Source: a virus. Taken from it: DNA of 53,341 nucleotides. Shown piece after piece: positions 1 through 53,341 of this stretch. Numbering within the stretch: position 1 is the stretch's first letter; each line of letters opens with the position of its first letter. A program made the translations under genes and the position numbers. The notes under the pieces are model-generated. The model worked only from the letters and a program-made list of their open reading frames with translations, searched no databases and was not told the origin of the DNA. The DNA lies in IMG/VR virus record IMGVR_UViG_3300047323_000682, positions 1-53,341 of that record; one strand, 5' to 3'.

Positions 1-213
1 TCAATGTACTGATTGATCGTTGCTGGGGTTCAGATCAAGCATCCATTGCGCGATTGCTGACTGGCGCCAGGCCACCGAGTTGGGGCCTATTCTAACCTGT
101 TTTGGGAAGGTGCCTTCCCTGATCCGCCGATAAACCGTGTTACGTCCCAAGCCGGTGGTGTGAAGCACCTCGTCGAGGCGCAGGAAACGATCGATGTTTT
201 GTGTCGCTGCCAT
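1..213 (-). CDS. AlpA/excisionase-like helix-turn-helix protein
   Basis: 70-residue DNA-binding protein of the AlpA/MerR-like excisionase type. Residues about 10-50 form the winged helix-turn-helix: RFLRLDEVLHTTGLGRNTVY, then a basic wing (RIREGTFPKQVRIGP) and WRQSAIAQWM. Such proteins bind att arms or promoters and assist excision or regulate integrase. The ATG at 213 is chosen because GAGGAG lies 7 bases upstream; an in-frame upstream extension has no ribosome site and low-complexity content. The stop codon occupies positions 1-3. If the molecule is circular, the integrase GTG at 53341 follows directly, making an xis-int operon. Excisionase rather than plain regulator is inferred from that position. 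Confidence 0.85.
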   Translation of the reverse strand: MAATQNIDRFLRLDEVLHTTGLGRNTVYRRIREGTFPKQVRIGPNSVAWRQSAIAQWMLDLNPSNDQSVH

Positions 214-284
214 GTGTGACTCCTCGCCGTTTCCGGCTTGGTTTAGCTCCATGCCGCGCGTGGCGGCAGAAGGTGGTGTAGGGG

Positions 285-605
285 TTAGGAGGCTTTGCGC
301 TTTGGAGGAGAAGGTGGGAAACCGAAGTAAATGCGCCGTTTGCCGGTACCGCCACACTCTCGGCAACCACTTGCCTTGTGGGCGTTGTACCCATAGCTGC
401 AGCTTGAGCAGTCGCAACTGCACCCAGAGCATTCAACGGTGCATTGCGCCTCCTGCTCGACTTCGTCATTCCGGGTTATCAAGAAGCTGGAGCGCCGGTC
501 CAGGCGAAAGCCGGTGATCTTCTCGGCTTCCTCGTAGGTGGCGGGTTCTCTCCGAAATCCCCACTTGGCTGCAGGGTCATCAACGATGCGAGTTACCGTT
601 CTCAT
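285..605 (-). CDS. Cys-rich early protein with zinc-ribbon-like tail
   Basis: 106 residues, not recognised as a named family. The N-terminal half is ordinary; the C-terminal half is crowded with cysteines (CSGCSCDCSSC, then CRECGGTGKRR). The latter resembles the DnaJ CxxCxGxG zinc motif, so metal binding is likely. The start at 605 follows AGGGGGC and overlaps the stop of the 17-codon reading frame upstream (TGATG), suggesting translational coupling within the leftward early operon. Function unknown. Confidence 0.65.
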   Translation of the reverse strand: MRTVTRIVDDPAAKWGFRREPATYEEAEKITGFRLDRRSSFLITRNDEVEQEAQCTVECSGCSCDCSSCSYGYNAHKASGCRECGGTGKRRIYFGFPPSPPKRKAS

Positions 606-658
606 CACCGCGGCCCCCTGTAGCAGTACACGTAGGCGAACCAGGCGAGGGCAATCAT
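605..658 (-). CDS. Possible 17-residue hydrophobic microprotein
   Basis: A 17-codon reading frame, MIALAWFAYVYCYRGPR, mostly hydrophobic with a basic tail, like a minimal membrane peptide. Its ATG overlaps the stop of the upstream gene by ATGA (655-658), and its stop overlaps the next ATG by TGATG (603-607). It therefore bridges two genes exactly, as the ATGA-linked genes elsewhere in this operon do. It may only act as a coupling leader; the overlaps are the sole evidence for expression. Confidence 0.35.
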   Translation of the reverse strand: MIALAWFAYVYCYRGPR

Positions 659-945
659 GATGCCCTCTCCATATCGCGCCACTTTTCGTAGCTTTCGCCG
701 TACTCCCAGCAGTAGGTCGCCGGCCATGCACCACGCACTGACTGATCGACAATGTTGTAACTCCAGCCGCCTTTTGCCGGTGTGGTTTTGATCCAGACGT
801 GCTGGGCGCCGCCGAGATTCCAGTCGCCGTGATCCTTTACGACTTCTGCCATGAACTCGCGCAGATCGTGGTGGCCCCGGCTCATCACGATGTAGGTGTC
901 ACCGCCGACGCTTTCGACGGAGAGTGGATATTTTCCTTTGGGCAT
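655..945 (-). CDS. Hypothetical early phage protein
   Basis: 96 residues starting MPKGKYPLSVESVGGDTY; family not recognised. A compact mixed alpha/beta composition with many Trp/Tyr (QHVWIKTT, GGWSYNI, ATYCWEYGESYEKW). ATG at 945 has AGGACGAGGTC just upstream; a longer frame to 1038 lacks such a site. It ends in an ATGA overlap with the microprotein frame. Member of the leftward early operon; no catalytic motif seen. Confidence 0.65.
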   Translation of the reverse strand: MPKGKYPLSVESVGGDTYIVMSRGHHDLREFMAEVVKDHGDWNLGGAQHVWIKTTPAKGGWSYNIVDQSVRGAWPATYCWEYGESYEKWRDMERAS

Positions 946-1009
946 GACCTCGTCCTTGCCGCTATAGCGGCTGACTTTGAAGGGGGAGGGAGTTACTGCT
1001 GGTCGGACC

Positions 1010-1306
1010 TTAAACGCCCGGACGACCTTTGAAGGCAAGCCAAATGTAGTGGCGACCTTTGGCGGTGACCTTGATCTTTCCCGTCTGCTTGTTCCAGCTG
1101 ATCAGGCGCAGCTCGTCCAGGATGGTGGTGAGCGTGTGGCCCTGGTGCCAGGCAGCCAGCGCCTTGATACAACCTTGGGCCAGCAGGCCACGGTAATCGG
1201 TGTGGCCGAAGTTGGTGCCCAGGAATGCGCCCTGCAGTTGCTCGTCGGTCACTAGGTCGGTAACGGCGTTCACGCTTGGGTCTCGCCGGTAGCATTTGTG
1301 CGTCAT
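1010..1306 (-). CDS. Hypothetical early phage protein
   Basis: 98 residues, family not recognised. The central part (TTILDELRLISWNKQTGKIKV then AKGRHYIWLAFKGR) looks like a helix followed by a beta hairpin as in a winged helix, so nucleic-acid binding is possible but unproven. Start at 1306 overlaps the upstream gene stop by ATGA (1303-1306), so it is translationally coupled to it. Confidence 0.65.
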   Translation of the reverse strand: MTHKCYRRDPSVNAVTDLVTDEQLQGAFLGTNFGHTDYRGLLAQGCIKALAAWHQGHTLTTILDELRLISWNKQTGKIKVTAKGRHYIWLAFKGRPGV

Positions 1307-1803
1307 GGCGTAACCTCCGGCTCCGCGCTTGCACTGTCTGCAACCAGGTCAAATTCGTGGCAGTACTCGTCGCAGTTGCAGTCAACGACATTCGTTTCGC
1401 CTACCGGCTCGCACGGGCAGAGCTGATCGCCCAGCTTTTCGTAGAAGGTGTCTTCCATCCCATCGGCCACATCAGCCTTTGTCAGCGTGACGGTGCGTCG
1501 CTCTTTGGTGAGTGGGTGCAGAAACTCAAAGGTCAGCGCATCGGCGTCTTTGTGCCGATCGGCCGGTTGGGACTCGAGTAAATCCTCTCCCTGCTGGGTG
1601 ATTTCCCATAGTGCAGGGCTGTGTTGTGTCCGGTTGAGCAGTCCGAGCTGGACCAGAAGGTCGAACCAGTGCCTTCCAATGTCTGCGCCCTGGCCGTCGC
1701 TGGAGCACTGCTCGAAGCGTCGAAGCTTGCTGATGACCTTCTGAGCAAATGGCGGAAGTCCTGCCATCGTCTTGGTGTTGCTGGATCGATTTTCTGTGGG
1801 CAT
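1303..1803 (-). CDS. Hypothetical early protein with winged-helix-like N-terminus
   Basis: 166 residues. The N-terminal 85 residues (FAQKVISKLRRFE, then RHWFDLLVQLGLLNR, then LWEITQQGEDLL) have the spacing of a winged helix. The C-terminal part is acidic with a Cys cluster (CPCEP, CNCDEYC). ATG at 1803 is preceded by GGCGAGG; the same frame runs 300 bases further upstream, but that part is antisense to the DUF2971 gene and looks non-coding. First gene of this segment of the leftward operon. No function assigned. Confidence 0.7.
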   Translation of the reverse strand: MPTENRSSNTKTMAGLPPFAQKVISKLRRFEQCSSDGQGADIGRHWFDLLVQLGLLNRTQHSPALWEITQQGEDLLESQPADRHKDADALTFEFLHPLTKERRTVTLTKADVADGMEDTFYEKLGDQLCPCEPVGETNVVDCNCDEYCHEFDLVADSASAEPEVTP

Positions 1804-1851
1804 AGGGAGACCTCGCCGGTATATTTGGTGATTAAAAAATGGGGCTTTGGT

Positions 1852-2526
1852 ATGGCAACTGGGAAGTTTAAGCGGGTTTATCATTTCTGCGATGCTAAGT
1901 ATGGGCTCGAAAATATTAAAAATCGGCGTTTGAAAGTTGCGACGATAATGGAGCTCAACGATCCATTTGAGTTGATCGCACATAACATGAAAGATCCTGA
2001 TATCAGGCGCGTAACAAAAAAATTTAAAGAAGATAGCGCGTCTAGATTTGGCTTTCTTTGCTTCAGTCGATCTTACAAGAGCCCAGTTCAGTGGGGGCAT
2101 TATGCTGAAAAGCATAAAGGTATTTGCATCGGATTTGATGTCCCGACTGATAATTTACGATCAGTAATTTATACAGACTATCGGCTGGGTTTTGATCCTT
2201 CGATGGTTGATACTGAAGAGAAGCAGGTCGAATGGTTGACGAGCTTTTTTGTCACAAAACATAGTCATTGGGGGTACGAGCAAGAAGAGCGAATGATTGT
2301 AAGTCTTGGATCGCTCGAGCGAGAATCTGAGCTGTACTTTGTTTCTTTTGATGAGGCAGGGGTCAGTGTTGCAGAGGTCATAGTTGGGTGTAATTCTAAG
2401 CTGGCTAGGGGAGAGGTTATTGATGCGCTTGGAAAGGATGCTAAGACTGTTGTAGTTTCAAAGGCTCGGCCCGGATTTGGAAAGTTTGAAGTTGTTCGCA
2501 ATAGAGACGAAAAACTTTGGATCTGA
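1852..2526 (+). CDS. DUF2971 domain protein (cargo gene)
   Basis: 224 residues matching the DUF2971 pattern: N-terminal YHFCDAKYGLENIKNRRLKV, then ELNDPFE, then FGFLCFSRSYKSPVQWGHYAEKHKGICIGFDV and a later VIYTDYR. The W..YA..H.G.C.GFD signature is typical of the family. The biochemical role of DUF2971 is not established; members are often found in accessory and defence-rich loci (family knowledge). Here it is transcribed against the surrounding minus-strand early operon and is clearly more AT-rich than its neighbours, which marks it as acquired cargo (moron). ATG at 1852 is chosen because homologues begin near this point; the GGGG upstream is only a modest ribosome site. Confidence 0.85.
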   Translation: MATGKFKRVYHFCDAKYGLENIKNRRLKVATIMELNDPFELIAHNMKDPDIRRVTKKFKEDSASRFGFLCFSRSYKSPVQWGHYAEKHKGICIGFDVPTDNLRSVIYTDYRLGFDPSMVDTEEKQVEWLTSFFVTKHSHWGYEQEERMIVSLGSLERESELYFVSFDEAGVSVAEVIVGCNSKLARGEVIDALGKDAKTVVVSKARPGFGKFEVVRNRDEKLWI

Positions 2527-2575
2527 TTTGTAGAGTGCTTAGTATTGAGCTCCGATTATTCTGTCTTGCTTTATG

Positions 2576-3445
2576 CTAATCACCACAAAAACAATCGATG
2601 TCTTCAGCAAGATACTCGAAATCGAAGTCAGTCTGCCGGGAGCGCTGCTCGGCAGACCAGCCCATCGTCTTATAGTCAGCTCGATCCTGTCGGAAGACCT
2701 GGCCGAACCTTTCTTCAGTACCTGACCACCAGATGACCCGCGACGGGTCTTCCATGATGGTCTTCACCAGTTTCCCTTCGTTCTTCTTCCAGCAGAGGTC
2801 GCAGTTACCGAAGTCTGAATCCATACCCAGGTCGAAAGGCTGAGCTTTCCAGAACTCGGCCACGTCTACTTTGGTAATGCCAGCGATGTAGGAAGGGCAG
2901 AGGTTATCCCAGCGGGTACTGCCGCGCTCATTGGCAGCCATCATGCGGTGGTAGCGCTTCGGCTCGTCGTAGCGGATGCCGACAACGCAGTCCCATTCGG
3001 TATATCCCAGGGCGCGCATGTGCTTCTCGCCGATCTTCACCTTCAGGTAGGCGGTGCACATATTGTTGGAGAAATTCGGCAGCACCGGCGGCAGGTTCTT
3101 TTCGGCCTTCCGGTACGCCGCGTAGTACTCGAGCATCATCGTGAACGGTTCGCCGTTTCGACTGGCCGTTTCGAAGTCCACCAGCTTGTACCAGGGCGCA
3201 TCGTCCGGCTGCCCGTATGCTCGGCACCACTCCATCCAAACGATGTTCACGTTCCAGCGTTTGGCGATTTGATCGATGAAGACCAGCGTCTCTTCGCGCT
3301 CCTTGCCGGTGTTCTGGAAGAACAGATGGACGTTCGACGGAAGGGTGCCGCCGTGCGCCTCGAGGATCTTGTAAACCATGTGCCCGCTGGTGCGGCCACC
3401 GCTGATGCCGATCTGGGCCGGGCCCGTGATCATATAGGGATTCAT
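2576..3445 (-). CDS. PP-loop ATPase, phage PAPS-reductase-like
   Basis: 289 residues of the adenine nucleotide alpha-hydrolase (PP-loop) superfamily, phage phosphoadenosine phosphosulfate reductase-like branch. The nucleotide-binding PP-loop SGGRTSGHM is at residues 15-23, followed by HLFFQNTGKEREETL and VVGIRYDEPKRYHRM. Cysteines lie in NNMC, NCDLCWKKNE and the extreme C-terminus DCFCGD and could carry a metal cluster. Superfamily members activate substrates by adenylation, in sulfate reduction, tRNA thiolation or DNA phosphorothioation; which applies here is unknown. Start at 3445 follows TGGAG. Transcribed with the leftward early genes but separated from them by the antisense DUF2971 gene. 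Confidence 0.8.
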   Translation of the reverse strand: MNPYMITGPAQIGISGGRTSGHMVYKILEAHGGTLPSNVHLFFQNTGKEREETLVFIDQIAKRWNVNIVWMEWCRAYGQPDDAPWYKLVDFETASRNGEPFTMMLEYYAAYRKAEKNLPPVLPNFSNNMCTAYLKVKIGEKHMRALGYTEWDCVVGIRYDEPKRYHRMMAANERGSTRWDNLCPSYIAGITKVDVAEFWKAQPFDLGMDSDFGNCDLCWKKNEGKLVKTIMEDPSRVIWWSGTEERFGQVFRQDRADYKTMGWSAEQRSRQTDFDFEYLAEDIDCFCGD

Positions 3446-3465
3446 AACTGCTCCAGACAGCCGAT

Positions 3466-3490
3466 TGCCTCGCCGGCTGGTGTGATTCGT
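3466..3490 (+). repeat. 25-bp direct repeat, copy 1
   Basis: Begins TGCCTCGCCGGCTGG and ends GTGATTCGT. It is repeated with a single mismatch at 3720-3744, 254 bases away in the same orientation, and both copies are followed within 10-15 bases by a loosely shared ATTGG-GTTGATGAT stretch. It lies just upstream of the PP-loop gene start. Probably the scar of a local duplication or of small-cassette insertion. Confidence 0.75.
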
Positions 3491-3538
3491 AAATTGGGTT
3501 GATGATTTGCACCTGGCGCATACCTGACGGTGGCTACG

Positions 3539-3739
3539 ATGAGTGCGAAAGTCGATGTGGAAGCGATTCGTCTGATCGGTGAAGAGGTGGTGCGGCTGCT
3601 CAGCCTTCCGCCTGAAAGGCTGGAGGCAGACGCTCGCTCTGGCCTTCGCCTGATTGCTGACCTTGCCCAGTGGCGGGATCTTGCCTATGGGCCTGAGCCA
3701 GTCCTTCAGCGTGCCAACCTGCCTCGCCGGCTGGCGTGA
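3539..3739 (+). CDS. Possible small helical protein between direct repeats
   Basis: 66 residues, MSAKVDVEAIRLIGEEVVRL onwards, predicted mostly helical; family not recognised. The last residues (NLPRRLA) are encoded by the second copy of the 25-bp repeat. The ribosome site is weak (GGTGG). It is transcribed against the early operon together with the small genes downstream to 4849. Amphipathic composition favours coding, but evidence is modest. Confidence 0.4.
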   Translation: MSAKVDVEAIRLIGEEVVRLLSLPPERLEADARSGLRLIADLAQWRDLAYGPEPVLQRANLPRRLA

Positions 3740-3744
3740 TTCGT
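3720..3744 (+). repeat. 25-bp direct repeat, copy 2
   Basis: Second copy of the repeat at 3466-3490, one mismatch (GGTGTG in copy 1, GGCGTG here). It overlaps the stop codon of the small plus-strand frame 3539-3739, so that frame's C-terminus is set by the repeat. Confidence 0.75.
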
Positions 3745-3801
3745 TGAAGTGGGCTATTGGTTGATGATCCGGAATCAGTCCGGATCAAAGAGGGTAAAGC
3801 G

Positions 3802-4044
3802 ATGGCTATCGATAGGGAGCCAGGATTCTTTCACTCACACGCAAGCGGGAAACGAGCCCTTGTTCGCTTCAAGTGGGGTACTGATAACAATCCAGTGCCA
3901 GTCGGCGTGCTTGTAGTAGCGCAGCTAGATCCAGGAGGAGAGTGCCTTATCGGTGAGGCCGATGGCCCATTTCACAATATTGAAGATGCCAAAATGTGTG
4001 GGATTGAACTGGCAAACAATTGGTACGACCGAGGCAATGCGTAA
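3802..4044 (+). CDS. Small hypothetical plus-strand protein
   Basis: 80 residues starting MAIDREPGFFHSHASGKRAL; family not recognised. It appears to be one small alpha/beta domain (RALVRFKWGTD, VGVLVVAQLDP, HNIEDAKMCGIELANNW). ATG at 3802 is preceded by AGAGGG at suitable spacing; a longer in-frame extension exists without a good site. Part of a plus-strand cluster of four small genes (3.5-4.85 kb) inserted in the minus-strand early region. Confidence 0.6.
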   Translation: MAIDREPGFFHSHASGKRALVRFKWGTDNNPVPVGVLVVAQLDPGGECLIGEADGPFHNIEDAKMCGIELANNWYDRGNA

Positions 4045-4195
4045 TTGCGGGCTTAGTCCAGTATCGCTACGACAGTGTTGGTGGTGAATTGCACTGAAGG
4101 GGCGAATCGGCGTTTCAGGTGATGAGCAGCTACTTTCTATATGGGGCCTATCAAGTAGTGAGGCTTAATGAGGTGAAAATCATCAGGTATTGAAT

Positions 4196-4450
4196 ATGAA
4201 AAACGTGAGTATGGCTGTGGCTGTTTTGCTCCTGGCTTTATCGGGGTGCACCTCTGATCATGAGGCGCCGACCGCCGGGGACCCAGGTCCATCGCCACTC
4301 GCCTGTCAGGACGAACCGCAATGTACGGACTACAGCACGTGCAGGCGTTTTGGTGCAGATCAGGCCTGTAAAAGTTATTGCTTGAGAGATGACTCTTACG
4401 CGGGAGAATGTCTAAGAAGTTTAAATTGCTCCCGAGCATGCAGCAGATAG
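4196..4450 (+). CDS. Small Cys-rich lipoprotein
   Basis: 84 residues. Lipoprotein signal peptide MKNVSMAVAVLLLALSGC with lipobox LSGC; after cleavage the lipid-modified Cys would be residue 18. The mature part is a short Pro/Gly linker, then a domain with seven more cysteines (ACQDEPQC, STCRRFG, CKSYCLRD, GECLRSLNC, RACS), suggesting a disulfide-knotted periplasmic or outer-membrane module. Likely lysogenic-conversion cargo. Downstream, 4451-4633 holds no convincing gene. Confidence 0.65.
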   Translation: MKNVSMAVAVLLLALSGCTSDHEAPTAGDPGPSPLACQDEPQCTDYSTCRRFGADQACKSYCLRDDSYAGECLRSLNCSRACSR

Positions 4451-4633
4451 TGGCTTCCATCTCGGAGTGAAGCAAAACTGCCGAAAATATGTTGCGTGCC
4501 AATGTCTTCGCCTCGCCGCCATGGTGTTCTCCATGCATGCGCCGCCCTCCGTGACCGGGTGCGACAGTGGCAATTTTGGTTGTGGTGGGGTATTACGGAT
4601 GACCGGCATCAGGCCAGCAGAAGGAGAAAAATA

Positions 4634-4849
4634 ATGAACAGGCAAGCATATTTTTTGGAGGCTGCACGGCTTTCTGACGATTTCGCAGACAAGGTCAAGG
4701 CAGTCGACGACTACATGAAAACCGAACCTGATCTGGCAGACGAAGGCGCCTACCAAAAGCTTTGTGACCTGCAGGATGATGCGACTGCTGCGGCTGGGCG
4801 CTGGTCGTCACATTGTGAAGATAACCGTAGCCATATCCGCTCGGTTTAA
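4634..4849 (+). CDS. Small helical hypothetical protein
   Basis: 71 residues beginning MNRQAYFLEAARLSDDFADK, acidic and helical (two predicted helices); family not recognised. ATG at 4634 has a strong AAGGAG ribosome site 7-8 bases upstream, which rules out the longer frame from 4496. Its stop overlaps by four bases the stop of the convergent gene 4846-5169. Confidence 0.6.
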   Translation: MNRQAYFLEAARLSDDFADKVKAVDDYMKTEPDLADEGAYQKLCDLQDDATAAAGRWSSHCEDNRSHIRSV

Positions 4850-5169
4850 TCATCGCGGCAGATCCGCAGCGCCTCGCGGTTGTAGGCCAACTCCAACTTC
4901 CGCAACACGTTTTCCGGTATCTCGTAAACGTGTCGCGACATCTTGGCGAAGCGGGCGGACTCTTCGGTCGGGGCAGCGGCCAGATTGATTACGAACGTCG
5001 ACACTGTCTCCTGCCACTCCTCGAAGCCGTGCCGCTCGCCCAGCACCTGGATCGCATCAGCCAGCGTTTTCGACACAATCAGCGACCGTTTTTCGGCGCC
5101 GATCCGGTCCAGCAAGGCTTTCTCCTTGGCTCGCTTGTCCCGCTGAATATCCGCGTTGCTCTTGGCCAT
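4846..5169 (-). CDS. Hypothetical early protein, helical and charged
   Basis: 107 residues, very basic N-terminus (MAKSNADIQRDKRAKEKALLDRIGAEKR) followed by a helical core (LADAIQVLGERHGFEEWQET). Such short basic-start proteins in Pseudomonas phages are often annotated as DNA-binding, but no defined fold is recognised here. ATG at 5169 follows AGAGGTAG. Last gene of the leftward recombination operon before the plus-strand cargo cluster. Confidence 0.7.
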   Translation of the reverse strand: MAKSNADIQRDKRAKEKALLDRIGAEKRSLIVSKTLADAIQVLGERHGFEEWQETVSTFVINLAAAPTEESARFAKMSRHVYEIPENVLRKLELAYNREALRICRDD

Positions 5170-5254
5170 GGCCTACCTCTTCAATTCCGTGGGCCGGTAG
5201 ATCCAGCCATGTCTGTCGTCGGCGCTGGCGCACCTGGTTGTTGATTCGTCTCAT
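5057..5254 (-). CDS. Doubtful small basic protein overlapping neighbour
   Basis: 65-codon frame whose ATG overlaps the upstream stop by ATGA (5251-5254), as for the other coupled genes here. The first 30 residues (MRRINNQVRQRRRQTWLDLP...) look natural. The rest runs 113 bases out of frame into the gene 4846-5169 and looks non-coding. Either a small coupled gene or only a leader for the next one. Confidence 0.25.
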   Translation of the reverse strand: MRRINNQVRQRRRQTWLDLPAHGIEEVGHGQEQRGYSAGQASQGESLAGPDRRRKTVADCVENAG

Positions 5255-5709
5255 GCTGCTCTCTGCTGACTCCAGACACCCACGGCGTCGAACACCCGGG
5301 CGGCCTGCTCTTCAGTCAGCGATATCTCGGCGGGAATGGCGATCCAGCCCGACGCAACCAAGTGATTCGGGTTGCAGCTGTTTCGCAGTTCCAGGTAGTA
5401 ATGCTCGATGGCGTCGGTCAGGCGCTCGACCTTGTAGATTCCCTCCGGCGATATTTCCACCGACTTGACGTACTCGACGCCGCGCTCGTCTCGACACATG
5501 GCGCTGAGGTAGATCGTCCAGTGATAGGAGAAGTCGAACAGGGCATTGGCGATGGCCAGGCTCCGGATCTGCCGGCAGCTCTTCCAGTTCGCCATGATCT
5601 GGGTACCGCTCGGGTCGATGTTCACGACCGCGACATGATTGGTTCGCAACAGCGCCCGGCAGCTGCGTTCGGCCCGGACGAAGCCGTTATTCGGTTTGCG
5701 TTTGCTCAT
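5251..5709 (-). CDS. Hypothetical early phage protein
   Basis: 152 residues; family not recognised. Contains an aromatic-rich middle (ANALFDFSYHWTIYLSAMCRDERG) and a helical end (LTEEQAARVFDAVGVW). Start at 5709 overlaps the stop of the preceding gene by ATGA. It sits just downstream of the recombination genes in the same operon, so a DNA-metabolism role is possible but only positional. Confidence 0.65.
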   Translation of the reverse strand: MSKRKPNNGFVRAERSCRALLRTNHVAVVNIDPSGTQIMANWKSCRQIRSLAIANALFDFSYHWTIYLSAMCRDERGVEYVKSVEISPEGIYKVERLTDAIEHYYLELRNSCNPNHLVASGWIAIPAEISLTEEQAARVFDAVGVWSQQRAA

Positions 5710-5948
5710 AATGCCTCCGCGAGTTTCCGCAGCGCCTTGCGCTCAGCCGCGGTGATGGCGGGGCGCCGGCGTTTGAGGACCGTTTCGGGATCGATTTTTG
5801 TCGAGCGCTCCGCCGGTAGCGGATTGATTTGAGCGGGCTCGGTTCTGGTGAACCGTCCGCCCGCGGCCAGGTGCTGTTCGACCTGGCTGGAAAGATCCAG
5901 CGCTTTATCGCGCCGGTACTCGATGTCGTATTTCAAGTTGCTGATCAT
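5706..5948 (-). CDS. Small early protein downstream of exonuclease
   Basis: 80 residues: a helical start (NLKYDIEYRRDKALDLSSQV), a polar middle and a basic helical tail (RPAITAAERKALRKLAEAL). Linked by ATGA overlaps on both sides (5945-5948 and 5706-5709). Not recognised. Tight coupling to the exonuclease suggests stoichiometric co-expression with the recombination pair. Confidence 0.65.
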   Translation of the reverse strand: MISNLKYDIEYRRDKALDLSSQVEQHLAAGGRFTRTEPAQINPLPAERSTKIDPETVLKRRRPAITAAERKALRKLAEAL

Positions 5949-7600
5949 GCGGCCACCTTCACCAGCCTCACGCCGGCCATGCTGAATTTAGAACCCTGGT
6001 CCGCGACAAGTGCATCGAGCGCTTCCCAGTTGACGGACAGAACCGACAGCGGGCATTGGCCGTAAGCCACAGCCTTTACCAACGCTTCCAGATCGAAGAC
6101 TTCAGCCTGCAAATTCACAGACTGGGTGACTGGCGCCGCCGCCGATTTGGATGCCTGTTGAACTGCGGCAGCAGCTGTTACTGGAGCCGGTGTTACAGCG
6201 GGGGCGGCTGTCACGACCGGCGCAGGCTCCACAACAACCGCAGCGGCCTTTTTCGCCTTGTCTTCGTCGGCGATCCGCTGCAGCTCTTCCTCACGAATCC
6301 GCTTGCGAGTGGCTTCGGCTTTCTCTTCCTCCGCTTTCTCATGTTCCGAGATCCGGAATTTGATCAGTGTCACCAGGTCGTCATTAGCTTTTGTCACCAA
6401 CTGCTGGATGTCGCTGAAAAGGAACGCGTGATCGGCGGCCAACTCGGCCAGACTGGTCAGGTTCAGGCGAATGCTGTCGGCGGCTTGGCTGGCATCGATT
6501 TTCGCCCGGGCCAGTTCGGTATCAACCGCATCCTGCAAACTGGCGATTGTGCGTTTGTTCTTCATGGCGCCGACGAAGTCTGCGGTCACCGCCGGCAACA
6601 CGACCTTGCCCAAGGTCTTATTGATCGCGGCAACGTGATCTGCCAGCGCCTGCTCGGCCTTCTGCTTAATGTTGGTTTTGACCAGCAGTTCCTGCGCCTT
6701 CACCAGCTTGTCGACTTTCAGGCGAGTTTCGCGGGCATGTGCTGAGACGCGATCCAGAGACGAGAACAGTTCGTCGATGGTTGCGGTTTGCGACAGTGCC
6801 TGCTTCTTCGCGGCGGCGACGGCTTCTTCGACATCACCGCACCATTTCACGGCCTTCTTGGCGTCCGCGAAGTCTTGGTCTGTGGTCAGGGTGGTTTTTA
6901 CCGAGTCGATAACCGCCAGCGCAGACTGCTCGAAAACCTTCAGGTTGCTCGCGGTGACCATGCCGGTGAGTTCGATTCGAAGCGCCGGCAGCTCGTCAGG
7001 CGCTTTGCCGACAATGATCGACGGCGTATCCGCCACCACGTGCCCGCCGAGGTCAGCCTCGAACTGTTTCCAGCCTTCGACCAACTGCTCTGCGCGGCCA
7101 GCGACCGGGCGATATTCCATGCTGACGAAGTTCTCGGCAGTACCATCGGAGCAAACAAAAATCACGCGTTCGGCGCCGCTCACCAGCAGCTGCTGCTCAA
7201 GCTGCCAGTAGTAGTGGGGAGCGAGGTCTTCGGCCTTCACCTGGGCGACGAGTGATTCGTTCCAGAGTTTGTGCTCAAACAATGTTTCGCCGAGCATCGT
7301 CGCGCCGTCCATGGAGGCCAGTAGATTGCCCTTTGTGCCCACGACGGGATAAAGCTCTTCGCCGATCTGCACTTCCACCAACGGGCGGGCAAGCGCCTCA
7401 GTGGCGTGTCCTTTATCGAAGATGTACTGCTGAGAGGGCGTGACGTCCGGCGTGATGCCAGTCTTCTTGAGCGTAAGCAGTTCGGTGCGAGTTTGATACT
7501 TCGACGCGCCCATCATTGCCGGGGCTTCCGAGGCGGTGAAGTACTTGGCGCGCAGAGCGTGCCACTCGGCGGAGCCTTGAGCTACGTTGTGGATTTTCAT
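5945..7600 (-). CDS. YqaJ-family phage exonuclease, long form
   Basis: 551 residues. The N-terminal 200 are a YqaJ/lambda-Exo type nuclease: QGSAEWHALRAKYFTASEAP at residues 8-27, GHATE around 64-68, and the metal site D98 (SMDGAT), E109 and K111 (LFEHK), then WQLEQQLLVSG. It resects double-strand ends 5' to 3' and hands single strands to the annealing protein. Residues 200-440 are largely helical and coiled, with an Ala/Pro/Val-rich linker at 450-490. This extension is much longer than the basic 220-residue lambda Exo. Start at 7600 overlaps the stop of the annealing protein gene by ATGA, fixing the start and coupling the pair. Confidence 0.9.
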   Translation of the reverse strand: MKIHNVAQGSAEWHALRAKYFTASEAPAMMGASKYQTRTELLTLKKTGITPDVTPSQQYIFDKGHATEALARPLVEVQIGEELYPVVGTKGNLLASMDGATMLGETLFEHKLWNESLVAQVKAEDLAPHYYWQLEQQLLVSGAERVIFVCSDGTAENFVSMEYRPVAGRAEQLVEGWKQFEADLGGHVVADTPSIIVGKAPDELPALRIELTGMVTASNLKVFEQSALAVIDSVKTTLTTDQDFADAKKAVKWCGDVEEAVAAAKKQALSQTATIDELFSSLDRVSAHARETRLKVDKLVKAQELLVKTNIKQKAEQALADHVAAINKTLGKVVLPAVTADFVGAMKNKRTIASLQDAVDTELARAKIDASQAADSIRLNLTSLAELAADHAFLFSDIQQLVTKANDDLVTLIKFRISEHEKAEEEKAEATRKRIREEELQRIADEDKAKKAAAVVVEPAPVVTAAPAVTPAPVTAAAAVQQASKSAAAPVTQSVNLQAEVFDLEALVKAVAYGQCPLSVLSVNWEALDALVADQGSKFSMAGVRLVKVAA

Positions 7601-8421
7601 GCTGTGTCTCCGTCGAGGGCCTTGAGGTTGGTGATTTTTTCTTTCTGCGCATCGGTCAGCACATATTTGCTGCTGATGGTCGCGATCAGGTGTTCTGGGC
7701 TTGTCCGGCCCGCGTCAATCAGCGGCTGCCACTTGACGAGGTTCTCTTCGAGCAATTCGTCTGCGTAGGATGGAAGCGCGTCAGGCTCAGCATCAGGTCG
7801 TGTGTGCTGTTGCGGGCTGACGTCGCGCGCCGCCTCCTCGAAGGTCTTGCCTTCCATTTCGTCAGCCGTAGGCGCTGATCCCACTTCTGGAAACGCCTTG
7901 CGCAGCGCCTGAGCCTCAGCGCACTTGGCGAGCTGAGCAAAGGCACGGCGCTTCCACATGGCGTTAGGCGCGGCGCTATCCTTGCTGGCGGTTGCATAGT
8001 TTTCGAGCCAGCGCTCGTTGGCGGTGAATTCGGCGACAAGCCCGTTGGACATTTGGCGCTTCACGGTCACTCGGCACCATTCCGGGTAGGTGACGTCAAC
8101 GCCTGACAGCTTCGCAGTAATGGGCGGGCCGTATTCAGGGTCGCTTATTCCCGCGTATTGACCGGTGCGCGCCGCCTGAATGCGGTACAAGCCGATGCCA
8201 GGCATCACCGTGTCCTGCATCTTTTTCGCTTTCGGGTTCCAGATCGGGACGATGTGCACCGGCTTCAACATTGGGTCCAGGTGCGCGGCCTGGCAATAAG
8301 CCAAAACCATCACGACTGAATTCTTTTCTGCGCCGGGGTAGAGGCTGCTACTCAGCACTTCAACGAGCGCGGCCTCGGACATGGCAGGCGCGTTGTCGTC
8401 CTGCTTCATTACTGCGGACAT
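7597..8421 (-). CDS. bet: Bet/RecT-type single-strand annealing protein
   Basis: 274 residues of the phage Bet/RecT family, the annealase partner of the exonuclease gene it overlaps. Recognisable stretches: VMVLAYCQAAHLDPMLKPVH, MPGIGLYRIQAARTGQYAGI, WCRVTVKRQ and MWKRRAFAQLAKCAEAQALR followed by AFPEVG, the typical core. The C-terminal 80 residues are acidic and probably contact single-strand binding protein. The protein should promote pairing of phage DNA ends and recombination during replication. ATG at 8421 follows AAGGAACTGTC; a second ATG at 8409 is possible. Confidence 0.92.
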   Translation of the reverse strand: MSAVMKQDDNAPAMSEAALVEVLSSSLYPGAEKNSVVMVLAYCQAAHLDPMLKPVHIVPIWNPKAKKMQDTVMPGIGLYRIQAARTGQYAGISDPEYGPPITAKLSGVDVTYPEWCRVTVKRQMSNGLVAEFTANERWLENYATASKDSAAPNAMWKRRAFAQLAKCAEAQALRKAFPEVGSAPTADEMEGKTFEEAARDVSPQQHTRPDAEPDALPSYADELLEENLVKWQPLIDAGRTSPEHLIATISSKYVLTDAQKEKITNLKALDGDTA

Positions 8422-8466
8422 GACAGTTCCTTGCCGCGCGGTGCGCAGCGTTGAAAGATGTGAGGG

Positions 8467-8586
8467 TTATTGAGTTACAAGGCCGCCGATTGCCTGGGCC
8501 AGTAGGACGATGGAGAGAAACAGGAGGCCAACAAAGGCGGAGGTCCAGCGGATGGCGCGGCGCCGGTGCCGCTGGCGCGCGGTCAT
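8467..8586 (-). CDS. 39-residue single-span membrane protein
   Basis: A very short gene: basic N-terminus MTARQRHRRRAIRWT, then one hydrophobic helix (FVGLLFLSIVLLAQAIGG). ATG at 8586 overlaps the upstream stop by ATGA (8583-8586), which decides the start against a longer in-frame extension. The inner-membrane topology would place the basic end in the cytoplasm. Function unknown; small early membrane proteins can act in exclusion or in modulating the host envelope. Confidence 0.6.
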   Translation of the reverse strand: MTARQRHRRRAIRWTSAFVGLLFLSIVLLAQAIGGLVTQ

Positions 8587-8825
8587 GGCGAACACATCGG
8601 CAAGCTGCTGTAGCAGTAGTAACGCCGCTCGGTGCCGTCGTCGTAGTTCACTTCGCCGTGGGCGCCGCAGCTGCAAGTGGCTGTTTCTGGCTCATCCGGC
8701 TCCGGTTGTTCATCGAGTTGGCAATTCGTTCCGCCGCAATGCGGGCATTCGGTGTGAGTTAGTTGGCTCAACCGACCCATCCAGCGAATCCCGGTCTGGT
8801 TGCAGCTGCCGCAAATCATCCTCAT
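8583..8825 (-). CDS. Zinc-ribbon-like small early protein
   Basis: 80 residues with paired cysteines: ICGSCNQTG, ECPHCGGTNC, and CSCGAHG, the first two pairs forming a probable four-Cys zinc ribbon. ATGA overlaps on both ends place it firmly in the operon. Not assigned to a named family; likely nucleic-acid or protein binding. Confidence 0.65.
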   Translation of the reverse strand: MRMICGSCNQTGIRWMGRLSQLTHTECPHCGGTNCQLDEQPEPDEPETATCSCGAHGEVNYDDGTERRYYCYSSLPMCSP

Positions 8826-9016
8826 GGCCGGACCCTCACAGCGATCCGGCCACCCTTCATGGTGGCCGCCAAGCGCTTCGGCAGGGTCGCCACTGCACGC
8901 TCACGCGGCTGTCCGATCACTTCATTAAACGGAAGGCCGAAGCCGAGCATGATTAGCTTCGATTCGATCTCGTCGAGCTGATCGTCTATCAGCGATTTAA
9001 CTGGCGGGGTGGTCAT
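8822..9016 (-). CDS. Small hypothetical early protein
   Basis: 64 residues, with an acidic helical N-terminal half (LIDDQLDEIESKLIMLGFGL) and a basic tail (KGGRIAVRVRP). Coupled by ATGA overlap at both ends (9013-9016 and 8822-8825). Not recognised. Confidence 0.6.
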   Translation of the reverse strand: MTTPPVKSLIDDQLDEIESKLIMLGFGLPFNEVIGQPRERAVATLPKRLAATMKGGRIAVRVRP

Positions 9017-9246
9017 GCTGCAGCTCCCTGCTTGGTCGATTCGTTGTAGGAGGCGTAGATCTGCTCGATTCGAGCCCTGTAGTGCCGATGCTCGCCTTCA
9101 TTGATGACGCGCAGCATGAAGGCCAGCGTGATTGACGATGTCGCCGCGGAACTGGCGTTGGGCTTGCCAAGGTCGCGGATCATGTTGTCGATCTCGCCCT
9201 CGATCCAGGTAACCGCCGTCTGGTGGTCGCGTTGTTCAGCGTTCAT
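9013..9246 (-). CDS. Small hypothetical early protein
   Basis: 77 residues, helical (WIEGEIDNMIRDLGK, then LAFMLRVINEGEHRHYRARI). ATG at 9246 lies inside the end of the upstream gene with GGAGG just before it. Not recognised; part of the tightly packed leftward operon. Confidence 0.6.
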   Translation of the reverse strand: MNAEQRDHQTAVTWIEGEIDNMIRDLGKPNASSAATSSITLAFMLRVINEGEHRHYRARIEQIYASYNESTKQGAAA

Positions 9247-9490
9247 GTGCGCCTCCGCCGGGAGGGCAGACCATTTCCATTTTCACCATAGCCAGGCCAA
9301 TGCGCCGCTTGAGGCTTTTGCGCTCTTCCAGCAAACGCGCTTCCCGATCGATAAGCGCCTGGGTGCGAATCTGCTCGGCAGCTTCGTAGTCGTGGAATTC
9401 TTCGGGTTGCGATTTCTTCTCGCGCCCCCAAGCGTCGTAGCGCCTGTCCCACTCCCGGGCCTGCGCACTGTCTGCATAGCTGGTTGACAT
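9236..9490 (-). CDS. Charged helical early protein
   Basis: 84 residues, strongly charged and helical (EWDRRYDAWGREKK, then LIDREARLLEERKSLKRRI), probably a coiled coil. ATG at 9490 has GGAGG six bases upstream, so the longer frame to 9541 is rejected. It overlaps the next gene by 11 bases. First gene of this contiguous block; function unknown. Confidence 0.65.
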   Translation of the reverse strand: MSTSYADSAQAREWDRRYDAWGREKKSQPEEFHDYEAAEQIRTQALIDREARLLEERKSLKRRIGLAMVKMEMVCPPGGGAHER

Positions 9491-9624
9491 GGTCGCCTCC
9501 AGAGTGGCGGTGTTGATCCAACAAAACTCGGCTGCACTCATCCATTCCGCTGGTTGCCGTTGGGCGCGGAGGGGAGTGCATGCGGGTGGTGTCGGATATT
9601 TGATTCGGGCGTGGAAAGGACTGT

Positions 9625-9652
9625 TTGAACTATCTGAAATTGTGCGTAATCA
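9625..9652 (+). promoter_or_regulatory. Weak promoter candidate for small lipoprotein
   Basis: TTGAAC at 9625-9630 and TAATCA at 9647-9652 with 16 bases between, about 40 bases before the lipoprotein ATG. The -35 is good and the -10 poor. It would give this moron its own plus-strand transcription inside a minus-strand operon. Confidence 0.3.
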
Positions 9653-9694
9653 AATGGATACAGCGACAGGCATTGTTTGTCTGGAGAAGATCAA

Positions 9695-9844
9695 ATGAAA
9701 CGCACAACTGCATTAATTCTGGTGGTGTCAGCAACCCTTCTGCTTGGTGGCTGCTGGCCGTATCGGCATCATGATGGTCACGGAGGTGACCATGGGCGCT
9801 ACTACGGTGGTGACCACGGAGGCCAGGAGTATCACCGGTATTAG
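9695..9844 (+). CDS. 49-residue His/Gly-rich lipoprotein
   Basis: A gene below usual length cut-offs: signal peptide MKRTTALILVVSATLLLGGC with lipobox LGGC, then a 29-residue mature peptide very rich in His, Gly, Tyr and Asp (HHDGHGGDHGRYYGGDHGG). ATG at 9695 follows GGAG at 8 bases. It is antisense to the flanking early operon, so probably an autonomously expressed moron. The His/Asp-rich tail suggests metal binding at the outer membrane; that is inference. Confidence 0.65.
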   Translation: MKRTTALILVVSATLLLGGCWPYRHHDGHGGDHGRYYGGDHGGQEYHRY

Positions 9845-9906
9845 CGTGTAGGAGAGCCAGAGTGTGCGCTCTCATAGAGAGGATCGGGCAGTTGTAAACT
9901 CCAGGT

Positions 9907-10134
9907 TTACAACTCATTTCCCGACTTCATCAGCTCAAGCGTGGTGATCGCTGAGTTGTAGCCGCGAGCCCAGTCCACCGGTTTGCCGCGCATCTCATCC
10001 TTGAGCTTGATGATCGCCTCATCGATCACGAGATTCCTTTCGGCCTGGTACTTTTTCTTCCAGTTGATCGGCGGCTTCGTGGGTGCAGCGTGACGCTTTT
10101 TGAACCCCGCCACGTACTCGCTTGCAGTGACCAT
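9907..10134 (-). CDS. Small early protein, first gene after PL
   Basis: 75 residues, basic N-terminal half (EYVAGFKKRHAAPTK, NWKKKYQAERN) and a helical C-terminus (AITTLELMKSGNEL). Not recognised. ATG at 10134 follows GAGGG at 7-8 bases. It is the first leftward gene after the operator/promoter at 10465-10506, a position held by N-like or Kil-like genes in lambdoid phages; neither is recognisable from sequence. Confidence 0.6.
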   Translation of the reverse strand: MVTASEYVAGFKKRHAAPTKPPINWKKKYQAERNLVIDEAIIKLKDEMRGKPVDWARGYNSAITTLELMKSGNEL

Positions 10135-10464
10135 CGTCTTGCCCTCGGTTGTTTTCCCAATGCACCCGGGTAACCAGGTGCATCAGTGAAAAATTCCGTT
10201 TCTCCACCACGCTCATCGCCGGAGTCCTCTCGCTGCCCGCTGCCGCATCTGGCGTCACATCGGGTGGCTTGCGTGGTTTCGCACACTCACATTTGGGAGT
10301 GCGGCCAGTTCCAGAGCTGGCAATGGCATCGACTGTTTATTGCTCGCCCTTACCGGCTGAAACCCGGGGTAGTCGATGGCGAGGATCCTGAGTTGTTAAA
10401 GAGCAGCGGATCTCTCGACCCTTCGCAGCTGGTCCCGATGTGGGGACTGGGTTGCGATGGATGT
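10135..10464. other. Leader region between PL and first leftward gene
   Basis: About 330 bases without a convincing gene. It would form the 5' leader of the leftward early transcript. A short inverted repeat (CCAG-TTCCAGAG-CTGG) lies near 10309-10324. Small overlapping frames on the minus strand run into the gene at 9907-10134 and are not supported. An antitermination signal would be expected here but I cannot identify one. Confidence 0.4.
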
Positions 10465-10493
10465 AGTTAACCATCGGTATATTTACACGTCAA
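10465..10493 (-). promoter_or_regulatory. Putative leftward early promoter PL
   Basis: On the minus strand TTGACG (10493-10488) and TTAACT (10470-10465) are spaced by 17 bases. Both elements lie within or touch the two operator arms at 10467-10480 and 10493-10506, so repressor bound there would block it. It points toward the leftward early genes. The -10 is weak, so the exact hexamer is uncertain. Confidence 0.5.
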
Positions 10494-10506
10494 TACCGAT
10501 GGTTAA
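10467..10506. promoter_or_regulatory. Left operator: two inverted repressor sites
   Basis: TTAACCATCGGTAT at 10467-10480 and its exact reverse complement ATACCGATGGTTAA at 10493-10506, separated by 12 bases. Each arm is itself a partial palindrome (TA.C.AT.G.TA), as expected for a dimeric helix-turn-helix repressor. The same motif recurs three times in the cI-cro intergenic region, so this is the left operator of the CI-like repressor. Confidence 0.8.
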
Positions 10507-10543
10507 TTTATTTTTAGGCGACGTAGGATATGCTTTGCGAAAA

Positions 10544-10559
10544 CTGGACATACATACAG
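10544..10559. promoter_or_regulatory. LexA box upstream of DUF1654 gene
   Basis: CTGGACATACATACAG: CTG, ten mostly A/T bases, CAG. This fits the gammaproteobacterial SOS box (consensus CTGTATATATATACAG). It lies 17 bases before the ATG at 10576 and 38 bases from the left operator, so the gene may respond both to host LexA and to the phage repressor. Confidence 0.7.
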
Positions 10560-10575
10560 TAGTTGGAGGGCAGGC

Positions 10576-10890
10576 ATGGCGAAGGCGAAGAAGACAGATA
10601 AGCCAGTAGCGCGACAGGAAGTAAGCGGGATAGAGCGGCTTGGTCTGAGAGTCTCGTCAATGATCAATCACCCGGTTGCGCAGATTCAGCGCTGGGTGAC
10701 GATCCACCGCCTGGAAACGGACGGAGATCGGGAGTGGGAGGAGTTGATGGGCCTGCTGTCCGAGGCGGACGGCATAGACATGACGTTCAACGACGATGAG
10801 TCGGTGACGCTGAGGTGGGAAGCTACTGCAAATCGATCGACAGAAGCTTCAGAGTATGAGTGCCAAGCAGAGGCAGAATCTCCATTTTGA
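10576..10890 (+). CDS. DUF1654 family protein
   Basis: 104 residues with the Pseudomonas-specific DUF1654 signature: GIERLGLRVSSMINHP, VAQIQRWVTIHRLETDGDRE, then EELMGLLSEADGI and DESVTLRWE. The family's biochemical role is not known to me; it is common in Pseudomonas prophages. ATG at 10576 has GGAGGG 8-9 bases upstream. A LexA box precedes it, so expression after DNA damage is likely. It is divergent from the leftward early operon. Confidence 0.8.
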   Translation: MAKAKKTDKPVARQEVSGIERLGLRVSSMINHPVAQIQRWVTIHRLETDGDREWEELMGLLSEADGIDMTFNDDESVTLRWEATANRSTEASEYECQAEAESPF

Positions 10891-11139
10891 TGGGGGCTAA
10901 GAGATTGATTTTTATGAATTTAAAAAAAAGGTATTGCATGCGGCTTGGAGTAATGGTTAGTTATAAGGGCGGGTATCTATTACTCCGAGCTTAGGGCTGT
11001 GATAATGCATGGATGTATTTACAGTGGTTTTCGATATCGTATCTCAGGACGAGCAACGAGGAAGTCTTATATGGCGAAAAGTCTGAAAGCTTGGCATAGA
11101 GTTTAAGAATTTTAGAAAATGATTATTATAATCAAAAAA
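10891..11139. other. AT-rich gap, no convincing gene
   Basis: About 250 AT-rich bases between the convergent DUF1654 gene and the terminator of the 888-residue gene. A 33-codon plus-strand frame (11005-11106) has no ribosome site and no recognisable family. I see no other feature. Confidence 0.5.
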
Positions 11140-11165
11140 AAAGCCGCATTTAGCGGCTTTTTTTT
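11140..11165 (-). terminator. Intrinsic terminator after 888-residue gene
   Basis: Stem AAAGCCGC (11140-11147), loop ATTTA, stem GCGGCTTT (11153-11160), with an A-run before and a T-run after, so it can work in both directions. Its right flank overlaps the TAA of the long minus-strand gene (11164-11166). Confidence 0.9.
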
Positions 11166-13830
11166 ATTTCATAGAAAGTAAGGTTAGCTCAAAGCCGTGA
11201 TGCTGCATGCTATATTTTCCAATTTTTACTATAACCCAGTCGCCTTCTTCTACCGTCGTGAATAGGCCAAGAACATTGGTTCCCTGATTGGACTTCTTGA
11301 CAAGTCCTCGGCCATTTAAACCGAACTCTACAAAAAAACCATAGTCTTGAACGGAAACAATCTGTGAATCTACCTCTGTTCCCTCCGGGTATTCTAATTC
11401 AAATTTAACATGTGCCTTAAATGCATGGTCATTTTCTGAAGCTCTATCGACAAATTTTACCAGTTCTCCTATGTTTAGAAGATTGACCTGCTTTTCATTG
11501 TTTAGAACTTTTGCCGGGCCTAGAAAGTATTTTTCGTGATAGCTTTTCAAATAGGTAGTTAGAATGGAACTGTTGCTTATGGCGGTCTGTCTGGTATCAA
11601 CTTTGAATGGACCCTTTCCAATCAAGTTGTCCGCAATTTTTCTGGCGGACTGATTTTCTCGGAATAAGACATCTTCAGACACTGTGGATAAATAATCAAT
11701 GTTGTGTATTAAATCTACATGTATCAAGCCGGCGGGAGAGATCGCTATTAAGTCGTCATGCGAAATTTCATGGGATTGCGCTTCGGACAATATACAGCCA
11801 GCCTGGATTAGCTTAACGATTTCCTCAATTGCTCTCTCGCTGGAGTGGCCTGCAGCCTGCAACGCCTCGAGGAGCGAACTGACCTTGTGAAAGCCCATAG
11901 TTCGATTAGGGCCGTATAGCTTTGCAGAGCTCTGTAGCCACTGGAGAATTGTAATGCGTATAAATGGGTCCGGGAGTGCGTCGTCTTCCTGAGCAAAGAA
12001 CATGTTCTTTATGTGTGACTCGCTGTCGGTGTAGTATTTTCTCTTGCCTTTTAATAAGATGCGGGCAACGAGATGTTTGGGAAGCTTATATTCACCCAAG
12101 CTCTGTCTCGTTTTCAGCAGCTCGTCTTCTCCAATGTGCCCGCTTTTGCAGAAATCTAAGAGAATCTCGAGTCCTTTTCGAATATTTCTGCCCGCCAATC
12201 CTGTAATTATTCGTTTGAAGAAGTAATCTTGAAAAAGAGACGAAATCATCGACTGTAGGTATGTGGCTACTTCCGCCCTTGAGCACTCTACTTTCATTTT
12301 GTTTGGAAGATAATAAGTGAATCGAGAATTTTGCGACTTTATTTCGCGCAAGGCATAATGTAAGCGTTTGTAGATAACTCGCTCTAGCAATGGCGGATCA
12401 ATGCGAAAGACCAAGTCTTTAATTACGGTATCCAGGGGTGGCTGATCTTGATACTGATCGTATGTGGTATCCCTCAATGGTAAAAATACCATGCATGGGA
12501 ACGAGTCTTTAAGCCAAGATGCTACTTCGAACATTAATAGCTGGTCGTCTCTGCTCCGTTTGTCACAGTTGTCAAGCACAACTGTTAGGAGTTTTTCGCT
12601 TCCGGTACACAAATAGTTAATCAAGCCATTGAGCGTGGCAAATTGGTCTCTTTGTAAGGCGTCAAGTTCCGCGAATATTGCGTCTATATATTTTTCTGAA
12701 TCTTTTGGGTATAGAGCTGCTTTTCCTCTTTCTACGCGGCCTATTTCTACCGAGTAAATTTTCTTCAATAACTCTAGAGTGTCAAAATCCGTATCTGGAT
12801 ATGATGCCTTTAATAACGAAATGCATTGATTTATTACCCAGTCATAAATCAATTCTCTAGTGAGTGGTGCTTTATTAAGGTTGATGTTTATCCAGAGGGT
12901 ATGATCGGTTACCGATTTAGGTAATGCTTCAAGACGAAGGTAGTCAGTGAATGTAGACTTTCCAGAGCCTACGCTTCCAATAAGGAGGCAGATTTCATTT
13001 TTTATTCTACCCAAGTTCGCGAGTTGATCGACAATTTCCTTGGGGGCACCCGTGTCATGGATAGGACGAGCGTCGACAGCTGTGAAGGGGAGGGCTGCGC
13101 GTATAATTTTATCTATGGGGGCGATATGTGATTGCTTACGAGTGGACGTTACATAGGCGTTGTGCGCGATCGATGCTCTGTCATCGAGAGAGTCGGGATT
13201 GAATAAGTATTTATATTCGATGGAAACGTTCGCGCCGAAGGAATTTTCACCTACCGTTTCGTTTGCGGTTACTTTTCCACCCAGCATCTGAGTTGGTTTG
13301 AAGTAACGCGCGGTGCTTTTAATTGATTTTAATAACGTGCTTGCTTTTTCTGTAATCGCTTTCTTGGACGCCAATCCTAGTAATTTAGTAAACTCCGGAT
13401 TGAGATTGTCAAAATTCTCTACCTTAAGAAATATTTCTGGTTCATCCTTGTCCCAATAACTAAGGTGGAAATCAACTCCATCTGTCGCGATTATTAATTC
13501 GCATGGATTAATGTTGCGTGGATATGAAGCGTTAATCTCTGTTGCGTACAGCCTGGCCTCTCTTAAGGCTTCTGAGAGATTTTGCCCAGGAGTCTTAGCT
13601 TCGATAATCATTGCTGGTAGCCCGTCAATGATTATGGCGTAGTCCGGGTAATAAAGCTTCTCCTTGGCACCTTTATCAATCTTAAGCTTTCTGATATCTG
13701 CTTTGGTTCGGATATCCGAATCATCAAATCCTAGCCCGTCAGGGGTCTGGGTTGACAAAAGTTTGTAGATGATTTTTTGTTCAACGTCACTTTCAGTTGT
13801 TGCTTTTATCCCTTGAAAGATACTGCTCAT
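11164..13830 (-). CDS. Nuclease-NTPase-S1 fusion, putative phage exclusion/defence
   Basis: 888 residues. (1) Residues 10-130 resemble the type I restriction HsdR N-terminal nuclease: a Glu-rich first helix (ESDVEQKII), PDYAII with D63, and IIEAKTP with E77 and K79, a PD-(D/E)xK core. (2) Residues 275-480 are a P-loop NTPase: Walker A GSVGSGKST at 285-293, Walker B LLTVVLDNCD with D420 and D423, and a sensor-like FLPLRD. (3) About 620-720 looks like a winged helix. (4) Residues 815-888 match an S1/OB fold (EGTEVDSQIVSVQDYGFFVEF, then GDWVIVKI). This plan (effector, STAND-like ATPase, sensor-like C-terminus) is that of antiphage proteins such as Avs, but the C-terminal half lacks obvious TPRs and ends in S1. 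It lies downstream of cI in the same orientation, like rexAB, and is AT-rich. Function is inferred. Confidence 0.8.
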   Translation of the reverse strand: MSSIFQGIKATTESDVEQKIIYKLLSTQTPDGLGFDDSDIRTKADIRKLKIDKGAKEKLYYPDYAIIIDGLPAMIIEAKTPGQNLSEALREARLYATEINASYPRNINPCELIIATDGVDFHLSYWDKDEPEIFLKVENFDNLNPEFTKLLGLASKKAITEKASTLLKSIKSTARYFKPTQMLGGKVTANETVGENSFGANVSIEYKYLFNPDSLDDRASIAHNAYVTSTRKQSHIAPIDKIIRAALPFTAVDARPIHDTGAPKEIVDQLANLGRIKNEICLLIGSVGSGKSTFTDYLRLEALPKSVTDHTLWININLNKAPLTRELIYDWVINQCISLLKASYPDTDFDTLELLKKIYSVEIGRVERGKAALYPKDSEKYIDAIFAELDALQRDQFATLNGLINYLCTGSEKLLTVVLDNCDKRSRDDQLLMFEVASWLKDSFPCMVFLPLRDTTYDQYQDQPPLDTVIKDLVFRIDPPLLERVIYKRLHYALREIKSQNSRFTYYLPNKMKVECSRAEVATYLQSMISSLFQDYFFKRIITGLAGRNIRKGLEILLDFCKSGHIGEDELLKTRQSLGEYKLPKHLVARILLKGKRKYYTDSESHIKNMFFAQEDDALPDPFIRITILQWLQSSAKLYGPNRTMGFHKVSSLLEALQAAGHSSERAIEEIVKLIQAGCILSEAQSHEISHDDLIAISPAGLIHVDLIHNIDYLSTVSEDVLFRENQSARKIADNLIGKGPFKVDTRQTAISNSSILTTYLKSYHEKYFLGPAKVLNNEKQVNLLNIGELVKFVDRASENDHAFKAHVKFELEYPEGTEVDSQIVSVQDYGFFVEFGLNGRGLVKKSNQGTNVLGLFTTVEEGDWVIVKIGKYSMQHHGFELTLLSMK

Positions 13831-13959
13831 TGGGTCCCACCGCTTGAGTGATATACGACCATATCGAGAGGCATACCGGACACGTGGCCTACGACGACGG
13901 TATTATTTGTTCTGAGCATTTCACTATCGCGGCTTTCTTTCAAGCCAGACTTGGCACGA

Positions 13960-14036
13960 TTAAACCAAGTGTGCGTTCCACACCAGAAGCAAGCGCGCCT
14001 GGATGTAGGTCTCGTCAGCCACCAGCTGTTTTGTAC
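13960..14036 (-). pseudogene. Remnant of a second repressor C-terminus
   Basis: Read on the minus strand this encodes ETYIQARLLLVWNAHLV and a stop, nearly identical to the last 17 residues of the intact repressor (DTYIQARVLLVWNAHLV at 14299-14349). The DNA copies match over about 45 bases with scattered changes. No upstream repressor frame remains, and the sequence overlaps the end of the 67-residue gene. It is the severed 3' end of a related cI allele, probably left when the cargo next to it was exchanged. Confidence 0.8.
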
Positions 14037-14038
14037 CT

Positions 14039-14242
14039 TTAATGGAGAACCCTACGACTTTCGCCAATCCTGATCCGGTCCAGGGCCCGGTTTAACGCAT
14101 CCAAGGCATCAAGAAGGGCTTTCGCCTCGGCCTCTCGACCATCTCCCCAAAGGCGTTCAGCCATTTTATTCAGGGCTTGGATAGAGCGCTCGATTTCAGC
14201 AGCAGTCACCGCAGCCTGACTTTCCGGCTTTTTCTTCGGCAT
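14039..14242 (-). CDS. Small helical protein downstream of cI
   Basis: 67 residues: basic start MPKKKPESQAAVTAAEIERS, then continuous amphipathic helix (IQALNKMAERLWGDGREAEA, LLDALDALNRALDRI). ATG at 14242 has AGAGG at about 8 bases. It follows cI by 56 bases in the same orientation and is probably made in the lysogen. Family not recognised. Its stop lies in the repressor remnant, so its own C-terminus may have been altered by the recombination. Confidence 0.65.
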   Translation of the reverse strand: MPKKKPESQAAVTAAEIERSIQALNKMAERLWGDGREAEAKALLDALDALNRALDRIRIGESRRVLH

Positions 14243-14298
14243 TGTCAGAACCTCTGCAGCGCCCGCACTCTGGGCCAGATGCTCAGCCCACAACCCAG

Positions 14299-15180
14299 TT
14301 ACACCAAGTGAGCATTCCACACCAATAGCACTCGCGCCTGGATGTAGGTGTCTTCCGCCCTGATGGTCTGCGGTGGGTGCCGAGGGTTGTCCGAGAGCAT
14401 CGTGATCTGCTCGTCGCCCAGCCATTGGAGCCGCTTGATATAGAGGTGCCCCTCCCAGGAAAACATGTAAATCCCATCGCCCGTGAACTCGCGAATGCTG
14501 ACGTCGACCAAGAGCGGGTCGCGATGCTTAATTGTGGGCGCCATCGACTGGCCCCAGCCGGTCACCATCTTCAGATGGAAGTGCTCTTTGAACTCAACGC
14601 CCATCTCGCGTAAATGCTGGGGGCTGACGCGTACGTCCTGAAACATCTCGGGATAGTCGTGTGGGATCTGCCCGCCACCCATTGCCGCGCGGACGTCGTA
14701 GTGGGCGATCCACACTTCGTCGCCCACCACGCCAGGTCGGTAGTAGTCGAGTTCGATGACGCCGCCGCCTTCTTCAGCCTCTACGACGGCAATTAGGCGT
14801 TTGCGGGCTTCATCAGAAAGGTTTTTTCCGCTGCGACTCAGCATGTCCCTGAGGGCATCAGCCGCTGTTGCGCCGGAGGCATCGCCAGCGCTATGCGATT
14901 TCGTAACCGGGGCTCCGGTCAGGTTTCGAATTTCTTCGGCCAGGCGAGGGCTGAAAGCCTCCACCGGCTCGTGAATTAAGCGCGCCAATACTGCTGCAAA
15001 TTGAGCGTTTAGCGGATTTATACCTTTGAAATACAGGTTCACAGCAGCCGGTGTCATGCCGGCGGCATCAGCGATTTTCTTTTGGCTGAGCTTTAGCTCG
15101 TTCTTCTTCGAGAGGAACAGAGCGTGCGCAGCCTCGCACTCCGCCATTCGGTCTGGAGGCAATATTCGTTTCTTAGTCAT
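14299..15180 (-). CDS. cI: CI-like S24 phage repressor
   Basis: 293 residues. N-terminal XRE-type helix-turn-helix about residues 30-55 (KLSQKKIADAAGMTPAAVNL). C-terminal S24 (LexA-like) autopeptidase with nucleophile S212 in GQSMAPTI and general base K249 in GHLYIKR. A cleavage linker would lie near YDVRAAMGGG (163-170), but the usual Ala-Gly pair is not exact there. It maintains lysogeny by binding operators in the divergent intergenic region and at PL, and should be inactivated by RecA-stimulated cleavage. ATG at 15180 has no ribosome site; a promoter -10 only 9 bases upstream suggests a leaderless mRNA as for lambda PRM. A TTG at 15198 is an alternative start. Confidence 0.92.
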   Translation of the reverse strand: MTKKRILPPDRMAECEAAHALFLSKKNELKLSQKKIADAAGMTPAAVNLYFKGINPLNAQFAAVLARLIHEPVEAFSPRLAEEIRNLTGAPVTKSHSAGDASGATAADALRDMLSRSGKNLSDEARKRLIAVVEAEEGGGVIELDYYRPGVVGDEVWIAHYDVRAAMGGGQIPHDYPEMFQDVRVSPQHLREMGVEFKEHFHLKMVTGWGQSMAPTIKHRDPLLVDVSIREFTGDGIYMFSWEGHLYIKRLQWLGDEQITMLSDNPRHPPQTIRAEDTYIQARVLLVWNAHLV

Positions 15181-15188
15181 CGCGCGAA

Positions 15189-15217
15189 TGTATACCAACG
15201 GTTAAAAATAAGAAGAA
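15189..15217 (-). promoter_or_regulatory. Putative repressor-maintenance promoter
   Basis: On the minus strand TATACA (15194-15189), preceded at 17 bases by TTCTTC (15217-15212). Transcription would start within a few bases of the cI ATG, consistent with the missing ribosome site. Operator copy 1 (15191-15204) overlaps its -10 region, allowing autorepression. The -35 is weak, as expected for an activated promoter. Confidence 0.45.
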
Positions 15218-15253
15218 ACCATCGGTATTGATTAAAAATTAACAGATGGTTAA
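15191..15253. promoter_or_regulatory. Right operator: three repressor/Cro sites
   Basis: Three copies of the operator seen at PL: TATACCAACGGTTA (15191-15204, two changes), AAACCATCGGTAT (15216-15228) and TTAACAGATGGTTAA (15239-15253). Centres are about 24 bases apart. The consensus TTAACCATCGGTAT is semi-palindromic. The arrangement between divergent cI and cro mirrors OR1-OR3 of lambda. Confidence 0.8.
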
Positions 15254-15256
15254 TAT
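15228..15256 (+). promoter_or_regulatory. Putative rightward early promoter PR
   Basis: TTGATT at 15228-15233, 17 bases, TAATAT at 15251-15256, about 30 bases before the cro ATG. Operator copies 2 and 3 overlap the -35 and -10, so bound repressor would exclude polymerase. Confidence 0.65.
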
Positions 15257-15285
15257 CGGCCTCATCTACAACCCGAGGCTTGATC

Positions 15286-15480
15286 ATGAACGAGACCCCC
15301 CTCGACAAGTTTGTTGCTGAAAAAGGGCAGTCCGAGGCCGCAAGGCTTCTTCGTGTGACCGCCCCGGCAATCCACAAAGCGCTAAGCGCTAAGCGAGACA
15401 TTCGCGTCCTTGAGCTTCCTGACGGCAGCTTTCAGGCGCAAGAGCAGCGCCCGTTCCCCTCCCAAAAATCAGCCGCCTAA
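15286..15480 (+). CDS. cro: Cro-like repressor
   Basis: 64 residues: MNETPLDKFVAEKGQSEAAR, then LLRVTAPAIHKALSAKRDIR, a compact helix-turn-helix of the Cro family (residues about 14-38), and a polar tail. First gene of the rightward early operon, divergent from cI over the three-site operator. It should repress cI transcription and later PR. ATG at 15286 follows GAGG at 7-8 bases. Confidence 0.85.
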   Translation: MNETPLDKFVAEKGQSEAARLLRVTAPAIHKALSAKRDIRVLELPDGSFQAQEQRPFPSQKSAA

Positions 15481-15515
15481 ACCAGTCACGCAACCCCAAA
15501 AGCGGAAGTGAACCT

Positions 15516-15719
15516 ATGGCGTACGACGACAAAGCGCATCGGCACGAACACCAGGTGAAGGTGCGGCTCGATGACGAAGTCTTCCAGGAGCTCAAGGACG
15601 TTGCTCGTGACATGAAGCTGCAACACAGCGTGCTCAGTCGGGAAATCATCGAAGCGGCGCTTGAGGTCAGGCGAGCCCTGGGCGAGTTGCCGTTTGAGCT
15701 TGAGAAGCGACAGGCCTGA
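15516..15719 (+). CDS. Ribbon-helix-helix-like small regulator
   Basis: 67 residues. HEHQVKVRLDDEVFQELKDV followed by ARDMKLQHSVLSREIIEAAL has the beta-strand-helix-helix pattern of Arc/MetJ DNA-binding proteins (residues 10-55). ATG at 15516 follows GGAAG. Early rightward operon between cro and the next small gene; likely a minor transcriptional regulator. Confidence 0.7.
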   Translation: MAYDDKAHRHEHQVKVRLDDEVFQELKDVARDMKLQHSVLSREIIEAALEVRRALGELPFELEKRQA

Positions 15720-15740
15720 AAAGGCGCAGGAGGGGGATTT

Positions 15741-15932
15741 ATGCCCAGTGCAGAAGTGGAGCTCAGGAAGACCGCAACAGAAGAACTGGCGCGATGGGCG
15801 ATGGAGATCGGCATTACCCCTGACGCATTGGCTTCCGAGCTTGTGCGAGTGGCAATGCCGGGGCTCAAGAAGGCGATCGGCGACACCGCGAAGCCTGACA
15901 GCAACGTACTCGCCTTCACCCTCAAGCGATGA
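15741..15932 (+). CDS. Small early regulator-like protein
   Basis: 63 residues, helical (VELRKTATEELARWAMEIGI, LASELVRVAMPGLKKAIGD). It may pair with the ribbon-helix-helix protein just upstream, but no family is recognised. ATG at 15741 has a strong GGAGGGGG ribosome site. Confidence 0.6.
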   Translation: MPSAEVELRKTATEELARWAMEIGITPDALASELVRVAMPGLKKAIGDTAKPDSNVLAFTLKR

Positions 15933-15948
15933 GTTCCGCCCCTTATTA

Positions 15949-16018
15949 GGGACCAGAGAGTGTGCAGGGCAGGCCGGTAACAGTTTCCAGATTTGGTGCT
16001 GGTCCCTGTTTCGGGACC
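15949..16018 (+). promoter_or_regulatory. Competing hairpins in rightward leader
   Basis: GGTCCC (16001-16006) and GGGACC (16013-16018) form a hairpin with a six-base loop. The upstream GGGACCAG (15949-15956) can instead pair with CTGGTCCC (15999-16006), so the two structures are mutually exclusive. No T-run follows. The location between two early genes would suit an RNA switch or processing site; no function is established. Confidence 0.4.
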
Positions 16019-16099
16019 GGAAGCAGAAAGGGTCATGGGTTCATCCCTGATCAGTAGTAGCGATTTGGCATGAACCCAGAGTACGAAAGAGAGAGCCCT

Positions 16100-16717
16100 A
16101 TGAGTACGTCCAGTTCAAGACACGCCGTTCAAACCCGTGACCAGGTGCTGGTCGCTCACGCAGCGAACCAGATCGCTCGAACCAGTTTGAGCCAGGACGA
16201 CTTCGCCCAGGCCCTGAGCCGTGAGCTGCACCTGGCTTTCCCGGAAAAAGCCATCTCCAAAGAGGTACCTGACTTCGCCGCGCTCACCGCGCAGAACGAC
16301 GTCGGTGAATTCGTGAAAGCAACCGGCCGATGGCTGAAGCGTGTTCAGCGCTGGCTGTCCGGCGACCAAGACATGCCGTCCTGGCTCGAAGAGTCGTGGG
16401 TCAACGCGCTTGAGCCTGAATTCCGTGACCACTGCGTCAACGAATTGGCCGGCCGCCACGGCCTGATCGGTGCCCGCCAGATGACAAGCGATCAGTGCGC
16501 GAACAAGAGCTTCGGTGCGCTGATTCGCGCCCTGGGTGATGTGATCGATACAGGCAGCGAGGTGTTTGACGACCAGGTGATGTGCGAGGTCGATTTGCCC
16601 CACCTGCCTGCATTCGCCGCGCAGTGCCGCCAAGTTGAAGCGCGGGCAGGGGAGTTGGGCCGGAAGGCGGAAGCACTGCTTGTGAAGCATCGCCCGAATT
16701 TGAAATCCATCGCCTGA
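16100..16717 (+). CDS. CII-position helical early protein, possibly YdaT-like
   Basis: 205 residues, mostly helical, with a central patch EFVKATGRWLKRVQRWLSGD and PSWLEESWVNALEPEFRD. The pattern (residues that place a Trp-rich helix before an ALEP/LP stretch) recalls YdaT-type prophage proteins that sit in the cII position, but similarity is by eye only. It lies in the cII position after cro. ATG at 16100 has GAGAGAG upstream; an earlier ATG at 16070 lacks one. Confidence 0.65.
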   Translation: MSTSSSRHAVQTRDQVLVAHAANQIARTSLSQDDFAQALSRELHLAFPEKAISKEVPDFAALTAQNDVGEFVKATGRWLKRVQRWLSGDQDMPSWLEESWVNALEPEFRDHCVNELAGRHGLIGARQMTSDQCANKSFGALIRALGDVIDTGSEVFDDQVMCEVDLPHLPAFAAQCRQVEARAGELGRKAEALLVKHRPNLKSIA

Positions 16718-16728
16718 ATCCCAGGCAC

Positions 16729-16753
16729 AAAAAAGCCGGGATTGCGGCCCGGC
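16729..16753 (-). terminator. Terminator-like hairpin before rha
   Basis: GCCGGG (16735-16740), seven-base loop, CCCGGC (16748-16753), with an A-run at 16729-16734. It is a proper rho-independent terminator only for minus-strand transcription; in the plus direction no T-run follows, so rightward early transcription should mostly pass. Confidence 0.55.
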
Positions 16754-16782
16754 TAATTCATTAACACTTGATGAGGTCGATT

Positions 16783-17589
16783 ATGCAGAGCCAACTCAAT
16801 TCAAGCAATACCTCTCCCAATGTCGCGACACGTTTTGTTAATTCCGAAAACGTGTCGCGTACCACGATGTCCTCCCGCGAGATCGCCAAGCTCACCGGTA
16901 AAGCGCACAAACACGTGCTCGCCGACATTCGCTCAATGTTGAAAGAGCTGGAAATCGACTGGGCCGATTGTTCGGCTCAGTATCAAGACAGCACGGGTCG
17001 GTCACTTCCGTGCTTCAACCTCAATCGCGAGCTGACAGACACACTACTCACCGGCTACAGCGCAAAAATGCGCCTTGCCGTTATTCGGCGCTGGCATGAA
17101 CTGGAGAAGCAGCAGGGCGCCCGCGAGCAAGTCTTTCTGAATGGCACCAAGGTCGTTGGCGAAATCGCCATCATGGAGTGCTTCACGCGCCTCCTGAAGC
17201 CTGCGGCGTCCTGCCAGATGGCCATGCTGACGAAGATCGCCCAGAACAACGGCCTGGACCCGAAGTTTCTCCCGGGCTACGCCGTCGACGCTGCGCCAGA
17301 CGCTACTGGCGGTTCCTCAATGCCCACCAGGTCGGCCACAGCCTTGCTCAAAGATCACGGCATTCGTTACGCGCCGGCGGCATTCAACCGTGCACTAGAA
17401 GCCAGGGGCTTTCTCACGCAGCTCCAGCGCAAGAACTCCAAACAGGAGATGGTTCCGTTCTGGTCGGTGACCGAGAAGGGCCTGGCCTACGGCAAAAACC
17501 TCACCAGCCCCCAATCCCCCCGCGAGACGCAGCCTCACTGGTACGTCGATCGCTTCCTCGAGCTGGCCAAACTGGTCGGGAAGGCCTGA
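16783..17589 (+). CDS. rha: Rha-family phage regulatory protein with antirepressor-like tail
   Basis: 268 residues. The N-terminal Rha domain spans about residues 25-110: MSSREIAKLTGKAHKHVLAD, IRSMLKELEI, FNLNRELTDTLLTGYSAKMR, AVIRRWHELE. The C-terminal part (MLTKIAQNNGLDP, LLKDHGIRYAPAAFNRALEA, FWSVTEKGLAYGKN) resembles the KilA/antirepressor C-terminal module. Such proteins modulate phage growth in IHF-deficient hosts or act as antirepressors. ATG at 16783 has GAGG at 6 bases; the ATG at 16771 lacks a site. It abuts the replication gene by one base. Confidence 0.85.
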   Translation: MQSQLNSSNTSPNVATRFVNSENVSRTTMSSREIAKLTGKAHKHVLADIRSMLKELEIDWADCSAQYQDSTGRSLPCFNLNRELTDTLLTGYSAKMRLAVIRRWHELEKQQGAREQVFLNGTKVVGEIAIMECFTRLLKPAASCQMAMLTKIAQNNGLDPKFLPGYAVDAAPDATGGSSMPTRSATALLKDHGIRYAPAAFNRALEARGFLTQLQRKNSKQEMVPFWSVTEKGLAYGKNLTSPQSPRETQPHWYVDRFLELAKLVGKA

Positions 17590-17590
17590 T

Positions 17591-18562
17591 ATGCAATTCA
17601 CCGTCACGATCAATCAGGTGAAGGCGCTGGAGTGGGGGCTGAACTCTCAGCAAGCCCTGCTGTTCGCCTTCGTCTACGGCTGCCCAAGCTGGACCAAGCC
17701 AATCAAAACTGATGACGGGATCTTCTTCGCGCTGAGCAAGGCCAAGATCATCGAGGAGCTACCACTGCTCACCGATAAGCCGGATACCGCTTACCGCATG
17801 CTGAAGGCGCTGGAAGAGGCTGGTTTGATTGAGCTTTCCAGCACCTCGAACATCACTCTGTTTCGCCTGACCGAGAAAGCGGTGGAGTGGAACCAGAAGC
17901 TCGATGGGTCGGAAAAATATCCGACCCCGCCACAGAACAAAGGTCGGAAAAAAATCCGATCTACCTCGGAAAAAAATCCGAGCAAGGTCGGAGAAAAATC
18001 CGAGCAAGGGTCGGAAAAATCTCCGACAAATCAGGATACCAATCATCAGGGTACTAATCAGGATACCAGTCAGGACTTGCAGGACGGTCCGGACAAGCCG
18101 GCCCGCAACTTGGTGCTGGTGGTTGATCGCACTGATGCTCCACGGGTCGAGATTCCCTCCGACATGCCTGGTCCCAAAGACCAGTCCTGCAAAACCTTCA
18201 AGGTCTGGGCGAACTACGCCATGGCCTACCGCAAACGCTACAGCACCTGGCCGGTGTGGAACGCCAAGGTCGGTGGCCAGCTCGGCCAGCTTGTCGACCG
18301 CCTCGGCGCCGATGTCGCCCACCACGTCGCCGCGCACTTCCTGAAAACCAGCGACGCCGCTGTCCTGCGCAAGTGCCACAGCCTCAACGAGCTGCTCGCC
18401 AACGCCGAGAGCTACCACACCCAGTGGGTGACTGGTCAGCGCATCAACGGAACAACCGCCCGCCAGATGGAGCGCACTGAGGCGAACGTCTCCGCAGCGG
18501 AGCAAGCAGCGCAAATGGTTCTGGCCAAGCGCCAAGCGGGAGCACGCAATGAATACCTTTGA
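17591..18562 (+). CDS. O-like replication initiator with internal origin
   Basis: 323 residues in three parts: an N-terminal winged helix (residues 1-95; ALLFAFVYGCPSW, AYRMLKALEEAGLIEL), a low-complexity Lys/Ser/Glu/Gln linker (100-165), and a C-terminal domain (KTFKVWANYAMAYRKRYSTW, NAKVGGQLGQLVDRLG) that probably contacts the helicase loader. The linker is encoded by five 16-bp iterons, as in lambda O where the initiator gene contains its own origin. ATG at 17591 follows GGAAGG. It overlaps the next gene by 14 bases. Confidence 0.85.
   Translation: MQFTVTINQVKALEWGLNSQQALLFAFVYGCPSWTKPIKTDDGIFFALSKAKIIEELPLLTDKPDTAYRMLKALEEAGLIELSSTSNITLFRLTEKAVEWNQKLDGSEKYPTPPQNKGRKKIRSTSEKNPSKVGEKSEQGSEKSPTNQDTNHQGTNQDTSQDLQDGPDKPARNLVLVVDRTDAPRVEIPSDMPGPKDQSCKTFKVWANYAMAYRKRYSTWPVWNAKVGGQLGQLVDRLGADVAHHVAAHFLKTSDAAVLRKCHSLNELLANAESYHTQWVTGQRINGTTARQMERTEANVSAAEQAAQMVLAKRQAGARNEYL
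17909..18026. other. Probable replication origin: five 16-bp iterons
   Basis: Five near-palindromic repeats of TCGGAAAAAAATCCGA type start at 17909, 17944, 17966, 17988 and 18011. Ends TCGGA and TCCGA are invariant; the centre varies by one or two bases. The last four are spaced 22-23 bases, two helical turns, so bound initiators would line up on one face. Directly 3' lies a run with two copies of AATCAGGATACCA (18028-18040 and 18057-18069). Position inside the initiator gene matches the lambdoid origin layout. Confidence 0.85.
18028..18069 (+). repeat. Direct repeats 3' of the iterons
   Basis: AATCAGGATACCA occurs at 18028-18040 and 18057-18069, with a related ATCAGGGTACTA between them. They encode the Gln/Asn/Thr linker. 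In the origin context they could be a second binding or unwinding element, or merely the product of slippage. Confidence 0.6.
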
Positions 18563-19346
18563 GATGAATGACCAACAGGTAGCCGGGCTGGCAGCAGCTA
18601 TCTGCGCCACCGCCGAGGCTATGGGCCAGGAAATGAACCCGGGCACTGCGGCAATGATGGCCGAAGACCTTTGTGCTTACCCGGTGTCTGTCGTCAAAGC
18701 CGCGCTGAAGGCCTGCCGATTCGAGGTGAGAGGCAAGCTGGCAATGGCTGACATCCTGCAGCGCGTCCAGTCCTCCGACGGCCGACCAGGTAAGGACGAG
18801 GCATGGGCCATTGCAATGACCACCAACGATGAATTCGAGACCGTGGTGCTGACCGACGAAATCCAGTTAGCCCTGGCCGCCGCGAAACCGGTTCTCGACG
18901 CCGGCGATAAGGTAGGCGCGCGCATGGCGTTCATCAGCGCTTACGAGCGGTTCGTCAGCCAGTCCCGCGAAGACACGAAACCGGTGAGCTGGCACGTCTC
19001 CGTCGGCTTCGATGCCAACCGCCGCGTCCAGGCCGTCACCAAGGCTATGGAACTGAAGCGAATCCCGCGAGAACACGGCCAGAAGTACTTGGCAGACCTG
19101 AGTGTTGAGCCAATCACGGAAGACGGTCGCGCCATCGCTGGTTTGCTCACAGGCACCGTCACTCGGCCAGAGCCGGCGCTTCGCCAGAAACTGGAACTGG
19201 TGAAGAACTCGATGCTGGAAATGCGAAAAGCCAGCGCGGAGAGAAAGGACGAAATGCGGCTTGAGGCAGCCAATGAGTTGGCCGATCGCCGAGCGATGCT
19301 GGTCCAGCAGGCCCAAGAACTGGAAGAGAAGAGGGTCGCGCAATGA
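18549..19346 (+). CDS. Replication-associated protein, helicase-loader position
   Basis: 265 residues. The N-terminal 90 are helical (LAAAICATAEAMGQEMNPGT, VVKAALKACRFEVRGKLAMA, DILQRVQ), resembling parts of phage replisome proteins. The C-terminal 80 form a charged coiled coil (MLEMRKASAERKDEMRLEAA). No Walker motif, so it is not a DnaC-type ATPase. It directly follows and overlaps the O-like gene, the place of lambda P, and I infer a helicase-recruiting role without motif proof. ATG at 18549 follows GGGAG. Confidence 0.7.
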   Translation: MNTFEMNDQQVAGLAAAICATAEAMGQEMNPGTAAMMAEDLCAYPVSVVKAALKACRFEVRGKLAMADILQRVQSSDGRPGKDEAWAIAMTTNDEFETVVLTDEIQLALAAAKPVLDAGDKVGARMAFISAYERFVSQSREDTKPVSWHVSVGFDANRRVQAVTKAMELKRIPREHGQKYLADLSVEPITEDGRAIAGLLTGTVTRPEPALRQKLELVKNSMLEMRKASAERKDEMRLEAANELADRRAMLVQQAQELEEKRVAQ

Positions 19347-19813
19347 CCGACAAGATCAGCGTCAACTGCCAAACCAAGCTCACCGAGGCCATCACGAAAC
19401 TCAGTGCGATGTTTCGCGACAAGAAGTTTGTGGTCGTGTCGCTGCGCCCGGGTAAGGACCGCACCCTCGATCAAAACGCCCTGTGGTTCGCAATGTACAA
19501 GCGCATTTCCGAGATGACCCAGATCGGCGATGAGGCCGACGCCCGTCGGTACTGCAAGCTGCACTTCGGCGTGCAGATCCTTCTGAATGAGGATGCCGGG
19601 TTTCAGGCTGAGTGGTATCGGGTGATGCGCCATCTGCCTTACGAAACGAAGCTGGCCATGATGGGCGGTTGCAAGCTGTTCGGGACTGACGGATTTCCGG
19701 TGACCAGCCTGTTCAATCGCGCCCAGGGCATCCAGTACACAGATCGCATGGCTGCGTACTTCACTGGACAGGGCGTGGTTTTCACTGACTTGTTGAGCAA
19801 GGAGGCGGCATGA
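19343..19813 (+). CDS. ninB: NinB/Orf recombination mediator
   Basis: 156 residues of the lambda NinB (Orf) family: KFVVVSLRPGKDRTLDQNAL, WFAMYKRISEM, ARRYCKLHFGVQIL and a C-terminal VVFTDLLSKE. Lambda Orf binds single-strand-binding-protein-coated DNA and substitutes for RecFOR. ATGA overlaps on both sides couple it to the replication gene and ninG. Confidence 0.9.
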   Translation: MTDKISVNCQTKLTEAITKLSAMFRDKKFVVVSLRPGKDRTLDQNALWFAMYKRISEMTQIGDEADARRYCKLHFGVQILLNEDAGFQAEWYRVMRHLPYETKLAMMGGCKLFGTDGFPVTSLFNRAQGIQYTDRMAAYFTGQGVVFTDLLSKEAA

Positions 19814-20409
19814 GGACTGCGATCAAGGATGTGAAGCAGAAGACGTGCAAAGCCTGCGGCGAGAAGTTTTCACCAATGTTCAACACCACGCAGGTGGTAT
19901 GCAGCCCGAAGTGCGCCTTGGCTCATGCACCGGCGAATCACGAGAAGGCCCGCAAGGCCATCGACCAGCGCGAGCGCCGCGAGATAAAGGTCCGCAAGGA
20001 AAAGCTGAAGAGCAGGGCGGAACACCTGCGTGAAGCCCAGACTGCGGTGAACGAGTATGTGCGCCTGCGTGACGCGCACTTGCCGTGCATCAGTTGCGAC
20101 TCGGTGCCCAGCGATCACGACCTGATCACGGGCAGCCGTTGGGACGCCGGGCACTACCGCTCGGTTGGTGCCTGCCCCGAGCTTCGGTTCGAGCCGCTGA
20201 ACATCCACCGCCAATGTGTGAAGTGCAACCGGAACCTGTCTGGCAACACGGTGGAGTACCGCCTTCGCCTGGTGCAGCGCATCGGTGCCGACAAGGTGGC
20301 CTGGATCGAAGGGCCTCATCCGGCCCGCAAGTACACCGTTGAAGAAATCAAAGCCATTAAGGCCGACTACCGGGCAAAGACAAGAGAGCTGAAGGGGAGA
20401 GCAGCATGA
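19810..20409 (+). CDS. ninG: NinG (Rap) recombination nuclease
   Basis: 199 residues of the NinG/Rap family. N-terminal zinc pair CKACGEKFSP with VCSPKCALAH, a charged coil (REIKVRKEKLKSRAEHL), then the HNH-like core: CISCDSVP, WDAGHYRSVG, LNIHRQCVKCNRNLSGN. Lambda Rap is a structure-specific endonuclease for branched DNA. Start and stop both overlap neighbours by ATGA. Confidence 0.92.
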   Translation: MRTAIKDVKQKTCKACGEKFSPMFNTTQVVCSPKCALAHAPANHEKARKAIDQRERREIKVRKEKLKSRAEHLREAQTAVNEYVRLRDAHLPCISCDSVPSDHDLITGSRWDAGHYRSVGACPELRFEPLNIHRQCVKCNRNLSGNTVEYRLRLVQRIGADKVAWIEGPHPARKYTVEEIKAIKADYRAKTRELKGRAA

Positions 20410-21077
20410 CCTATCGCAACGTGGTATCCGCAGTTGTTCGGGCGCTCGCCGCCGAAACCATCACATCTGCAGGCGGCTGCGACTTTGAGCCGAAGGTGCA
20501 GTGTGCGAAGCAGAAGGGGGAGATTGTCGGCAAGGAAGCGGCACTACTCCAGGACTGCTGGGTGTTCGGTCGCCTGCACAAGGCATTGGCCCCGGCACAC
20601 TGGCGGGCCCTGGTCGCGAAGTACTCCACGCATGAAGAGCGCAGGCACGGCGCCATATTGGAGCTGTTGAGTTCAGTGAAATCGCCAGCGCCAAAGCGGT
20701 TTCGTGAGTGCGCGATCCTGACCTGGGCAATCCCGCAGGTGGGCGGGAAGCATGAGCCGGCTGTTATCGAGGTCGTGAGTCGGGAAGCCGAAGCCATTGC
20801 CAAGAATAAGGCACTGGTGGACTCGTTCAATGAGAAGGGGTTGCGCGGAATGGATGACACCGTTGACCGCAAGCAGACCCTGAAACGCTCGACCGCTGTG
20901 CTGCCAGCCGCCTGGTACAACATCGACAATTGGGACAACGACGGTAAGCCGGAATCGACTCGTTATCGGTGGCGGTCGTCGATCCGCAAGGCATTGGAAG
21001 ACCAGGTGAATGAGGCGCTTTCTGCTGCTCAGGAGTTGCTGGATGCGGAGGGCCTGATCGAAAGTTGCGCGGCGTAG
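20406..21077 (+). CDS. Protein in the Q (late antiterminator) position
   Basis: 223 residues; not recognised as a classical Q. Features: an N-terminal region with paired cysteines (GGCDFEPKVQCAKQK), RLHKALAPAHWRALVAKYST, ERRHGAILELLSSV, and a C-terminal helical stretch. Being last in the ninB-ninG operon and immediately before terminators and the late block, it occupies the slot of Q-like late regulators. That is a positional inference only. Confidence 0.65.
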   Translation: MTYRNVVSAVVRALAAETITSAGGCDFEPKVQCAKQKGEIVGKEAALLQDCWVFGRLHKALAPAHWRALVAKYSTHEERRHGAILELLSSVKSPAPKRFRECAILTWAIPQVGGKHEPAVIEVVSREAEAIAKNKALVDSFNEKGLRGMDDTVDRKQTLKRSTAVLPAAWYNIDNWDNDGKPESTRYRWRSSIRKALEDQVNEALSAAQELLDAEGLIESCAA

Positions 21078-21164
21078 CAAATAGCCATTGCATTGAGTGA
21101 GAAAGTGAGAGAGTATTTACCCATCCTGTCGATCTTGCGCGTTAGGGATTGACACTGAAAAGAG

Positions 21165-21189
21165 CCTCGCCACTGTGCGGGGTTTTTTT
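21165..21189 (+). terminator. Terminator at end of early right operon
   Basis: CCTCGC (21165-21170), loop CACTGT, GCGGGG (21177-21182, one G-T pair), then seven T. It ends early rightward transcription and would be the target of late antitermination. Confidence 0.8.
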
Positions 21190-21254
21190 ATGCCCAAATG
21201 CAGGCGAAAGACCGGAAAGACCCTCCTGCCAAATCAATGCCAGAGGATCTGCCG

Positions 21255-21494
21255 ATGTCTCATATCACCCGCTGCAAAATGACTCTTCGCATCAAAGGGC
21301 CTGTTCAGGGCTCGTCGGAATCGCTGACCCGGCTTTGCTTCGGTGCAGTGTGGTCAGCCAATCCAGCCGAAGAAGACGCGATCTACGGAAAGTACACCCC
21401 GTACGGCGAATACGTCGTGAACGTGGTGGCTGATCGCGCCGAGCATTTCGAGGAAGGGAAGGACTACTACTTCGACATCTCTCCCGCTTTCTGA
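21255..21494 (+). CDS. Small hypothetical protein after early terminator
   Basis: 79 residues, MSHITRCKMTLRIKGPVQGS onwards, mostly beta-strand in pattern (YGEYVVNVVADRAEHFEEGK, YYFDISPAF). Not recognised. ATG at 21255 has AGAGGAT at 6-7 bases; longer in-frame starts lack a site. Confidence 0.6.
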   Translation: MSHITRCKMTLRIKGPVQGSSESLTRLCFGAVWSANPAEEDAIYGKYTPYGEYVVNVVADRAEHFEEGKDYYFDISPAF

Positions 21495-21504
21495 ATTCAC
21501 CTGT

Positions 21505-21729
21505 AGCCAGGACAGCCCTCGGGAAGGCCTGGACACTGATAAGCCGGCAAGTGCAGTGCTTCTGGAAAACACCGGCAGCCCGCTCACCCTGACCTCACAT
21601 GCTTGCAGGGTGGCGCGAGACTGGATCAGCGAGATCGATGCAATGGGGCGTCGACGCTGGGAGGGTCTTTGGCGAACAGCGCGGAAAGACGCGCGCACCT
21701 ATTCAGGCTGCCTCGACAGACACCTTTAG
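21505..21729 (+). pseudogene. Open frame truncated beside hicB
   Basis: An open plus-strand frame without good start reads ...LTLTSHACRVARDWISEIDA, then MGRRRWEGLWRTARKDARTY, protein-like in composition but unidentified. It has only a GTG at 21556 without ribosome site, and its end runs 27 bases into the 3' end of hicB. It may be a gene cut when the HicAB module arrived, or a fortuitous frame. Confidence 0.3.
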
Positions 21730-22128
21730 GCGTTTGCCGAGTGCAGCCAAAGCGTTTTCGAGCTGTTCCATTTTCGAAGTGTGCAGGAAGTCCACCAGGC
21801 GATCGCCCTGGGCCTGATGCACGCCGAGTAGCCGGCACAGATCGGCCTTGCGCATATCGCGCTCCATCATGGCATTCCATAGCGCGATCTTCGCCACGGT
21901 TACGGCGGGCAGGTAGATCACGTGTTCTCCGGCCTGAGCTGGAGTCGCCTCTGGGATTGTCCTGCGCTCATCGACATAGATGGACAGGGTGGTTTCGATT
22001 GCATCCAGCGCCTCACTGACTGCGTGCTGCTCATCGTCACCATAGCTGTTGAGCTGTGGCAGGTCTCGGCAAAACACGGCCAGGCCAGGCGTGTCGTCCC
22101 GCTCGAAGCGAATTGCGTAGTTGTACAT
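21703..22128 (-). CDS. hicB: HicB antitoxin
   Basis: 141 residues. N-terminal HicB partial RNase H-like fold (MYNYAIRFERDDTPGLAVFC, RDLPQLNSYGDDEQHAVSEA, LDAIETTLSIYVDERR) and a C-terminal XRE helix-turn-helix (WNAMMERDMRKADLCRLLGV then VHQAQGDRLVDFL). It binds HicA and represses the hicAB promoter. ATG at 22128 has GAGGAG at 7 bases. It follows hicA by 51 bases in toxin-first order. Confidence 0.92.
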   Translation of the reverse strand: MYNYAIRFERDDTPGLAVFCRDLPQLNSYGDDEQHAVSEALDAIETTLSIYVDERRTIPEATPAQAGEHVIYLPAVTVAKIALWNAMMERDMRKADLCRLLGVHQAQGDRLVDFLHTSKMEQLENALAALGKRLKVSVEAA

Positions 22129-22179
22129 GATCACTCCTCGGAGGTGATGGTCCAGCATTCAGATGTGGTGAAGGGGCTC

Positions 22180-22359
22180 TCAGAGCCCCAGTTGTTTAAT
22201 GATCGCCTTGCGGGTCGGTTCTGGCATTTCCTTGCTACCGTGATCCGCGAAGGTTGTCCTGTTGCCGTTTGGGGCGGTGACTTTGAAGTGGCTTCCTTTG
22301 CCGGCTTCGAAGGTCACCCCTTGGGCCTTCAACCATCGTCTGAACTCGCTGAACTTCAT
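22180..22359 (-). CDS. hicA: HicA mRNA-interferase toxin
   Basis: 59 residues of the HicA family: MKFSEFRRWLKAQGVTFEAG, then KGSHFKV with the catalytic His near residue 24, FADHGSKEMPEPTRKAIIKQ. The double-stranded-RNA-binding-like fold cleaves mRNA when free of HicB. ATG at 22359 follows GAGGCGAGG. Confidence 0.92.
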   Translation of the reverse strand: MKFSEFRRWLKAQGVTFEAGKGSHFKVTAPNGNRTTFADHGSKEMPEPTRKAIIKQLGL

Positions 22360-22387
22360 CACCTCGCCTCGTTGTTTGGATGAGTCC

Positions 22388-22425
22388 ATTCTACAACACT
22401 TTTGTGTTAGTACAACATTTTTGTT
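22388..22425 (-). promoter_or_regulatory. hicAB promoter with two operator palindromes
   Basis: Minus-strand promoter TTGTAC (22415-22410), 16 bases, TAGAAT (22393-22388). Two small palindromes overlap it: AACAC-TTTT-GTGTT (22395-22408) and AACA-TTTT-TGTT (22414-22425), centres about 18 bases apart, well placed for HicB autorepression. Confidence 0.7.
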
Positions 22426-22439
22426 TTATTTGATCTAGC

Positions 22440-22468
22440 GCCTCGACATTGGTCGGGGCTTTCGTTTT
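22440..22468 (+). terminator. Terminator upstream of holin
   Basis: GCCTCGAC (22440-22447), loop ATTG, GTCGGGGC (22452-22459), followed by TTTCGTTTT. It stops plus-strand read-through between the HicAB module and the holin, so late transcription must antiterminate or start downstream. Confidence 0.7.
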
Positions 22469-22552
22469 CGGCTCCACCACGCCCATTGCTCCGAGCTGGG
22501 AGTGCTGCTGGGGCCGGACCTACTTCGCTCCCCGAAAGGGAGGGACATCCGG

Positions 22553-22888
22553 ATGCCAAACATGCCAGACAAACCAGAAACCTGGCTCATCGTGCTTGCA
22601 TGGCTGAGTCAGCATTCGCCGACTCTTTATGCTGCTGGTCTTTCTGCCCTTATGGCCGGCATCAGGATCATCTACGGCGGGGGGACTCGTCGTCAGGCAT
22701 TGCTCGAAGCGGCGATTTGCACACTGATCACCATTGGGCTGATCCCGGTCCTTGAATACTTCGGGCTACCTCAAAACCTTGCGACAGCCGCCGGTGTGTT
22801 CATTGGCTTCCTGGGAGTCAAGAAGCTGGCCGACATTGCAGATCGGATTGCCGAGATTAGATTCCCCACCCGTGGGGCTGGTCAGTAG
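22553..22888 (+). CDS. Lambda-family phage holin (class II-like)
   Basis: 111 residues, pattern of the Phage_holin_3/lambda-family group: MPNMPDKPETWLIVLAWLSQ, LYAAGLSALMAGIRIIYGGG, ALLEAAICTLITIGLIPVLE, TAAGVFIGFLGVKKLADIAD. Three hydrophobic segments alternate with short loops. It forms the inner-membrane lesions that release the endolysin. Unusually it lies 25 kb from the endolysin/spanin genes. ATG at 22553 has GGGAGGG upstream; the longer frame to 22502 is rejected. Confidence 0.85.
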   Translation: MPNMPDKPETWLIVLAWLSQHSPTLYAAGLSALMAGIRIIYGGGTRRQALLEAAICTLITIGLIPVLEYFGLPQNLATAAGVFIGFLGVKKLADIADRIAEIRFPTRGAGQ

Positions 22889-22972
22889 TCCGCTGCCGGC
22901 CTGCGTCAGGGCTTGGTCGTATCACTCCTGCACGGGCACGCTCAGGTGCAGACCAACATCATGGTGAGTTGA

Positions 22973-23278
22973 ATGACCGTCAAGGTTCTGGAGTTCAAGC
23001 GTGCCGAGGCGCCGCATTCGGCGGGAGAGGCGATCTGCTCCCACTGCAAGCATGAGTGGGCAGCTGTAGCGCCTGCCGGGTGTCGCAATCTTGAATGTCC
23101 GTCCTGCAGCTCGCACCGTGGAGTGTTCAAGTGGCCATACGGTCCGTCCGAGGGCGACCAGGGCTATCAATGCAATTGTGGCTCCGATGACTTCTTCATC
23201 ATGCGTCGTGGTCAGCAGATCAATGGTGCCGTGTACTGCCGTGGTTGCGGTACAGAAGCCACGGGTTGGTTTGAGTGA
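22973..23278 (+). CDS. Double zinc-ribbon phage protein
   Basis: 101 residues with two Cys4-type modules: CSHCKHEW with CRNLECPSC, and CNCGSDD with YCRGCG. It probably binds zinc and nucleic acid or a replisome partner. Located between holin and terminase, a place often used by small HNH or Zn proteins assisting packaging. ATG at 22973 has GGTGAG. Confidence 0.65.
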   Translation: MTVKVLEFKRAEAPHSAGEAICSHCKHEWAAVAPAGCRNLECPSCSSHRGVFKWPYGPSEGDQGYQCNCGSDDFFIMRRGQQINGAVYCRGCGTEATGWFE

Positions 23279-23310
23279 GGTGTGCCGCCGGTGAGTGCGG
23301 CACTGTTGAA

Positions 23311-23547
23311 TCACTCTGCGTTGCGCATCCGCTGCGCAACACCTTGCAGGTAAGTGATCAGATGTTCGACCTGGGCAGATGACGTTGCTATCGGATAGTC
23401 ACCGAGGACGGCCCTCAAGATGTCGTGGTGGTCAACGTAGAGCAAGTCGCCCTCGATGTATGAGGCGTACTCAGTATTCGATATGCCGCGCATCGTTGGG
23501 ATGTCGATGGCATTGGCACCATATTCAATCGTCACATCAACTTTCAT
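23311..23547 (-). CDS. Small antisense accessory protein
   Basis: 78 residues: MKVDVTIEYGANAIDIPTMR, then YIEGDLLYVDHHDILRAVL and a helical C-terminus. Not recognised. On the minus strand inside the plus-strand late block, with AAGGTG at 7 bases before ATG 23547, so a likely moron. The longer frame to 23592 is rejected for lack of a ribosome site. Confidence 0.6.
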   Translation of the reverse strand: MKVDVTIEYGANAIDIPTMRGISNTEYASYIEGDLLYVDHHDILRAVLGDYPIATSSAQVEHLITYLQGVAQRMRNAE

Positions 23548-23624
23548 GAATTCACCTTGCCAGTGAGTAGGGATTATCACCAATACCGGCAACCAGCCAC
23601 CATTTCAAGTATCAGAGTTAGACC

Positions 23625-24224
23625 ATGACAGCCAAGCAACCCGACTGGGAGGCGATCGAACGAGCCTACCGGGCCGGCGCGCTTTCCATCAGAACTATCG
23701 CTGAGCGTAACGGTATCAGCGACACTGCCATCCGCAAGAAGGCCAAGGCCGCTGGTTGGGCAAGAGATCTTTCCGAGCAGGTCCGCAAAGAGGTTCGCAA
23801 CAAGCTAGTTCGCGGAGAGGTTCGCGACGATCAATGTGCGAACCCTGAGCGGGACGCCGAGATCATCGAAGAGGCAGCGGAAGAGGGCGCGACAGTTGTT
23901 CGCAGTCATCGCCGGGACATTCGCAAAGCCACGAACCTTGCGAACCTGCTGATGGATGATCTGCTCACCACGATCAAGCGACGCGAGGAAATCGAAGACG
24001 CCATTGCTGACGAAACTGCCGACGATGAGAGCGGCTTCCGTCGTAGCTCGATGCTCGCAGCGGTTGCCCTGCCCAGCAACGCCAAAACCCTTTTCCAATT
24101 GTCCTCGGCCATGAAGAACCTGCAGGTGCTCGAACGCACCGCATTCGGCCTTGATGACAAGGAGCAGTCGAAAGACTCCGACGAGCTTTCGCAATTGATG
24201 GACGAGCTATCGAAGGATGCCTGA
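23625..24224 (+). CDS. terS: Terminase small subunit
   Basis: 199 residues. N-terminal helix-turn-helix (AYRAGALSIRTIAERNGISD, TAIRKKAKAAGWARDL) as in phage small terminases, then a long helical oligomerisation region with DLLTTIKRREEIEDAI. It recognises the packaging site and recruits the large subunit. Two bases separate its stop from the likely large-subunit ATG. Confidence 0.85.
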   Translation: MTAKQPDWEAIERAYRAGALSIRTIAERNGISDTAIRKKAKAAGWARDLSEQVRKEVRNKLVRGEVRDDQCANPERDAEIIEEAAEEGATVVRSHRRDIRKATNLANLLMDDLLTTIKRREEIEDAIADETADDESGFRRSSMLAAVALPSNAKTLFQLSSAMKNLQVLERTAFGLDDKEQSKDSDELSQLMDELSKDA

Positions 24225-24225
24225 C

Positions 24226-25713
24226 ATGAAGCCCGAGCACATGAAGCTGCTTCGGGATCGATTCTGGCGACTGAACAACCTCTACTTCATCACCGACAAG
24301 CAGGGGAAGAAGGTCCGCTTCCGCATGACGCAGGAGCAGATCGATTACTTCCAGGGGATGCATACCCGAAACATTATCCTGAAGGCGCGGCAGCTGGGCT
24401 TTACGACTCTGGTCTGCATCGTGCAACTGGATGCGGCGCTGTTCGAAGCTGCGAAGTGCGCACTGATCGCTCACACCTTGAACGACGCCAAGCGGCTGTT
24501 CCGGGAGAAGGTCAAGTACGCCTACGACAATTTGCCCAAGGAGATCAGGGCAGCCAACCCGGCACGCAACGACGCTGCCGGAGAGTTGGTGTTCAGCAAG
24601 GGCGGCTCGCTCTACGTCTCGACCTCATTCCGGGGCGGCACGCTGCGTTACCTGCACGTTTCCGAGTTCGGGAAGATCTGCGCCAAATTCCCGCACAAGG
24701 CGCGCGAGATCGTCACCGGCGCCTTCGAGGCCGTAGCCGCTGAATGCTTCGTCACCATTGAGTCGACAGCAGAAGGTCGGGCCGGATACTTCTTCGACTA
24801 CAGCCAGTCTGCCGAGAAGCAGCAGATGGCCGGCGTGCCGCTGGGCCTGCTGGACTGGAAGTTCTTTTTCTTCAGCTGGTGGCGGAACCCGCTGTACTGG
24901 CTGGATTCGACCGACGTCGTCATCCCGGACCGGCTGACCAAGTACTTCGACGACCTGGCCGCCAAGCACGGCATCGTCACAAACCCAGGCCAGCGCGCCT
25001 GGTACAGCGCCAAGGAAAAGACCCTCGGCGAAGACATGAAGCGCGAATACCCATCGATACCTGCCGAAGCATTCCAGCAGACGATCGAGGGTGCCTACTA
25101 CGCCAAGCAGTTCACCAAGCTGTATGCGGCCCAGCGCATCGGCAAGCTACCAGACAACAGCCACTTGCCGGTTCACACCTTCTGGGACATCGGTGTTGGC
25201 GACTCCACGGCAATCTGGTTCGTTCGGATCGTTGGCGACGAATACCACGTCATCGACTTCTACCAGAACAGCGGGGAAGGCCTGCGGCACTACATGAAGG
25301 TGCTCAAGGATCGAGGTTACACCTACGGCGAGCACTGGGGTCCGCACGACATCGACAACCGAGAATTCGGCAGCGATGGCAAAACTCGGCGAGAACTCGC
25401 CCGAGAGGGCTACGAGATCGACGGACAGCGTTATTCGATGACCTTTCAAGTGGTGCCGAAGCTCGGTATCGACGAGGGCATCGAGCAGGCTCGCGAAATC
25501 CTTCCTAAATGCGCTTTCGATGAAGCCAAGTGCGAGGAGGGCATCACCGCCTTGGAGAGTTACCGCAAGGAATGGGACGACAAACGTGGGTGCTGGAAGG
25601 ACAAGCCCCTACACGATTGGTCGTCTCACCCAGCCGATGCATTCCGGTATTTCGCTGTCGCCCAGAGCGCAAGGAAGCCGGTCAAATCAATCAAAATGGG
25701 ATTCGCACGCTAA
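24226..25713 (+). CDS. terL: Terminase large subunit
   Basis: 495 residues. ATPase: Walker A-like KARQLGFTT at 53-61, Walker B-like LRYLHVSEFG around 145, coupling region TIESTAEGRAG. C-terminal RNase H-like nuclease with HTFWDIGVGDSTAIWF and the final acidic residue in HDWSSHPADAFRYFAV. It packages DNA through the portal. ATG at 24226 has AAGGA at 8 bases; an in-frame ATG at 24217 would overlap the small subunit stop. It overlaps the portal start by one base (TAATG). Confidence 0.93.
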   Translation: MKPEHMKLLRDRFWRLNNLYFITDKQGKKVRFRMTQEQIDYFQGMHTRNIILKARQLGFTTLVCIVQLDAALFEAAKCALIAHTLNDAKRLFREKVKYAYDNLPKEIRAANPARNDAAGELVFSKGGSLYVSTSFRGGTLRYLHVSEFGKICAKFPHKAREIVTGAFEAVAAECFVTIESTAEGRAGYFFDYSQSAEKQQMAGVPLGLLDWKFFFFSWWRNPLYWLDSTDVVIPDRLTKYFDDLAAKHGIVTNPGQRAWYSAKEKTLGEDMKREYPSIPAEAFQQTIEGAYYAKQFTKLYAAQRIGKLPDNSHLPVHTFWDIGVGDSTAIWFVRIVGDEYHVIDFYQNSGEGLRHYMKVLKDRGYTYGEHWGPHDIDNREFGSDGKTRRELAREGYEIDGQRYSMTFQVVPKLGIDEGIEQAREILPKCAFDEAKCEEGITALESYRKEWDDKRGCWKDKPLHDWSSHPADAFRYFAVAQSARKPVKSIKMGFAR

Positions 25714-27173
25714 TGGCAGACGTCACCTACACCCGCCCGGAATACGACGCGGCACAGTCCCGTTGGCGGCTGGTGCGCGACGTGTGCAAGGGCTCCGAAA
25801 CGGTCAAATCCCGAGGCGATGTTTATTTGCCGAAGCCGAATCCGCACGATATCAGCAAGGAGAACATTGAGCGGTACAAGGGCTACAAGCAGCGGGCCGT
25901 GTTCTACAACGCCACCGGACGGACGAAACACAGTCTGGTAGGCGCGGTGTTCCGCACCTGGCCAACGCTGACTGTTCCAGGCGCTCTCGACTACGTGTCG
26001 AAGGACATCGACGGGCAGGGCGTTAGCGTTTATCAGCAGTCGCAATCGGTCATCGGGCATCTGTTGGAAGTCGGGCGTCACGGACTGCTGGTGGACTACG
26101 CCGCCGTCGAGGCCGGCACTGTGAGCAAAGCTGACGAACAGGCGGGACGTGCCCGGGCGAGTGTTGCCAGCTACCCAGCAGAGGCAATCAGGAACTGGAA
26201 AACTCGCAAGGTCGGTGGTCAACACCTGCTGAGTCTGGTTGTCTTGCGCGAAGAAGTGGACATCGACACCGATGATGGCTTCGGCAGTGAACAGGTTGTG
26301 CAGTATCGAGTGCTGCGCCTGGACGATGCCGGCGTGTATACGCAGGAAGTCTGGCAAGAAGGCAGCAGCGAAACATCGATGATCACTCCGCCTTTCACGC
26401 CGCTGAATGGTCTTGGGCAACCGTGGAAGCTGATCCCATTTCAGTTCTTGGGCAGCGAGAACAACGACACCAGCATCGACGATTCGCCGCTCTACGACAT
26501 GGCCGTGCTCAACATCGGCCATTATTGCAACAGCGCGGACTACGAGGATTCGGTGTGGTTCTCTGGTCAGCCACAGTTCTGGATTTCCGGGCTTGATGAG
26601 GCCTGGCGCGATCACTTGGAGGCGAACGGCATTTATGTCGGCTCTCGGGCTCCGCTGACACTTCCGGCTAACGGTTCGTGCGGCTTTGCTCAGCCTGAGC
26701 CGAATACGCTCGTCAAAGAAGCCATGGACGCCAAGAAAGAGGACATGGTGTCGCTTGGCGCGCGGCTGATTGAACGCGGCAGCGCAGTAAAGACCGCGAC
26801 CCAGGCCGACAACGACAGCGCCGCCGAACACAGCGTTCTGTCTTTGGTGGTGAGCAACGTCAGCGAGGCCTACAGCCAGTGTCTGGGCTGGATGGCTGAG
26901 TTCGTGAACGTTCCGGGTGAAACGCTCTACAAGCTCAATCAGGACTTCAGTCAGATCACCTTGGACGCAACGATACTGTCCGCACTGTTCAACGCGGTGC
27001 AGGGCGGCAAGCTGCCGGCGGGCGACTTCTGGCAGTACCTGCGTGATCGCGGGGTCATTGATCCCGAGAAGACCGACGACCAGATCCGCGACGAACTGGA
27101 AACCGAGAATCCCGGTCCCGACCTGGACGACGAAGAGGTAATCCCGAATGGCGGCAAACCAAGCGATACTTGA
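25713..27173 (+). CDS. Portal protein (DUF4055 family)
   Basis: 486 residues with the DUF4055 portal pattern: YDAAQSRWRLVRDVCKGSET, YLPKPNPHDISKENIERYKG, YKQRAVFYNATGRTKHSLVG. The dodecameric portal is the DNA channel of the head and the docking site for terminase and connectors. ATG at 25713 shares a base with the terminase stop; a longer frame inside terL is rejected. It overlaps the next gene by 26 bases. Confidence 0.9.
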   Translation: MADVTYTRPEYDAAQSRWRLVRDVCKGSETVKSRGDVYLPKPNPHDISKENIERYKGYKQRAVFYNATGRTKHSLVGAVFRTWPTLTVPGALDYVSKDIDGQGVSVYQQSQSVIGHLLEVGRHGLLVDYAAVEAGTVSKADEQAGRARASVASYPAEAIRNWKTRKVGGQHLLSLVVLREEVDIDTDDGFGSEQVVQYRVLRLDDAGVYTQEVWQEGSSETSMITPPFTPLNGLGQPWKLIPFQFLGSENNDTSIDDSPLYDMAVLNIGHYCNSADYEDSVWFSGQPQFWISGLDEAWRDHLEANGIYVGSRAPLTLPANGSCGFAQPEPNTLVKEAMDAKKEDMVSLGARLIERGSAVKTATQADNDSAAEHSVLSLVVSNVSEAYSQCLGWMAEFVNVPGETLYKLNQDFSQITLDATILSALFNAVQGGKLPAGDFWQYLRDRGVIDPEKTDDQIRDELETENPGPDLDDEEVIPNGGKPSDT

Positions 27174-28236
27174 TGCCACGATTCGCCACGCGGTTTTCCT
27201 CGAACAGCTGAAGTCCGGTGAGGTCGCGAAGTTCGGGCCATTCCTCAAGGAGATTGACCGCTCGATCCGCGATCGGCTGACTCGGGCTGACCTAACGGAC
27301 TACACCGTCGCGCGGCTGGAACGGTTGCTGAGCGAGGTGGACAGCCTGCTGCTGGGCATCTTCGACCGGTACAGCGAGAAGCTGAACCTCGACCTGATCG
27401 ACATTGCGAACTATGAGGCCGAGTTCGAAGCAACGAGCCTGACCCGAGCGGCGCCGGTGGGTGTCTCGTTTGATGCTGCAGTGCCAGGCGCTGCTGCAAT
27501 CAGGGCGGCAATCCTCACCAATCCGCTCAGTGTGCGCGGTGCGGACGGCGGCAAGCTGCTCAAGTCGTTCATTGATGGCTTCACAGCTACCGAGCGGCAG
27601 CGAGTCACTGGTGCGATCCGGCAGGGCTTCTTCGAAGGTCAGACGAACTTCCAGATCATCAAGAACATCCGCGGGACCAAGGCGCTCCAGTACAACGACG
27701 GCATCTTGGCTACGACCAACCGGAATGCCGGCGCCGTGGTGCGAACTGCGGTGCAACACGTCGCTACCCAAGCACGCATGGAGACTCTGAAAGAGAACGC
27801 CGACGTCGTGCAGGCGGTGGAGTGGGTCAGCACCCTGGATTCGAAGACCACCAGTCAATGCCGGACGCTCGACAAGCGCAGGTTCAAGCTGACGGAGGGG
27901 CTGCGGCCGCCGATTCACATCAACTGTCGTTCGACCGTTGTTGCCGTGACCCGCTTCAGCGCGCTGTTTGCCAAGGACGCCACACGGGCATCCATCGGTG
28001 ATGCTGGAGCGCAGCAGGTGAGGGCGGACCTCAGCTATTACGATTGGCTCAAGCAGCAGCCGGCAGCGTTTCAGGACAAGGCCATCGGCCCGATCCGCGG
28101 CAAGCTTTTCCGTGAAGGAGGCCTGAGCATCGAACGGTTCTCCGAGCTGCAGCTTGATCGCAACTTTGCGCCATTGACGCTGGTGCAGATGAAAGCCCTT
28201 GAGCCATTGGCGTTTGAGCGGGCGCGCATAAGTTAG
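27148..28236 (+). CDS. Head morphogenesis protein (SPP1 gp7 / Mu F-like)
   Basis: 362 residues. The C-terminal MuF/gp7 domain has NRNAGAVVRTAVQHVATQAR, WVSTLDSKTTSQCRTLDKRR, RPPIHINCRSTVVAV (the Cys-rich D..T...C..L and HxNCR motif). A minor capsid protein bound to the portal, present in few copies and possibly ejected. Start at 27148 has GAGG. It is followed by cargo. Confidence 0.9.
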   Translation: MAANQAILDATIRHAVFLEQLKSGEVAKFGPFLKEIDRSIRDRLTRADLTDYTVARLERLLSEVDSLLLGIFDRYSEKLNLDLIDIANYEAEFEATSLTRAAPVGVSFDAAVPGAAAIRAAILTNPLSVRGADGGKLLKSFIDGFTATERQRVTGAIRQGFFEGQTNFQIIKNIRGTKALQYNDGILATTNRNAGAVVRTAVQHVATQARMETLKENADVVQAVEWVSTLDSKTTSQCRTLDKRRFKLTEGLRPPIHINCRSTVVAVTRFSALFAKDATRASIGDAGAQQVRADLSYYDWLKQQPAAFQDKAIGPIRGKLFREGGLSIERFSELQLDRNFAPLTLVQMKALEPLAFERARIS

Positions 28237-28267
28237 AATCCATTCCTTGAAGTATTAAGGGGATGGT

Positions 28268-28864
28268 ATGAACAAATTGTTGGTCGTCGTCATTGTCATG
28301 GCCGTGCTTGGTCTGCCGGCAGCCTTTGTTGCCGGATTGACGGTTGCAGTATCGTTCGAGGGAGGCGGCAGCTCCGCTGAAATATTGAAGACTTTCCTTG
28401 GATCGGTAGGGGATTGGGTGTCGGGTCTTGGGGCTCTTGCAGCCGCAGTTATAGCGATCTATCTCGCCGACAAACAGCGCAGGGACAGCCTGCCGCAAAT
28501 TCACGTTAGGCAGGGTGTTGAGGCGAGAGAAATCAGGATAAACCTGGTTTCCGTAGGAGATCGTAGTGTTCATATTCTGGCCGTATACCTGAGATCCCGA
28601 AAGCTGGACGGAAGGGCGCGATTGGTCTCTTCGAGAGATCTTCCAAAGACACTTGAGTACGGCGGAATTTTGCCAATAACCGCTGATAGGGGCCGCTGCG
28701 GAAATTTTTCAAATTTTATTTCTAGGTCCGATGACCACTGCGATCTTCCGGATTTGGAAATAGTCGTTGAGGCAAGTACGAGAACATTCATCGTCCCGGT
28801 TGATCGCGAAGTGATTGACTTCATAGAAGGTCATCGCTCCATGCCCGATGGCCTGGAGACATAA
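28268..28864 (+). CDS. Two-span membrane protein, moron in head module
   Basis: 198 residues. TM1 LLVVVIVMAVLGLPAAFVAG, TM2 GLGALAAAVIAIYLA followed by DKQRRDSLPQ, then a soluble beta-rich domain. The WVSGLGALAAAVIAIYLA element occurs in many unassigned bacterial membrane proteins. It separates head morphogenesis from scaffold and is closed by its own terminator at 28892. Probably expressed in the lysogen, with exclusion or envelope role possible. ATG at 28268 follows AAGGGGATGG. Confidence 0.6.
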   Translation: MNKLLVVVIVMAVLGLPAAFVAGLTVAVSFEGGGSSAEILKTFLGSVGDWVSGLGALAAAVIAIYLADKQRRDSLPQIHVRQGVEAREIRINLVSVGDRSVHILAVYLRSRKLDGRARLVSSRDLPKTLEYGGILPITADRGRCGNFSNFISRSDDHCDLPDLEIVVEASTRTFIVPVDREVIDFIEGHRSMPDGLET

Positions 28865-28891
28865 CGAACAGGCAATCGTGATAACACTCAC

Positions 28892-28917
28892 AAACCCCGC
28901 ACTAGCGGGGTTTTTTT
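28892..28917 (+). terminator. Terminator after membrane moron
   Basis: AAACCCCGC (28892-28900), loop ACTA, GCGGGGTTT (28905-28913), T-run to 28917. A strong hairpin just upstream of the scaffold gene; late transcription must pass it by antitermination. Confidence 0.9.
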
Positions 28918-28962
28918 ATGCCCGCAGGCAGGGCCTGCACCACGTCTCTGGGAGACAAGCAA

Positions 28963-29673
28963 ATGGGTTTGAAATATAAGCTGGACACTCTGGACGGTCT
29001 CGATGACTCCGTTAAATCGCACTACACCGAGAAGGAAGGAAAGTTTGTCCTCGGTATTGAAGGCTTGCCCCAGCCTGAGGATGTCTCTGGCCTGAAGTCC
29101 AAGGTCCAGGAACTTCTGGACGAGAAGAAAGCCGCCGACAAGGCGCGCAAGGAAGCCGAAGACCTGGCCCGGCATGAGCGCGAAGAAGCCGCTCGCAAAT
29201 CCGGCAACGTCGAAGAACTGGAAAAGTCCTGGTCCGAAAAGTACGCACGTCGTGAAGCTGAGCTGAGCGGCCAGCTGGAGCAGGAGCGCGGCACGCTGAG
29301 CAACCAGATCCGGGATCTAACTGTCGGCCGTACCGCTACTGACATCGCGTCTGCCCTGGCAATTCCAGGCAGCGCCAAAGCCCTGTTGCCGCACATCGAG
29401 CGCCGTCTGAGCGTCGAGCAGCGCGACGGGAAGCCTGTTGTGGTCGTGCTCGACCAGCAGGGAAAACTCTCGGCGGCAACGCTGAATGAGCTGAAAGCAG
29501 AATTCGCAAACGACGTGGCCTTTGCGCCATTGATCGCGGGTAGCAAAGCATCGGGTGGCGGGGCCAACGGTGCAGGTGGTGGGGGCGGGGCCCCGAAAGG
29601 AAAAATCGGCGGTACCAAAGAGGAACGCACGACTGCAATCGCAAACCGGTTCCCAGATCTCCCTCAATCGTAA
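28963..29673 (+). CDS. Head scaffolding protein
   Basis: 236 residues. N-terminal domain GLKYKLDTLDGLDDSVKSHY, long charged coiled coil (residues 45-110: LKSKVQELLDEKKAADKARK, EREEAARKSGNVEELEKSW), then ATDIASALAIPGSAKALLPH and a Gly-rich C-terminus (SGGGANGAGGGGGAPKGK). This is the standard plan of phage scaffolds placed directly before the major capsid gene. ATG at 28963 follows GGGAGA. Confidence 0.85.
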   Translation: MGLKYKLDTLDGLDDSVKSHYTEKEGKFVLGIEGLPQPEDVSGLKSKVQELLDEKKAADKARKEAEDLARHEREEAARKSGNVEELEKSWSEKYARREAELSGQLEQERGTLSNQIRDLTVGRTATDIASALAIPGSAKALLPHIERRLSVEQRDGKPVVVVLDQQGKLSAATLNELKAEFANDVAFAPLIAGSKASGGGANGAGGGGGAPKGKIGGTKEERTTAIANRFPDLPQS

Positions 29674-29684
29674 GGAAATAACTC

Positions 29685-30653
29685 ATGTCCCTGTCGCAAA
29701 TGCAGGTTTTCAACGAATACATCATGCCGGCGACTCTCGAGACGCTGGATCAGTATCTCGCCGCTTTCAACGCTGCCAGCCGTGGCGCAATCGTTCTCTC
29801 CCCCGACGGCTTCACTGGCGACTTCCTCCAGGAGTCGTTCTTCCAGACTCTGGCTGCTGCTCAGCGCCGAGTTGACCGCTACAGCGCCAACGCCGCTGTC
29901 GCTGCCACCGATCTGACCGAACTGAAAAACACTTCGGTGAAAGTCGCCGGTGGTTTCGGACCGATCCGCTACGAGCCATCGCAGATGACCTGGCTGGAGC
30001 GCCCAACCGCGCAAGGTGTTGAAGTTGCGAGCCGCGCGTTCGCTGAAATCCTGCTGAAGGATCAGTTGAACACTGCAATCGCTGCCCTGGTTGCTGCGAT
30101 CACCGCCCAGGCCGCTGCGGTCAACGATGTGTCGGCTACCGCCGGCATCACCTACGCCGGCCTGAACAACGCTCACGCTAAGTTCGGCGACGCCAGTCAG
30201 AACTTGGTAACCCAGGTGATGCAGGGCACCAGCTACCACAAGTTGGTCGGCCAAAACCTGGCGAACCAGCAGCAGCTGTTCCAGGCAGGCAACGTCCGCG
30301 TGGTGGACATCCTCGGCAAAATCTCCGTTGTGACGGATGCCCCGGCGCTGATGCAGGCCGGCACCCCGAACAAGGAGATCATCCTTTCCCTGGTGCAAGG
30401 CGCTGCGCTCGTTCACGACGGCCGCGACATCATCAGCAACGTCCAGACCGTCAACGGCAAGGAGCGTATCGAAACCACGCTCCAGACCGACTACACCTTC
30501 GGCCTGGGCCTGAAGGGCTACACCTGGGACACCACCACCGGCGGCAAGTCGCCTACCGACGCCGAACTGGCAACCGGTACCAACTGGGACAAGACTGCCA
30601 CCAGCATCAAGCACACCGCCGGTGTGGCTCTGATCGGTGATGCCTCCAAGTAA
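29685..30653 (+). CDS. Major capsid protein
   Basis: 322 residues. Starts MSLSQMQVFNEYIMPATLET, with DLTELKNTSVKVAGGFGPIR, VQGAALVHDGRDIISNVQTV and a C-terminal ETTLQTDYTFGLGLKGYTWD. Similar to capsid proteins of Pseudomonas siphoviruses that follow a separate scaffold. No N-terminal delta domain is apparent, fitting the separate scaffold gene 12 bases upstream. Good ribosome site AAGGAAATAACTC. Confidence 0.85.
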   Translation: MSLSQMQVFNEYIMPATLETLDQYLAAFNAASRGAIVLSPDGFTGDFLQESFFQTLAAAQRRVDRYSANAAVAATDLTELKNTSVKVAGGFGPIRYEPSQMTWLERPTAQGVEVASRAFAEILLKDQLNTAIAALVAAITAQAAAVNDVSATAGITYAGLNNAHAKFGDASQNLVTQVMQGTSYHKLVGQNLANQQQLFQAGNVRVVDILGKISVVTDAPALMQAGTPNKEIILSLVQGAALVHDGRDIISNVQTVNGKERIETTLQTDYTFGLGLKGYTWDTTTGGKSPTDAELATGTNWDKTATSIKHTAGVALIGDASK

Positions 30654-30702
30654 CCCCGACAGCTGAGTCGGGCCCAGTGCCCGGCTTGGCGAGGACATGA
30701 TC

Positions 30703-31278
30703 ATGAGCAACAAGAACATCTGGTATCTGCCCGGGCCATTCCACCAATACCGGGAAGACGTGAAGGCGTTGGCCAAGGCGAATGGCTTGCGCATCATCGA
30801 CGCTAGCGCTACCGAAAGTCGTGATGATGCCGCCGACGAAGTGCCCGACGTGACGATCAAGGAACTGCCTACTGTGCTGCTGATCGGTGGCGGTAATTCC
30901 AGTGTCGATATCGACGCCTTCCGCGCCGAGCTTGAGTCTGTCGGCCTGATCGTCGAGTCATTCGCTGATCAAGAGCTGGCGCGCCCCGAAGGCGAACTTG
31001 GTCCTATCGCTGACCGCCTGTTTCAGGTGTTCGAGGCGGTAAACGCCGGCGTGGAAATCCTCATCCGTGAGCGTGACGGTGAAGCTGAAAAGGCGAAGGC
31101 TCTGCAACTGCAGGTGGACGACCTTCTCCAGCAGGCCGACAAAGCCCGCTTGGAAGGCGCGGACGCGAAGGAAGTCGCCGAACTGAAGGCCAAGCTGGAC
31201 GAAGCCAATGTCCAGTATCGGGCCAACGCCTCGAAAGAATCCCTGGAAAAGCTCGTCGCCGAGCTGACCAAGGAGTAA
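30703..31278 (+). CDS. Structural protein downstream of capsid, coiled-coil tail
   Basis: 191 residues: MSNKNIWYLPGPFHQYREDV, a small alpha/beta part, then a coiled coil (LQLQVDDLLQQADKARLEGA, EVAELKAKLDEANVQY). Likely a head accessory or head-tail joining protein by position; no family recognised. GAGG lies 8 bases before the ATG at 30703. Confidence 0.65.
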   Translation: MSNKNIWYLPGPFHQYREDVKALAKANGLRIIDASATESRDDAADEVPDVTIKELPTVLLIGGGNSSVDIDAFRAELESVGLIVESFADQELARPEGELGPIADRLFQVFEAVNAGVEILIRERDGEAEKAKALQLQVDDLLQQADKARLEGADAKEVAELKAKLDEANVQYRANASKESLEKLVAELTKE

Positions 31279-31337
31279 TACTGCTGGCTGTCGGTGATCC
31301 GGCGGCCAATCTTCAAACCATTCCAGCGAGTTGACGC

Positions 31338-31841
31338 ATGACACTCATCATCGAGGACGGCACCGGCAAGCCAGACGCCGAAAGCTACGCGAGCGCCGCG
31401 GACTTGGTCATGTACGCCGGTAAGTTCGGCGTGACCATCCCGGTGGAAGTGCCAGCACAGGAAGCGTTGCTGCGCCGGGCCGCGCTGACAATGGATGGCA
31501 TGACATGGAAAGGGCGAAAGTCCAACAGCGAGCAGGCCCTATCCTGGCCGCGCCGCGGTGTTGAACTGGATTACGAGATCAAGCCTGATAACTACCTGCC
31601 GGCGCGGATCCAGTACGGGCAGATGGCCTTGGCCGCCGAGATTCATCAGGACGATATCGACCCAATCGAAAAGCGCAAAGGCGCGGTGACATTGGAGCGT
31701 GTCGAAGGGGCAGTGACTCGTGAGTACGCGACGATCTCCAACACCAGCGGCCGACTGTTGCCGGCGGCGCCGGACCGGCCGAGCGCCACGCAGTTTGCTG
31801 ATTACCTTCAGCGAAGAGGGTTGTTCGCTGTAAGGGCTTAG
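31338..31841 (+). CDS. DnaT-like head-tail connector
   Basis: 167 residues. MTLIIEDGTGKPDAESYASA, ALLRRAALTMDGMTWKGRKS, LSWPRRGVELDYE, PARIQYGQMALAAEIHQDDI match the phage connector family often annotated as putative DnaT-like. It forms part of the neck below the portal. Its stop overlaps that of a convergent minus-strand gene by four bases. Confidence 0.8.
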   Translation: MTLIIEDGTGKPDAESYASAADLVMYAGKFGVTIPVEVPAQEALLRRAALTMDGMTWKGRKSNSEQALSWPRRGVELDYEIKPDNYLPARIQYGQMALAAEIHQDDIDPIEKRKGAVTLERVEGAVTREYATISNTSGRLLPAAPDRPSATQFADYLQRRGLFAVRA

Positions 31842-32212
31842 TCAGGATATTGCTCTTCCAGCTGGGAAAGCAGATGTCCAATATCTGTATTGATGCCGTA
31901 GACGCAGGAGAACCATTGTTGCGTTGCTGGGTCGGCGTTTACGCTCACAAGAATGTTGGCTGCCGCTGTGCTCACAGCTGGCTCGAAGTAAAACTCCTCG
32001 CATTCGCTGCGGGCACGTCTTTCACCATCTACAGTGCCGGTTTTGGCGTGTCGCTTGATTTCTTCCTTGAGCAATCTGAAACGCTGCTGCATTTCGTCCT
32101 TCTCTAGGCGATTGAGTCTGGGCTTGTGCAGTGCCATTAACTCGTTGGCCTGGTTGCAGAAACTGCGCATCTTGCATATCACTTCGCGGGCATGCTGCTC
32201 TTCTTTCGTCAT
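31838..32212 (-). CDS. Antisense moron inside the connector module
   Basis: 124 residues, charged and helical first half (MTKEEQHAREVICKMRSFCN, LNRLEKDEMQQRFRLLKEEI), second half with WFSCVYGINTDIGHLLSQLE. Family not recognised. Opposite to the structural genes and wedged between two neck genes with only four bases of overlap. ATG at 32212 has AGGAAG at 7 bases. Confidence 0.65.
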   Translation of the reverse strand: MTKEEQHAREVICKMRSFCNQANELMALHKPRLNRLEKDEMQQRFRLLKEEIKRHAKTGTVDGERRARSECEEFYFEPAVSTAAANILVSVNADPATQQWFSCVYGINTDIGHLLSQLEEQYPD

Positions 32213-32292
32213 CGTGACTTCCTGTTCCATTAACCATGTTCTTGGAGGGACGATACTAACCGTCCCGCTTGACCGATGCATACGGAGCCCTC

Positions 32293-32661
32293 ATGGCCTT
32301 CTACGACGAAATGGCCGTGATGGCTCTGGAGATGATCACAGAGTTCGGCCGGCCCGTGACCATCCGGGCAATCACAGTCGGTGAGTACGATCCGGAAACC
32401 GGTACCGCACCACCTGACACCATCACGGAGCAGACCGCACAAGGCATCCTGCTCGACTTCACCGGCCAAGAGTTCCAGAACAACAGCCTCATCAAGCAGG
32501 GCGACAAGAAACTCAAGATCGCCGCGGAGGGGCTGGCGTGGGTGCCTGACCTGCTGAACAAGGTCATCATTCAAGGTCGCACCTGGTCAATCGTTCCTCC
32601 GCTGAAAGAAATCAATCCAGCCGGTACGCCGATCCTCTATGAATTGCAGGTGCGATCGTGA
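32293..32661 (+). CDS. Head-closure/neck protein
   Basis: 122 residues: FGRPVTIRAITVGEYDPETG, QGILLDFTGQEFQNNSLIKQ, GRTWSIVPPLKEINPAGTPI. The pattern (a short beta-barrel with GRTWSIV and YELQVR) matches head-closure proteins of siphovirus necks. ATG at 32293 follows GGAG; it overlaps the next gene start by four bases. Confidence 0.75.
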   Translation: MAFYDEMAVMALEMITEFGRPVTIRAITVGEYDPETGTAPPDTITEQTAQGILLDFTGQEFQNNSLIKQGDKKLKIAAEGLAWVPDLLNKVIIQGRTWSIVPPLKEINPAGTPILYELQVRS

Positions 32662-33254
32662 GCCGAGCGGGTTCCGGCCAGTCCGGCAGCTTCGCCCTGA
32701 GCCTAGCCGAGTTCGCGGCCCAGGCGACGGAAGCCATCGACGCGAGCCTGCGCGAGATCATCATCGAGGTCGGCAGCAGCGTGATCCGCATGTCACCCGT
32801 GGGCAATCCCGAACTATGGGCGCAGAACACCGTGGCCCGTCAGTACAACGAGGCCGTCGACGATCACAACAGCAACCTACGCAGCGACCCAGCCAACCTG
32901 ACGAAAGCAGGTAGGCTCAAGCCAGGTCGCAAGCTGAACGATGGAATGGATATCGTTGCGCCAGAGGGATACGTAGGCGGGCGGTTCCGGGCCAACTGGC
33001 ATCTTTCGATTGATGTCGTGGAGAACGTTACTTTTGATGAGGTTGATCCGGGAGGCCAAGAGACGATCGCGGCTCTGGTCTCGGCGGTCAGCGACTTCAC
33101 GGCCGGACAGACCGCTTACCTCATCAACAACCTGCCGTACGCGATTCCGCTGGAGTTCGGACACTCGAGCCAAGCACCGGGCGGCATGGTCCGCATCACC
33201 GTGGCCCGCTTCCAGCAGATCGTGCTGGAGGCCATCAGGAACAACCAGATATGA
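32658..33254 (+). CDS. HK97 gp10-like neck protein
   Basis: 198 residues. Helical N-terminus (FAAQATEAIDASLREIIIEV, GSSVIRMSPVG), FRANWHLSIDVVENVTFDEV, PYAIPLEFGHSSQAPGGMVR. The last element, a LEFGHS...PGGMVR loop, is typical of gp10/minor tail neck proteins. Starts with GTG at 32658 overlapping the preceding stop. Confidence 0.8.
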   Translation: MSRAGSGQSGSFALSLAEFAAQATEAIDASLREIIIEVGSSVIRMSPVGNPELWAQNTVARQYNEAVDDHNSNLRSDPANLTKAGRLKPGRKLNDGMDIVAPEGYVGGRFRANWHLSIDVVENVTFDEVDPGGQETIAALVSAVSDFTAGQTAYLINNLPYAIPLEFGHSSQAPGGMVRITVARFQQIVLEAIRNNQI

Positions 33255-33676
33255 GCCACAAGATTATTCGCTCGCTGCTGGAATCGCGCCTCAAAGCCTG
33301 GGCCGCTGCCCGGACGCCACCCTTGCGCATCGCTTACCAAAACGTTCCATTCACCCCGAACAACGGTGAGACTTACCTGCGGGCGTTCCTGCTTCCTGCC
33401 GGAACCGAAAGCAACGACCTGGCGGGGGCGCACCGGCTCTACACCGGCGTGTTCCAAGTCAGCATCGTGACGCCGACCGGCAATGGTCCCGCTGGTGCCG
33501 AAACGATTGCCGATGAGCTTGCTGCGCTGTACCCGCTGAACGATCGCCTGATCCGCGGTGGGCTCATAGCTTTGGTCATGACACCGGTCGAGCCAGGACC
33601 CGAGCAGACCGAGGACACAGCGTTCACATTGCCGGTGTCCTTCCAGTACAGATCCGACACTGTCTCACAGATCTAG
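33251..33676 (+). CDS. Tail terminator protein (DUF4128-like)
   Basis: 141 residues: IIRSLLESRLKAWAAARTPP, RIAYQNVPFTPNNGETYLRA, LYTGVFQVSIVTPTGNGPAG, ADELAALYPLNDRL. This is the tail-terminator/completion family that caps the tail tube and docks it to the head. ATGA overlap with the gp10-like gene. Confidence 0.85.
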   Translation: MSHKIIRSLLESRLKAWAAARTPPLRIAYQNVPFTPNNGETYLRAFLLPAGTESNDLAGAHRLYTGVFQVSIVTPTGNGPAGAETIADELAALYPLNDRLIRGGLIALVMTPVEPGPEQTEDTAFTLPVSFQYRSDTVSQI

Positions 33677-33738
33677 ACCCAATGATGGCTACCTGCTACG
33701 TTCGTCGCTTCCTCAGGTCGCGTATAAACGGACAACGC

Positions 33739-34269
33739 ATGACTAAGCTCGCACTGGCCATAACAATCATCGCTGGCATATATCTCTCGGGTTGTACCAG
33801 CCTTCAGCAAAAACCGTACTCCGCAGCACCCGAGGGGGTCTCGATTTCTAAAGCTCCGAACGGTAGCTACTCCGTCGACAGGGTAAAAATTCAGCGGTCC
33901 GCTAAGCCAGCATCCGGTGATGCCCTACAGTTCTGCTTCGCCCAAAATCTTCCGGGCATTAGCGGTACGCCCCTACTAAATTCGGCAAAAACCAAAATTA
34001 CCGCCCAAGGCAAAGATCAGGTTTCTTTCGTCGTCCCAATGACAATGGGTACGCCACTCAGTTACGAGATCATGTTCACGTTGACCGTAAGCGATACTTC
34101 TGGAACGCGATTGTTTGACTACTCAAACATCAAGATTCGTGGGACCTGGACCGCCAACGAAGCGCCGCTTCCCGGCTCTCAGGAGGCGGCAATGTATGTC
34201 GACAGCGCTTTCGACAAACTGCGAATGATCAGCGAAACCCTGACGTCCTGTTTGGATACGGAAGGGTGA
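33739..34269 (+). CDS. Lipoprotein moron in tail module
   Basis: 176 residues. Lipoprotein signal peptide MTKLALAITIIAGIYLSGC with lipobox LSGC; the mature part is beta-rich (SYSVDRVKIQRSAKPASGDA, SYEIMFTLTVSDTSGTRLFD). Located between tail terminator and tail tube, followed by its own terminator. An envelope lipoprotein expressed by a prophage could mask receptors; no family recognised. Ribosome site weak; ATG at 33739 chosen from the signal peptide. Confidence 0.65.
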   Translation: MTKLALAITIIAGIYLSGCTSLQQKPYSAAPEGVSISKAPNGSYSVDRVKIQRSAKPASGDALQFCFAQNLPGISGTPLLNSAKTKITAQGKDQVSFVVPMTMGTPLSYEIMFTLTVSDTSGTRLFDYSNIKIRGTWTANEAPLPGSQEAAMYVDSAFDKLRMISETLTSCLDTEG

Positions 34270-34305
34270 AATCTCCCTAAATCACTGCCCGTTGGGCAAC
34301 CCCGG

Positions 34306-34328
34306 AACCCGCCATTGAGCGGGTTTTG
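34306..34328 (+). terminator. Terminator after tail-module lipoprotein
   Basis: AACCCGC (34306-34312), loop CATTGA, GCGGGTT (34319-34325), then TTG. Lies 26 bases before the tail tube ATG. Confidence 0.75.
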
Positions 34329-34353
34329 TCATATCTGCAAAGAGGAAAAACCA

Positions 34354-35001
34354 ATGGGCTACAAACTCCCCAACGGCGCAACCATCCAGCACGGTGCCAC
34401 CTACGCCGCCGAGCTGCCATTCACTGCGATGTCCAATGCCACAGAAGCAGTTGCCACGGTGGTAGGCAGCACATTGGCAGCAGGTGACATCGTCTTGGTC
34501 ACTGCTGGCTGGAGCCGCCTGAACAACCGTGTAGTGCGAGTAAAAACGGCCACTGCAACGTCGACCACTCTCGAAGGCATCGATACGTCCGACATCCAGG
34601 TCTATCCGGCTGGCGGTGGTGTTGGCACCCTGAAGAAGGTCCTCACTTGGGTGCAAATCCCGCAAGTGACTGACGTCGCGTTCTCTGGTGGAGAGCAAAA
34701 CTACCTGGACGTGGTTTTCCTCGAAGACGACCAGGGCAAGCAAATCCCGACAGATAAATCTGCTGCGAGCATGGCGCTAACCATTGCCGATGACCCGGCA
34801 CAAGCTTTCAACGCTGTGCTGCTCGCAGCAGATGCGGGTAAGAAGATCCAGGCTGCACGGATGAACCTTCCAGGTACCGATACCGTTCTCTACGGCGCGT
34901 ACACCTCGTTCTCGAAGCAGCCGGCGGTGTCGCGTAACAACCTGCTCACCCGCACCGTCAACTTGGCGCTGCAGGCTGAACCTACCCGCTACCTGTCGTA
35001 A
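34354..35001 (+). CDS. Major tail tube protein
   Basis: 215 residues: MGYKLPNGATIQHGATYAAE, AAGDIVLVTAGWSRLNNRVV, QIPQVTDVAFSGGEQNYLDV, FLEDDQGKQIPTDKSAASMA. Length, composition and position between tail terminator and chaperone fit the lambda gpV-type tube. ATG at 34354 follows AGAGGAAAA. Confidence 0.8.
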   Translation: MGYKLPNGATIQHGATYAAELPFTAMSNATEAVATVVGSTLAAGDIVLVTAGWSRLNNRVVRVKTATATSTTLEGIDTSDIQVYPAGGGVGTLKKVLTWVQIPQVTDVAFSGGEQNYLDVVFLEDDQGKQIPTDKSAASMALTIADDPAQAFNAVLLAADAGKKIQAARMNLPGTDTVLYGAYTSFSKQPAVSRNNLLTRTVNLALQAEPTRYLS

Positions 35002-35010
35002 GGAATTCTC

Positions 35011-35394
35011 ATGGCGAAGTTTTCCATTGCACCGAAGCCGACGTTCACTGTCGACGTAGCTATCCCGCAGGTCGGCGGCAAGCCGGCCGTGGTGCCGTTC
35101 ACGTTCAAATACCGTGACCGCACGGCGCTGGCTGAACTGTTCGACGCTTGGAAGGAAAGGGCAGAAGCCATCGGCGAGCGCTTCAAGGGCACTGAGCCGA
35201 CGTTGTCTGAGGTTACCGCCGCAGAAGTCGAGCAGGGCGTTGATCAGATCAAGGACCTGGTTGTTTCTTGGGGCTTCACCGACAAACTCAGCGACGAATC
35301 CATCACCGCATTGGTGAAGAGCTGCATCGGCGTCTCGGATGCCGTGGTGAAGGCCTATAGCGAGGCGTTCGGTAAGGCCCGCCTGGGAAACTGA
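35011..35394 (+). CDS. Tail assembly chaperone (gpG-like)
   Basis: 127 residues: MAKFSIAPKPTFTVDVAIPQ, VPFTFKYRDRTALAELFDAW, VEQGVDQIKDLVVSWGFTDK. It belongs to the phage tail assembly chaperones that coat the tape measure protein. The last two sense codons and the base before them form the slippery heptamer G_GGA_AAC just before the TGA, so a fraction of ribosomes should continue into the -1 frame. Confidence 0.85.
   Translation: MAKFSIAPKPTFTVDVAIPQVGGKPAVVPFTFKYRDRTALAELFDAWKERAEAIGERFKGTEPTLSEVTAAEVEQGVDQIKDLVVSWGFTDKLSDESITALVKSCIGVSDAVVKAYSEAFGKARLGN
35385..35391 (+). promoter_or_regulatory. -1 frameshift slippery site G_GGA_AAC
   Basis: GGGAAAC at 35385-35391 sits in the zero frame as G GGA AAC and is followed immediately by the stop TGA (35392-35394). 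It has the X XXY YYZ form and resembles lambda's GGGAAAG at the same gene junction. Slippage by -1 yields CTG ACC GAC and opens 107 further codons. Confidence 0.85.
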
Positions 35395-35714
35395 CCGACG
35401 TCGCACGCGCGCTCTATGAGCAGACCACTGATTCCGATGTCCTTTCGGTATTTGGGCTCTCTCCTTCAGATATCGATGACTCCATTGAAGTCTGGCCGGA
35501 CAATTGGCCGTCTTTCCTGGTCATGGACTCGATGGGGACTCAGTGGCGTACCGGCACGTGCGGCGCAACCGGTCTCGATTACGGCGTTCTGCTCAATGTG
35601 ATGAAGCTCGTCGGCATCCCGGCGAAGGATCGCCCCGGTGTGTTTCAGGATATCCGCGTTATGGAGTCGGAAGCCATCGCGGTTATGGCTGAAGCCCGCG
35701 ACAACAACCTGTGA
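35391..35714 (+). CDS. Frameshift extension of tail chaperone (DUF1799, gpT-like)
   Basis: 107 residues read only after the -1 shift, giving a fusion of about 234 residues. The extension contains SIEVWPDNWPSFLVMDSMGT, QWRTGTCGATGLDYGVLLNV and MKLVGIPAKDRPGVFQDIRV, matching the DUF1799 family, the usual T-like partner of siphovirus chaperones. There is no good independent start at its beginning; the internal ATG at 35523 would lose the conserved WPDNW. The fusion bridges the tape measure to the tail tube during assembly. Confidence 0.8.
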   Translation: MTDVARALYEQTTDSDVLSVFGLSPSDIDDSIEVWPDNWPSFLVMDSMGTQWRTGTCGATGLDYGVLLNVMKLVGIPAKDRPGVFQDIRVMESEAIAVMAEARDNNL

Positions 35715-35741
35715 GAGCGGGCAATTATTCAAGGTGAGTCG

Positions 35742-38700
35742 ATGAACATTGCAGAACTCGGCATCAAGGTCGATTCGGCTGATGCCGCCAACGCTGCGAC
35801 CGATCTCGACAAGCTTACCAAGGCTGGTGATCGCGCTGAGCAGTCCGCCGTCGGCCTGATGAAGGAGATGGAGGCGCTGGAGAAGTCGCTTTCGAAAGGC
35901 GCGACCTCCACGCAGGAACTGGCCAAACAACGTGACAGCCTGGCGAAGCTGACCCAAACCGGTGCCTATGGTGAAGCTGAATTCACCAAGATCAGCGCCC
36001 AGCTGGATAAGCAGCAGGTGGCATTGGCGAAGTCGACGCTGGATGAACAGAAGGCCCTGAACAGCCTGCTCGGCGCGATAGACCCGGCGCGCGCTGCAAT
36101 GGCCAAGCTGGACACTCAGGTTGAGCAGTTGGGGAAACACCTCGACGCCGGGCGCATCAGCCAGGACCAGTACAACTCGGCACTCAGCAAGATCGATAAG
36201 GATTACGCCAAGCTCGAAAAGACCGCCACCGGTTTCGACAAACTTCGCCTCGGTACTCGCCAGGCGCAAGAGAACGTCGTGCAGTTGAGCAATGCACTGT
36301 CCTCGGGTGACTGGGGTAGCGGTGTTCGTGCGGTCGCTCAGTTGGGCGCCGGAGCGGGCGAAGGAGCTGCAGGGTTGCTCGCTATCCTCGGACCGCTCGC
36401 GCTGGCAACCGCGGCTGTCGGTGGTCTCGCATACGCGTTTTACAAAGGTAGCGAGGAGCAAGACAGCTACAACAAGTCACTGATCCTGACCGGTAACTAC
36501 GCCGGTGTGAGTGCTGGGCAACTTGGCGACATGGCTCGTCAGGTCAGTGCAACAGTTGGCACCACCGGGCAAGCGGCAGCCGTGTTGGCACTGCTGGCCG
36601 ACAACGGCAAGATCGCCGGTGAAAGCTTCACGAGCATCACCCAGGCCGCTGTGTCGATGCAGGAAGCGACCGGCAAGGCCATAAGCGAGACGGTCGCCGA
36701 GTTTTCCAAGTTGGCTGACGATCCAGTAAAGGCATCTGCCGCACTGAATGAGCAATACCACTACCTGACGGCTTCGGTTTACTCGCAGATCGCGGCACTG
36801 GAAGAGCAGGGTGATCACGCGGGCGCTGTGAAGTTGGCGACAGAGCAGTACGCGGACGCCATCAACGAGCGCACACCGCGAATCCTGGAGAACCTGAGTT
36901 TTTGGGAGAAGGGTTACAACGCAGTTGCCCGCGCTGCCGATGGGCTGAAAAACATCGGACGACGAGACATCAATGCGGAAATCGAGACCGCGCAGAACGA
37001 CCTCCGTGACGCAGAGAACATGGATGGTTTGTTCCAAAGCCAAAAGTCCAAGGACGCATTGATCGAGTTCCGGCGCAATCGCCTCAACATGCTGGAAGAT
37101 CAGAAGGCCGCGGAAGCAGATATCGCCAAATGGGAAGGGGAACAGGCGAAAGCCCAGGGTGATGCCGTCTCGTCGATGGCGAAAATCGATGCCCTGACCA
37201 AATCTTCATGGACGAATGAGCAGAAACGCACTGAGGCGATCAAGGAGTACAAGCGGCAGCTCGAAGACATCCGAAAGGTGGCGCCGAACGATCCGCGCCT
37301 AAACCAAGCGGCCATCGATAAGAACCTGGCGAACATCAACGACCAGTTCAAGGATCCGAAAGCGGCCGGTTCGCAGGTCGATCTGACCGGGTACAACAAC
37401 GCGAAGAACAACCTGGCAGCCATCAGCGAGGAGTACAAAAACGCCCAGAAGGAACTGGACGCAGTGCAGAAGGCAGGGCTTGTTTCTCAGGCCGACTATG
37501 CCCTGAAGCGCGAAGCCTTGATTGGCAACGAGCGAGACGAAATCACCTCCGCCTACGAGGCAGAGATCGCCGCACTGGAAGCCACCAAGGCGAAGAAGAC
37601 CACCACTGCTGCGCAAAGCATCCAGCTGGATCAGAAGATCGCCGATGCGCGCGTCGGGATGGTCAAAGCTCAGAAGGATGCGGATAGTCAGCTCGAGGTC
37701 TTGGCCACGAACGAGACAGGGCGCCTTGCCCGACAAGAGCGGGCAATCACGACCTACGTTCAGGCCTTGGCCCAGCAGCAGCGAGCGCTGGAACTGGCAG
37801 GGCAGCGTGCCGTCCTCGGCGTCGGTCAGGGCGATCGCCAGAACGCACTCAACAACGAACTGAACAGCCAGCAAGATCGGTTCGCTCAGCAGTCGTTGGA
37901 GTTGGCAAACCAGAAGTCCGACCCGTCGCGGAACATGTCGGAAGAGGAGTTCACCCGCAAATCGCAGGCTCTCGCCGACGCGAACAAGGCTGCCACAGAC
38001 CAAATCCGGCAGAACTATGCGGACGTGGAAAAGGCGCAGGGCGATTGGACCAAAGGCGCGACTTCGGCGTGGGCCAATTACCTGGATTCGGCAAGCAACA
38101 TTGCCGGCCAGACGAAAACCCTATTCGGCAATGCCTTCAGCTCGATGGAGGACGCAGTCGTCAACTTCGCCATGACTGGCAAGCTGTCGTTTGCCGATTT
38201 CACTAAGTCGATTCTGGCTGACATGGCGCGGATCGCCACGCGGCAAGCGAGCTCGGCATTGCTCAGCAGCCTGGTCGGTACAGCTACCAATTATTTTGTT
38301 GGCAGTGGCTCCGGTAATGGGCTGGCTGCTGGTTCTGCCGGCGCGACGTCGTCGAATCTTGGTGCCTCGCAGGCGGGCTACTCCAATGTCGACTTTTCAG
38401 GCTACCGAGCGTCTGGCGGCCCGGTCGCGGCCAACTCGCTATACGAAGTCAACGAACTGGGCCCGGAGCTGTACAACGAGGGCGGCCGGTCTTTCCTCAT
38501 GACCGGGGCGAATGGCGGCAGTGTCACGCCGCTGACCCCTGGCGGCAGGCCAGCGCTGGCCGCGATGTCTGGTGGTAGTGGTGGCAACACGTACAACTTT
38601 CCTGTGGTGGTCTCAGTGCAGACCACTGGGGGGGATGGTGCGATACCGCAAGAAGCCTCAAATCAGCTCGGGAAAAGCATCCAACAGGCGGCCAAAACCG

Positions 38701-38774
38701 AAGCGGAAACGGCAATTGCCCGAGCGCTTCAACCAGGTGGCTCAATCTGGCGTTTAACAAATGGGAGGGGCTGA
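35742..38774 (+). CDS. Tail tape measure protein
   Basis: 1010 residues, consistent with a tail of roughly 150 nm by the usual 1.5 angstrom per residue rule. Helical throughout, with a hydrophobic stretch near residue 210-235 (LLAILGPLALATAAVGGLAY), phage lambda H-type middle (ASAALNEQYHYLTASVYSQI) and C-terminus with LSFADFTKSILADMARIATR, typical of lambda-family tape measures. The C-terminal GGS-rich tail precedes the tail tip genes. ATG at 35742 follows AAGGTGAG; its stop overlaps the next ATG. Confidence 0.93.
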   Translation: MNIAELGIKVDSADAANAATDLDKLTKAGDRAEQSAVGLMKEMEALEKSLSKGATSTQELAKQRDSLAKLTQTGAYGEAEFTKISAQLDKQQVALAKSTLDEQKALNSLLGAIDPARAAMAKLDTQVEQLGKHLDAGRISQDQYNSALSKIDKDYAKLEKTATGFDKLRLGTRQAQENVVQLSNALSSGDWGSGVRAVAQLGAGAGEGAAGLLAILGPLALATAAVGGLAYAFYKGSEEQDSYNKSLILTGNYAGVSAGQLGDMARQVSATVGTTGQAAAVLALLADNGKIAGESFTSITQAAVSMQEATGKAISETVAEFSKLADDPVKASAALNEQYHYLTASVYSQIAALEEQGDHAGAVKLATEQYADAINERTPRILENLSFWEKGYNAVARAADGLKNIGRRDINAEIETAQNDLRDAENMDGLFQSQKSKDALIEFRRNRLNMLEDQKAAEADIAKWEGEQAKAQGDAVSSMAKIDALTKSSWTNEQKRTEAIKEYKRQLEDIRKVAPNDPRLNQAAIDKNLANINDQFKDPKAAGSQVDLTGYNNAKNNLAAISEEYKNAQKELDAVQKAGLVSQADYALKREALIGNERDEITSAYEAEIAALEATKAKKTTTAAQSIQLDQKIADARVGMVKAQKDADSQLEVLATNETGRLARQERAITTYVQALAQQQRALELAGQRAVLGVGQGDRQNALNNELNSQQDRFAQQSLELANQKSDPSRNMSEEEFTRKSQALADANKAATDQIRQNYADVEKAQGDWTKGATSAWANYLDSASNIAGQTKTLFGNAFSSMEDAVVNFAMTGKLSFADFTKSILADMARIATRQASSALLSSLVGTATNYFVGSGSGNGLAAGSAGATSSNLGASQAGYSNVDFSGYRASGGPVAANSLYEVNELGPELYNEGGRSFLMTGANGGSVTPLTPGGRPALAAMSGGSGGNTYNFPVVVSVQTTGGDGAIPQEASNQLGKSIQQAAKTEAETAIARALQPGGSIWRLTNGRG

Positions 38775-39112
38775 TGGCCATCGAGAAATTCACCTGGCCA
38801 ACCGAGCGGGGAGAAACACCCGATATCACCTATCGGGTGCGGACCTCGAAGTTCGGCAATGGCTACTCGCAGAACGTTGGTGACGGCCCGAACAACAAAG
38901 AGGATTCCTACCCGATCACCTTCACCGGCCTGAAAGTAAAGGTGCTGGAGATCATGGATTTCTTCGATCGCCACAAGGGAGCCAAGGCGTTTCTCTGGAC
39001 AACCCCACTCGGCCAGCTCGGCCTTTTCACTTGCAAAAATCCCGCTCCCACACCGATGGGTGGCGGAGTTTTCAAACTCACGGCCACGTTCGAACGTGCA
39101 TTCCAACCATAA
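38774..39112 (+). CDS. Minor tail protein M
   Basis: 112 residues of the lambda gpM family: EKFTWPTERGETPDITYRVR, SKFGNGYSQNVGDGPNNKED, YPITFTGLKVKVLEIMDFFD, GAKAFLWTTP. It forms part of the distal tail initiator complex with L. Its ATG overlaps the tape measure stop (TGATG). Confidence 0.9.
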   Translation: MAIEKFTWPTERGETPDITYRVRTSKFGNGYSQNVGDGPNNKEDSYPITFTGLKVKVLEIMDFFDRHKGAKAFLWTTPLGQLGLFTCKNPAPTPMGGGVFKLTATFERAFQP

Positions 39113-39121
39113 GGGGCAACC

Positions 39122-39871
39122 ATGCCGCTGATCAGTGACATTCAGGTGCTTGAGCCTGGCAGCGAGGTGCTGCTCTTTGAGTTGGATGGCACGGATTATG
39201 GTGCGGACGTTTTGCGCTTCCATGGTCACGCGATCCCGCACACGCAGACAGAGCTGATCGCCGCCGGCGCCGATGCCGATCAACTGCCTGCGAAAGCGAT
39301 TTGGTGGCAGGGCGTGGAATACGGCGCCTGGCCGATGCAGATCGACGGCATCGAGGCAAATGGCGACGGCACAGCAGTGCGGCCGACGTTGTCCGTCGGC
39401 AACGTCAACGGGCGCATCACCGCGCTTTGCCTGGCGTTCCAAGACCTTGCGGATTTTAAGCTGACGATGCGCCACACGCTGGGCACGTATCTGGATGCGC
39501 AGAACTTCCCGGCCGGTAACCCGACAGCAGATCCAACTCAAGAGACGATCGAGGTCTGGTACATCGACCAGAAGACCAACGAGGACGGCGAGACAGTCAG
39601 TTGGGAGTTGGCCAGCCCGGGCGATGTCGGCGGCGAGTCGGTTGGCCGGCAGGCCACAACGTTGTGCCACTGGTGCCTCACTGGCGGCTACCGGGGACCG
39701 AACTGCGGTTATATCGGTGGCTACGTCACGAAGGATGGCGTGCCAACCGGCAACCCGGAGCTGGATGAGTGTGATGCAACCATCGGGAAGGGGTGCGAGC
39801 CACGCTTTGGAATAGGTAACCCGCTGCCGTTCGGTGGCTTCCCCGCCGTTTCCTTGATCGCTCGGAGCTGA
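39122..39871 (+). CDS. Minor tail protein L
   Basis: 249 residues of the lambda gpL family: PLISDIQVLEPGSEVLLFEL, AIWWQGVEYGAWPMQIDGIE, RQATTLCHWCLTGGYRGPNC, CDATIGKGC. The C-terminal cysteines (CHWC, NCGY, CDA, GKGC) correspond to the cluster that binds an iron-sulfur centre in lambda gpL. Tail tip assembly. Confidence 0.92.
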   Translation: MPLISDIQVLEPGSEVLLFELDGTDYGADVLRFHGHAIPHTQTELIAAGADADQLPAKAIWWQGVEYGAWPMQIDGIEANGDGTAVRPTLSVGNVNGRITALCLAFQDLADFKLTMRHTLGTYLDAQNFPAGNPTADPTQETIEVWYIDQKTNEDGETVSWELASPGDVGGESVGRQATTLCHWCLTGGYRGPNCGYIGGYVTKDGVPTGNPELDECDATIGKGCEPRFGIGNPLPFGGFPAVSLIARS

Positions 39872-39873
39872 CC

Positions 39874-40629
39874 ATGCGCAAGTACATTTTGAACGCGATC
39901 CAGGCTCACGCAGCTGCCGAGTACCCGAAAGAATGCTGCGGGCTGCTGCTGGCGATAGGACGCAAACAGCAGTACTACCCGTGCCGCAATGTCGCTTCCG
40001 AGCCGAATGAAGAATTTCGGATCGAACCGGAGGAATACGCCGCGGCTGAGGATATCGGCGAAGTGATCGGCGTAGTTCATTCACATCCAGACGCGACCAG
40101 TCGGCCGTCGCCGCGCGACCTGGCCATGTGCGAGGCGACGGCGTTGCCGTGGCACATCCTGAGCTGGCCCGAGGGCGACCTGCGTACAGTCATGCCGAGC
40201 GGCGATGTGCCGTTGCTGAAGCGTCCATTCGTGCACGGCGCCTGGGACTGCTGGCAGGTCTGTGCTGACTGGTATAGGCGCGAGTGGGGGCTTGAGTTCG
40301 AGGCCTTCAAGCGCGCGGATGGCTGGTGGGAGAGTACGGATAATGCCAGCCTGTACGAAGAGAATTACGCGGCTGCTGGCTTCTATCGGGTCGACCAACC
40401 CCAGCGCGGCGATATGATCGTCATGGAGGTGGGGCGGACGGTTCACCCGAACCATGCCGGGATTTTCCTCGGCAGCGATCCGGCACTGTCCGGCGAGGAC
40501 GCGGCGACCTTCGGCCCTGGTCCTTTCCTGTTGCACCACCTGTACGGCAGGCCATCGGAGGTCATTGTATTCGGCGGGCCCTGGCTCGACCGGACACGCC
40601 TTGTGCTGCGTCACCGTGATGCTCAGTGA
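39874..40629 (+). CDS. Tail tip peptidase/hydrolase K (JAMM + NlpC/P60)
   Basis: 251 residues, two enzymes in one. N-terminal JAMM/MPN metalloprotease with YPKECCGLLLA (Glu) and VVHSHPDATSRPSPRD (HxHP...SxxD). C-terminal NlpC/P60 peptidoglycan hydrolase with Cys in HGAWDCWQVCADWY and His in HPNHAGIFLG. In lambda gpK it is needed for tail tip assembly and probably local cell-wall opening. Two bases after L. Confidence 0.92.
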   Translation: MRKYILNAIQAHAAAEYPKECCGLLLAIGRKQQYYPCRNVASEPNEEFRIEPEEYAAAEDIGEVIGVVHSHPDATSRPSPRDLAMCEATALPWHILSWPEGDLRTVMPSGDVPLLKRPFVHGAWDCWQVCADWYRREWGLEFEAFKRADGWWESTDNASLYEENYAAAGFYRVDQPQRGDMIVMEVGRTVHPNHAGIFLGSDPALSGEDAATFGPGPFLLHHLYGRPSEVIVFGGPWLDRTRLVLRHRDAQ

Positions 40630-40662
40630 TATCGTGCAGCATTTCCCACAGGAGTGACCTGC

Positions 40663-41007
40663 ATGAAATTGATCGTAGGAACGTTGGCTGTTGCGTTGCT
40701 GGCGGGGTGTGTGTCGCCAAGTGATTTAAGAGGAAATACCCCGACAGTGAGTGCTGTCACGAAGAAAACGCCGAAGCAGTATGCGCTGTGTGTATTTCCT
40801 CGCTGGCAGGACGCCAGATCCGATTCGGTGATGTCAGAAACGGAAGACGGTTACCGCCTGGTCGTTGGTTCTATACAGCTCACAGATGAACTACTGGAAA
40901 TCAAGAACACTCCCACAGGGAGCTCGATCTCTTTCTACCAGCGCGTTGCATGGATGCCAGGTGTTGGCCGTACCGAGATTGAGTCTGCTGTTAAAAATTG
41001 CCTCTGA
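40663..41007 (+). CDS. Lipoprotein moron between K and I
   Basis: 114 residues: signal peptide MKLIVGTLAVALLAGC with lipobox LAGC, mature part TKKTPKQYALCVFPRWQDAR and YRLVVGSIQLTDELLEIKNT. The lambda tail order K-I is interrupted here. The gene has its own AGGAG site and a strong terminator directly after. Outer-membrane conversion or superinfection-exclusion role plausible; family not recognised. Confidence 0.7.
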   Translation: MKLIVGTLAVALLAGCVSPSDLRGNTPTVSAVTKKTPKQYALCVFPRWQDARSDSVMSETEDGYRLVVGSIQLTDELLEIKNTPTGSSISFYQRVAWMPGVGRTEIESAVKNCL

Positions 41008-41022
41008 CAGAGGTGCAAAAGC

Positions 41023-41044
41023 AACCGCCTTCGGGCGGTTTTTT
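41023..41044 (+). terminator. Terminator after K-I lipoprotein
   Basis: AACCGCC (41023-41029), TTCG tetraloop, GGCGGTT (41034-41040), T-run. Sixteen bases upstream of the next start. Confidence 0.9.
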
Positions 41045-41060
41045 ATTGCCTGGAGGAAGT

Positions 41061-41651
41061 GTGACGAGAATCGCAAATACCAATCAATCGATGACAACCA
41101 TTTTGCTGTCCGGTCCGCTGATCAAGCTTTTCGGTCGAGAGCACTACCGTGAACTTGGAAGTAAATCTGTCGGAGAGGCGTTTAAGGCGCTGAAGTGCAC
41201 GCTGGATGGGTTTGAGGAGGCTATAAAAAACCTTGAGCGCCTCGGTATGCGTTTTGCCATTTTCCGCAACCGGAAAAACGTGCCAGAGAAAGACTTCTCG
41301 CTCGGCGGCGCACAAGAAATTCGCATAGTTCCGGTGATCTCTGGCAGCAAGCGCGACGGACTGCTTCAGACCATCATGGGCGCCGCTTTAATCGCGGCCT
41401 CGTTCATCCCAGGCTTCCAGGCATTGGCTCCCGCTGGTGTCGCCATGGTTGCAGGCGGAGTCATTCAGATGCTCAGCCCACAGCAGGGCGGCCTGAAGCA
41501 AAGTTCATCCCCAGAAAATGCCCCGTCCTATGCCTTTGGTAGCGCCAAGAACACCACCGCCAGCGGCAACCCCGTGCCGATCTGCATCGGCGAGCGCCGG
41601 TGGGGCGGCATGATCATTTCCGCCTCGATCCTGGCCGAAGACAAAACGTAA
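41061..41651 (+). CDS. Tail assembly protein I
   Basis: 196 residues of the lambda gpI family: LSGPLIKLFGREHYRELGSK, LKCTLDGFEEAIKNLERLGM, then the hydrophobic middle (MGAALIAASFIPGFQALAPA) and a C-terminal VPICIGERRWGGMIISASIL. It acts in tail tip assembly with J. I take the GTG at 41061 because GGAGGAAGT lies right before it; an ATG at 41091 is possible. Confidence 0.88.
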   Translation: MTRIANTNQSMTTILLSGPLIKLFGREHYRELGSKSVGEAFKALKCTLDGFEEAIKNLERLGMRFAIFRNRKNVPEKDFSLGGAQEIRIVPVISGSKRDGLLQTIMGAALIAASFIPGFQALAPAGVAMVAGGVIQMLSPQQGGLKQSSSPENAPSYAFGSAKNTTASGNPVPICIGERRWGGMIISASILAEDKT

Positions 41652-41670
41652 TCAACACACAGTCAGCAGG

Positions 41671-41692
41671 CCGCCCGAGAGGCGGTTTTTTT
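41671..41692 (+). terminator. Terminator between I and J
   Basis: CCGCC (41671-41675), loop CGAGA, GGCGG (41681-41685), seven T. The T-run merges into ATGCCTGGAGGAAAG, the ribosome site of gene J. Confidence 0.85.
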
Positions 41693-41708
41693 ATGCCTGG
41701 AGGAAAGC

Positions 41709-44700
41709 ATGGGCGCAGTACAACAGATCGATATCCACGGCGAGAAGGGCGGCAGCAGCAAGCCAAAGTCGCCGATCGAAGCCAGCGACAGCCTGCGCTC
41801 CACCAACCTGGCCAAACTGTTAATCGCTGTGGGCGAGGGCGAGTTCGACGGTACTCCGACCGATTACGACATCTACCTGGACAACACGCCGATCCGCGAT
41901 GCCAGCGGCAACTACAACTTCCCCAACGTGAAGTGGGACTGGCGACCGGGCTCGGTGGATCAGACCTACATCCCGGGCATTCCGTCCGTGGAGAACGAAA
42001 CCTCGCTGAACGTTGAGCTGCGCAGCGGCACCCCATGGGTGCGCTCGATCACCAACACCCAGCTGTCGGCTGTGCGCGTGCGTTTCGCCTGGCCCGCCCT
42101 GCAGCGTCAGGATGATCAAGGCAACGTGGGCGGTTATCGCATCGAGTACGCCATCGATGTGGCCACCGACGGCGGTGCCTATCAGCAGGTCTACCCTGAT
42201 GCCGTAGACGGCAAAACCACCACGCGTTACGAGCGCTCGCGCCGGATCGATCTGCCGCACGCCACCACCGGCTGGCAGCTCCGCGTGCGCCGCCTGACCG
42301 CGAACCAGAACAGCAACAAAATCGCCGATACCATGCTGATCGCCGGAATCACTGAAGTGATCGACGCCAAGCTGCGCTACCCGAACACCGCGCTGCTCTA
42401 CATCGAGTTCGACGCCGAGCAGTTCACCAACATCCCGGCCGTGACCGTGAAGTGCAAGGCGCGGCGTTGGATGGTGCCGAGCAACTACGACCCGGTCGCC
42501 CGCACGTACGCCGGCACTTGGGACGGCAGCATGAAGTCGGCCTGGACCAATAACCCGGCGTGGATCACTTACGGCGTGTGCACTGAAGACCGCTTCGGCC
42601 TGGGCAAGCGCATCAAGTCGTTCATGGTCGACAAGTGGGAGCTGTACCGGATCGCCCAGTACTGCGACCAACTAGTGCCGAACGGCTTGGGCGGTACCGA
42701 ACCGCGCTTTCTGTGCGACATGAATTTGCAGGGCAAGGCCGATGCCTGGTCATTGCTGCGCGATATCGCCGGCATCTACCGGGGCATGACCTACTGGGCT
42801 CAGGGCCAGCTGGTGATGCAGGCAGATATGCCGCGCGCGCAGGACTTCGACTACGTCTTCACCCGGGCCAACATCATTGACGGCAAGTTTTCCTATGGCA
42901 GCGCGTCGGCGAAGACCCGCTACACCCGAGCGCTGGTCAGCTACGACAACCCGGCGAACAACTACGATACCGACGTCATTCCGTTCGCTGACCTGGATTT
43001 GCAGCGTCGTTATGGCGACCGGCCAACCGAGCTGAGCGCCATTGGTTGCACCCGAGCCTCCGAGGCCCAGCGCCGCGGCAAGTGGGCCATTCTGAGCAAC
43101 AACCAGGACCGCACCGTGTCGTTCAAGACCGGCATGGAAGGTGTGATCCCATTGCCTGGCCACATCATCCCGGTGGCTGACTCGCTGCTGGCGGGGCGTG
43201 AGGTGGGCGGGCGCATCTCGGCAGTGACCGGCCGCGTAGTGACGCTCGACCGCGACACCCAAGCCAAAGCCGGTGACAGACTGATCATCAACCTGCCCGG
43301 TGGCCGTGCCGAAGGCCGTACCGTGCAGAGCGTTGCCGGCCGCGCGGTGACCGTGACCACCAGCTACAGCGAGCCGCCGTTGCCGCAACTGCAATGGGCA
43401 CTGGACGCCGATGACCTGGCGATCCCGCTGTATCGCGTGCTGCGGACCAGGCGCACGGCCGAGGGCGACTTCGAAATCAGCGCGCTGCAGTACGAGCCGA
43501 GCAAGTTCGCCTTCATCGACACCGGTGCCCGTCTCGAAGAACGGCCGATCAGCGTGATTCCGATCACGGTGGTACCGGCGCCGGCGAGCGTCACCCTGAC
43601 TGCAAGTTCAGTAATCTCCCAAGGCATTGCCGTCGCCACCATGACGATCACCTGGCCGGCGGTGCCCGGCGCGGTCGGCTATGACGTGGAGTGGCGCAAG
43701 GACAGCGGCAACTGGATCAAAGTGCAACGCACCGGGCTGACCAGCGTCGACACTACCGGTATCTATGCTGGCGCCTATGTGGCCCGCGTCCGCGCGGTGA
43801 GCGCTTTCGACATCTCGTCGATCTGGCGCAACTCGATCCTGACCAACCTCAAGGGCAAAGCAGGTTTGCCACCGGCGGTGTCATCCCTGACCGCGACAGC
43901 GCTGCTCTTTGGCATTCGCCTGAAGTGGGGCTTCCCGGCTGGCGCCGAAGACACGCAGCGCACGGAGCTCTGGTATGGCCCGGCCAACAACCTTGGCGCT
44001 GCAACGAAGCTGGCAGACCTTGCCTACCCGCAAAGCGATTACTCGATGCAGAGCCTGCTGGCGGGCACCACATTCTTCTTCTGGGCGCGCCTGGTCGACC
44101 GGATCGGCAACATCGGCCCGTTCTATCCGGTGGTAGCCGGCGTGATGGGGCAGGCCAGCTCTGAAGCCGGCCCGATCCTGGACATGATTTCCGGCCAGAT
44201 TACCGAGTCCGAACTTGGCGAGCATCTGCTGGGTGAAATCGACAAGATCTCCGGCGACGGTCCTGAGTCGGTAAATGGCCGAATTGAAGCGGCCAAGTAT
44301 GAACTTGACGGCCGAATCGACCAAATCACAGACGCACTGGAATACGTGCCGACGAAAAGCTATCTGAAAGACGACAACGTGCGCAAAGGGCAGCGCCTGT
44401 ACATCGCCATTCAGGCCGTGCCCGCTAACGCTGGCGGGGCCAATGCGCCGCCTAATCCGACTTACTGGCTCGACATCGGCGGCATCGTGTCGACGGTCAA
44501 CGCCCAGGCGGTGCAGATCGACCAAAACAAAACCGACATCACCACGGTAGACGGCAAGGTCACGGCTACGTCGACTTCCCTGCAATCACTGCAGGCGTCG
44601 TACCGCGCTGATGATGGGGAAGGGGACTTGGCCGGGGCCCTGAATGTGTGGGACAGCGCCGCGAAATTTGCGGAGGAAGTGCGAACCCGCGCTACGGAAA

Positions 44701-45662
44701 GCGAGGCAACAACCATCCACCTGACCACGCTCGATGCGCAGGTCGCAGGTAACCAAGCCGGAATCCGTACTCTGGAGACGGTGCTGGCCACCGACCGCAC
44801 TGCATCAGCGAGCCGCCTGGAGTTGTTGAGTGCAAAGGTTGGCAGCAATACCGCAGACATTGGCTTTGAGTCCGAGGCCCGCGTTGGGGGTGATGACGCG
44901 TTGGGGAGAAGGGTCGATACGATTGACTTGGTGATTGACGACCACAAGGCAAAGATCAAAGCAGTACAAGACGCTCAGGTTGATGCCGACGCGGCGGTGG
45001 CTTCGATGCGGACAACCGTCGAGGCTGTTTACACGGTAGGTCGGGATGATAATGCTGAGGGCGCTTTGGCTGGCGCCTTGGAGGCGTGGGGATCTACGGC
45101 GAAGTTTGCCGAGGAAACCCGCGTCAGGGCTGACGGTGATACAGCTCAGGCGCGGCGCTCGGAACAGCTGGAAGTGTCTATCGGCAGCACGAACGCAGCC
45201 GTGCAGACAGTCAGTGAGGCGGTGGTATCGCTTGACGGCAAGGCCCGCACGATGTGGTCGGTAAAAATGCAGCTGAACAGCCAAGGTCAGTATGTGGCGG
45301 CGGGCATCGGCCTGGGCATTGAGAACGGCCCAGCTGGATTGCAAAGCAAGTTCCTGGTGAGCGTGGATCTGTTTGCCGTGGTTAACGGCATCAATGGCAC
45401 GTTGTCCTCCCCGTTTGCAATCACTGGTGGTCAGGTGTTCATGAACTCGGCCTTCATTCAGGACGCCAGCATTACCAACGCCAAGATTGGTAACTACATT
45501 CAGTCCAACAACTATGTGTTCAACACAAGTGGTTGGATCATCAACAAGGATGGTGGTTTTGAAATGAACGGAACCTATGGCGGGGGGAGGATGCAGCTCA
45601 CAAGTAACGCCTTGAAGTTTTACCATCCTAATGGGGTACTTGGTATTGACTTGAGCCTATAG
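41709..45662 (+). CDS. Tail tip host-specificity protein J
   Basis: 1317 residues, lambda gpJ family. The N-terminus (SLRSTNLAKLLIAVGEGEFD, NETSLNVELRSGTPWVRSIT) forms the tail hub; fibronectin-like modules lie around residues 640-830 (PASVTLTASSVISQGIAVAT, GAVGYDVEWRKDSGNWIKV). From about 955 a helical spacer contains a duplicated unit (AGALNVWDSAAKFAEE and AGALEAWGSTAKFAEE), then a DUF1983-like C-terminus (NAKIGNYIQSNNYVFNTSGW). The C-terminus contacts the receptor and is the most exchangeable part; the final 150 bases are more AT-rich. ATG at 41709 follows GGAGGAAAG. Confidence 0.93.
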   Translation: MGAVQQIDIHGEKGGSSKPKSPIEASDSLRSTNLAKLLIAVGEGEFDGTPTDYDIYLDNTPIRDASGNYNFPNVKWDWRPGSVDQTYIPGIPSVENETSLNVELRSGTPWVRSITNTQLSAVRVRFAWPALQRQDDQGNVGGYRIEYAIDVATDGGAYQQVYPDAVDGKTTTRYERSRRIDLPHATTGWQLRVRRLTANQNSNKIADTMLIAGITEVIDAKLRYPNTALLYIEFDAEQFTNIPAVTVKCKARRWMVPSNYDPVARTYAGTWDGSMKSAWTNNPAWITYGVCTEDRFGLGKRIKSFMVDKWELYRIAQYCDQLVPNGLGGTEPRFLCDMNLQGKADAWSLLRDIAGIYRGMTYWAQGQLVMQADMPRAQDFDYVFTRANIIDGKFSYGSASAKTRYTRALVSYDNPANNYDTDVIPFADLDLQRRYGDRPTELSAIGCTRASEAQRRGKWAILSNNQDRTVSFKTGMEGVIPLPGHIIPVADSLLAGREVGGRISAVTGRVVTLDRDTQAKAGDRLIINLPGGRAEGRTVQSVAGRAVTVTTSYSEPPLPQLQWALDADDLAIPLYRVLRTRRTAEGDFEISALQYEPSKFAFIDTGARLEERPISVIPITVVPAPASVTLTASSVISQGIAVATMTITWPAVPGAVGYDVEWRKDSGNWIKVQRTGLTSVDTTGIYAGAYVARVRAVSAFDISSIWRNSILTNLKGKAGLPPAVSSLTATALLFGIRLKWGFPAGAEDTQRTELWYGPANNLGAATKLADLAYPQSDYSMQSLLAGTTFFFWARLVDRIGNIGPFYPVVAGVMGQASSEAGPILDMISGQITESELGEHLLGEIDKISGDGPESVNGRIEAAKYELDGRIDQITDALEYVPTKSYLKDDNVRKGQRLYIAIQAVPANAGGANAPPNPTYWLDIGGIVSTVNAQAVQIDQNKTDITTVDGKVTATSTSLQSLQASYRADDGEGDLAGALNVWDSAAKFAEEVRTRATESEATTIHLTTLDAQVAGNQAGIRTLETVLATDRTASASRLELLSAKVGSNTADIGFESEARVGGDDALGRRVDTIDLVIDDHKAKIKAVQDAQVDADAAVASMRTTVEAVYTVGRDDNAEGALAGALEAWGSTAKFAEETRVRADGDTAQARRSEQLEVSIGSTNAAVQTVSEAVVSLDGKARTMWSVKMQLNSQGQYVAAGIGLGIENGPAGLQSKFLVSVDLFAVVNGINGTLSSPFAITGGQVFMNSAFIQDASITNAKIGNYIQSNNYVFNTSGWIINKDGGFEMNGTYGGGRMQLTSNALKFYHPNGVLGIDLSL

Positions 45663-45664
45663 CA

Positions 45665-45964
45665 ATGACGGGAATTACAATCAAAAACGCGGCTGATCAA
45701 GTAATGGTCGATATGACCATGAACATCAGCCAGACAATGGGGTCGGTTACAACGGGCGCTATAAATGGTGGGACAACCATACCGGCGCCCCCCGCTGGAA
45801 AGACCGCATACTTCATCGTCGTGCCCATCGTGAGCGTAGGCCTCTACGGGAAGATACCCGGCGTGACTCTATCGGGCACGTCGTTGACCTGGGTCTACTC
45901 CTTTCCCACAAACGGTTGGGGCTTCTTCGCAGCCAACGCTAGAATCTACTACGGGTACTACTGA
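45665..45964 (+). CDS. Small tail-tip-associated ORFan
   Basis: 99 residues: MTGITIKNAADQVMVDMTMN, GKTAYFIVVPIVSVGLYGKI, TWVYSFPTNGWGFFAANARI. Beta-rich, aromatic C-terminus. It starts two bases after J and overlaps the next gene by one base, so it is co-translated with the tip; it is probably a tip or fibre accessory. Codon use differs from the core. Confidence 0.65.
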   Translation: MTGITIKNAADQVMVDMTMNISQTMGSVTTGAINGGTTIPAPPAGKTAYFIVVPIVSVGLYGKIPGVTLSGTSLTWVYSFPTNGWGFFAANARIYYGYY

Positions 45965-46833
45965 TGACTGGCCTGATCGTTAAGAAGCTGGACGGTAGCC
46001 TGCTCTTCGATACCAGCAAGATCACATATGGGTTGGTGAAGAGCGGGAACCTTGCCTACATCAGCAATTGGGGACGGAGGGGGCTCAAGTCGCCTGGGCT
46101 AGATAAGAACGATGGTGCAAGTTGGACGGCACCTACCGAGATTGTTGCAAACGACAACTCACTCGATATCATGCACGGGTTCACGCTGGCCAACTTCAAG
46201 TCACCCATCGTGTTCCTGGTCGGGCCTGGCTGCTTGAATGGGTCCACGCAGTCGGGGACAAGTATTACATTCTACTATGTCAATGCGAGCCCCTCGACTA
46301 AGTACTACTGCTTTGACCTGATGGCGGATAACATCGCCGGGTCTCCGTACCTGAAGACGTTTGATACCTCGGGTAACTGCACGTTCAACTCACTCCAGCC
46401 CGCCTTGAACATCATTGGGACACAGCCTCCCCCCGCGCCATCCAGCCTCCCCTACACTGGTGGTACTAACCAGATGCTGCAGACTGTGGGGACTAGTGCA
46501 TCTGGTAGGATCATTTATCCCCGTGCGCAATGCACTTTCACCTACAACTTAACTGCTGGCGTCGAGTACGCGGCCCACCTGCCATGGTCTCGTGGGTGTG
46601 GTCTTACAATCGGCACTGACCTGAGTCCTATTGCCCAGGCATCAAACTCGGGGTGTGTTGAGGGCGTATATGGGGGAACGGGCTTTATAACCTTCATGAT
46701 GGCGAATTCTGCCGCGTCAACCTACGACACCCAGATCCTAGCCGTGAACGGTTATCAGTGGCAGAACATTCCAACCCTGCTCCCAACGGCACTGATCATC
46801 AGAACTGCAAACCTCCCATTTCCCTTCGGATAA
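45964..46833 (+). CDS. Putative receptor-binding/tail accessory ORFan
   Basis: 289 residues starting MTGLIVKKLDGSLLFDTSKI, resembling the start of the preceding small protein (MTGITIKNAADQVMVDM). Ser/Thr/Gly/Tyr-rich and beta in pattern, with six or seven Cys. The paralogous N-termini suggest a shared attachment module to the tip and a variable distal part. No family recognised. Confidence 0.65.
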   Translation: MTGLIVKKLDGSLLFDTSKITYGLVKSGNLAYISNWGRRGLKSPGLDKNDGASWTAPTEIVANDNSLDIMHGFTLANFKSPIVFLVGPGCLNGSTQSGTSITFYYVNASPSTKYYCFDLMADNIAGSPYLKTFDTSGNCTFNSLQPALNIIGTQPPPAPSSLPYTGGTNQMLQTVGTSASGRIIYPRAQCTFTYNLTAGVEYAAHLPWSRGCGLTIGTDLSPIAQASNSGCVEGVYGGTGFITFMMANSAASTYDTQILAVNGYQWQNIPTLLPTALIIRTANLPFPFG

Positions 46834-46842
46834 GGAACAACC

Positions 46843-47622
46843 ATGCCCTGGTACAGATCAGGAACAGTCGCCGTCACCAGCGGCAGCACCACCGTGACCG
46901 GCACCGGTACGGCCTTTGCCGCCAACGCGCGCGTAGGTGACGCATTTCAAGGCCCGGATGGGCGCTGGTACGAAGTCTCGAACATTGCCAGCACTACGGT
47001 GCTTTCGATTCTCCCCGCCTATCAAGGTGCTACCGCTCCTGCCGGGGCGTATTCATTGGTGCCGGTACAGGGTTACGTGAAAGAGTCCGCCGACCGCCTA
47101 CGGCAATTGGTCGATCAATGGGGCGCGACGTTGGCCGGGCTCGGCGCGGTCTCTGTCGAAAACGTGGTACCCGTTGCCAAAGGCGGGACCGGTGGCAATA
47201 CCCCGGCTTTGGCCCGTGCCGGCTTGGGCTTGGGCGCCGCTGCTGTCGCGGCCATTCTCGGAACCGTCTCGCAAGGCGGCGGCGTACCTTCCGGCGCTAT
47301 TTTTGAAAAGGTGGTGAACGCGAATGGTGAGGCCACGAAATTTGCAGACGGCCGGCTGATTTGTACGGGGCCGATTGCGGACTTCACCGTTGCCGCCGGT
47401 GCCATCGCGACGGTGTCGCCGCTGGGCGTGTTCCCGGTGTTGTTTGCCGACACCACCTACACCTATCAGGCCTTTGGCACACCTCAATCAAGTCTTGATG
47501 TGTATGGCTACACCACAGATAACTCAAGGGCCAACTGGTCTGCCAAGGCGGTTTACCGCAATGGTCCGACCGCTCAAACAATCTCCGGTGGCCGGTATTT
47601 AGCAATAGGAAGGTGGTTCTGA
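46843..47622 (+). CDS. Tail fibre protein
   Basis: 259 residues. The N-terminal part (MPWYRSGTVAVTSGSTTVTG, GDAFQGPDGRWYEVSNI) is the common phage fibre-attachment domain, followed by VVPVAKGGTGG, a short triple-helix/beta-prism type motif, and a C-terminal Tyr-rich receptor-facing domain. ATG at 46843 follows AAGGAACAACC. Shorter than many fibres. Confidence 0.85.
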   Translation: MPWYRSGTVAVTSGSTTVTGTGTAFAANARVGDAFQGPDGRWYEVSNIASTTVLSILPAYQGATAPAGAYSLVPVQGYVKESADRLRQLVDQWGATLAGLGAVSVENVVPVAKGGTGGNTPALARAGLGLGAAAVAAILGTVSQGGGVPSGAIFEKVVNANGEATKFADGRLICTGPIADFTVAAGAIATVSPLGVFPVLFADTTYTYQAFGTPQSSLDVYGYTTDNSRANWSAKAVYRNGPTAQTISGGRYLAIGRWF

Positions 47623-47912
47623 TGATCATCAAGCTTTCACCGCAGGGCGGCCGTGCGCCGCTTTCAGTTCAAAAAACCGGCGATGTGCTGATCATCAACG
47701 GCGAGTCGTTCGACTTTCGGCAGCTGCCGGAGGGGGCGGTGCTGCCCTGGTCGGCGGTTCACTGTCAGCATGTGGTGGGTGATGTGACCCGTCGCAATGG
47801 TGACCTCATTATCGCCCTGGGAATTCCCTGCGACGCGGATTCCAGTATCGCGGTTCGCTTCCCCAGCGACATTGTTAACCCGCCAGATGGTGATGTGAGG
47901 CTTCCAGAATGA
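47622..47912 (+). CDS. Small protein downstream of tail fibre
   Basis: 96 residues: MIIKLSPQGGRAPLSVQKTG, DVLIINGESFDFRQLPEGAV, NGDLIIALGIPCDADSSIAV. A beta-rich domain regularly found after fibre genes in Pseudomonas phages; probably fibre assembly or attachment. ATG shares a base with the fibre stop (TGATG). Confidence 0.7.
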   Translation: MIIKLSPQGGRAPLSVQKTGDVLIINGESFDFRQLPEGAVLPWSAVHCQHVVGDVTRRNGDLIIALGIPCDADSSIAVRFPSDIVNPPDGDVRLPE

Positions 47913-48169
47913 ACATCGACTTTAGCCAAATGATCACCGCCGAGCAGCAGCTGGAAGAACGCAAGAATGGCGAGCTTGAAGCTGTGCTCAATGCGCGCCG
48001 GGCCGCCTACCTTGCCGAGTCAGATCCGCTGCGCTTGGAGGCTGACTACGATGCTCTGTCGCAAGGTCTGGAGCCTGACTACACCGAGTGGCTTGCCTCG
48101 GTGGCCGCAATCAAAGCCCGGTACCCGTTGCCGGTGAGTGCCGAAGCGTCCGAGATCAACGAAGCCTAA
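47909..48169 (+). CDS. Fibre-associated/chaperone-like small protein
   Basis: 86 residues, helical: MNIDFSQMITAEQQLEERKN, GELEAVLNARRAAYLAESDP, RLEADYDALSQGLEPDYTEW. The pattern recalls small tail-fibre assembly proteins (an ITAEQ start and WLA..AAIKARYP end). ATGA overlap with the previous gene. Confidence 0.7.
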   Translation: MNIDFSQMITAEQQLEERKNGELEAVLNARRAAYLAESDPLRLEADYDALSQGLEPDYTEWLASVAAIKARYPLPVSAEASEINEA

Positions 48170-48188
48170 GCGCTTAGCGCAATACAGG

Positions 48189-48213
48189 CCCGCCATCGAG
48201 CGGGATTTTTTTT
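48189..48213 (+). terminator. Terminator before lysis genes
   Basis: CCCGC (48189-48193), loop CATCGA, GCGGG (48200-48204), then A and eight T. Directly followed by GCCCGGAGAAAAG, the endolysin ribosome site. Confidence 0.8.
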
Positions 48214-48228
48214 GCCCGGAGAAAAGTG

Positions 48229-48654
48229 ATGCCCGTATCCGAGAAAGACCGCGACATCCTCGCCCGCACGTTGTGGGGCGAGGCCCGCGGCGAATCCCTG
48301 GCTGGCCAGATCGCCGTGGCCTGGACCATCCGCAACCGAGTGAACGACGGCAAGGCCAAGTCGTGGTGGGGCGAGGGCTATGCCGGCGTGTGCCAGAAGC
48401 CGTACCAGTTCAGTTGCTGGAACAGGAACGACCCGAACTTCCCGTTCCTGAGCGGCGCGCGGCAGATCCCCTTTCGCGAACTGGCCCAGGCGCGGATTGC
48501 CGCTGACCAAGTGATCGATGGAAAGGTGCTGGATCCCACTGGCGGTGCCACCCATTACTACGCGACCACCATGCCCAAGGCGCCGGCCTGGGTGAAAGGC
48601 GCAAAGTTGACCCTGGCACTCGGTCACCATTTGTTCTTCAAGGATGTGCCATGA
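48229..48654 (+). CDS. Endolysin, SleB-like cell wall hydrolase
   Basis: 141 residues of the Hydrolase_2 (SleB/CwlJ) family: DRDILARTLWGEARGESLAG with the catalytic Glu in LWGEARGE, QIAVAWTIRNRV, YQFSCWNRNDPNF, ATHYYATTMPKAPAWVKGA. It cleaves peptidoglycan glycan strands. No signal sequence, so a holin is required. ATG at 48229 follows GGAGAAAAG; stop overlaps Rz start by ATGA. Confidence 0.9.
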   Translation: MPVSEKDRDILARTLWGEARGESLAGQIAVAWTIRNRVNDGKAKSWWGEGYAGVCQKPYQFSCWNRNDPNFPFLSGARQIPFRELAQARIAADQVIDGKVLDPTGGATHYYATTMPKAPAWVKGAKLTLALGHHLFFKDVP

Positions 48655-49181
48655 AACCAATCTGGCTGCGGGGCCTTCCGTACTTGGCTGCGCTGGGGCT
48701 GACAGTTGGGGCGCTGTTTGGCGCCTATTACCACGGCGTGACGGTCACGGATGAAAAGTGGCAGGCAAAATGGAGCACCCGTGACACCCAGGATGCCGAG
48801 GCGAGGGCGCTCAATGAGGTCGCTGCGCGCACCAGGGAGCAAGCCTACCAACAGTCAATCAACAAGGCGGTTCAAGATGGACAACGCATTATCGATCAAG
48901 CGACGGCTGATGCTGCTGCCGCTCGCGCTTCTGCTGACGGCGTGCAGCTCGCCGCCGCCAGCCTTGCCCGTCGACTCGCAGCCAGTGAAACCGGCGGAAA
49001 TACCTGCACTGCCGCCTCAAGCAAGGCAGCTGCCCGTGCCGCCGCTGTGCTTGCCGACGTGTTCAAGCGCGCTGATCAGCGAGCGGGAGACCTGGCTGCA
49101 GTTGCTGACCAAGCCAGAGCGCGGGGAGTGACTTGCGAGCAGGCTTACGACGGATTGATCCGATCGGCAGCACTTCATTGA
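48651..49181 (+). CDS. Rz: i-spanin Rz (DUF2514-like)
   Basis: 176 residues. One N-terminal membrane segment (YLAALGLTVGALFGAYYHGV), then a periplasmic alanine-rich coiled coil (DAEARALNEVAARTREQAYQ, ADAAAARASADGVQLAAASL) and a pair of cysteines. It spans the periplasm with Rz1 to fuse the two membranes at lysis. It overlaps the endolysin by ATGA. Confidence 0.9.
   Translation: MKPIWLRGLPYLAALGLTVGALFGAYYHGVTVTDEKWQAKWSTRDTQDAEARALNEVAARTREQAYQQSINKAVQDGQRIIDQATADAAAARASADGVQLAAASLARRLAASETGGNTCTAASSKAAARAAAVLADVFKRADQRAGDLAAVADQARARGVTCEQAYDGLIRSAALH
48877..49131 (+). CDS. Rz1: o-spanin Rz1 embedded in Rz
   Basis: 84 residues wholly inside Rz in the +1 frame. Lipoprotein signal RRLMLLPLALLLTAC with lipobox LTAC, then a proline-rich mature part (SSPPPALPVDSQPVKPAEIP, ALPPQARQLPVPP). 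This is the hallmark of nested Rz1 lipoproteins. ATG at 48877 has AAGGCGG upstream; a longer frame to 48751 is rejected. Confidence 0.88.
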   Translation: MDNALSIKRRLMLLPLALLLTACSSPPPALPVDSQPVKPAEIPALPPQARQLPVPPLCLPTCSSALISERETWLQLLTKPERGE

Positions 49182-49204
49182 AGGCCTGGCGTTCGATTAC
49201 GATA

Positions 49205-49220
49205 CTGTTTATTTATCCAG
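49205..49220. promoter_or_regulatory. LexA box before late small gene
   Basis: CTGTTTATTTATCCAG: CTG, ten bases nearly all A/T, CAG. Fourteen bases before the ATG at 49234. Together with the box at 10544 it indicates that host SOS directly drives selected phage genes. Confidence 0.65.
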
Positions 49221-49233
49221 TATCGAGAAGGTC

Positions 49234-49533
49234 ATGTACTTCATCATCACGCGCATGCGAGAAAAGGGTGTTGCCAGGGATTGGAAGGCGATCCGGCAAA
49301 CTGGCGGCATTCGTGCCGATATCAACATCAGGAATCAGATGTGCGATCCGTTGAACCGGACCAGCGATATCGCCGAGATCCGCCCGGCAGGCATGCCGCT
49401 TGATGCGGTACCGCTTCCGCCGCTGCTCGATGCGCGAATCTCAGGGATGGCGACCAACGCTTTCACGCTCAGCGGCCTGGAGGAAATCGACGGCTGCCTG
49501 TATGCGCAGTCGTGGTGGTGTAGAGAGATTTGA
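49234..49533 (+). CDS. Small protein under LexA box
   Basis: 99 residues: MYFIITRMREKGVARDWKAI, RQTGGIRADINIRNQMCDPL, TSDIAEIRPAGMPLDAVPLP. Not recognised. ATG at 49234 follows GAGAAGG. The LexA box suggests DNA-damage induction independent of CI. It follows the spanin genes but is probably a separate transcription unit. Confidence 0.65.
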   Translation: MYFIITRMREKGVARDWKAIRQTGGIRADINIRNQMCDPLNRTSDIAEIRPAGMPLDAVPLPPLLDARISGMATNAFTLSGLEEIDGCLYAQSWWCREI

Positions 49534-49596
49534 TCGTATCGTGAAGGGTTGTGAGCGATTCTGAGCAGCCTGCCGCCAACACTGTTCATGCTAGAC

Positions 49597-49619
49597 GAAA
49601 AAAACGCCCCGAAGGGCGT
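49597..49619 (-). terminator. Terminator of the RES gene
   Basis: ACGCCC (49604-49609), CGAA loop, GGGCGT (49614-49619), with a seven-A run at 49597-49603 that gives the U-tract on the minus strand. It touches the stop of the RES-domain gene. Confidence 0.85.
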
Positions 49620-50506
49620 CAAGTAAGCTGATTACTATGTAGTTTTTGAAGTCCCGGCAGGGGGCCACCTTTGTGTTTGGTGCTGAATACATGCTCAGTA
49701 TTGTTTTTATCTAAAATACAAGAGCACATGATATTTATATATTGCTCGCTTTTCGTTTTTTGAAGCTTTCCGATGACTATTATTTTTGCATCTAGATATT
49801 CTTTTGCAAATTCTCCCTTGAAGCAGATGTTGACTCCAGTAGGGTCTGCAACCGATTTGTAACTCCAACCTATGGTTTCTGGGTAGTCGTAGTAGTCTTT
49901 CGTGATGATGTCCGAGGCAAGATAGATGTGTTCTCTTTCGGATCCTGAGTCTCTGGAAAATTCCGAAACGAGGAAGTCCTCTAGAGCTTCGATCTTTGCT
50001 CTGCGAGAAATATTAAGTTCGTTTTTGTTATCCTGCGACAGTCCGATACTGTTCAATCTGCAGCTTGATTTAGATTGATAAATAATCAGTGCGAACAGAT
50101 CGCCGTCTTTAATCCTAGCTTCAGCCAAGGCAGTAGCAGGGGCTGTTGCGGTGTATAGCAGAGCTTCGCCTTTTCTGTTCACACGCCCTGACTGGACTCT
50201 TTCCGAAGGAGGCATCCATGCTGAGCCTAGTTCTAGCATCGATTTAGGGTTAAGCGGGTTTTCGGTTGGATCAATCCAGCGAACTCTGTAAAAAGCTGTT
50301 TCTGTTGGAATGTTTAGGATGTTAGCCTGCATCGCGAACGACTGATAACCGTTGGAGTACTCTGTACATAGTACGTCCATTATTCGGTTCGAAAGCTGCT
50401 CTCTTGTTAATCCTGAAAATTTTGAAGATCTGTATTTTTTAATCTTCTTTTTAAAAAGTTTTTTATCTGTTGCGTCAAGATGTGTAAGGAGTTCATTGTT
50501 AATCAT
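49619..50506 (-). CDS. RES-domain protein, solitary (cargo)
   Basis: 295 residues, AT-rich. A Lys-rich helical N-terminal 50, then a RES-type domain: FYRVRWIDPTENP with R74/R76, SERVQSGRVNRKGEALLYTA with R108, ATALAEARI with E129, and a later IYLASDI. RES toxins of type II systems degrade NAD+ by phosphorolysis and have about 150-230 residues. This one is longer and no Xre/DUF2384 antitoxin gene is adjacent, so it may be a cargo effector controlled otherwise. No clear ribosome site before ATG 50506. Assigned by motif pattern, not by search. Confidence 0.7.
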   Translation of the reverse strand: MINNELLTHLDATDKKLFKKKIKKYRSSKFSGLTREQLSNRIMDVLCTEYSNGYQSFAMQANILNIPTETAFYRVRWIDPTENPLNPKSMLELGSAWMPPSERVQSGRVNRKGEALLYTATAPATALAEARIKDGDLFALIIYQSKSSCRLNSIGLSQDNKNELNISRRAKIEALEDFLVSEFSRDSGSEREHIYLASDIITKDYYDYPETIGWSYKSVADPTGVNICFKGEFAKEYLDAKIIVIGKLQKTKSEQYINIMCSCILDKNNTEHVFSTKHKGGPLPGLQKLHSNQLT

Positions 50507-50863
50507 GTGCGGTTCTGATTGTTATGAGGAAGTTAAGATCTAATGTTTCAAATGTCTAGTCTACAGGTAAGTGCGCTATCCTAATTCATGATTTTGCAAT
50601 TTTGTTATATGTCTATATTTGTCATATGACTTCTACTAGTTAAAATCCCTAAGTGCCATTTTTCATTCGCTGCGTTCAGATTGCATCTCACTCTACTGGC
50701 ACTTCCCCGACTCCACCACCAACCGTACCACTTATATTCCAGTGCGACTCTCCTGCTGGACAAGGGTCGAAAAGGCGATATGCCTGTCCTGATAGGTCGC
50801 GCGCGCACCAGTAAATTACTCATTACCTCTGCATATTTGAGATCTAGGGCTTACTGCTGGCTG
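50507..50863. other. AT-rich gap upstream of RES gene
   Basis: 357 bases without a supported gene. The first 140 are very AT-rich and should hold the RES promoter. They include a perfect ten-base palindrome GTCATATGAC (50621-50630). AAGTGCCA (50651-50658) and TGGCACTT (50697-50704) form an inverted repeat. Overlapping frames on both strands in the second half have no ribosome sites. Confidence 0.5.
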
Positions 50864-51073
50864 TCACTCCGGCGTCATCATCACCGCGAGCGTCATCTTG
50901 ATAAATTCTTCATTCTTGTCGATGGCTTCCAGGGCACCGCGCACGTTGTCGGCGACATCGGCCGATCCGCGCTGCTCGACCCAGTTCGAAAGCTCCATGA
51001 TGGCGGCTTCCAGGGCGAGCTGGTTTTCGTTGAGCTTGAACAGCAGGGAAGGGAGCAGGTCTGAGTTTGGCAT
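50864..51073 (-). CDS. Small helical Pseudomonas protein
   Basis: 69 residues: MPNSDLLPSLLFKLNENQLA, LEAAIMELSNWVEQRGSADV, ADNVRGALEAIDKNEEFIKM. Fully helical; similar small proteins are common on Pseudomonas chromosomes and prophages but unassigned. ATG at 51073 has GGAGG at 7 bases. Confidence 0.7.
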   Translation of the reverse strand: MPNSDLLPSLLFKLNENQLALEAAIMELSNWVEQRGSADVADNVRGALEAIDKNEEFIKMTLAVMMTPE

Positions 51074-51133
51074 CGCGAATCCTCCGTGGAGATTTCAGCG
51101 TAGCACCGGGAAATAGTGCATGAAGGGATTGGT

Positions 51134-51160
51134 GTTCGTTGGCAGGACGCCGGGGAGGGG
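51134..51160 (+). repeat. Imperfect 27/28-bp direct repeat, copy 1
   Basis: GTTCG-TTGGCAGGACGCCGG then GGAGGGG. Similar to 52126-52153 (GTTCGGTCGGCAGGACACCG then GAGACGGG) with one gap and five changes. The pair brackets the DUF1643 gene and the gene-free stretch. Confidence 0.6.
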
Positions 51161-51172
51161 GCCAAAAAGGCG

Positions 51173-51194
51173 TGCGTGACTTTTGCGTGACTTT
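51173..51194 (+). repeat. Tandem TGCGTGACTTT repeat
   Basis: Two perfect adjacent copies of the 11-mer TGCGTGACTTT (51173-51183, 51184-51194), followed by TCACGC (51196-51201), the inverse of GCGTGA. Helical-turn spacing and location near the integrase suit arm-type protein binding sites. Confidence 0.65.
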
Positions 51195-51448
51195 CTCACG
51201 CGCTTGTAAGCACTTCTGGGCATTCGGTTGCAGCGAGCGCCAATGATTACAGCCAAAACAAAGGGTCTTGCATGGGTTCTGCGTGCATGGGGTGCCAGGG
51301 GTTGAAGGAGGTCAGGGGAGAGGAATTCACTCTGAAGAGTCGGGCTTCCCCACTACTGTTGCATCAATGGCGTGTTGGTGGGGTTGTTTGCCATGTGCCT
51401 GAAAAATCTATGCAGCACACCGCATCTCAAGTGAATGACCAGTTAGGC

Positions 51449-51949
51449 CTACTCTTCGAAAGCTTTGACTGTCCGTGGAAAATCTTTCGGGTCAATGCGG
51501 GACGGGTGGAGATATCCACCACCTATGTTACGGCGTAGACAATGCAGCTTAATTCTAGGGATGTCGCGTATTAACTCAGACAATCTTTTTTCATGCCCGT
51601 TTCCGCAGGCGATGACAACGACATCCGCGCCAGCCATGATCTTCCGAGCATGCTGTTCGTTCAAGTCATCTGCCTGGCTGTTGTGGATCACACCGGATGG
51701 GTCTGTCGAGTAGTTCGGATAGAGATTTAGAATGTGGAAGCCGCCCCACCCCCAGTCCGCAGCCAAATTACCGCATTTGAAGACTGTCATGTCGTTCCGA
51801 ATCTCGTCAGCCATCGATGGGTTCGCGCACAGAAAGGCACCTATTTTTTTCGTTTTATCCCATACGCGGCTAAGAACGAAACGATAGTTGCCACAGTCGG
51901 ATGTGAGCGCGACCGACTCGATGATTGATTCGTGTTTGATAATGTTCAT
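51449..51949 (-). CDS. DUF1643 domain protein (cargo)
   Basis: 166 residues matching DUF1643: YRFVLSRVWDKTKKIGAFLC, ANPSMADEIRNDMTVFKCGN, GWGGFHILNLYPNYSTDPSG, DVVVIACGNGHEKRLSELIR. The family is of unproven function and is common in mobile elements. Minus strand between accessory genes and int, bracketed by the imperfect repeats at 51134 and 52126. ATG at 51949 taken because family members start near here; ribosome site modest. Confidence 0.8.
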   Translation of the reverse strand: MNIIKHESIIESVALTSDCGNYRFVLSRVWDKTKKIGAFLCANPSMADEIRNDMTVFKCGNLAADWGWGGFHILNLYPNYSTDPSGVIHNSQADDLNEQHARKIMAGADVVVIACGNGHEKRLSELIRDIPRIKLHCLRRNIGGGYLHPSRIDPKDFPRTVKAFEE

Positions 51950-52003
51950 CAGAGGCCTAAAAGTAGAATCGCGGTGTAATTCTGCTCCCATGCAGAGATG
52001 CAA

Positions 52004-52033
52004 AGCCCCGAAGGTTCGCGGCTTCGGGGCTTC
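52004..52033. terminator. Strong hairpin between DUF1643 and int
   Basis: Perfect 11-bp stem AAGCCCCGAAG (52004-52014) and CTTCGGGGCTT (52023-52033) with an eight-base loop; CTATTTT follows in plus, TTTGC in minus direction. Probably terminates integrase transcription leaving the int gene and insulates the DUF1643 unit. Confidence 0.75.
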
Positions 52034-52125
52034 TATTTTCGCCTCCATCCCTTAAATGCTGGCGAACGTGGCGGCGAGATTACCAGCGATGTCTCCGTAA
52101 TTCACTACTGCGATAGGTCGATTAA

Positions 52126-52153
52126 GTTCGGTCGGCAGGACACCGGAGACGGG
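52126..52153 (+). repeat. Imperfect 27/28-bp direct repeat, copy 2
   Basis: GTTCGGTCGGCAGGACACCG then GAGACGGG, next to the integrase stop (52157). Copy 1 is at 51134-51160. See that entry. Confidence 0.6.
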
Positions 52154-52156
52154 CGC

Positions 52157-53341
52157 TTACGCCCCGTTGCGGGCAGGTGTTATGAGGTCCGCCCAGGCTT
52201 GCATCATTTCCCGGCGCTGCTCCAAGTAGGTGGCGTGGTTATACACGTCACGAATGAAGCTGCTATCCGCGTGAGCAAGTTGGCGCTCGATCCAGTCACG
52301 GTTGTAGCCTCGGCCGTTCATTTCGGTGGAGAACAGGTGCCGGAAGCCGTGAGGTGATTGTTTGCCGGTCAGACCGCATGAGTCCATAACGTTGTTCGCG
52401 TAATTGGTACCGATTGGCGCTGTGGTGACGTTGCGGTTTCTGAAAACGTAGCGCTGGCCGCCGGTGATCGGCAGCATGCTTTTCAGCAGTTCGACAGCCT
52501 GAGTTGAAAGCGGAACCGAGTGATCACGCCTCATCTTCATTTTGGCCGCCGGTGTTGTCCAGATAGCGGCATCGAGGTCGATCTCCGACCATTCGGCATG
52601 CCGCACTTCGCCCGGGCGCGAGGCGGTGTAGATCATCAGTAGGAGGGCGGTGCGCAACTGATGCCCTGCTGCGCAATCCCGGATCAACGCCATGGTCCTG
52701 GGCATCTCACTGAACGGCAGGAACGGGTGGGGTTTGTGTTGTCCCATCTTTTCGGTGACCGCGTGCATCTCGGCCGTCGGATTCACTTCAATCAACCCGG
52801 TGGCAATGGCGTAGCTAAACACCTGGCTCATCCGCTGACGAACCTTCACTGCTGTAGCCACGGAGCCGCGCTTCTCGACGCGGCGGATCAGGCCGATGAC
52901 ATCGGCCCGTTTGATGGCATCAATCTGCCGCTCGCCAAAGACGGGCAGTACATCCAGCTCCATGGCATTGCTGATCACCCGGTAGGTGCCAGCGGAGATT
53001 GTTCCCTTCCTGAAAGCCAGCCATTCGTCATAGACACGGCGGAAGGTGCGGCCCCCGGCTTCGATCAGTTCGGCCTTCTTTTCCCGTCTCGTGTTGCGCG
53101 GATCTAACCCATTCGCCACATCTTCTCGCGCCTCGTTTCGGCGTGCGCGCGCTTCCTTCAAACCCGTTTCAGGGTAAGTCCCGAAAGAAATTCGAACCTG
53201 TTTGTTGAGCCAGGTGAATCGAAAGTGCCAGCTCTTGACGCCGCTTGCCGCGACATAGAGGGAGAGCCCGAGCGCATCTGGAAGGGTGTAGGCCTTGTCC
53301 TTTGCCTTTGCCTGCTTGGCTGCAGTGTCCGTGAGTGCCAC
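52157..53341 (-). CDS. int: Tyrosine integrase, DUF4102-type N-terminus
   Basis: 394 residues. N-terminal arm-binding DUF4102 domain (ALTDTAAKQAKAKDKAYTLP, VKSWHFRFTWLNKQVRISFG, YPETGLKEARARRNEAREDV), core-binding domain about 110-200, catalytic domain with Arg in YTASRPGEVRHAEW, Lys/His region KMKMRRDHSVPLS, HGFRHLF box, and the Tyr in VYNHATYLEQRR. It inserts and excises the phage at att. The first codon is GTG at 53341-53339, the last base of the window; family members start with a similar MALTD, so the gene is probably complete. A longer protein would require sequence beyond the window. Confidence 0.93.
   Translation of the reverse strand: MALTDTAAKQAKAKDKAYTLPDALGLSLYVAASGVKSWHFRFTWLNKQVRISFGTYPETGLKEARARRNEAREDVANGLDPRNTRREKKAELIEAGGRTFRRVYDEWLAFRKGTISAGTYRVISNAMELDVLPVFGERQIDAIKRADVIGLIRRVEKRGSVATAVKVRQRMSQVFSYAIATGLIEVNPTAEMHAVTEKMGQHKPHPFLPFSEMPRTMALIRDCAAGHQLRTALLLMIYTASRPGEVRHAEWSEIDLDAAIWTTPAAKMKMRRDHSVPLSTQAVELLKSMLPITGGQRYVFRNRNVTTAPIGTNYANNVMDSCGLTGKQSPHGFRHLFSTEMNGRGYNRDWIERQLAHADSSFIRDVYNHATYLEQRREMMQAWADLITPARNGA

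Follow-up and report, generated by a model that had tools for sequence, protein, structure and literature searches.

A severed repressor-gene end as the probable scar of recombination at the cargo boundary of a temperate Pseudomonas phage

The viral DNA analysed here (IMG/VR record IMGVR_UViG_3300047323_000682; 53,341 nucleotides, all of which is referred to as the window) carries, downstream of its intact repressor gene cI, a second and severed cI 3′ end that stands ahead of an 888-residue cargo gene. We interpret this repeat, with a probability of nearly nine in ten, as the scar left when two temperate Pseudomonas phages of the same operator class recombined once, ectopically and with almost no homology. 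Such an exchange is phage gene-swapping of a known kind, with an unusually clear scar and an uncharacterised cargo, and it leaves the general picture of phage mosaicism unchanged. It nevertheless allows an accessory-gene exchange step in a prophage immunity region to be placed within a few bases and oriented, which is rarely possible, and it bears on the question of homologous versus illegitimate joining in phage mosaics.

A repeat search over positions 12,500–17,500 returned one strong direct repeat, in which positions 13,960–14,020 match positions 14,299–14,359 over 61 nt at a spacing of 339 (51/61 bases identical, 84%). The near-copy of the repressor C-terminus about 340 bases away that had been noticed earlier is therefore real; the interval of 13,960–14,036 assigned to it stands only in part, the cI homology being confined to 13,960–14,020, whereas bases 14,021–14,036 are the flank of the upstream 67-residue open reading frame (ORF). 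On the minus strand, the remnant, a severed end coding for ADETYIQARLLLVWNAHLV and a stop, reads (A)DETYIQARLLLVWNAHLV and the intact repressor ends in (A)EDTYIQARVLLVWNAHLV, a stop codon closing both. Ten of the 20 codons differ between the two, seven synonymously and three with a change of residue, and the resident gene has A-E-D-T (EDT-type) where the remnant has A-D-E-T (DET-type). Since both types are present among the intact cI alleles of other phages, the remnant is, as judged by these codons, a piece of a second cI allele and not a copy of the resident gene. The best allele matches to it reach 52/61 (L091 and L152), the exact allele (ARLLLVWNAHLV) being absent from the viral contigs searched, and an ungapped scan of both strands found no site with at least 33/61 matches elsewhere in the 53-kb window. 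When the last 150 nt of each cI were scored against their own downstream DNA in 102 cI loci, the window scored 41, with a next best value of 17 and a mean of 12.5. A duplicated cI end in phages without cargo, which would point to an old and unrelated duplication, was also sought, and none of the 101 loci other than the window has a second cI end.

The DNA on the cargo side of the remnant belongs with a different phage. Positions 14,016–10,453 form one colinear block with positions 2,871–6,431 of L083 (86.8% identity over 3.6 kb), running from inside the cI 3′ end through the spacer, the 888-residue gene, the DUF1654 gene, and the operator region. Loci L083 and L023 both represent contig IMGVR_UViG_3300019776_000887, in which the 888-residue gene begins 132 bases after the cI end. 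The intergenic DNA from the cI end to the 888-residue gene (13,831–13,959, minus strand) is common only to the window and L083, and its 19-base piece TGGCTTGAAAGAAAGCCGC was found, among viral contigs, in the L083 contig only. The original prediction called for a phage whose cI ends in the remnant allele and is followed directly by the 888-residue gene: the gene order was found, and in a colinear context, but the exact allele is missing, the cI of L083 ending in ARVLLVWNAHLL, unlike the remnant. With this colinear arm, the proposal that the 3′ end left over from another cI allele at the cargo boundary marks a recombination scar is well supported.

The other arm is formed by the 67-residue ORF (p67; 14,039–14,242, minus strand), a helical ORF with 73 relatives in viral contigs. 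It lies directly after a cI of the same family, contiguous as in the window, in L088, L091, L050, L087, and L092, none of which has a second cI end, so that cI-p67 is, across these loci, an ordinary gene order. Positions 14,242–14,018 are colinear with L094 4,377–4,601 at 85.3% identity, a match that covers p67 plus 21–24 bases past its stop. The native 3′ flank of p67, with which the left arm ends (14,018–14,038, minus strand), agrees with L094 in 18 of 21 bases at the homologous position (P about 3e-8), and the L094 flank diverges after GGC. Two p67 copies share one slot in L088 (4,334–4,537 and 5,116–5,319), and a truncated copy occurs in L007 (7,358–7,486); we read both as further signs of turnover beside cI. 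A second family of small helical ORFs (LKRDLQGVASDLKWSAVEL..., e.g. L088 4,775–5,029, L034 4,924–5,160, and L154 6,518–6,757) sits in loci with cI or p67, several members adjoining cI, and is weakly similar to the 67-residue family (E about 6e-4 to 0.07).

The two arms are thus colinear with different phages of undisturbed order, L083 for one and L094 together with the cI-p67 phages for the other. They meet at a GGC common to both parents (14,018–14,020), where the left homology ends at 14,018 and the cI homology starts at 14,020. Three bases are shared there with the available parents, and up to six if the left parent resembled L099 (GGCTGAG); only relatives of 85–87% identity were found for either arm, which places the junction and its microhomology within a few bases. 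A degenerate search for the exact junction found no second case in 2.9 million viral contigs. In the proposed event, parent A would have had the order cI-A, 888-residue gene, DUF1654, with no gene between the first two, and parent B would have had cI-B followed by p67, the latter parent being expected to be a cI-p67 phage with the flank AGGTACAAAACAGCTGGTGGC. DNA of parent B about 21 bases past p67 would have been fused, at the common GGC, to the terminal 61 bases of cI-A, leaving the last codons of cI-A and the downstream cargo behind the intact cI-B and p67. The earlier view of a cargo swap by recombination between cI alleles survives in its scar and foreign cI end; the crossover, however, appears to have been ectopic, outside the resident cI, and not in register. 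Similarly, the 888-residue gene appears to have arrived with the severed cI end as supposed, but the DNA lying between the two cI ends is p67.

With so few bases common to both parents at the junction, joining is taken to have been illegitimate or microhomology-mediated; no site was located for a second crossover, if one took place. The phage encodes a RecT annealing protein and a YqaJ exonuclease (5,945–8,421), which could have made flanking exchanges, while the join itself lacks the homology that they need. De Paepe et al. (PMC3945230) argue that phage mosaics form more often by relaxed homologous recombination than by illegitimate joining, which speaks against this mechanism. As at the illegitimate-recombination joints of mosaic phages (a debate summarised in PMC3945230), relatedness in the window switches sharply at a gene border where hardly any sequence is shared. 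Joints of this kind mostly leave nothing behind, whereas this one retains a shortened copy of a conserved gene, by which it can be dated and oriented.

Four other histories of the repeat were weighed. The window order could be the older one, from which a loop-out involving both cI ends would have removed p67 to give L083. Recombination between the direct repeats yields exactly the L083 layout, and the L083 cI end is about equally distant from the resident and remnant copies (44/61 and 46/61). The severed cI end would nonetheless still require a source with cI-A ahead of the 888-residue gene, and 888-type genes stand directly behind repressor-like genes in three further contigs (L084 6,001–8,673, L085 5,995–8,655, and L086 5,974–8,655), whose repressors are unrelated and lack the 3′ end of this cI. 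A repressor followed by an 888-type gene is therefore the simpler ancestral order, and we consider loop-out quite improbable. It is scarcely credible that the resident cI 3′ end was duplicated locally in tandem and that the copies then diverged, although the common strand, the distance of 339 bases, and the 84% identity would fit. This reading is rejected because of the DNA past the remnant, which continues into the cI-to-888 spacer of L083 and not into the downstream DNA of the resident cI, and because of the allele type: with 52/61 matches, other alleles resemble the remnant at least as well as the resident one does (51/61), and synonymous codon differences predominate (7/10), as between functional alleles. 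An assembly chimera of two phages from one sample comes to mind because the window is an IMG/VR virus record; it was discarded as equally hard to credit, given that the join shares about 3 bases, far under any assembler overlap, and that the cI ends share no exact stretch longer than 17 bases. Some islands insert at gene 3′ ends and rebuild them, and a mobile element or site-specific system acting in this way at cI would leave a duplicated gene 3′ end beside the inserted DNA; this least credible explanation was discarded, since cI-end repeats are absent from the 101 loci of differing cargo, the slot holds no recombinase gene, and the remnant lies with the 888-residue gene on the far side of p67 instead of at both ends of an element.

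Under ectopic recombination, the hybrid may have been tolerated because one complete repressor was kept together with matching operators on both sides. The resident CI-type repressor (293 residues; 14,299–15,180, minus strand, the start being taken as the ATG at 15,180, where the ORF program starts at a TTG at 15,198) combines a helix-turn-helix with an S24 peptidase domain (Pfam HTH_3 and Peptidase_S24, the latter at 9e-17; PHROG transcriptional repressor). It shows 91–95% identity to L003 and, with its EDTYIQARVLLVWNAHLV end, represents the left-parent (B) allele. A motif search placed operator-like repeats at 15,192–15,253, between cI and cro (15,280–15,480, plus strand; Pfam Cro 1.4e-15), and an operator-like pair, AACCATCGGTAT and ATACCGATGGTT, lies upstream of the DUF1654 gene at 10,467–10,516, where the DNA matches that of the cI promoter at 79%. 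Within the window, the exact motif occurs only at 10,469, 10,493, 15,192, and 15,217, and operator-like motifs thus flank the interval from cI to DUF1654 on both sides, from which it follows that DUF1654 is probably under CI repression. The L083 motifs are of the same class, and CI is 91% identical to L083 CI over its N-terminal 70 residues (56% over residues 71–140), suggesting that the hybrid probably keeps a working immunity circuit.

The far border of this interval is the DUF1654 gene itself (10,576–10,890, plus strand; Pfam DUF1654 1.2e-24), which converges on the cargo. At most related loci, an opposite-strand DUF1654 gene is found 0.4–5.8 kb past cI, and the DNA in between varies among relatives and includes many unrelated ORFs; the named phages VW-6S and vB_PaeS-D14O have the same layout. 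Several cargos other than that of the window match defence models, namely a P4 beta protein in L066 (1.7e-154), PDC-S42 in L041 (5.5e-35), AriA/Gabija-like ATPases in L058, and a HipA-like candidate in L019; matches to the defence library were obtained for these other cargos only. In the slot of L041 and its relatives L036, L037, L052, and L071, the 306-residue PDC-S42 candidate has small membrane-like ORFs behind it (7,001–8,209 in L041), a layout reminiscent of RexAB. By its layout, the interval from cI to DUF1654 is a variable accessory slot analogous to those of lambda rexAB and bstA.

The lambdoid slot between cI and N, which holds rexAB in lambda and bstA in BTP1, has been called a hotspot of mosaic diversity (PMC8585504). 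As in that slot, the cargo here is variable, stands behind cI, and is co-oriented with it between two repressor-controlled operator regions, which in the window are operator-like, with both p67 and the 888-residue gene downstream of cI on the cI strand. Relatives of the 888-residue gene follow other repressors directly, which is also the position of bstA in its hosts (PMC8585504). Unlike the lambdoid slot, this one is bordered at its far side by an operator and DUF1654 pointing to the cargo instead of N, one of its joins is visible as a severed cI end, and its nuclease-ATPase-S1 cargo is unrelated to RexAB or BstA. The RexABpp defence genes of the Pseudomonas putida prophage P1 likewise follow a CI-type repressor and share its operon, with intervening small genes that defence does not require (PMC12894663). 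The order cI-p67-888 has the same arrangement, with a small gene between repressor and cargo, although RexABpp is a two-gene membrane-acting system.

The cargo gene (11,164–13,830, minus strand) encodes a protein with a predicted HSDR_N-type PD-(D/E)xK nuclease domain (Pfam PF04313, 1.3e-9, 38.6 bits vs a cutoff of 25.1), a P-loop ATPase region, and a C-terminal S1 domain (1.1e-4). It falls into PHROG 14719 (1.1e-126), to which no function is assigned there, and D63, E77, K79, and the P-loop are invariant in 14 relatives. The HSDR_N domain with its conserved D and E-x-K recalls HsdR of type I restriction systems; unlike HsdR with its SF2 helicase motor, the protein has no match to a helicase family, carrying instead an AAA/ORC-like ATPase region and the C-terminal S1 domain. 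Its score against the NCBIfam hsdR model is 11.9 bits, far below the cutoff of 284.55 for a full-length HsdR match, and neither hsdM nor hsdS accompanies the gene, which is bordered by p67/cI and DUF1654. The AlphaFold model (mean pLDDT 75, pTM 0.46) provides evidence at the level of domains only; its best Foldseek matches, all with low TM-scores, are ORC/Cdc6 AAA ATPases, S1 proteins, and RdrA, which suggests, with low confidence, an AAA/ORC-like ATPase core. PADLOC has no model matching the protein, searches of PADLOC, NCBIfam, and PDB sequences gave no function beyond HSDR_N and S1, and no description of it was found in the literature. The gene has few relatives. A genome scan for them gave one betaproteobacterial MAG, plasmids carry distant ones, and the phage collection has none. 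No cI relative was found in 274 genomes drawn from the class of that MAG.

In lysogens, the 888-residue gene would be read through from the cI promoter, and by analogy with other genes of the slot it is probably an accessory, anti-phage nuclease-ATPase, with a role as a lysogen-expressed defence gene being plausible. A bolder proposal, which we put forward tentatively and with somewhat less than even confidence, is that the 888 family (PHROG 14719) provides prophages with a so far undescribed defence system made of one gene, which moves from phage to phage together with the repressor end, the scar showing its move under a new repressor with immunity specificity kept. This repressor-linked nuclease-ATPase family may accordingly be viewed as a defence candidate in a rexAB-like slot of Pseudomonas phages.

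Elsewhere in the window, an ORF at 2,576–3,445 has a weak PAPS-reductase match just under the Pfam cutoff. Between the tail end of the genome and the integrase lie ORFs for a RES-domain protein (49,619–50,506; score at the Pfam cutoff) and for a DUF1643 protein (51,449–52,048), a region that is possibly a second cargo site.

Follow-up and report, generated by a model that had tools for sequence, protein, structure and literature searches.

The RES domain spans about 160 residues and is found mostly in operons with Xre genes (PMC2701414). RES enzymes are NAD+-consuming toxins of wide distribution, and there is dispute over their biological role. Their chemistries differ: NAD+ phosphorylase activity is ascribed to NatT and MbcT, ParT is an ADP-ribosyltransferase that modifies Prs, and GndR showed no toxicity (PMC12457610). 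The active site of NatT comprises R23, R82, Y93, S184 and N193, and a Flap inserted after R23 (residues 26 to 66) binds NatR (PMC11535050). Fusion of a HEPN/RES-NTD1 domain to RES has also been described (PMC3710099). With respect to phages, immunity had been attributed to no RES toxin-antitoxin system according to the 2024 NatT paper; NatT itself is not associated with phages, and its loss left the susceptibility to every one of more than 50 phages unaltered (PMC11535050), so that a RES domain need not mean defence. Phage-borne RES-HTH pairs were put forward in a 2022 survey as possible inhibitors of superinfecting phages (PMC9503650), and a search of titles and abstracts of the open-access literature found no paper in which a RES protein takes part in phage defence.

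The DNA analysed here, called the window below, is a virus record of 53,341 nucleotides (IMGVR_UViG_3300047323_000682) in which ARAGORN detected no tRNA and whose lysis genes and integrase are nearest to those of Pseudomonas phages. Between the lysis genes and the integrase it contains a gene for a stand-alone protein of the RES family, together with the following features:

48651-49181, plus strand: Rz-like spanin gene (DUF2514), left border of the cargo slot
49234-49533, plus strand: phrog_5560 gene, convergent with the RES gene
49603-49620, minus strand: intrinsic-terminator-like hairpin (stem 49620-49603 and T run), overlapping the RES stop codon
49619-50506, minus strand: stand-alone RES-family gene, 295 residues (protein P0001), from its ORF, Pfam, the 11-member alignment and the fold
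50588-50615, minus strand: promoter-like site upstream of the RES gene, 9 of 12 matches, not above chance (3 found, 3.4 expected)
50864-51073, minus strand: small phage gene phrog_12397, 69 residues, the only other gene between the RES and DUF1643 genes
51449-52048, minus strand: DUF1643 protein gene, an accessory gene near the RES gene
52157-53341, minus strand: tyrosine integrase gene, which bounds the cargo slot on the right and continues to the last nucleotide of the record; its DNA is 75% identical to that of phage VW-6S

The RES reading frame is intact and has an ATG start; 500 single-base shuffles of positions 49501-50620 gave frames of at most 163 residues from stop to stop (mean 85). 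The first-pass annotation had described the gene as AT-rich, as having its own terminator and as prophage cargo, and all three descriptions agree with what was found. Its GC content is 41.3%, compared to 56.8% for the whole window, and its GC3 is 41.2%, compared to 57.5-82% in six nearby genes. The hairpin has a folding z-score of -2.0, with 10 of 200 shuffles equally good, and since the terminator scan as a whole did not rise above shuffles (4 found, compared to 3.3), the case for this terminator rests on its position and shape. Downstream terminators were found by the scan at 4 of the 11 loci of the family described below and are thus not a family trait. Besides the foreign GC content and the hairpin, the cargo description is supported by phage VW-6S, in which the slot between the lysis genes and the integrase holds other small genes.

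Elsewhere in the window, a second AT-rich cargo gene (11164-13830, minus strand) lies beside an S24/HTH repressor and encodes a protein of 888 residues with a HSDR_N nuclease domain, a weak P-loop/STAND-like region and a S1 domain; its PADLOC match is only marginal, and it is likely a defence gene of its own. A Proteo-phage-1 RNA from Rfam (80.2 bits) is located at 21501-21580 on the plus strand, and a perfect 11-bp tandem duplication at 51173-51194, between the small phage gene and the DUF1643 gene, perhaps represents integrase arm sites.

The window protein belongs to a family of 11 proteins, the ten others, designated by their loci (L001 and so on), being 22-34% identical to it. A tblastn search of plasmids gave five records (two from Alteromonas, three from Listeria), of which one Alteromonas and one Listeria record were taken, a profile search then added three bacterial contigs and four virus contigs, and one more genome came from sampling. 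Five of the 11 members are on virus records, two on plasmids, where they are annotated as hypothetical proteins, and the rest on bacterial contigs. Single-sequence pattern scans of bacterial genome contigs and viral contigs revealed no relative of the window protein, a tblastn search of a phage collection gave no match to it or to the L007 protein, and the enlarged alignment, used in a fourth viral scan, added no locus. The family forms one clade with a support of 99/97 in a tree of 39 rows and 151 columns, beyond which the deeper branching is without resolution and several branches are long. In the genomes sampled it is rare: of 390 genomes from one order, two had a match below 1e-20, and on one of these two the draw was centred; for two phyla the count was 1 of 398 each, the sole match being each time the centre genome. 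Pfam RES in general was present in 41 of 150 genomes.

Two of five pairs of relatives, the other three being saturated, allowed dN/dS to be estimated, and with values of 0.08 (L001/L004) and 0.07 (L010/L011, near saturation) both are under purifying selection. The gene is also lower in GC than its locus at L007 (46 compared to 60%), L010 (43 and 55%), L011 (43 and 59%) and L008 (53 and 58%). The copies on an Alteromonas plasmid (L001, 5911-6786) and a Halomonas contig (L004, 5986-6861) encode proteins of 88% identity, whereas the L004 protein and the phage copy L007 are 49% identical, which points to transfer between Alteromonas and Halomonas.

Pfam RES (PF08808) matched the window protein at 23.2 bits, exactly the curated cut-off, and over residues 96-137 only (24 bits in another scan). 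The ten other members are all below the cut-off, with 20.9 bits for L022, 20.7 for L005 and 19.4 for L006, and no match at E <= 1 in L001, L002, L004, L007, L008, L010 and L011. Sequence and profile searches of the PDB sequences found nothing, matches in the PDB being obtained by fold only. The catalytic core and the residues that are invariant in all 11 rows of the family alignment are as follows, the residue positions being taken from the reading frame:

49808-50299, minus strand: RES/ART catalytic core, residues 70-233
50287-50279, minus strand: R74 and R76
50185-50183, minus strand: R108
50155-50153, minus strand: Y118
50122-50120, minus strand: E129
49855-49853, minus strand: S218
49831-49829, minus strand: N226

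R108, Y118 and E129 are spaced by 10 and then 11 residues, and the active-site residues of the family have their counterparts in the R/R/Y/S/N set of NatT (PMC11535050). Loss of the catalytic Arg, Glu or Ser had been named beforehand as evidence against a RES enzyme; R108, E129 and S218 are kept in every member. The proposed homology was likewise borne out by structure comparison, in which solved RES toxins headed the lists for the predicted models of both the window protein (pLDDT 68.5, moderate) and its relative L011 (pLDDT 83.7). With the window model, MbcT, NatT and ParT entries filled rows 1-5 (Z 7.9-8.4), NatT having a Z of 8.4 (rmsd 5.6, 180 aligned), MbcT 8.4 (rmsd 4.4, 165 aligned) and ParT 7.9 (rmsd 4.3, 147 aligned), followed by another ART toxin domain (7.7), RES-Pp (7.2), a diphtheria-toxin chain (7.2) and VPA0770 (7.1). 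With the L011 model, rows 1-6 (Z 7.8-8.7) were entries of NatT (8.7, rmsd 4.8, 176 aligned), MbcT (8.5, rmsd 3.4, 156 aligned), ParT (8.4, rmsd 3.7, 148 aligned) and VPA0770 (7.8, rmsd 3.6, 146 aligned), and diphtheria-toxin-type chains and RES-Pp came next at 7.3. These Z values near 8 are middling on the tool's own scale, are derived from models only and have other ART toxins within 1 of them; that chains of diphtheria-toxin type and other ART chains come so close is a consequence of the common ART fold. The Foldseek matches were weak, with a best E of 4.9e-3 for the window model and 4.5e-4 for L011, RES toxins being the first four and the first six rows, respectively. Among viral models, Foldseek gave 13 matches with E <= 0.001; their TM-scores on the query were low throughout (0.24-0.36), most were to unnamed proteins from giant viruses or from actinobacterial phages, and they were given no weight. 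The assignment is based on fold, motif and profile together, and by these the window protein is well supported as a RES-fold enzyme of the ADP-ribosyltransferase superfamily.

The core is preceded by an additional region:

50327-50506, minus strand: N-terminal helical segment, residues 1-60, with predicted helices 4-12, 15-26 and 35-46

In the window model, of moderate confidence, these helices precede the RES strands, and a segment of three helices is predicted in the L011 model as well. Residues 1-38 of the window protein fall outside the ranges aligned to RES toxins. Within the segment, L10 and K21 are invariant in the family and I22 and F25 nearly so, the window protein having Y25. Of the Lys-rich helical extension initially described, the helical character is retained and conserved in the family, but the richness in Lys belongs to the window copy.

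The Xre_MbcA_ParS_C domain (PF09722), to which the family-wide antitoxin search was directed, was found beside none of the 11 family genes, nowhere in the window and in none of the five virus records of the family. Three of the 11 family records contain a PF09722 protein elsewhere, on another contig or about 190 kb away, beside a RES gene of its own. The same search, applied to ordinary RES genes as a control, found 10 of 11 with the domain no farther than about 0.5 kb away (nine over the cut-off and one below, with none at L064). The interval from the RES start to the phage gene at 50864 holds a single minus-strand ORF of at least 60 residues (50605-50823, 72 residues), which gave no Pfam hit at E <= 1 and was regarded as spurious. 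The small gene phrog_12397 was rejected as a hidden antitoxin, because phages VW-6S and phiAH14b and three Pseudomonas plasmids carry it, all of them records without a match to the RES protein. A repeat-RNA antitoxin of type III-like organization was also discarded, the two short tandem repeats found both being more than 600 bp from the RES gene. HTH genes lie upstream of the family gene at distances of 1.8 kb in L010 and 3.8 kb in L002, the former being near Xre-like-HTH but below that cut-off. The gene had been described as lacking a partner, with the interval from 50.5 to 51.1 kb singled out as a place where an antitoxin could be hidden; Pfam, PF09722 and the distribution of phrog_12397 revealed none there, and no recognisable antitoxin accompanies the gene.

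The neighbourhoods of the relatives vary. At L007, L010 and L011 the family gene is antisense within the tail module and adjoins a JAB/NlpC tail-assembly gene, and at L008 it lies among other phage genes, as read by eye. Genes for AbiLi, AbiLii and a PIN protein lie upstream of the L005 gene, the PIN gene with a weak Phd/YefM match, whereas the Listeria plasmid copy (L002) has a DUF1643 gene directly upstream (5055-5684), AbiQ/ToxN downstream and MazE also near. A GmrSD-like HNH gene is downstream of the L001 copy and a recombinase is near that of L006; the neighbours at L022 were read by eye only. PADLOC, run on ten neighbours from four of the six non-virus loci (all but L006 and L022), gave clear matches at two of the four, a marginal match of 15.5 bits for a L001 neighbour and none for the one gene scanned at L004; the window RES protein itself matched no family of PADLOC-DB 2.0.0 at E <= 1. 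The defence genes near L005 and L002 are suggestive only as a pointer to a defence role, for which the second, probable defence cargo gene of the same prophage also speaks. As toxin-antitoxin genes likewise occur near L005 and L002, plasmid maintenance is also possible.

The following mechanism is proposed for the window protein. The RES core probably binds NAD+ and would consume it by phosphorolysis or hydrolysis. A core of this kind without an antitoxin would have to be silent by default, and as no dedicated antitoxin gene was found, it is probably the structure of the lone enzyme itself that holds it inactive. The N-terminal segment is the best candidate both for restraining the core and for receiving the trigger, because it precedes the first Arg, unlike the Flap of NatT, and it is proposed to restrain the core until a signal arrives. 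The release signal would most likely come from an invading phage. The prophage would thus carry the RES gene as single-gene cargo, whose most likely use is to arrest the lysogen under attack by another phage (abortive infection). We infer the chemistry, the trigger, the defence role and the autoinhibition by the N-terminal segment, and on the whole reading, a stand-alone NAD+-consuming RES enzyme that is silent until triggered and serves as anti-phage prophage cargo, our judgement is evenly divided. More tentatively, the family may represent the first single-gene anti-phage effector with a RES fold, an antitoxin-free NAD+ phosphorylase or NADase with its own trigger-sensing N-terminal segment that is exchanged among phages, plasmids and islands in unrelated bacteria. 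If true, this would give RES enzymes an immune role, which the NatT paper assigns to no RES toxin-antitoxin system (PMC11535050). A phage-borne single-gene family without an antitoxin that complicates the genetics makes the immunity question directly testable in a laboratory strain.

Other explanations were considered. The same fold might carry out another chemistry, the protein acting as an ADP-ribosyltransferase on a target of the host or of a phage and serving the phage in lysogeny or lytic growth instead of depleting NAD+. ParT is indeed among the top structural matches, and the chemistries of RES toxins are described as varied (PMC12457610); however, the RES core alone cannot separate these chemistries and nothing found favours a protein target. 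This alternative is considered rather unlikely, though the foremost of those considered. A regulatory or stress protein without toxicity would find its precedent in GndR, which has the R-E-S residues and yet is non-toxic; but GndR has a Xre partner and sits in the core genome of its species (PMC12457610), whereas the present family is rare in the sampled genomes and often on mobile DNA, and we consider such a function improbable.

The gene could also be an orphan toxin or addiction gene, the antitoxin of which has been lost, acts in trans from the chromosome or is of another kind. Solo copies of toxin families are common (PMC2701414), PF09722 was the sole antitoxin domain searched across the family, and three of the 11 genomes or records do encode a PF09722 protein. 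These proteins are, however, distant and each beside its own RES gene, and the family is a separate clade, with the adjacent domain in none of its 11 members and a core far from that of the Xre-paired set; an orphan toxin or addiction gene is considered distinctly improbable. Finally, the RES gene and the DUF1643 gene at 51449-52048 might form a two-gene unit, with the DUF1643 protein as sensor or partner. Both genes are on the same strand in the window, and a DUF1643 gene is directly upstream of the Listeria relative, on an unrelated element. Against this, DUF1643 is near the RES gene in only 2 of the 11 cases, has no match in 8 of the 11 records and is on another contig in one; its relatives occur in 68 phage records, none of which matched the RES protein, and the 942 bp between the two genes in the window hold another gene. 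On this distribution the partnership was rejected as the main reading and is considered very improbable.

Compared to known systems, the family resembles the RES-Xre type II toxins (MbcT, ParT, RES-Pp and VPA0770) in fold and catalytic residues but differs from them in that their PDB chains comprise 144-183 residues and are paired with an Xre/MbcA/ParS-type antitoxin. With NatT of the NatR-NatT system it shares the RES fold (Z 8.0-8.7), the corresponding active-site residues and the presence of extra helices beyond the minimal RES. In the present family, however, these helices precede the first conserved Arg, no NatR-like gene adjoins, and a Flap of the NatT type is missing, R76 and R108 being separated by 32 residues compared to 59 between R23 and R82 in NatT (PMC11535050). 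In its proposed mode of action, a lone NAD+-consuming protein that is switched on by an invading phage, the family would also parallel single-gene NADase defences such as the TIR protein SpbK, which belongs to another enzyme family (PMC12847820).

The closest resemblance in sequence is to long RES proteins of the Zn-ribbon/HEPN-RES-NTD1 type (PF18870 and PF08808). In hhalign comparisons, the family matched 11 of these with an E of 4.4e-16 (probability 98.7) and 11 ordinary RES proteins with an E of 0.0047 (probability 7.4). The family core thus appears nearer to the long proteins than to the Xre-paired toxins, a nearness which is partly built in, because the long set was recruited with the family's own profile; that this profile chose the long type though ordinary RES genes are common provides some independent support. 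The long set comprises 12 proteins of 334-480 residues, with a Zn ribbon read from conserved cysteines and a PF18870 match below the cut-off in both of the two proteins scanned with Pfam. Further RES-like proteins of 256-315 residues with varied N-termini were encountered as centres (L023, L025, L026, L032 and L035), the two scanned, L025 and L032, having no PF18870 match, and the variety of long or lone RES proteins seems to go beyond the architectures known. The long proteins and the family have in common a core related by profile, the pattern around the active site and the lack of an adjacent PF09722 gene, which was found beside none of the 12 long RES genes. They differ in that PF18870 is found at E <= 1 in none of the 11 family members, the invariant N-terminal cysteines of the long proteins are missing from the family, and the profile match between them ends at the RES core. 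The initial description of a solitary, enlarged RES protein is therefore true of the gene but not new, since the long RES proteins are likewise without an adjacent PF09722 gene.
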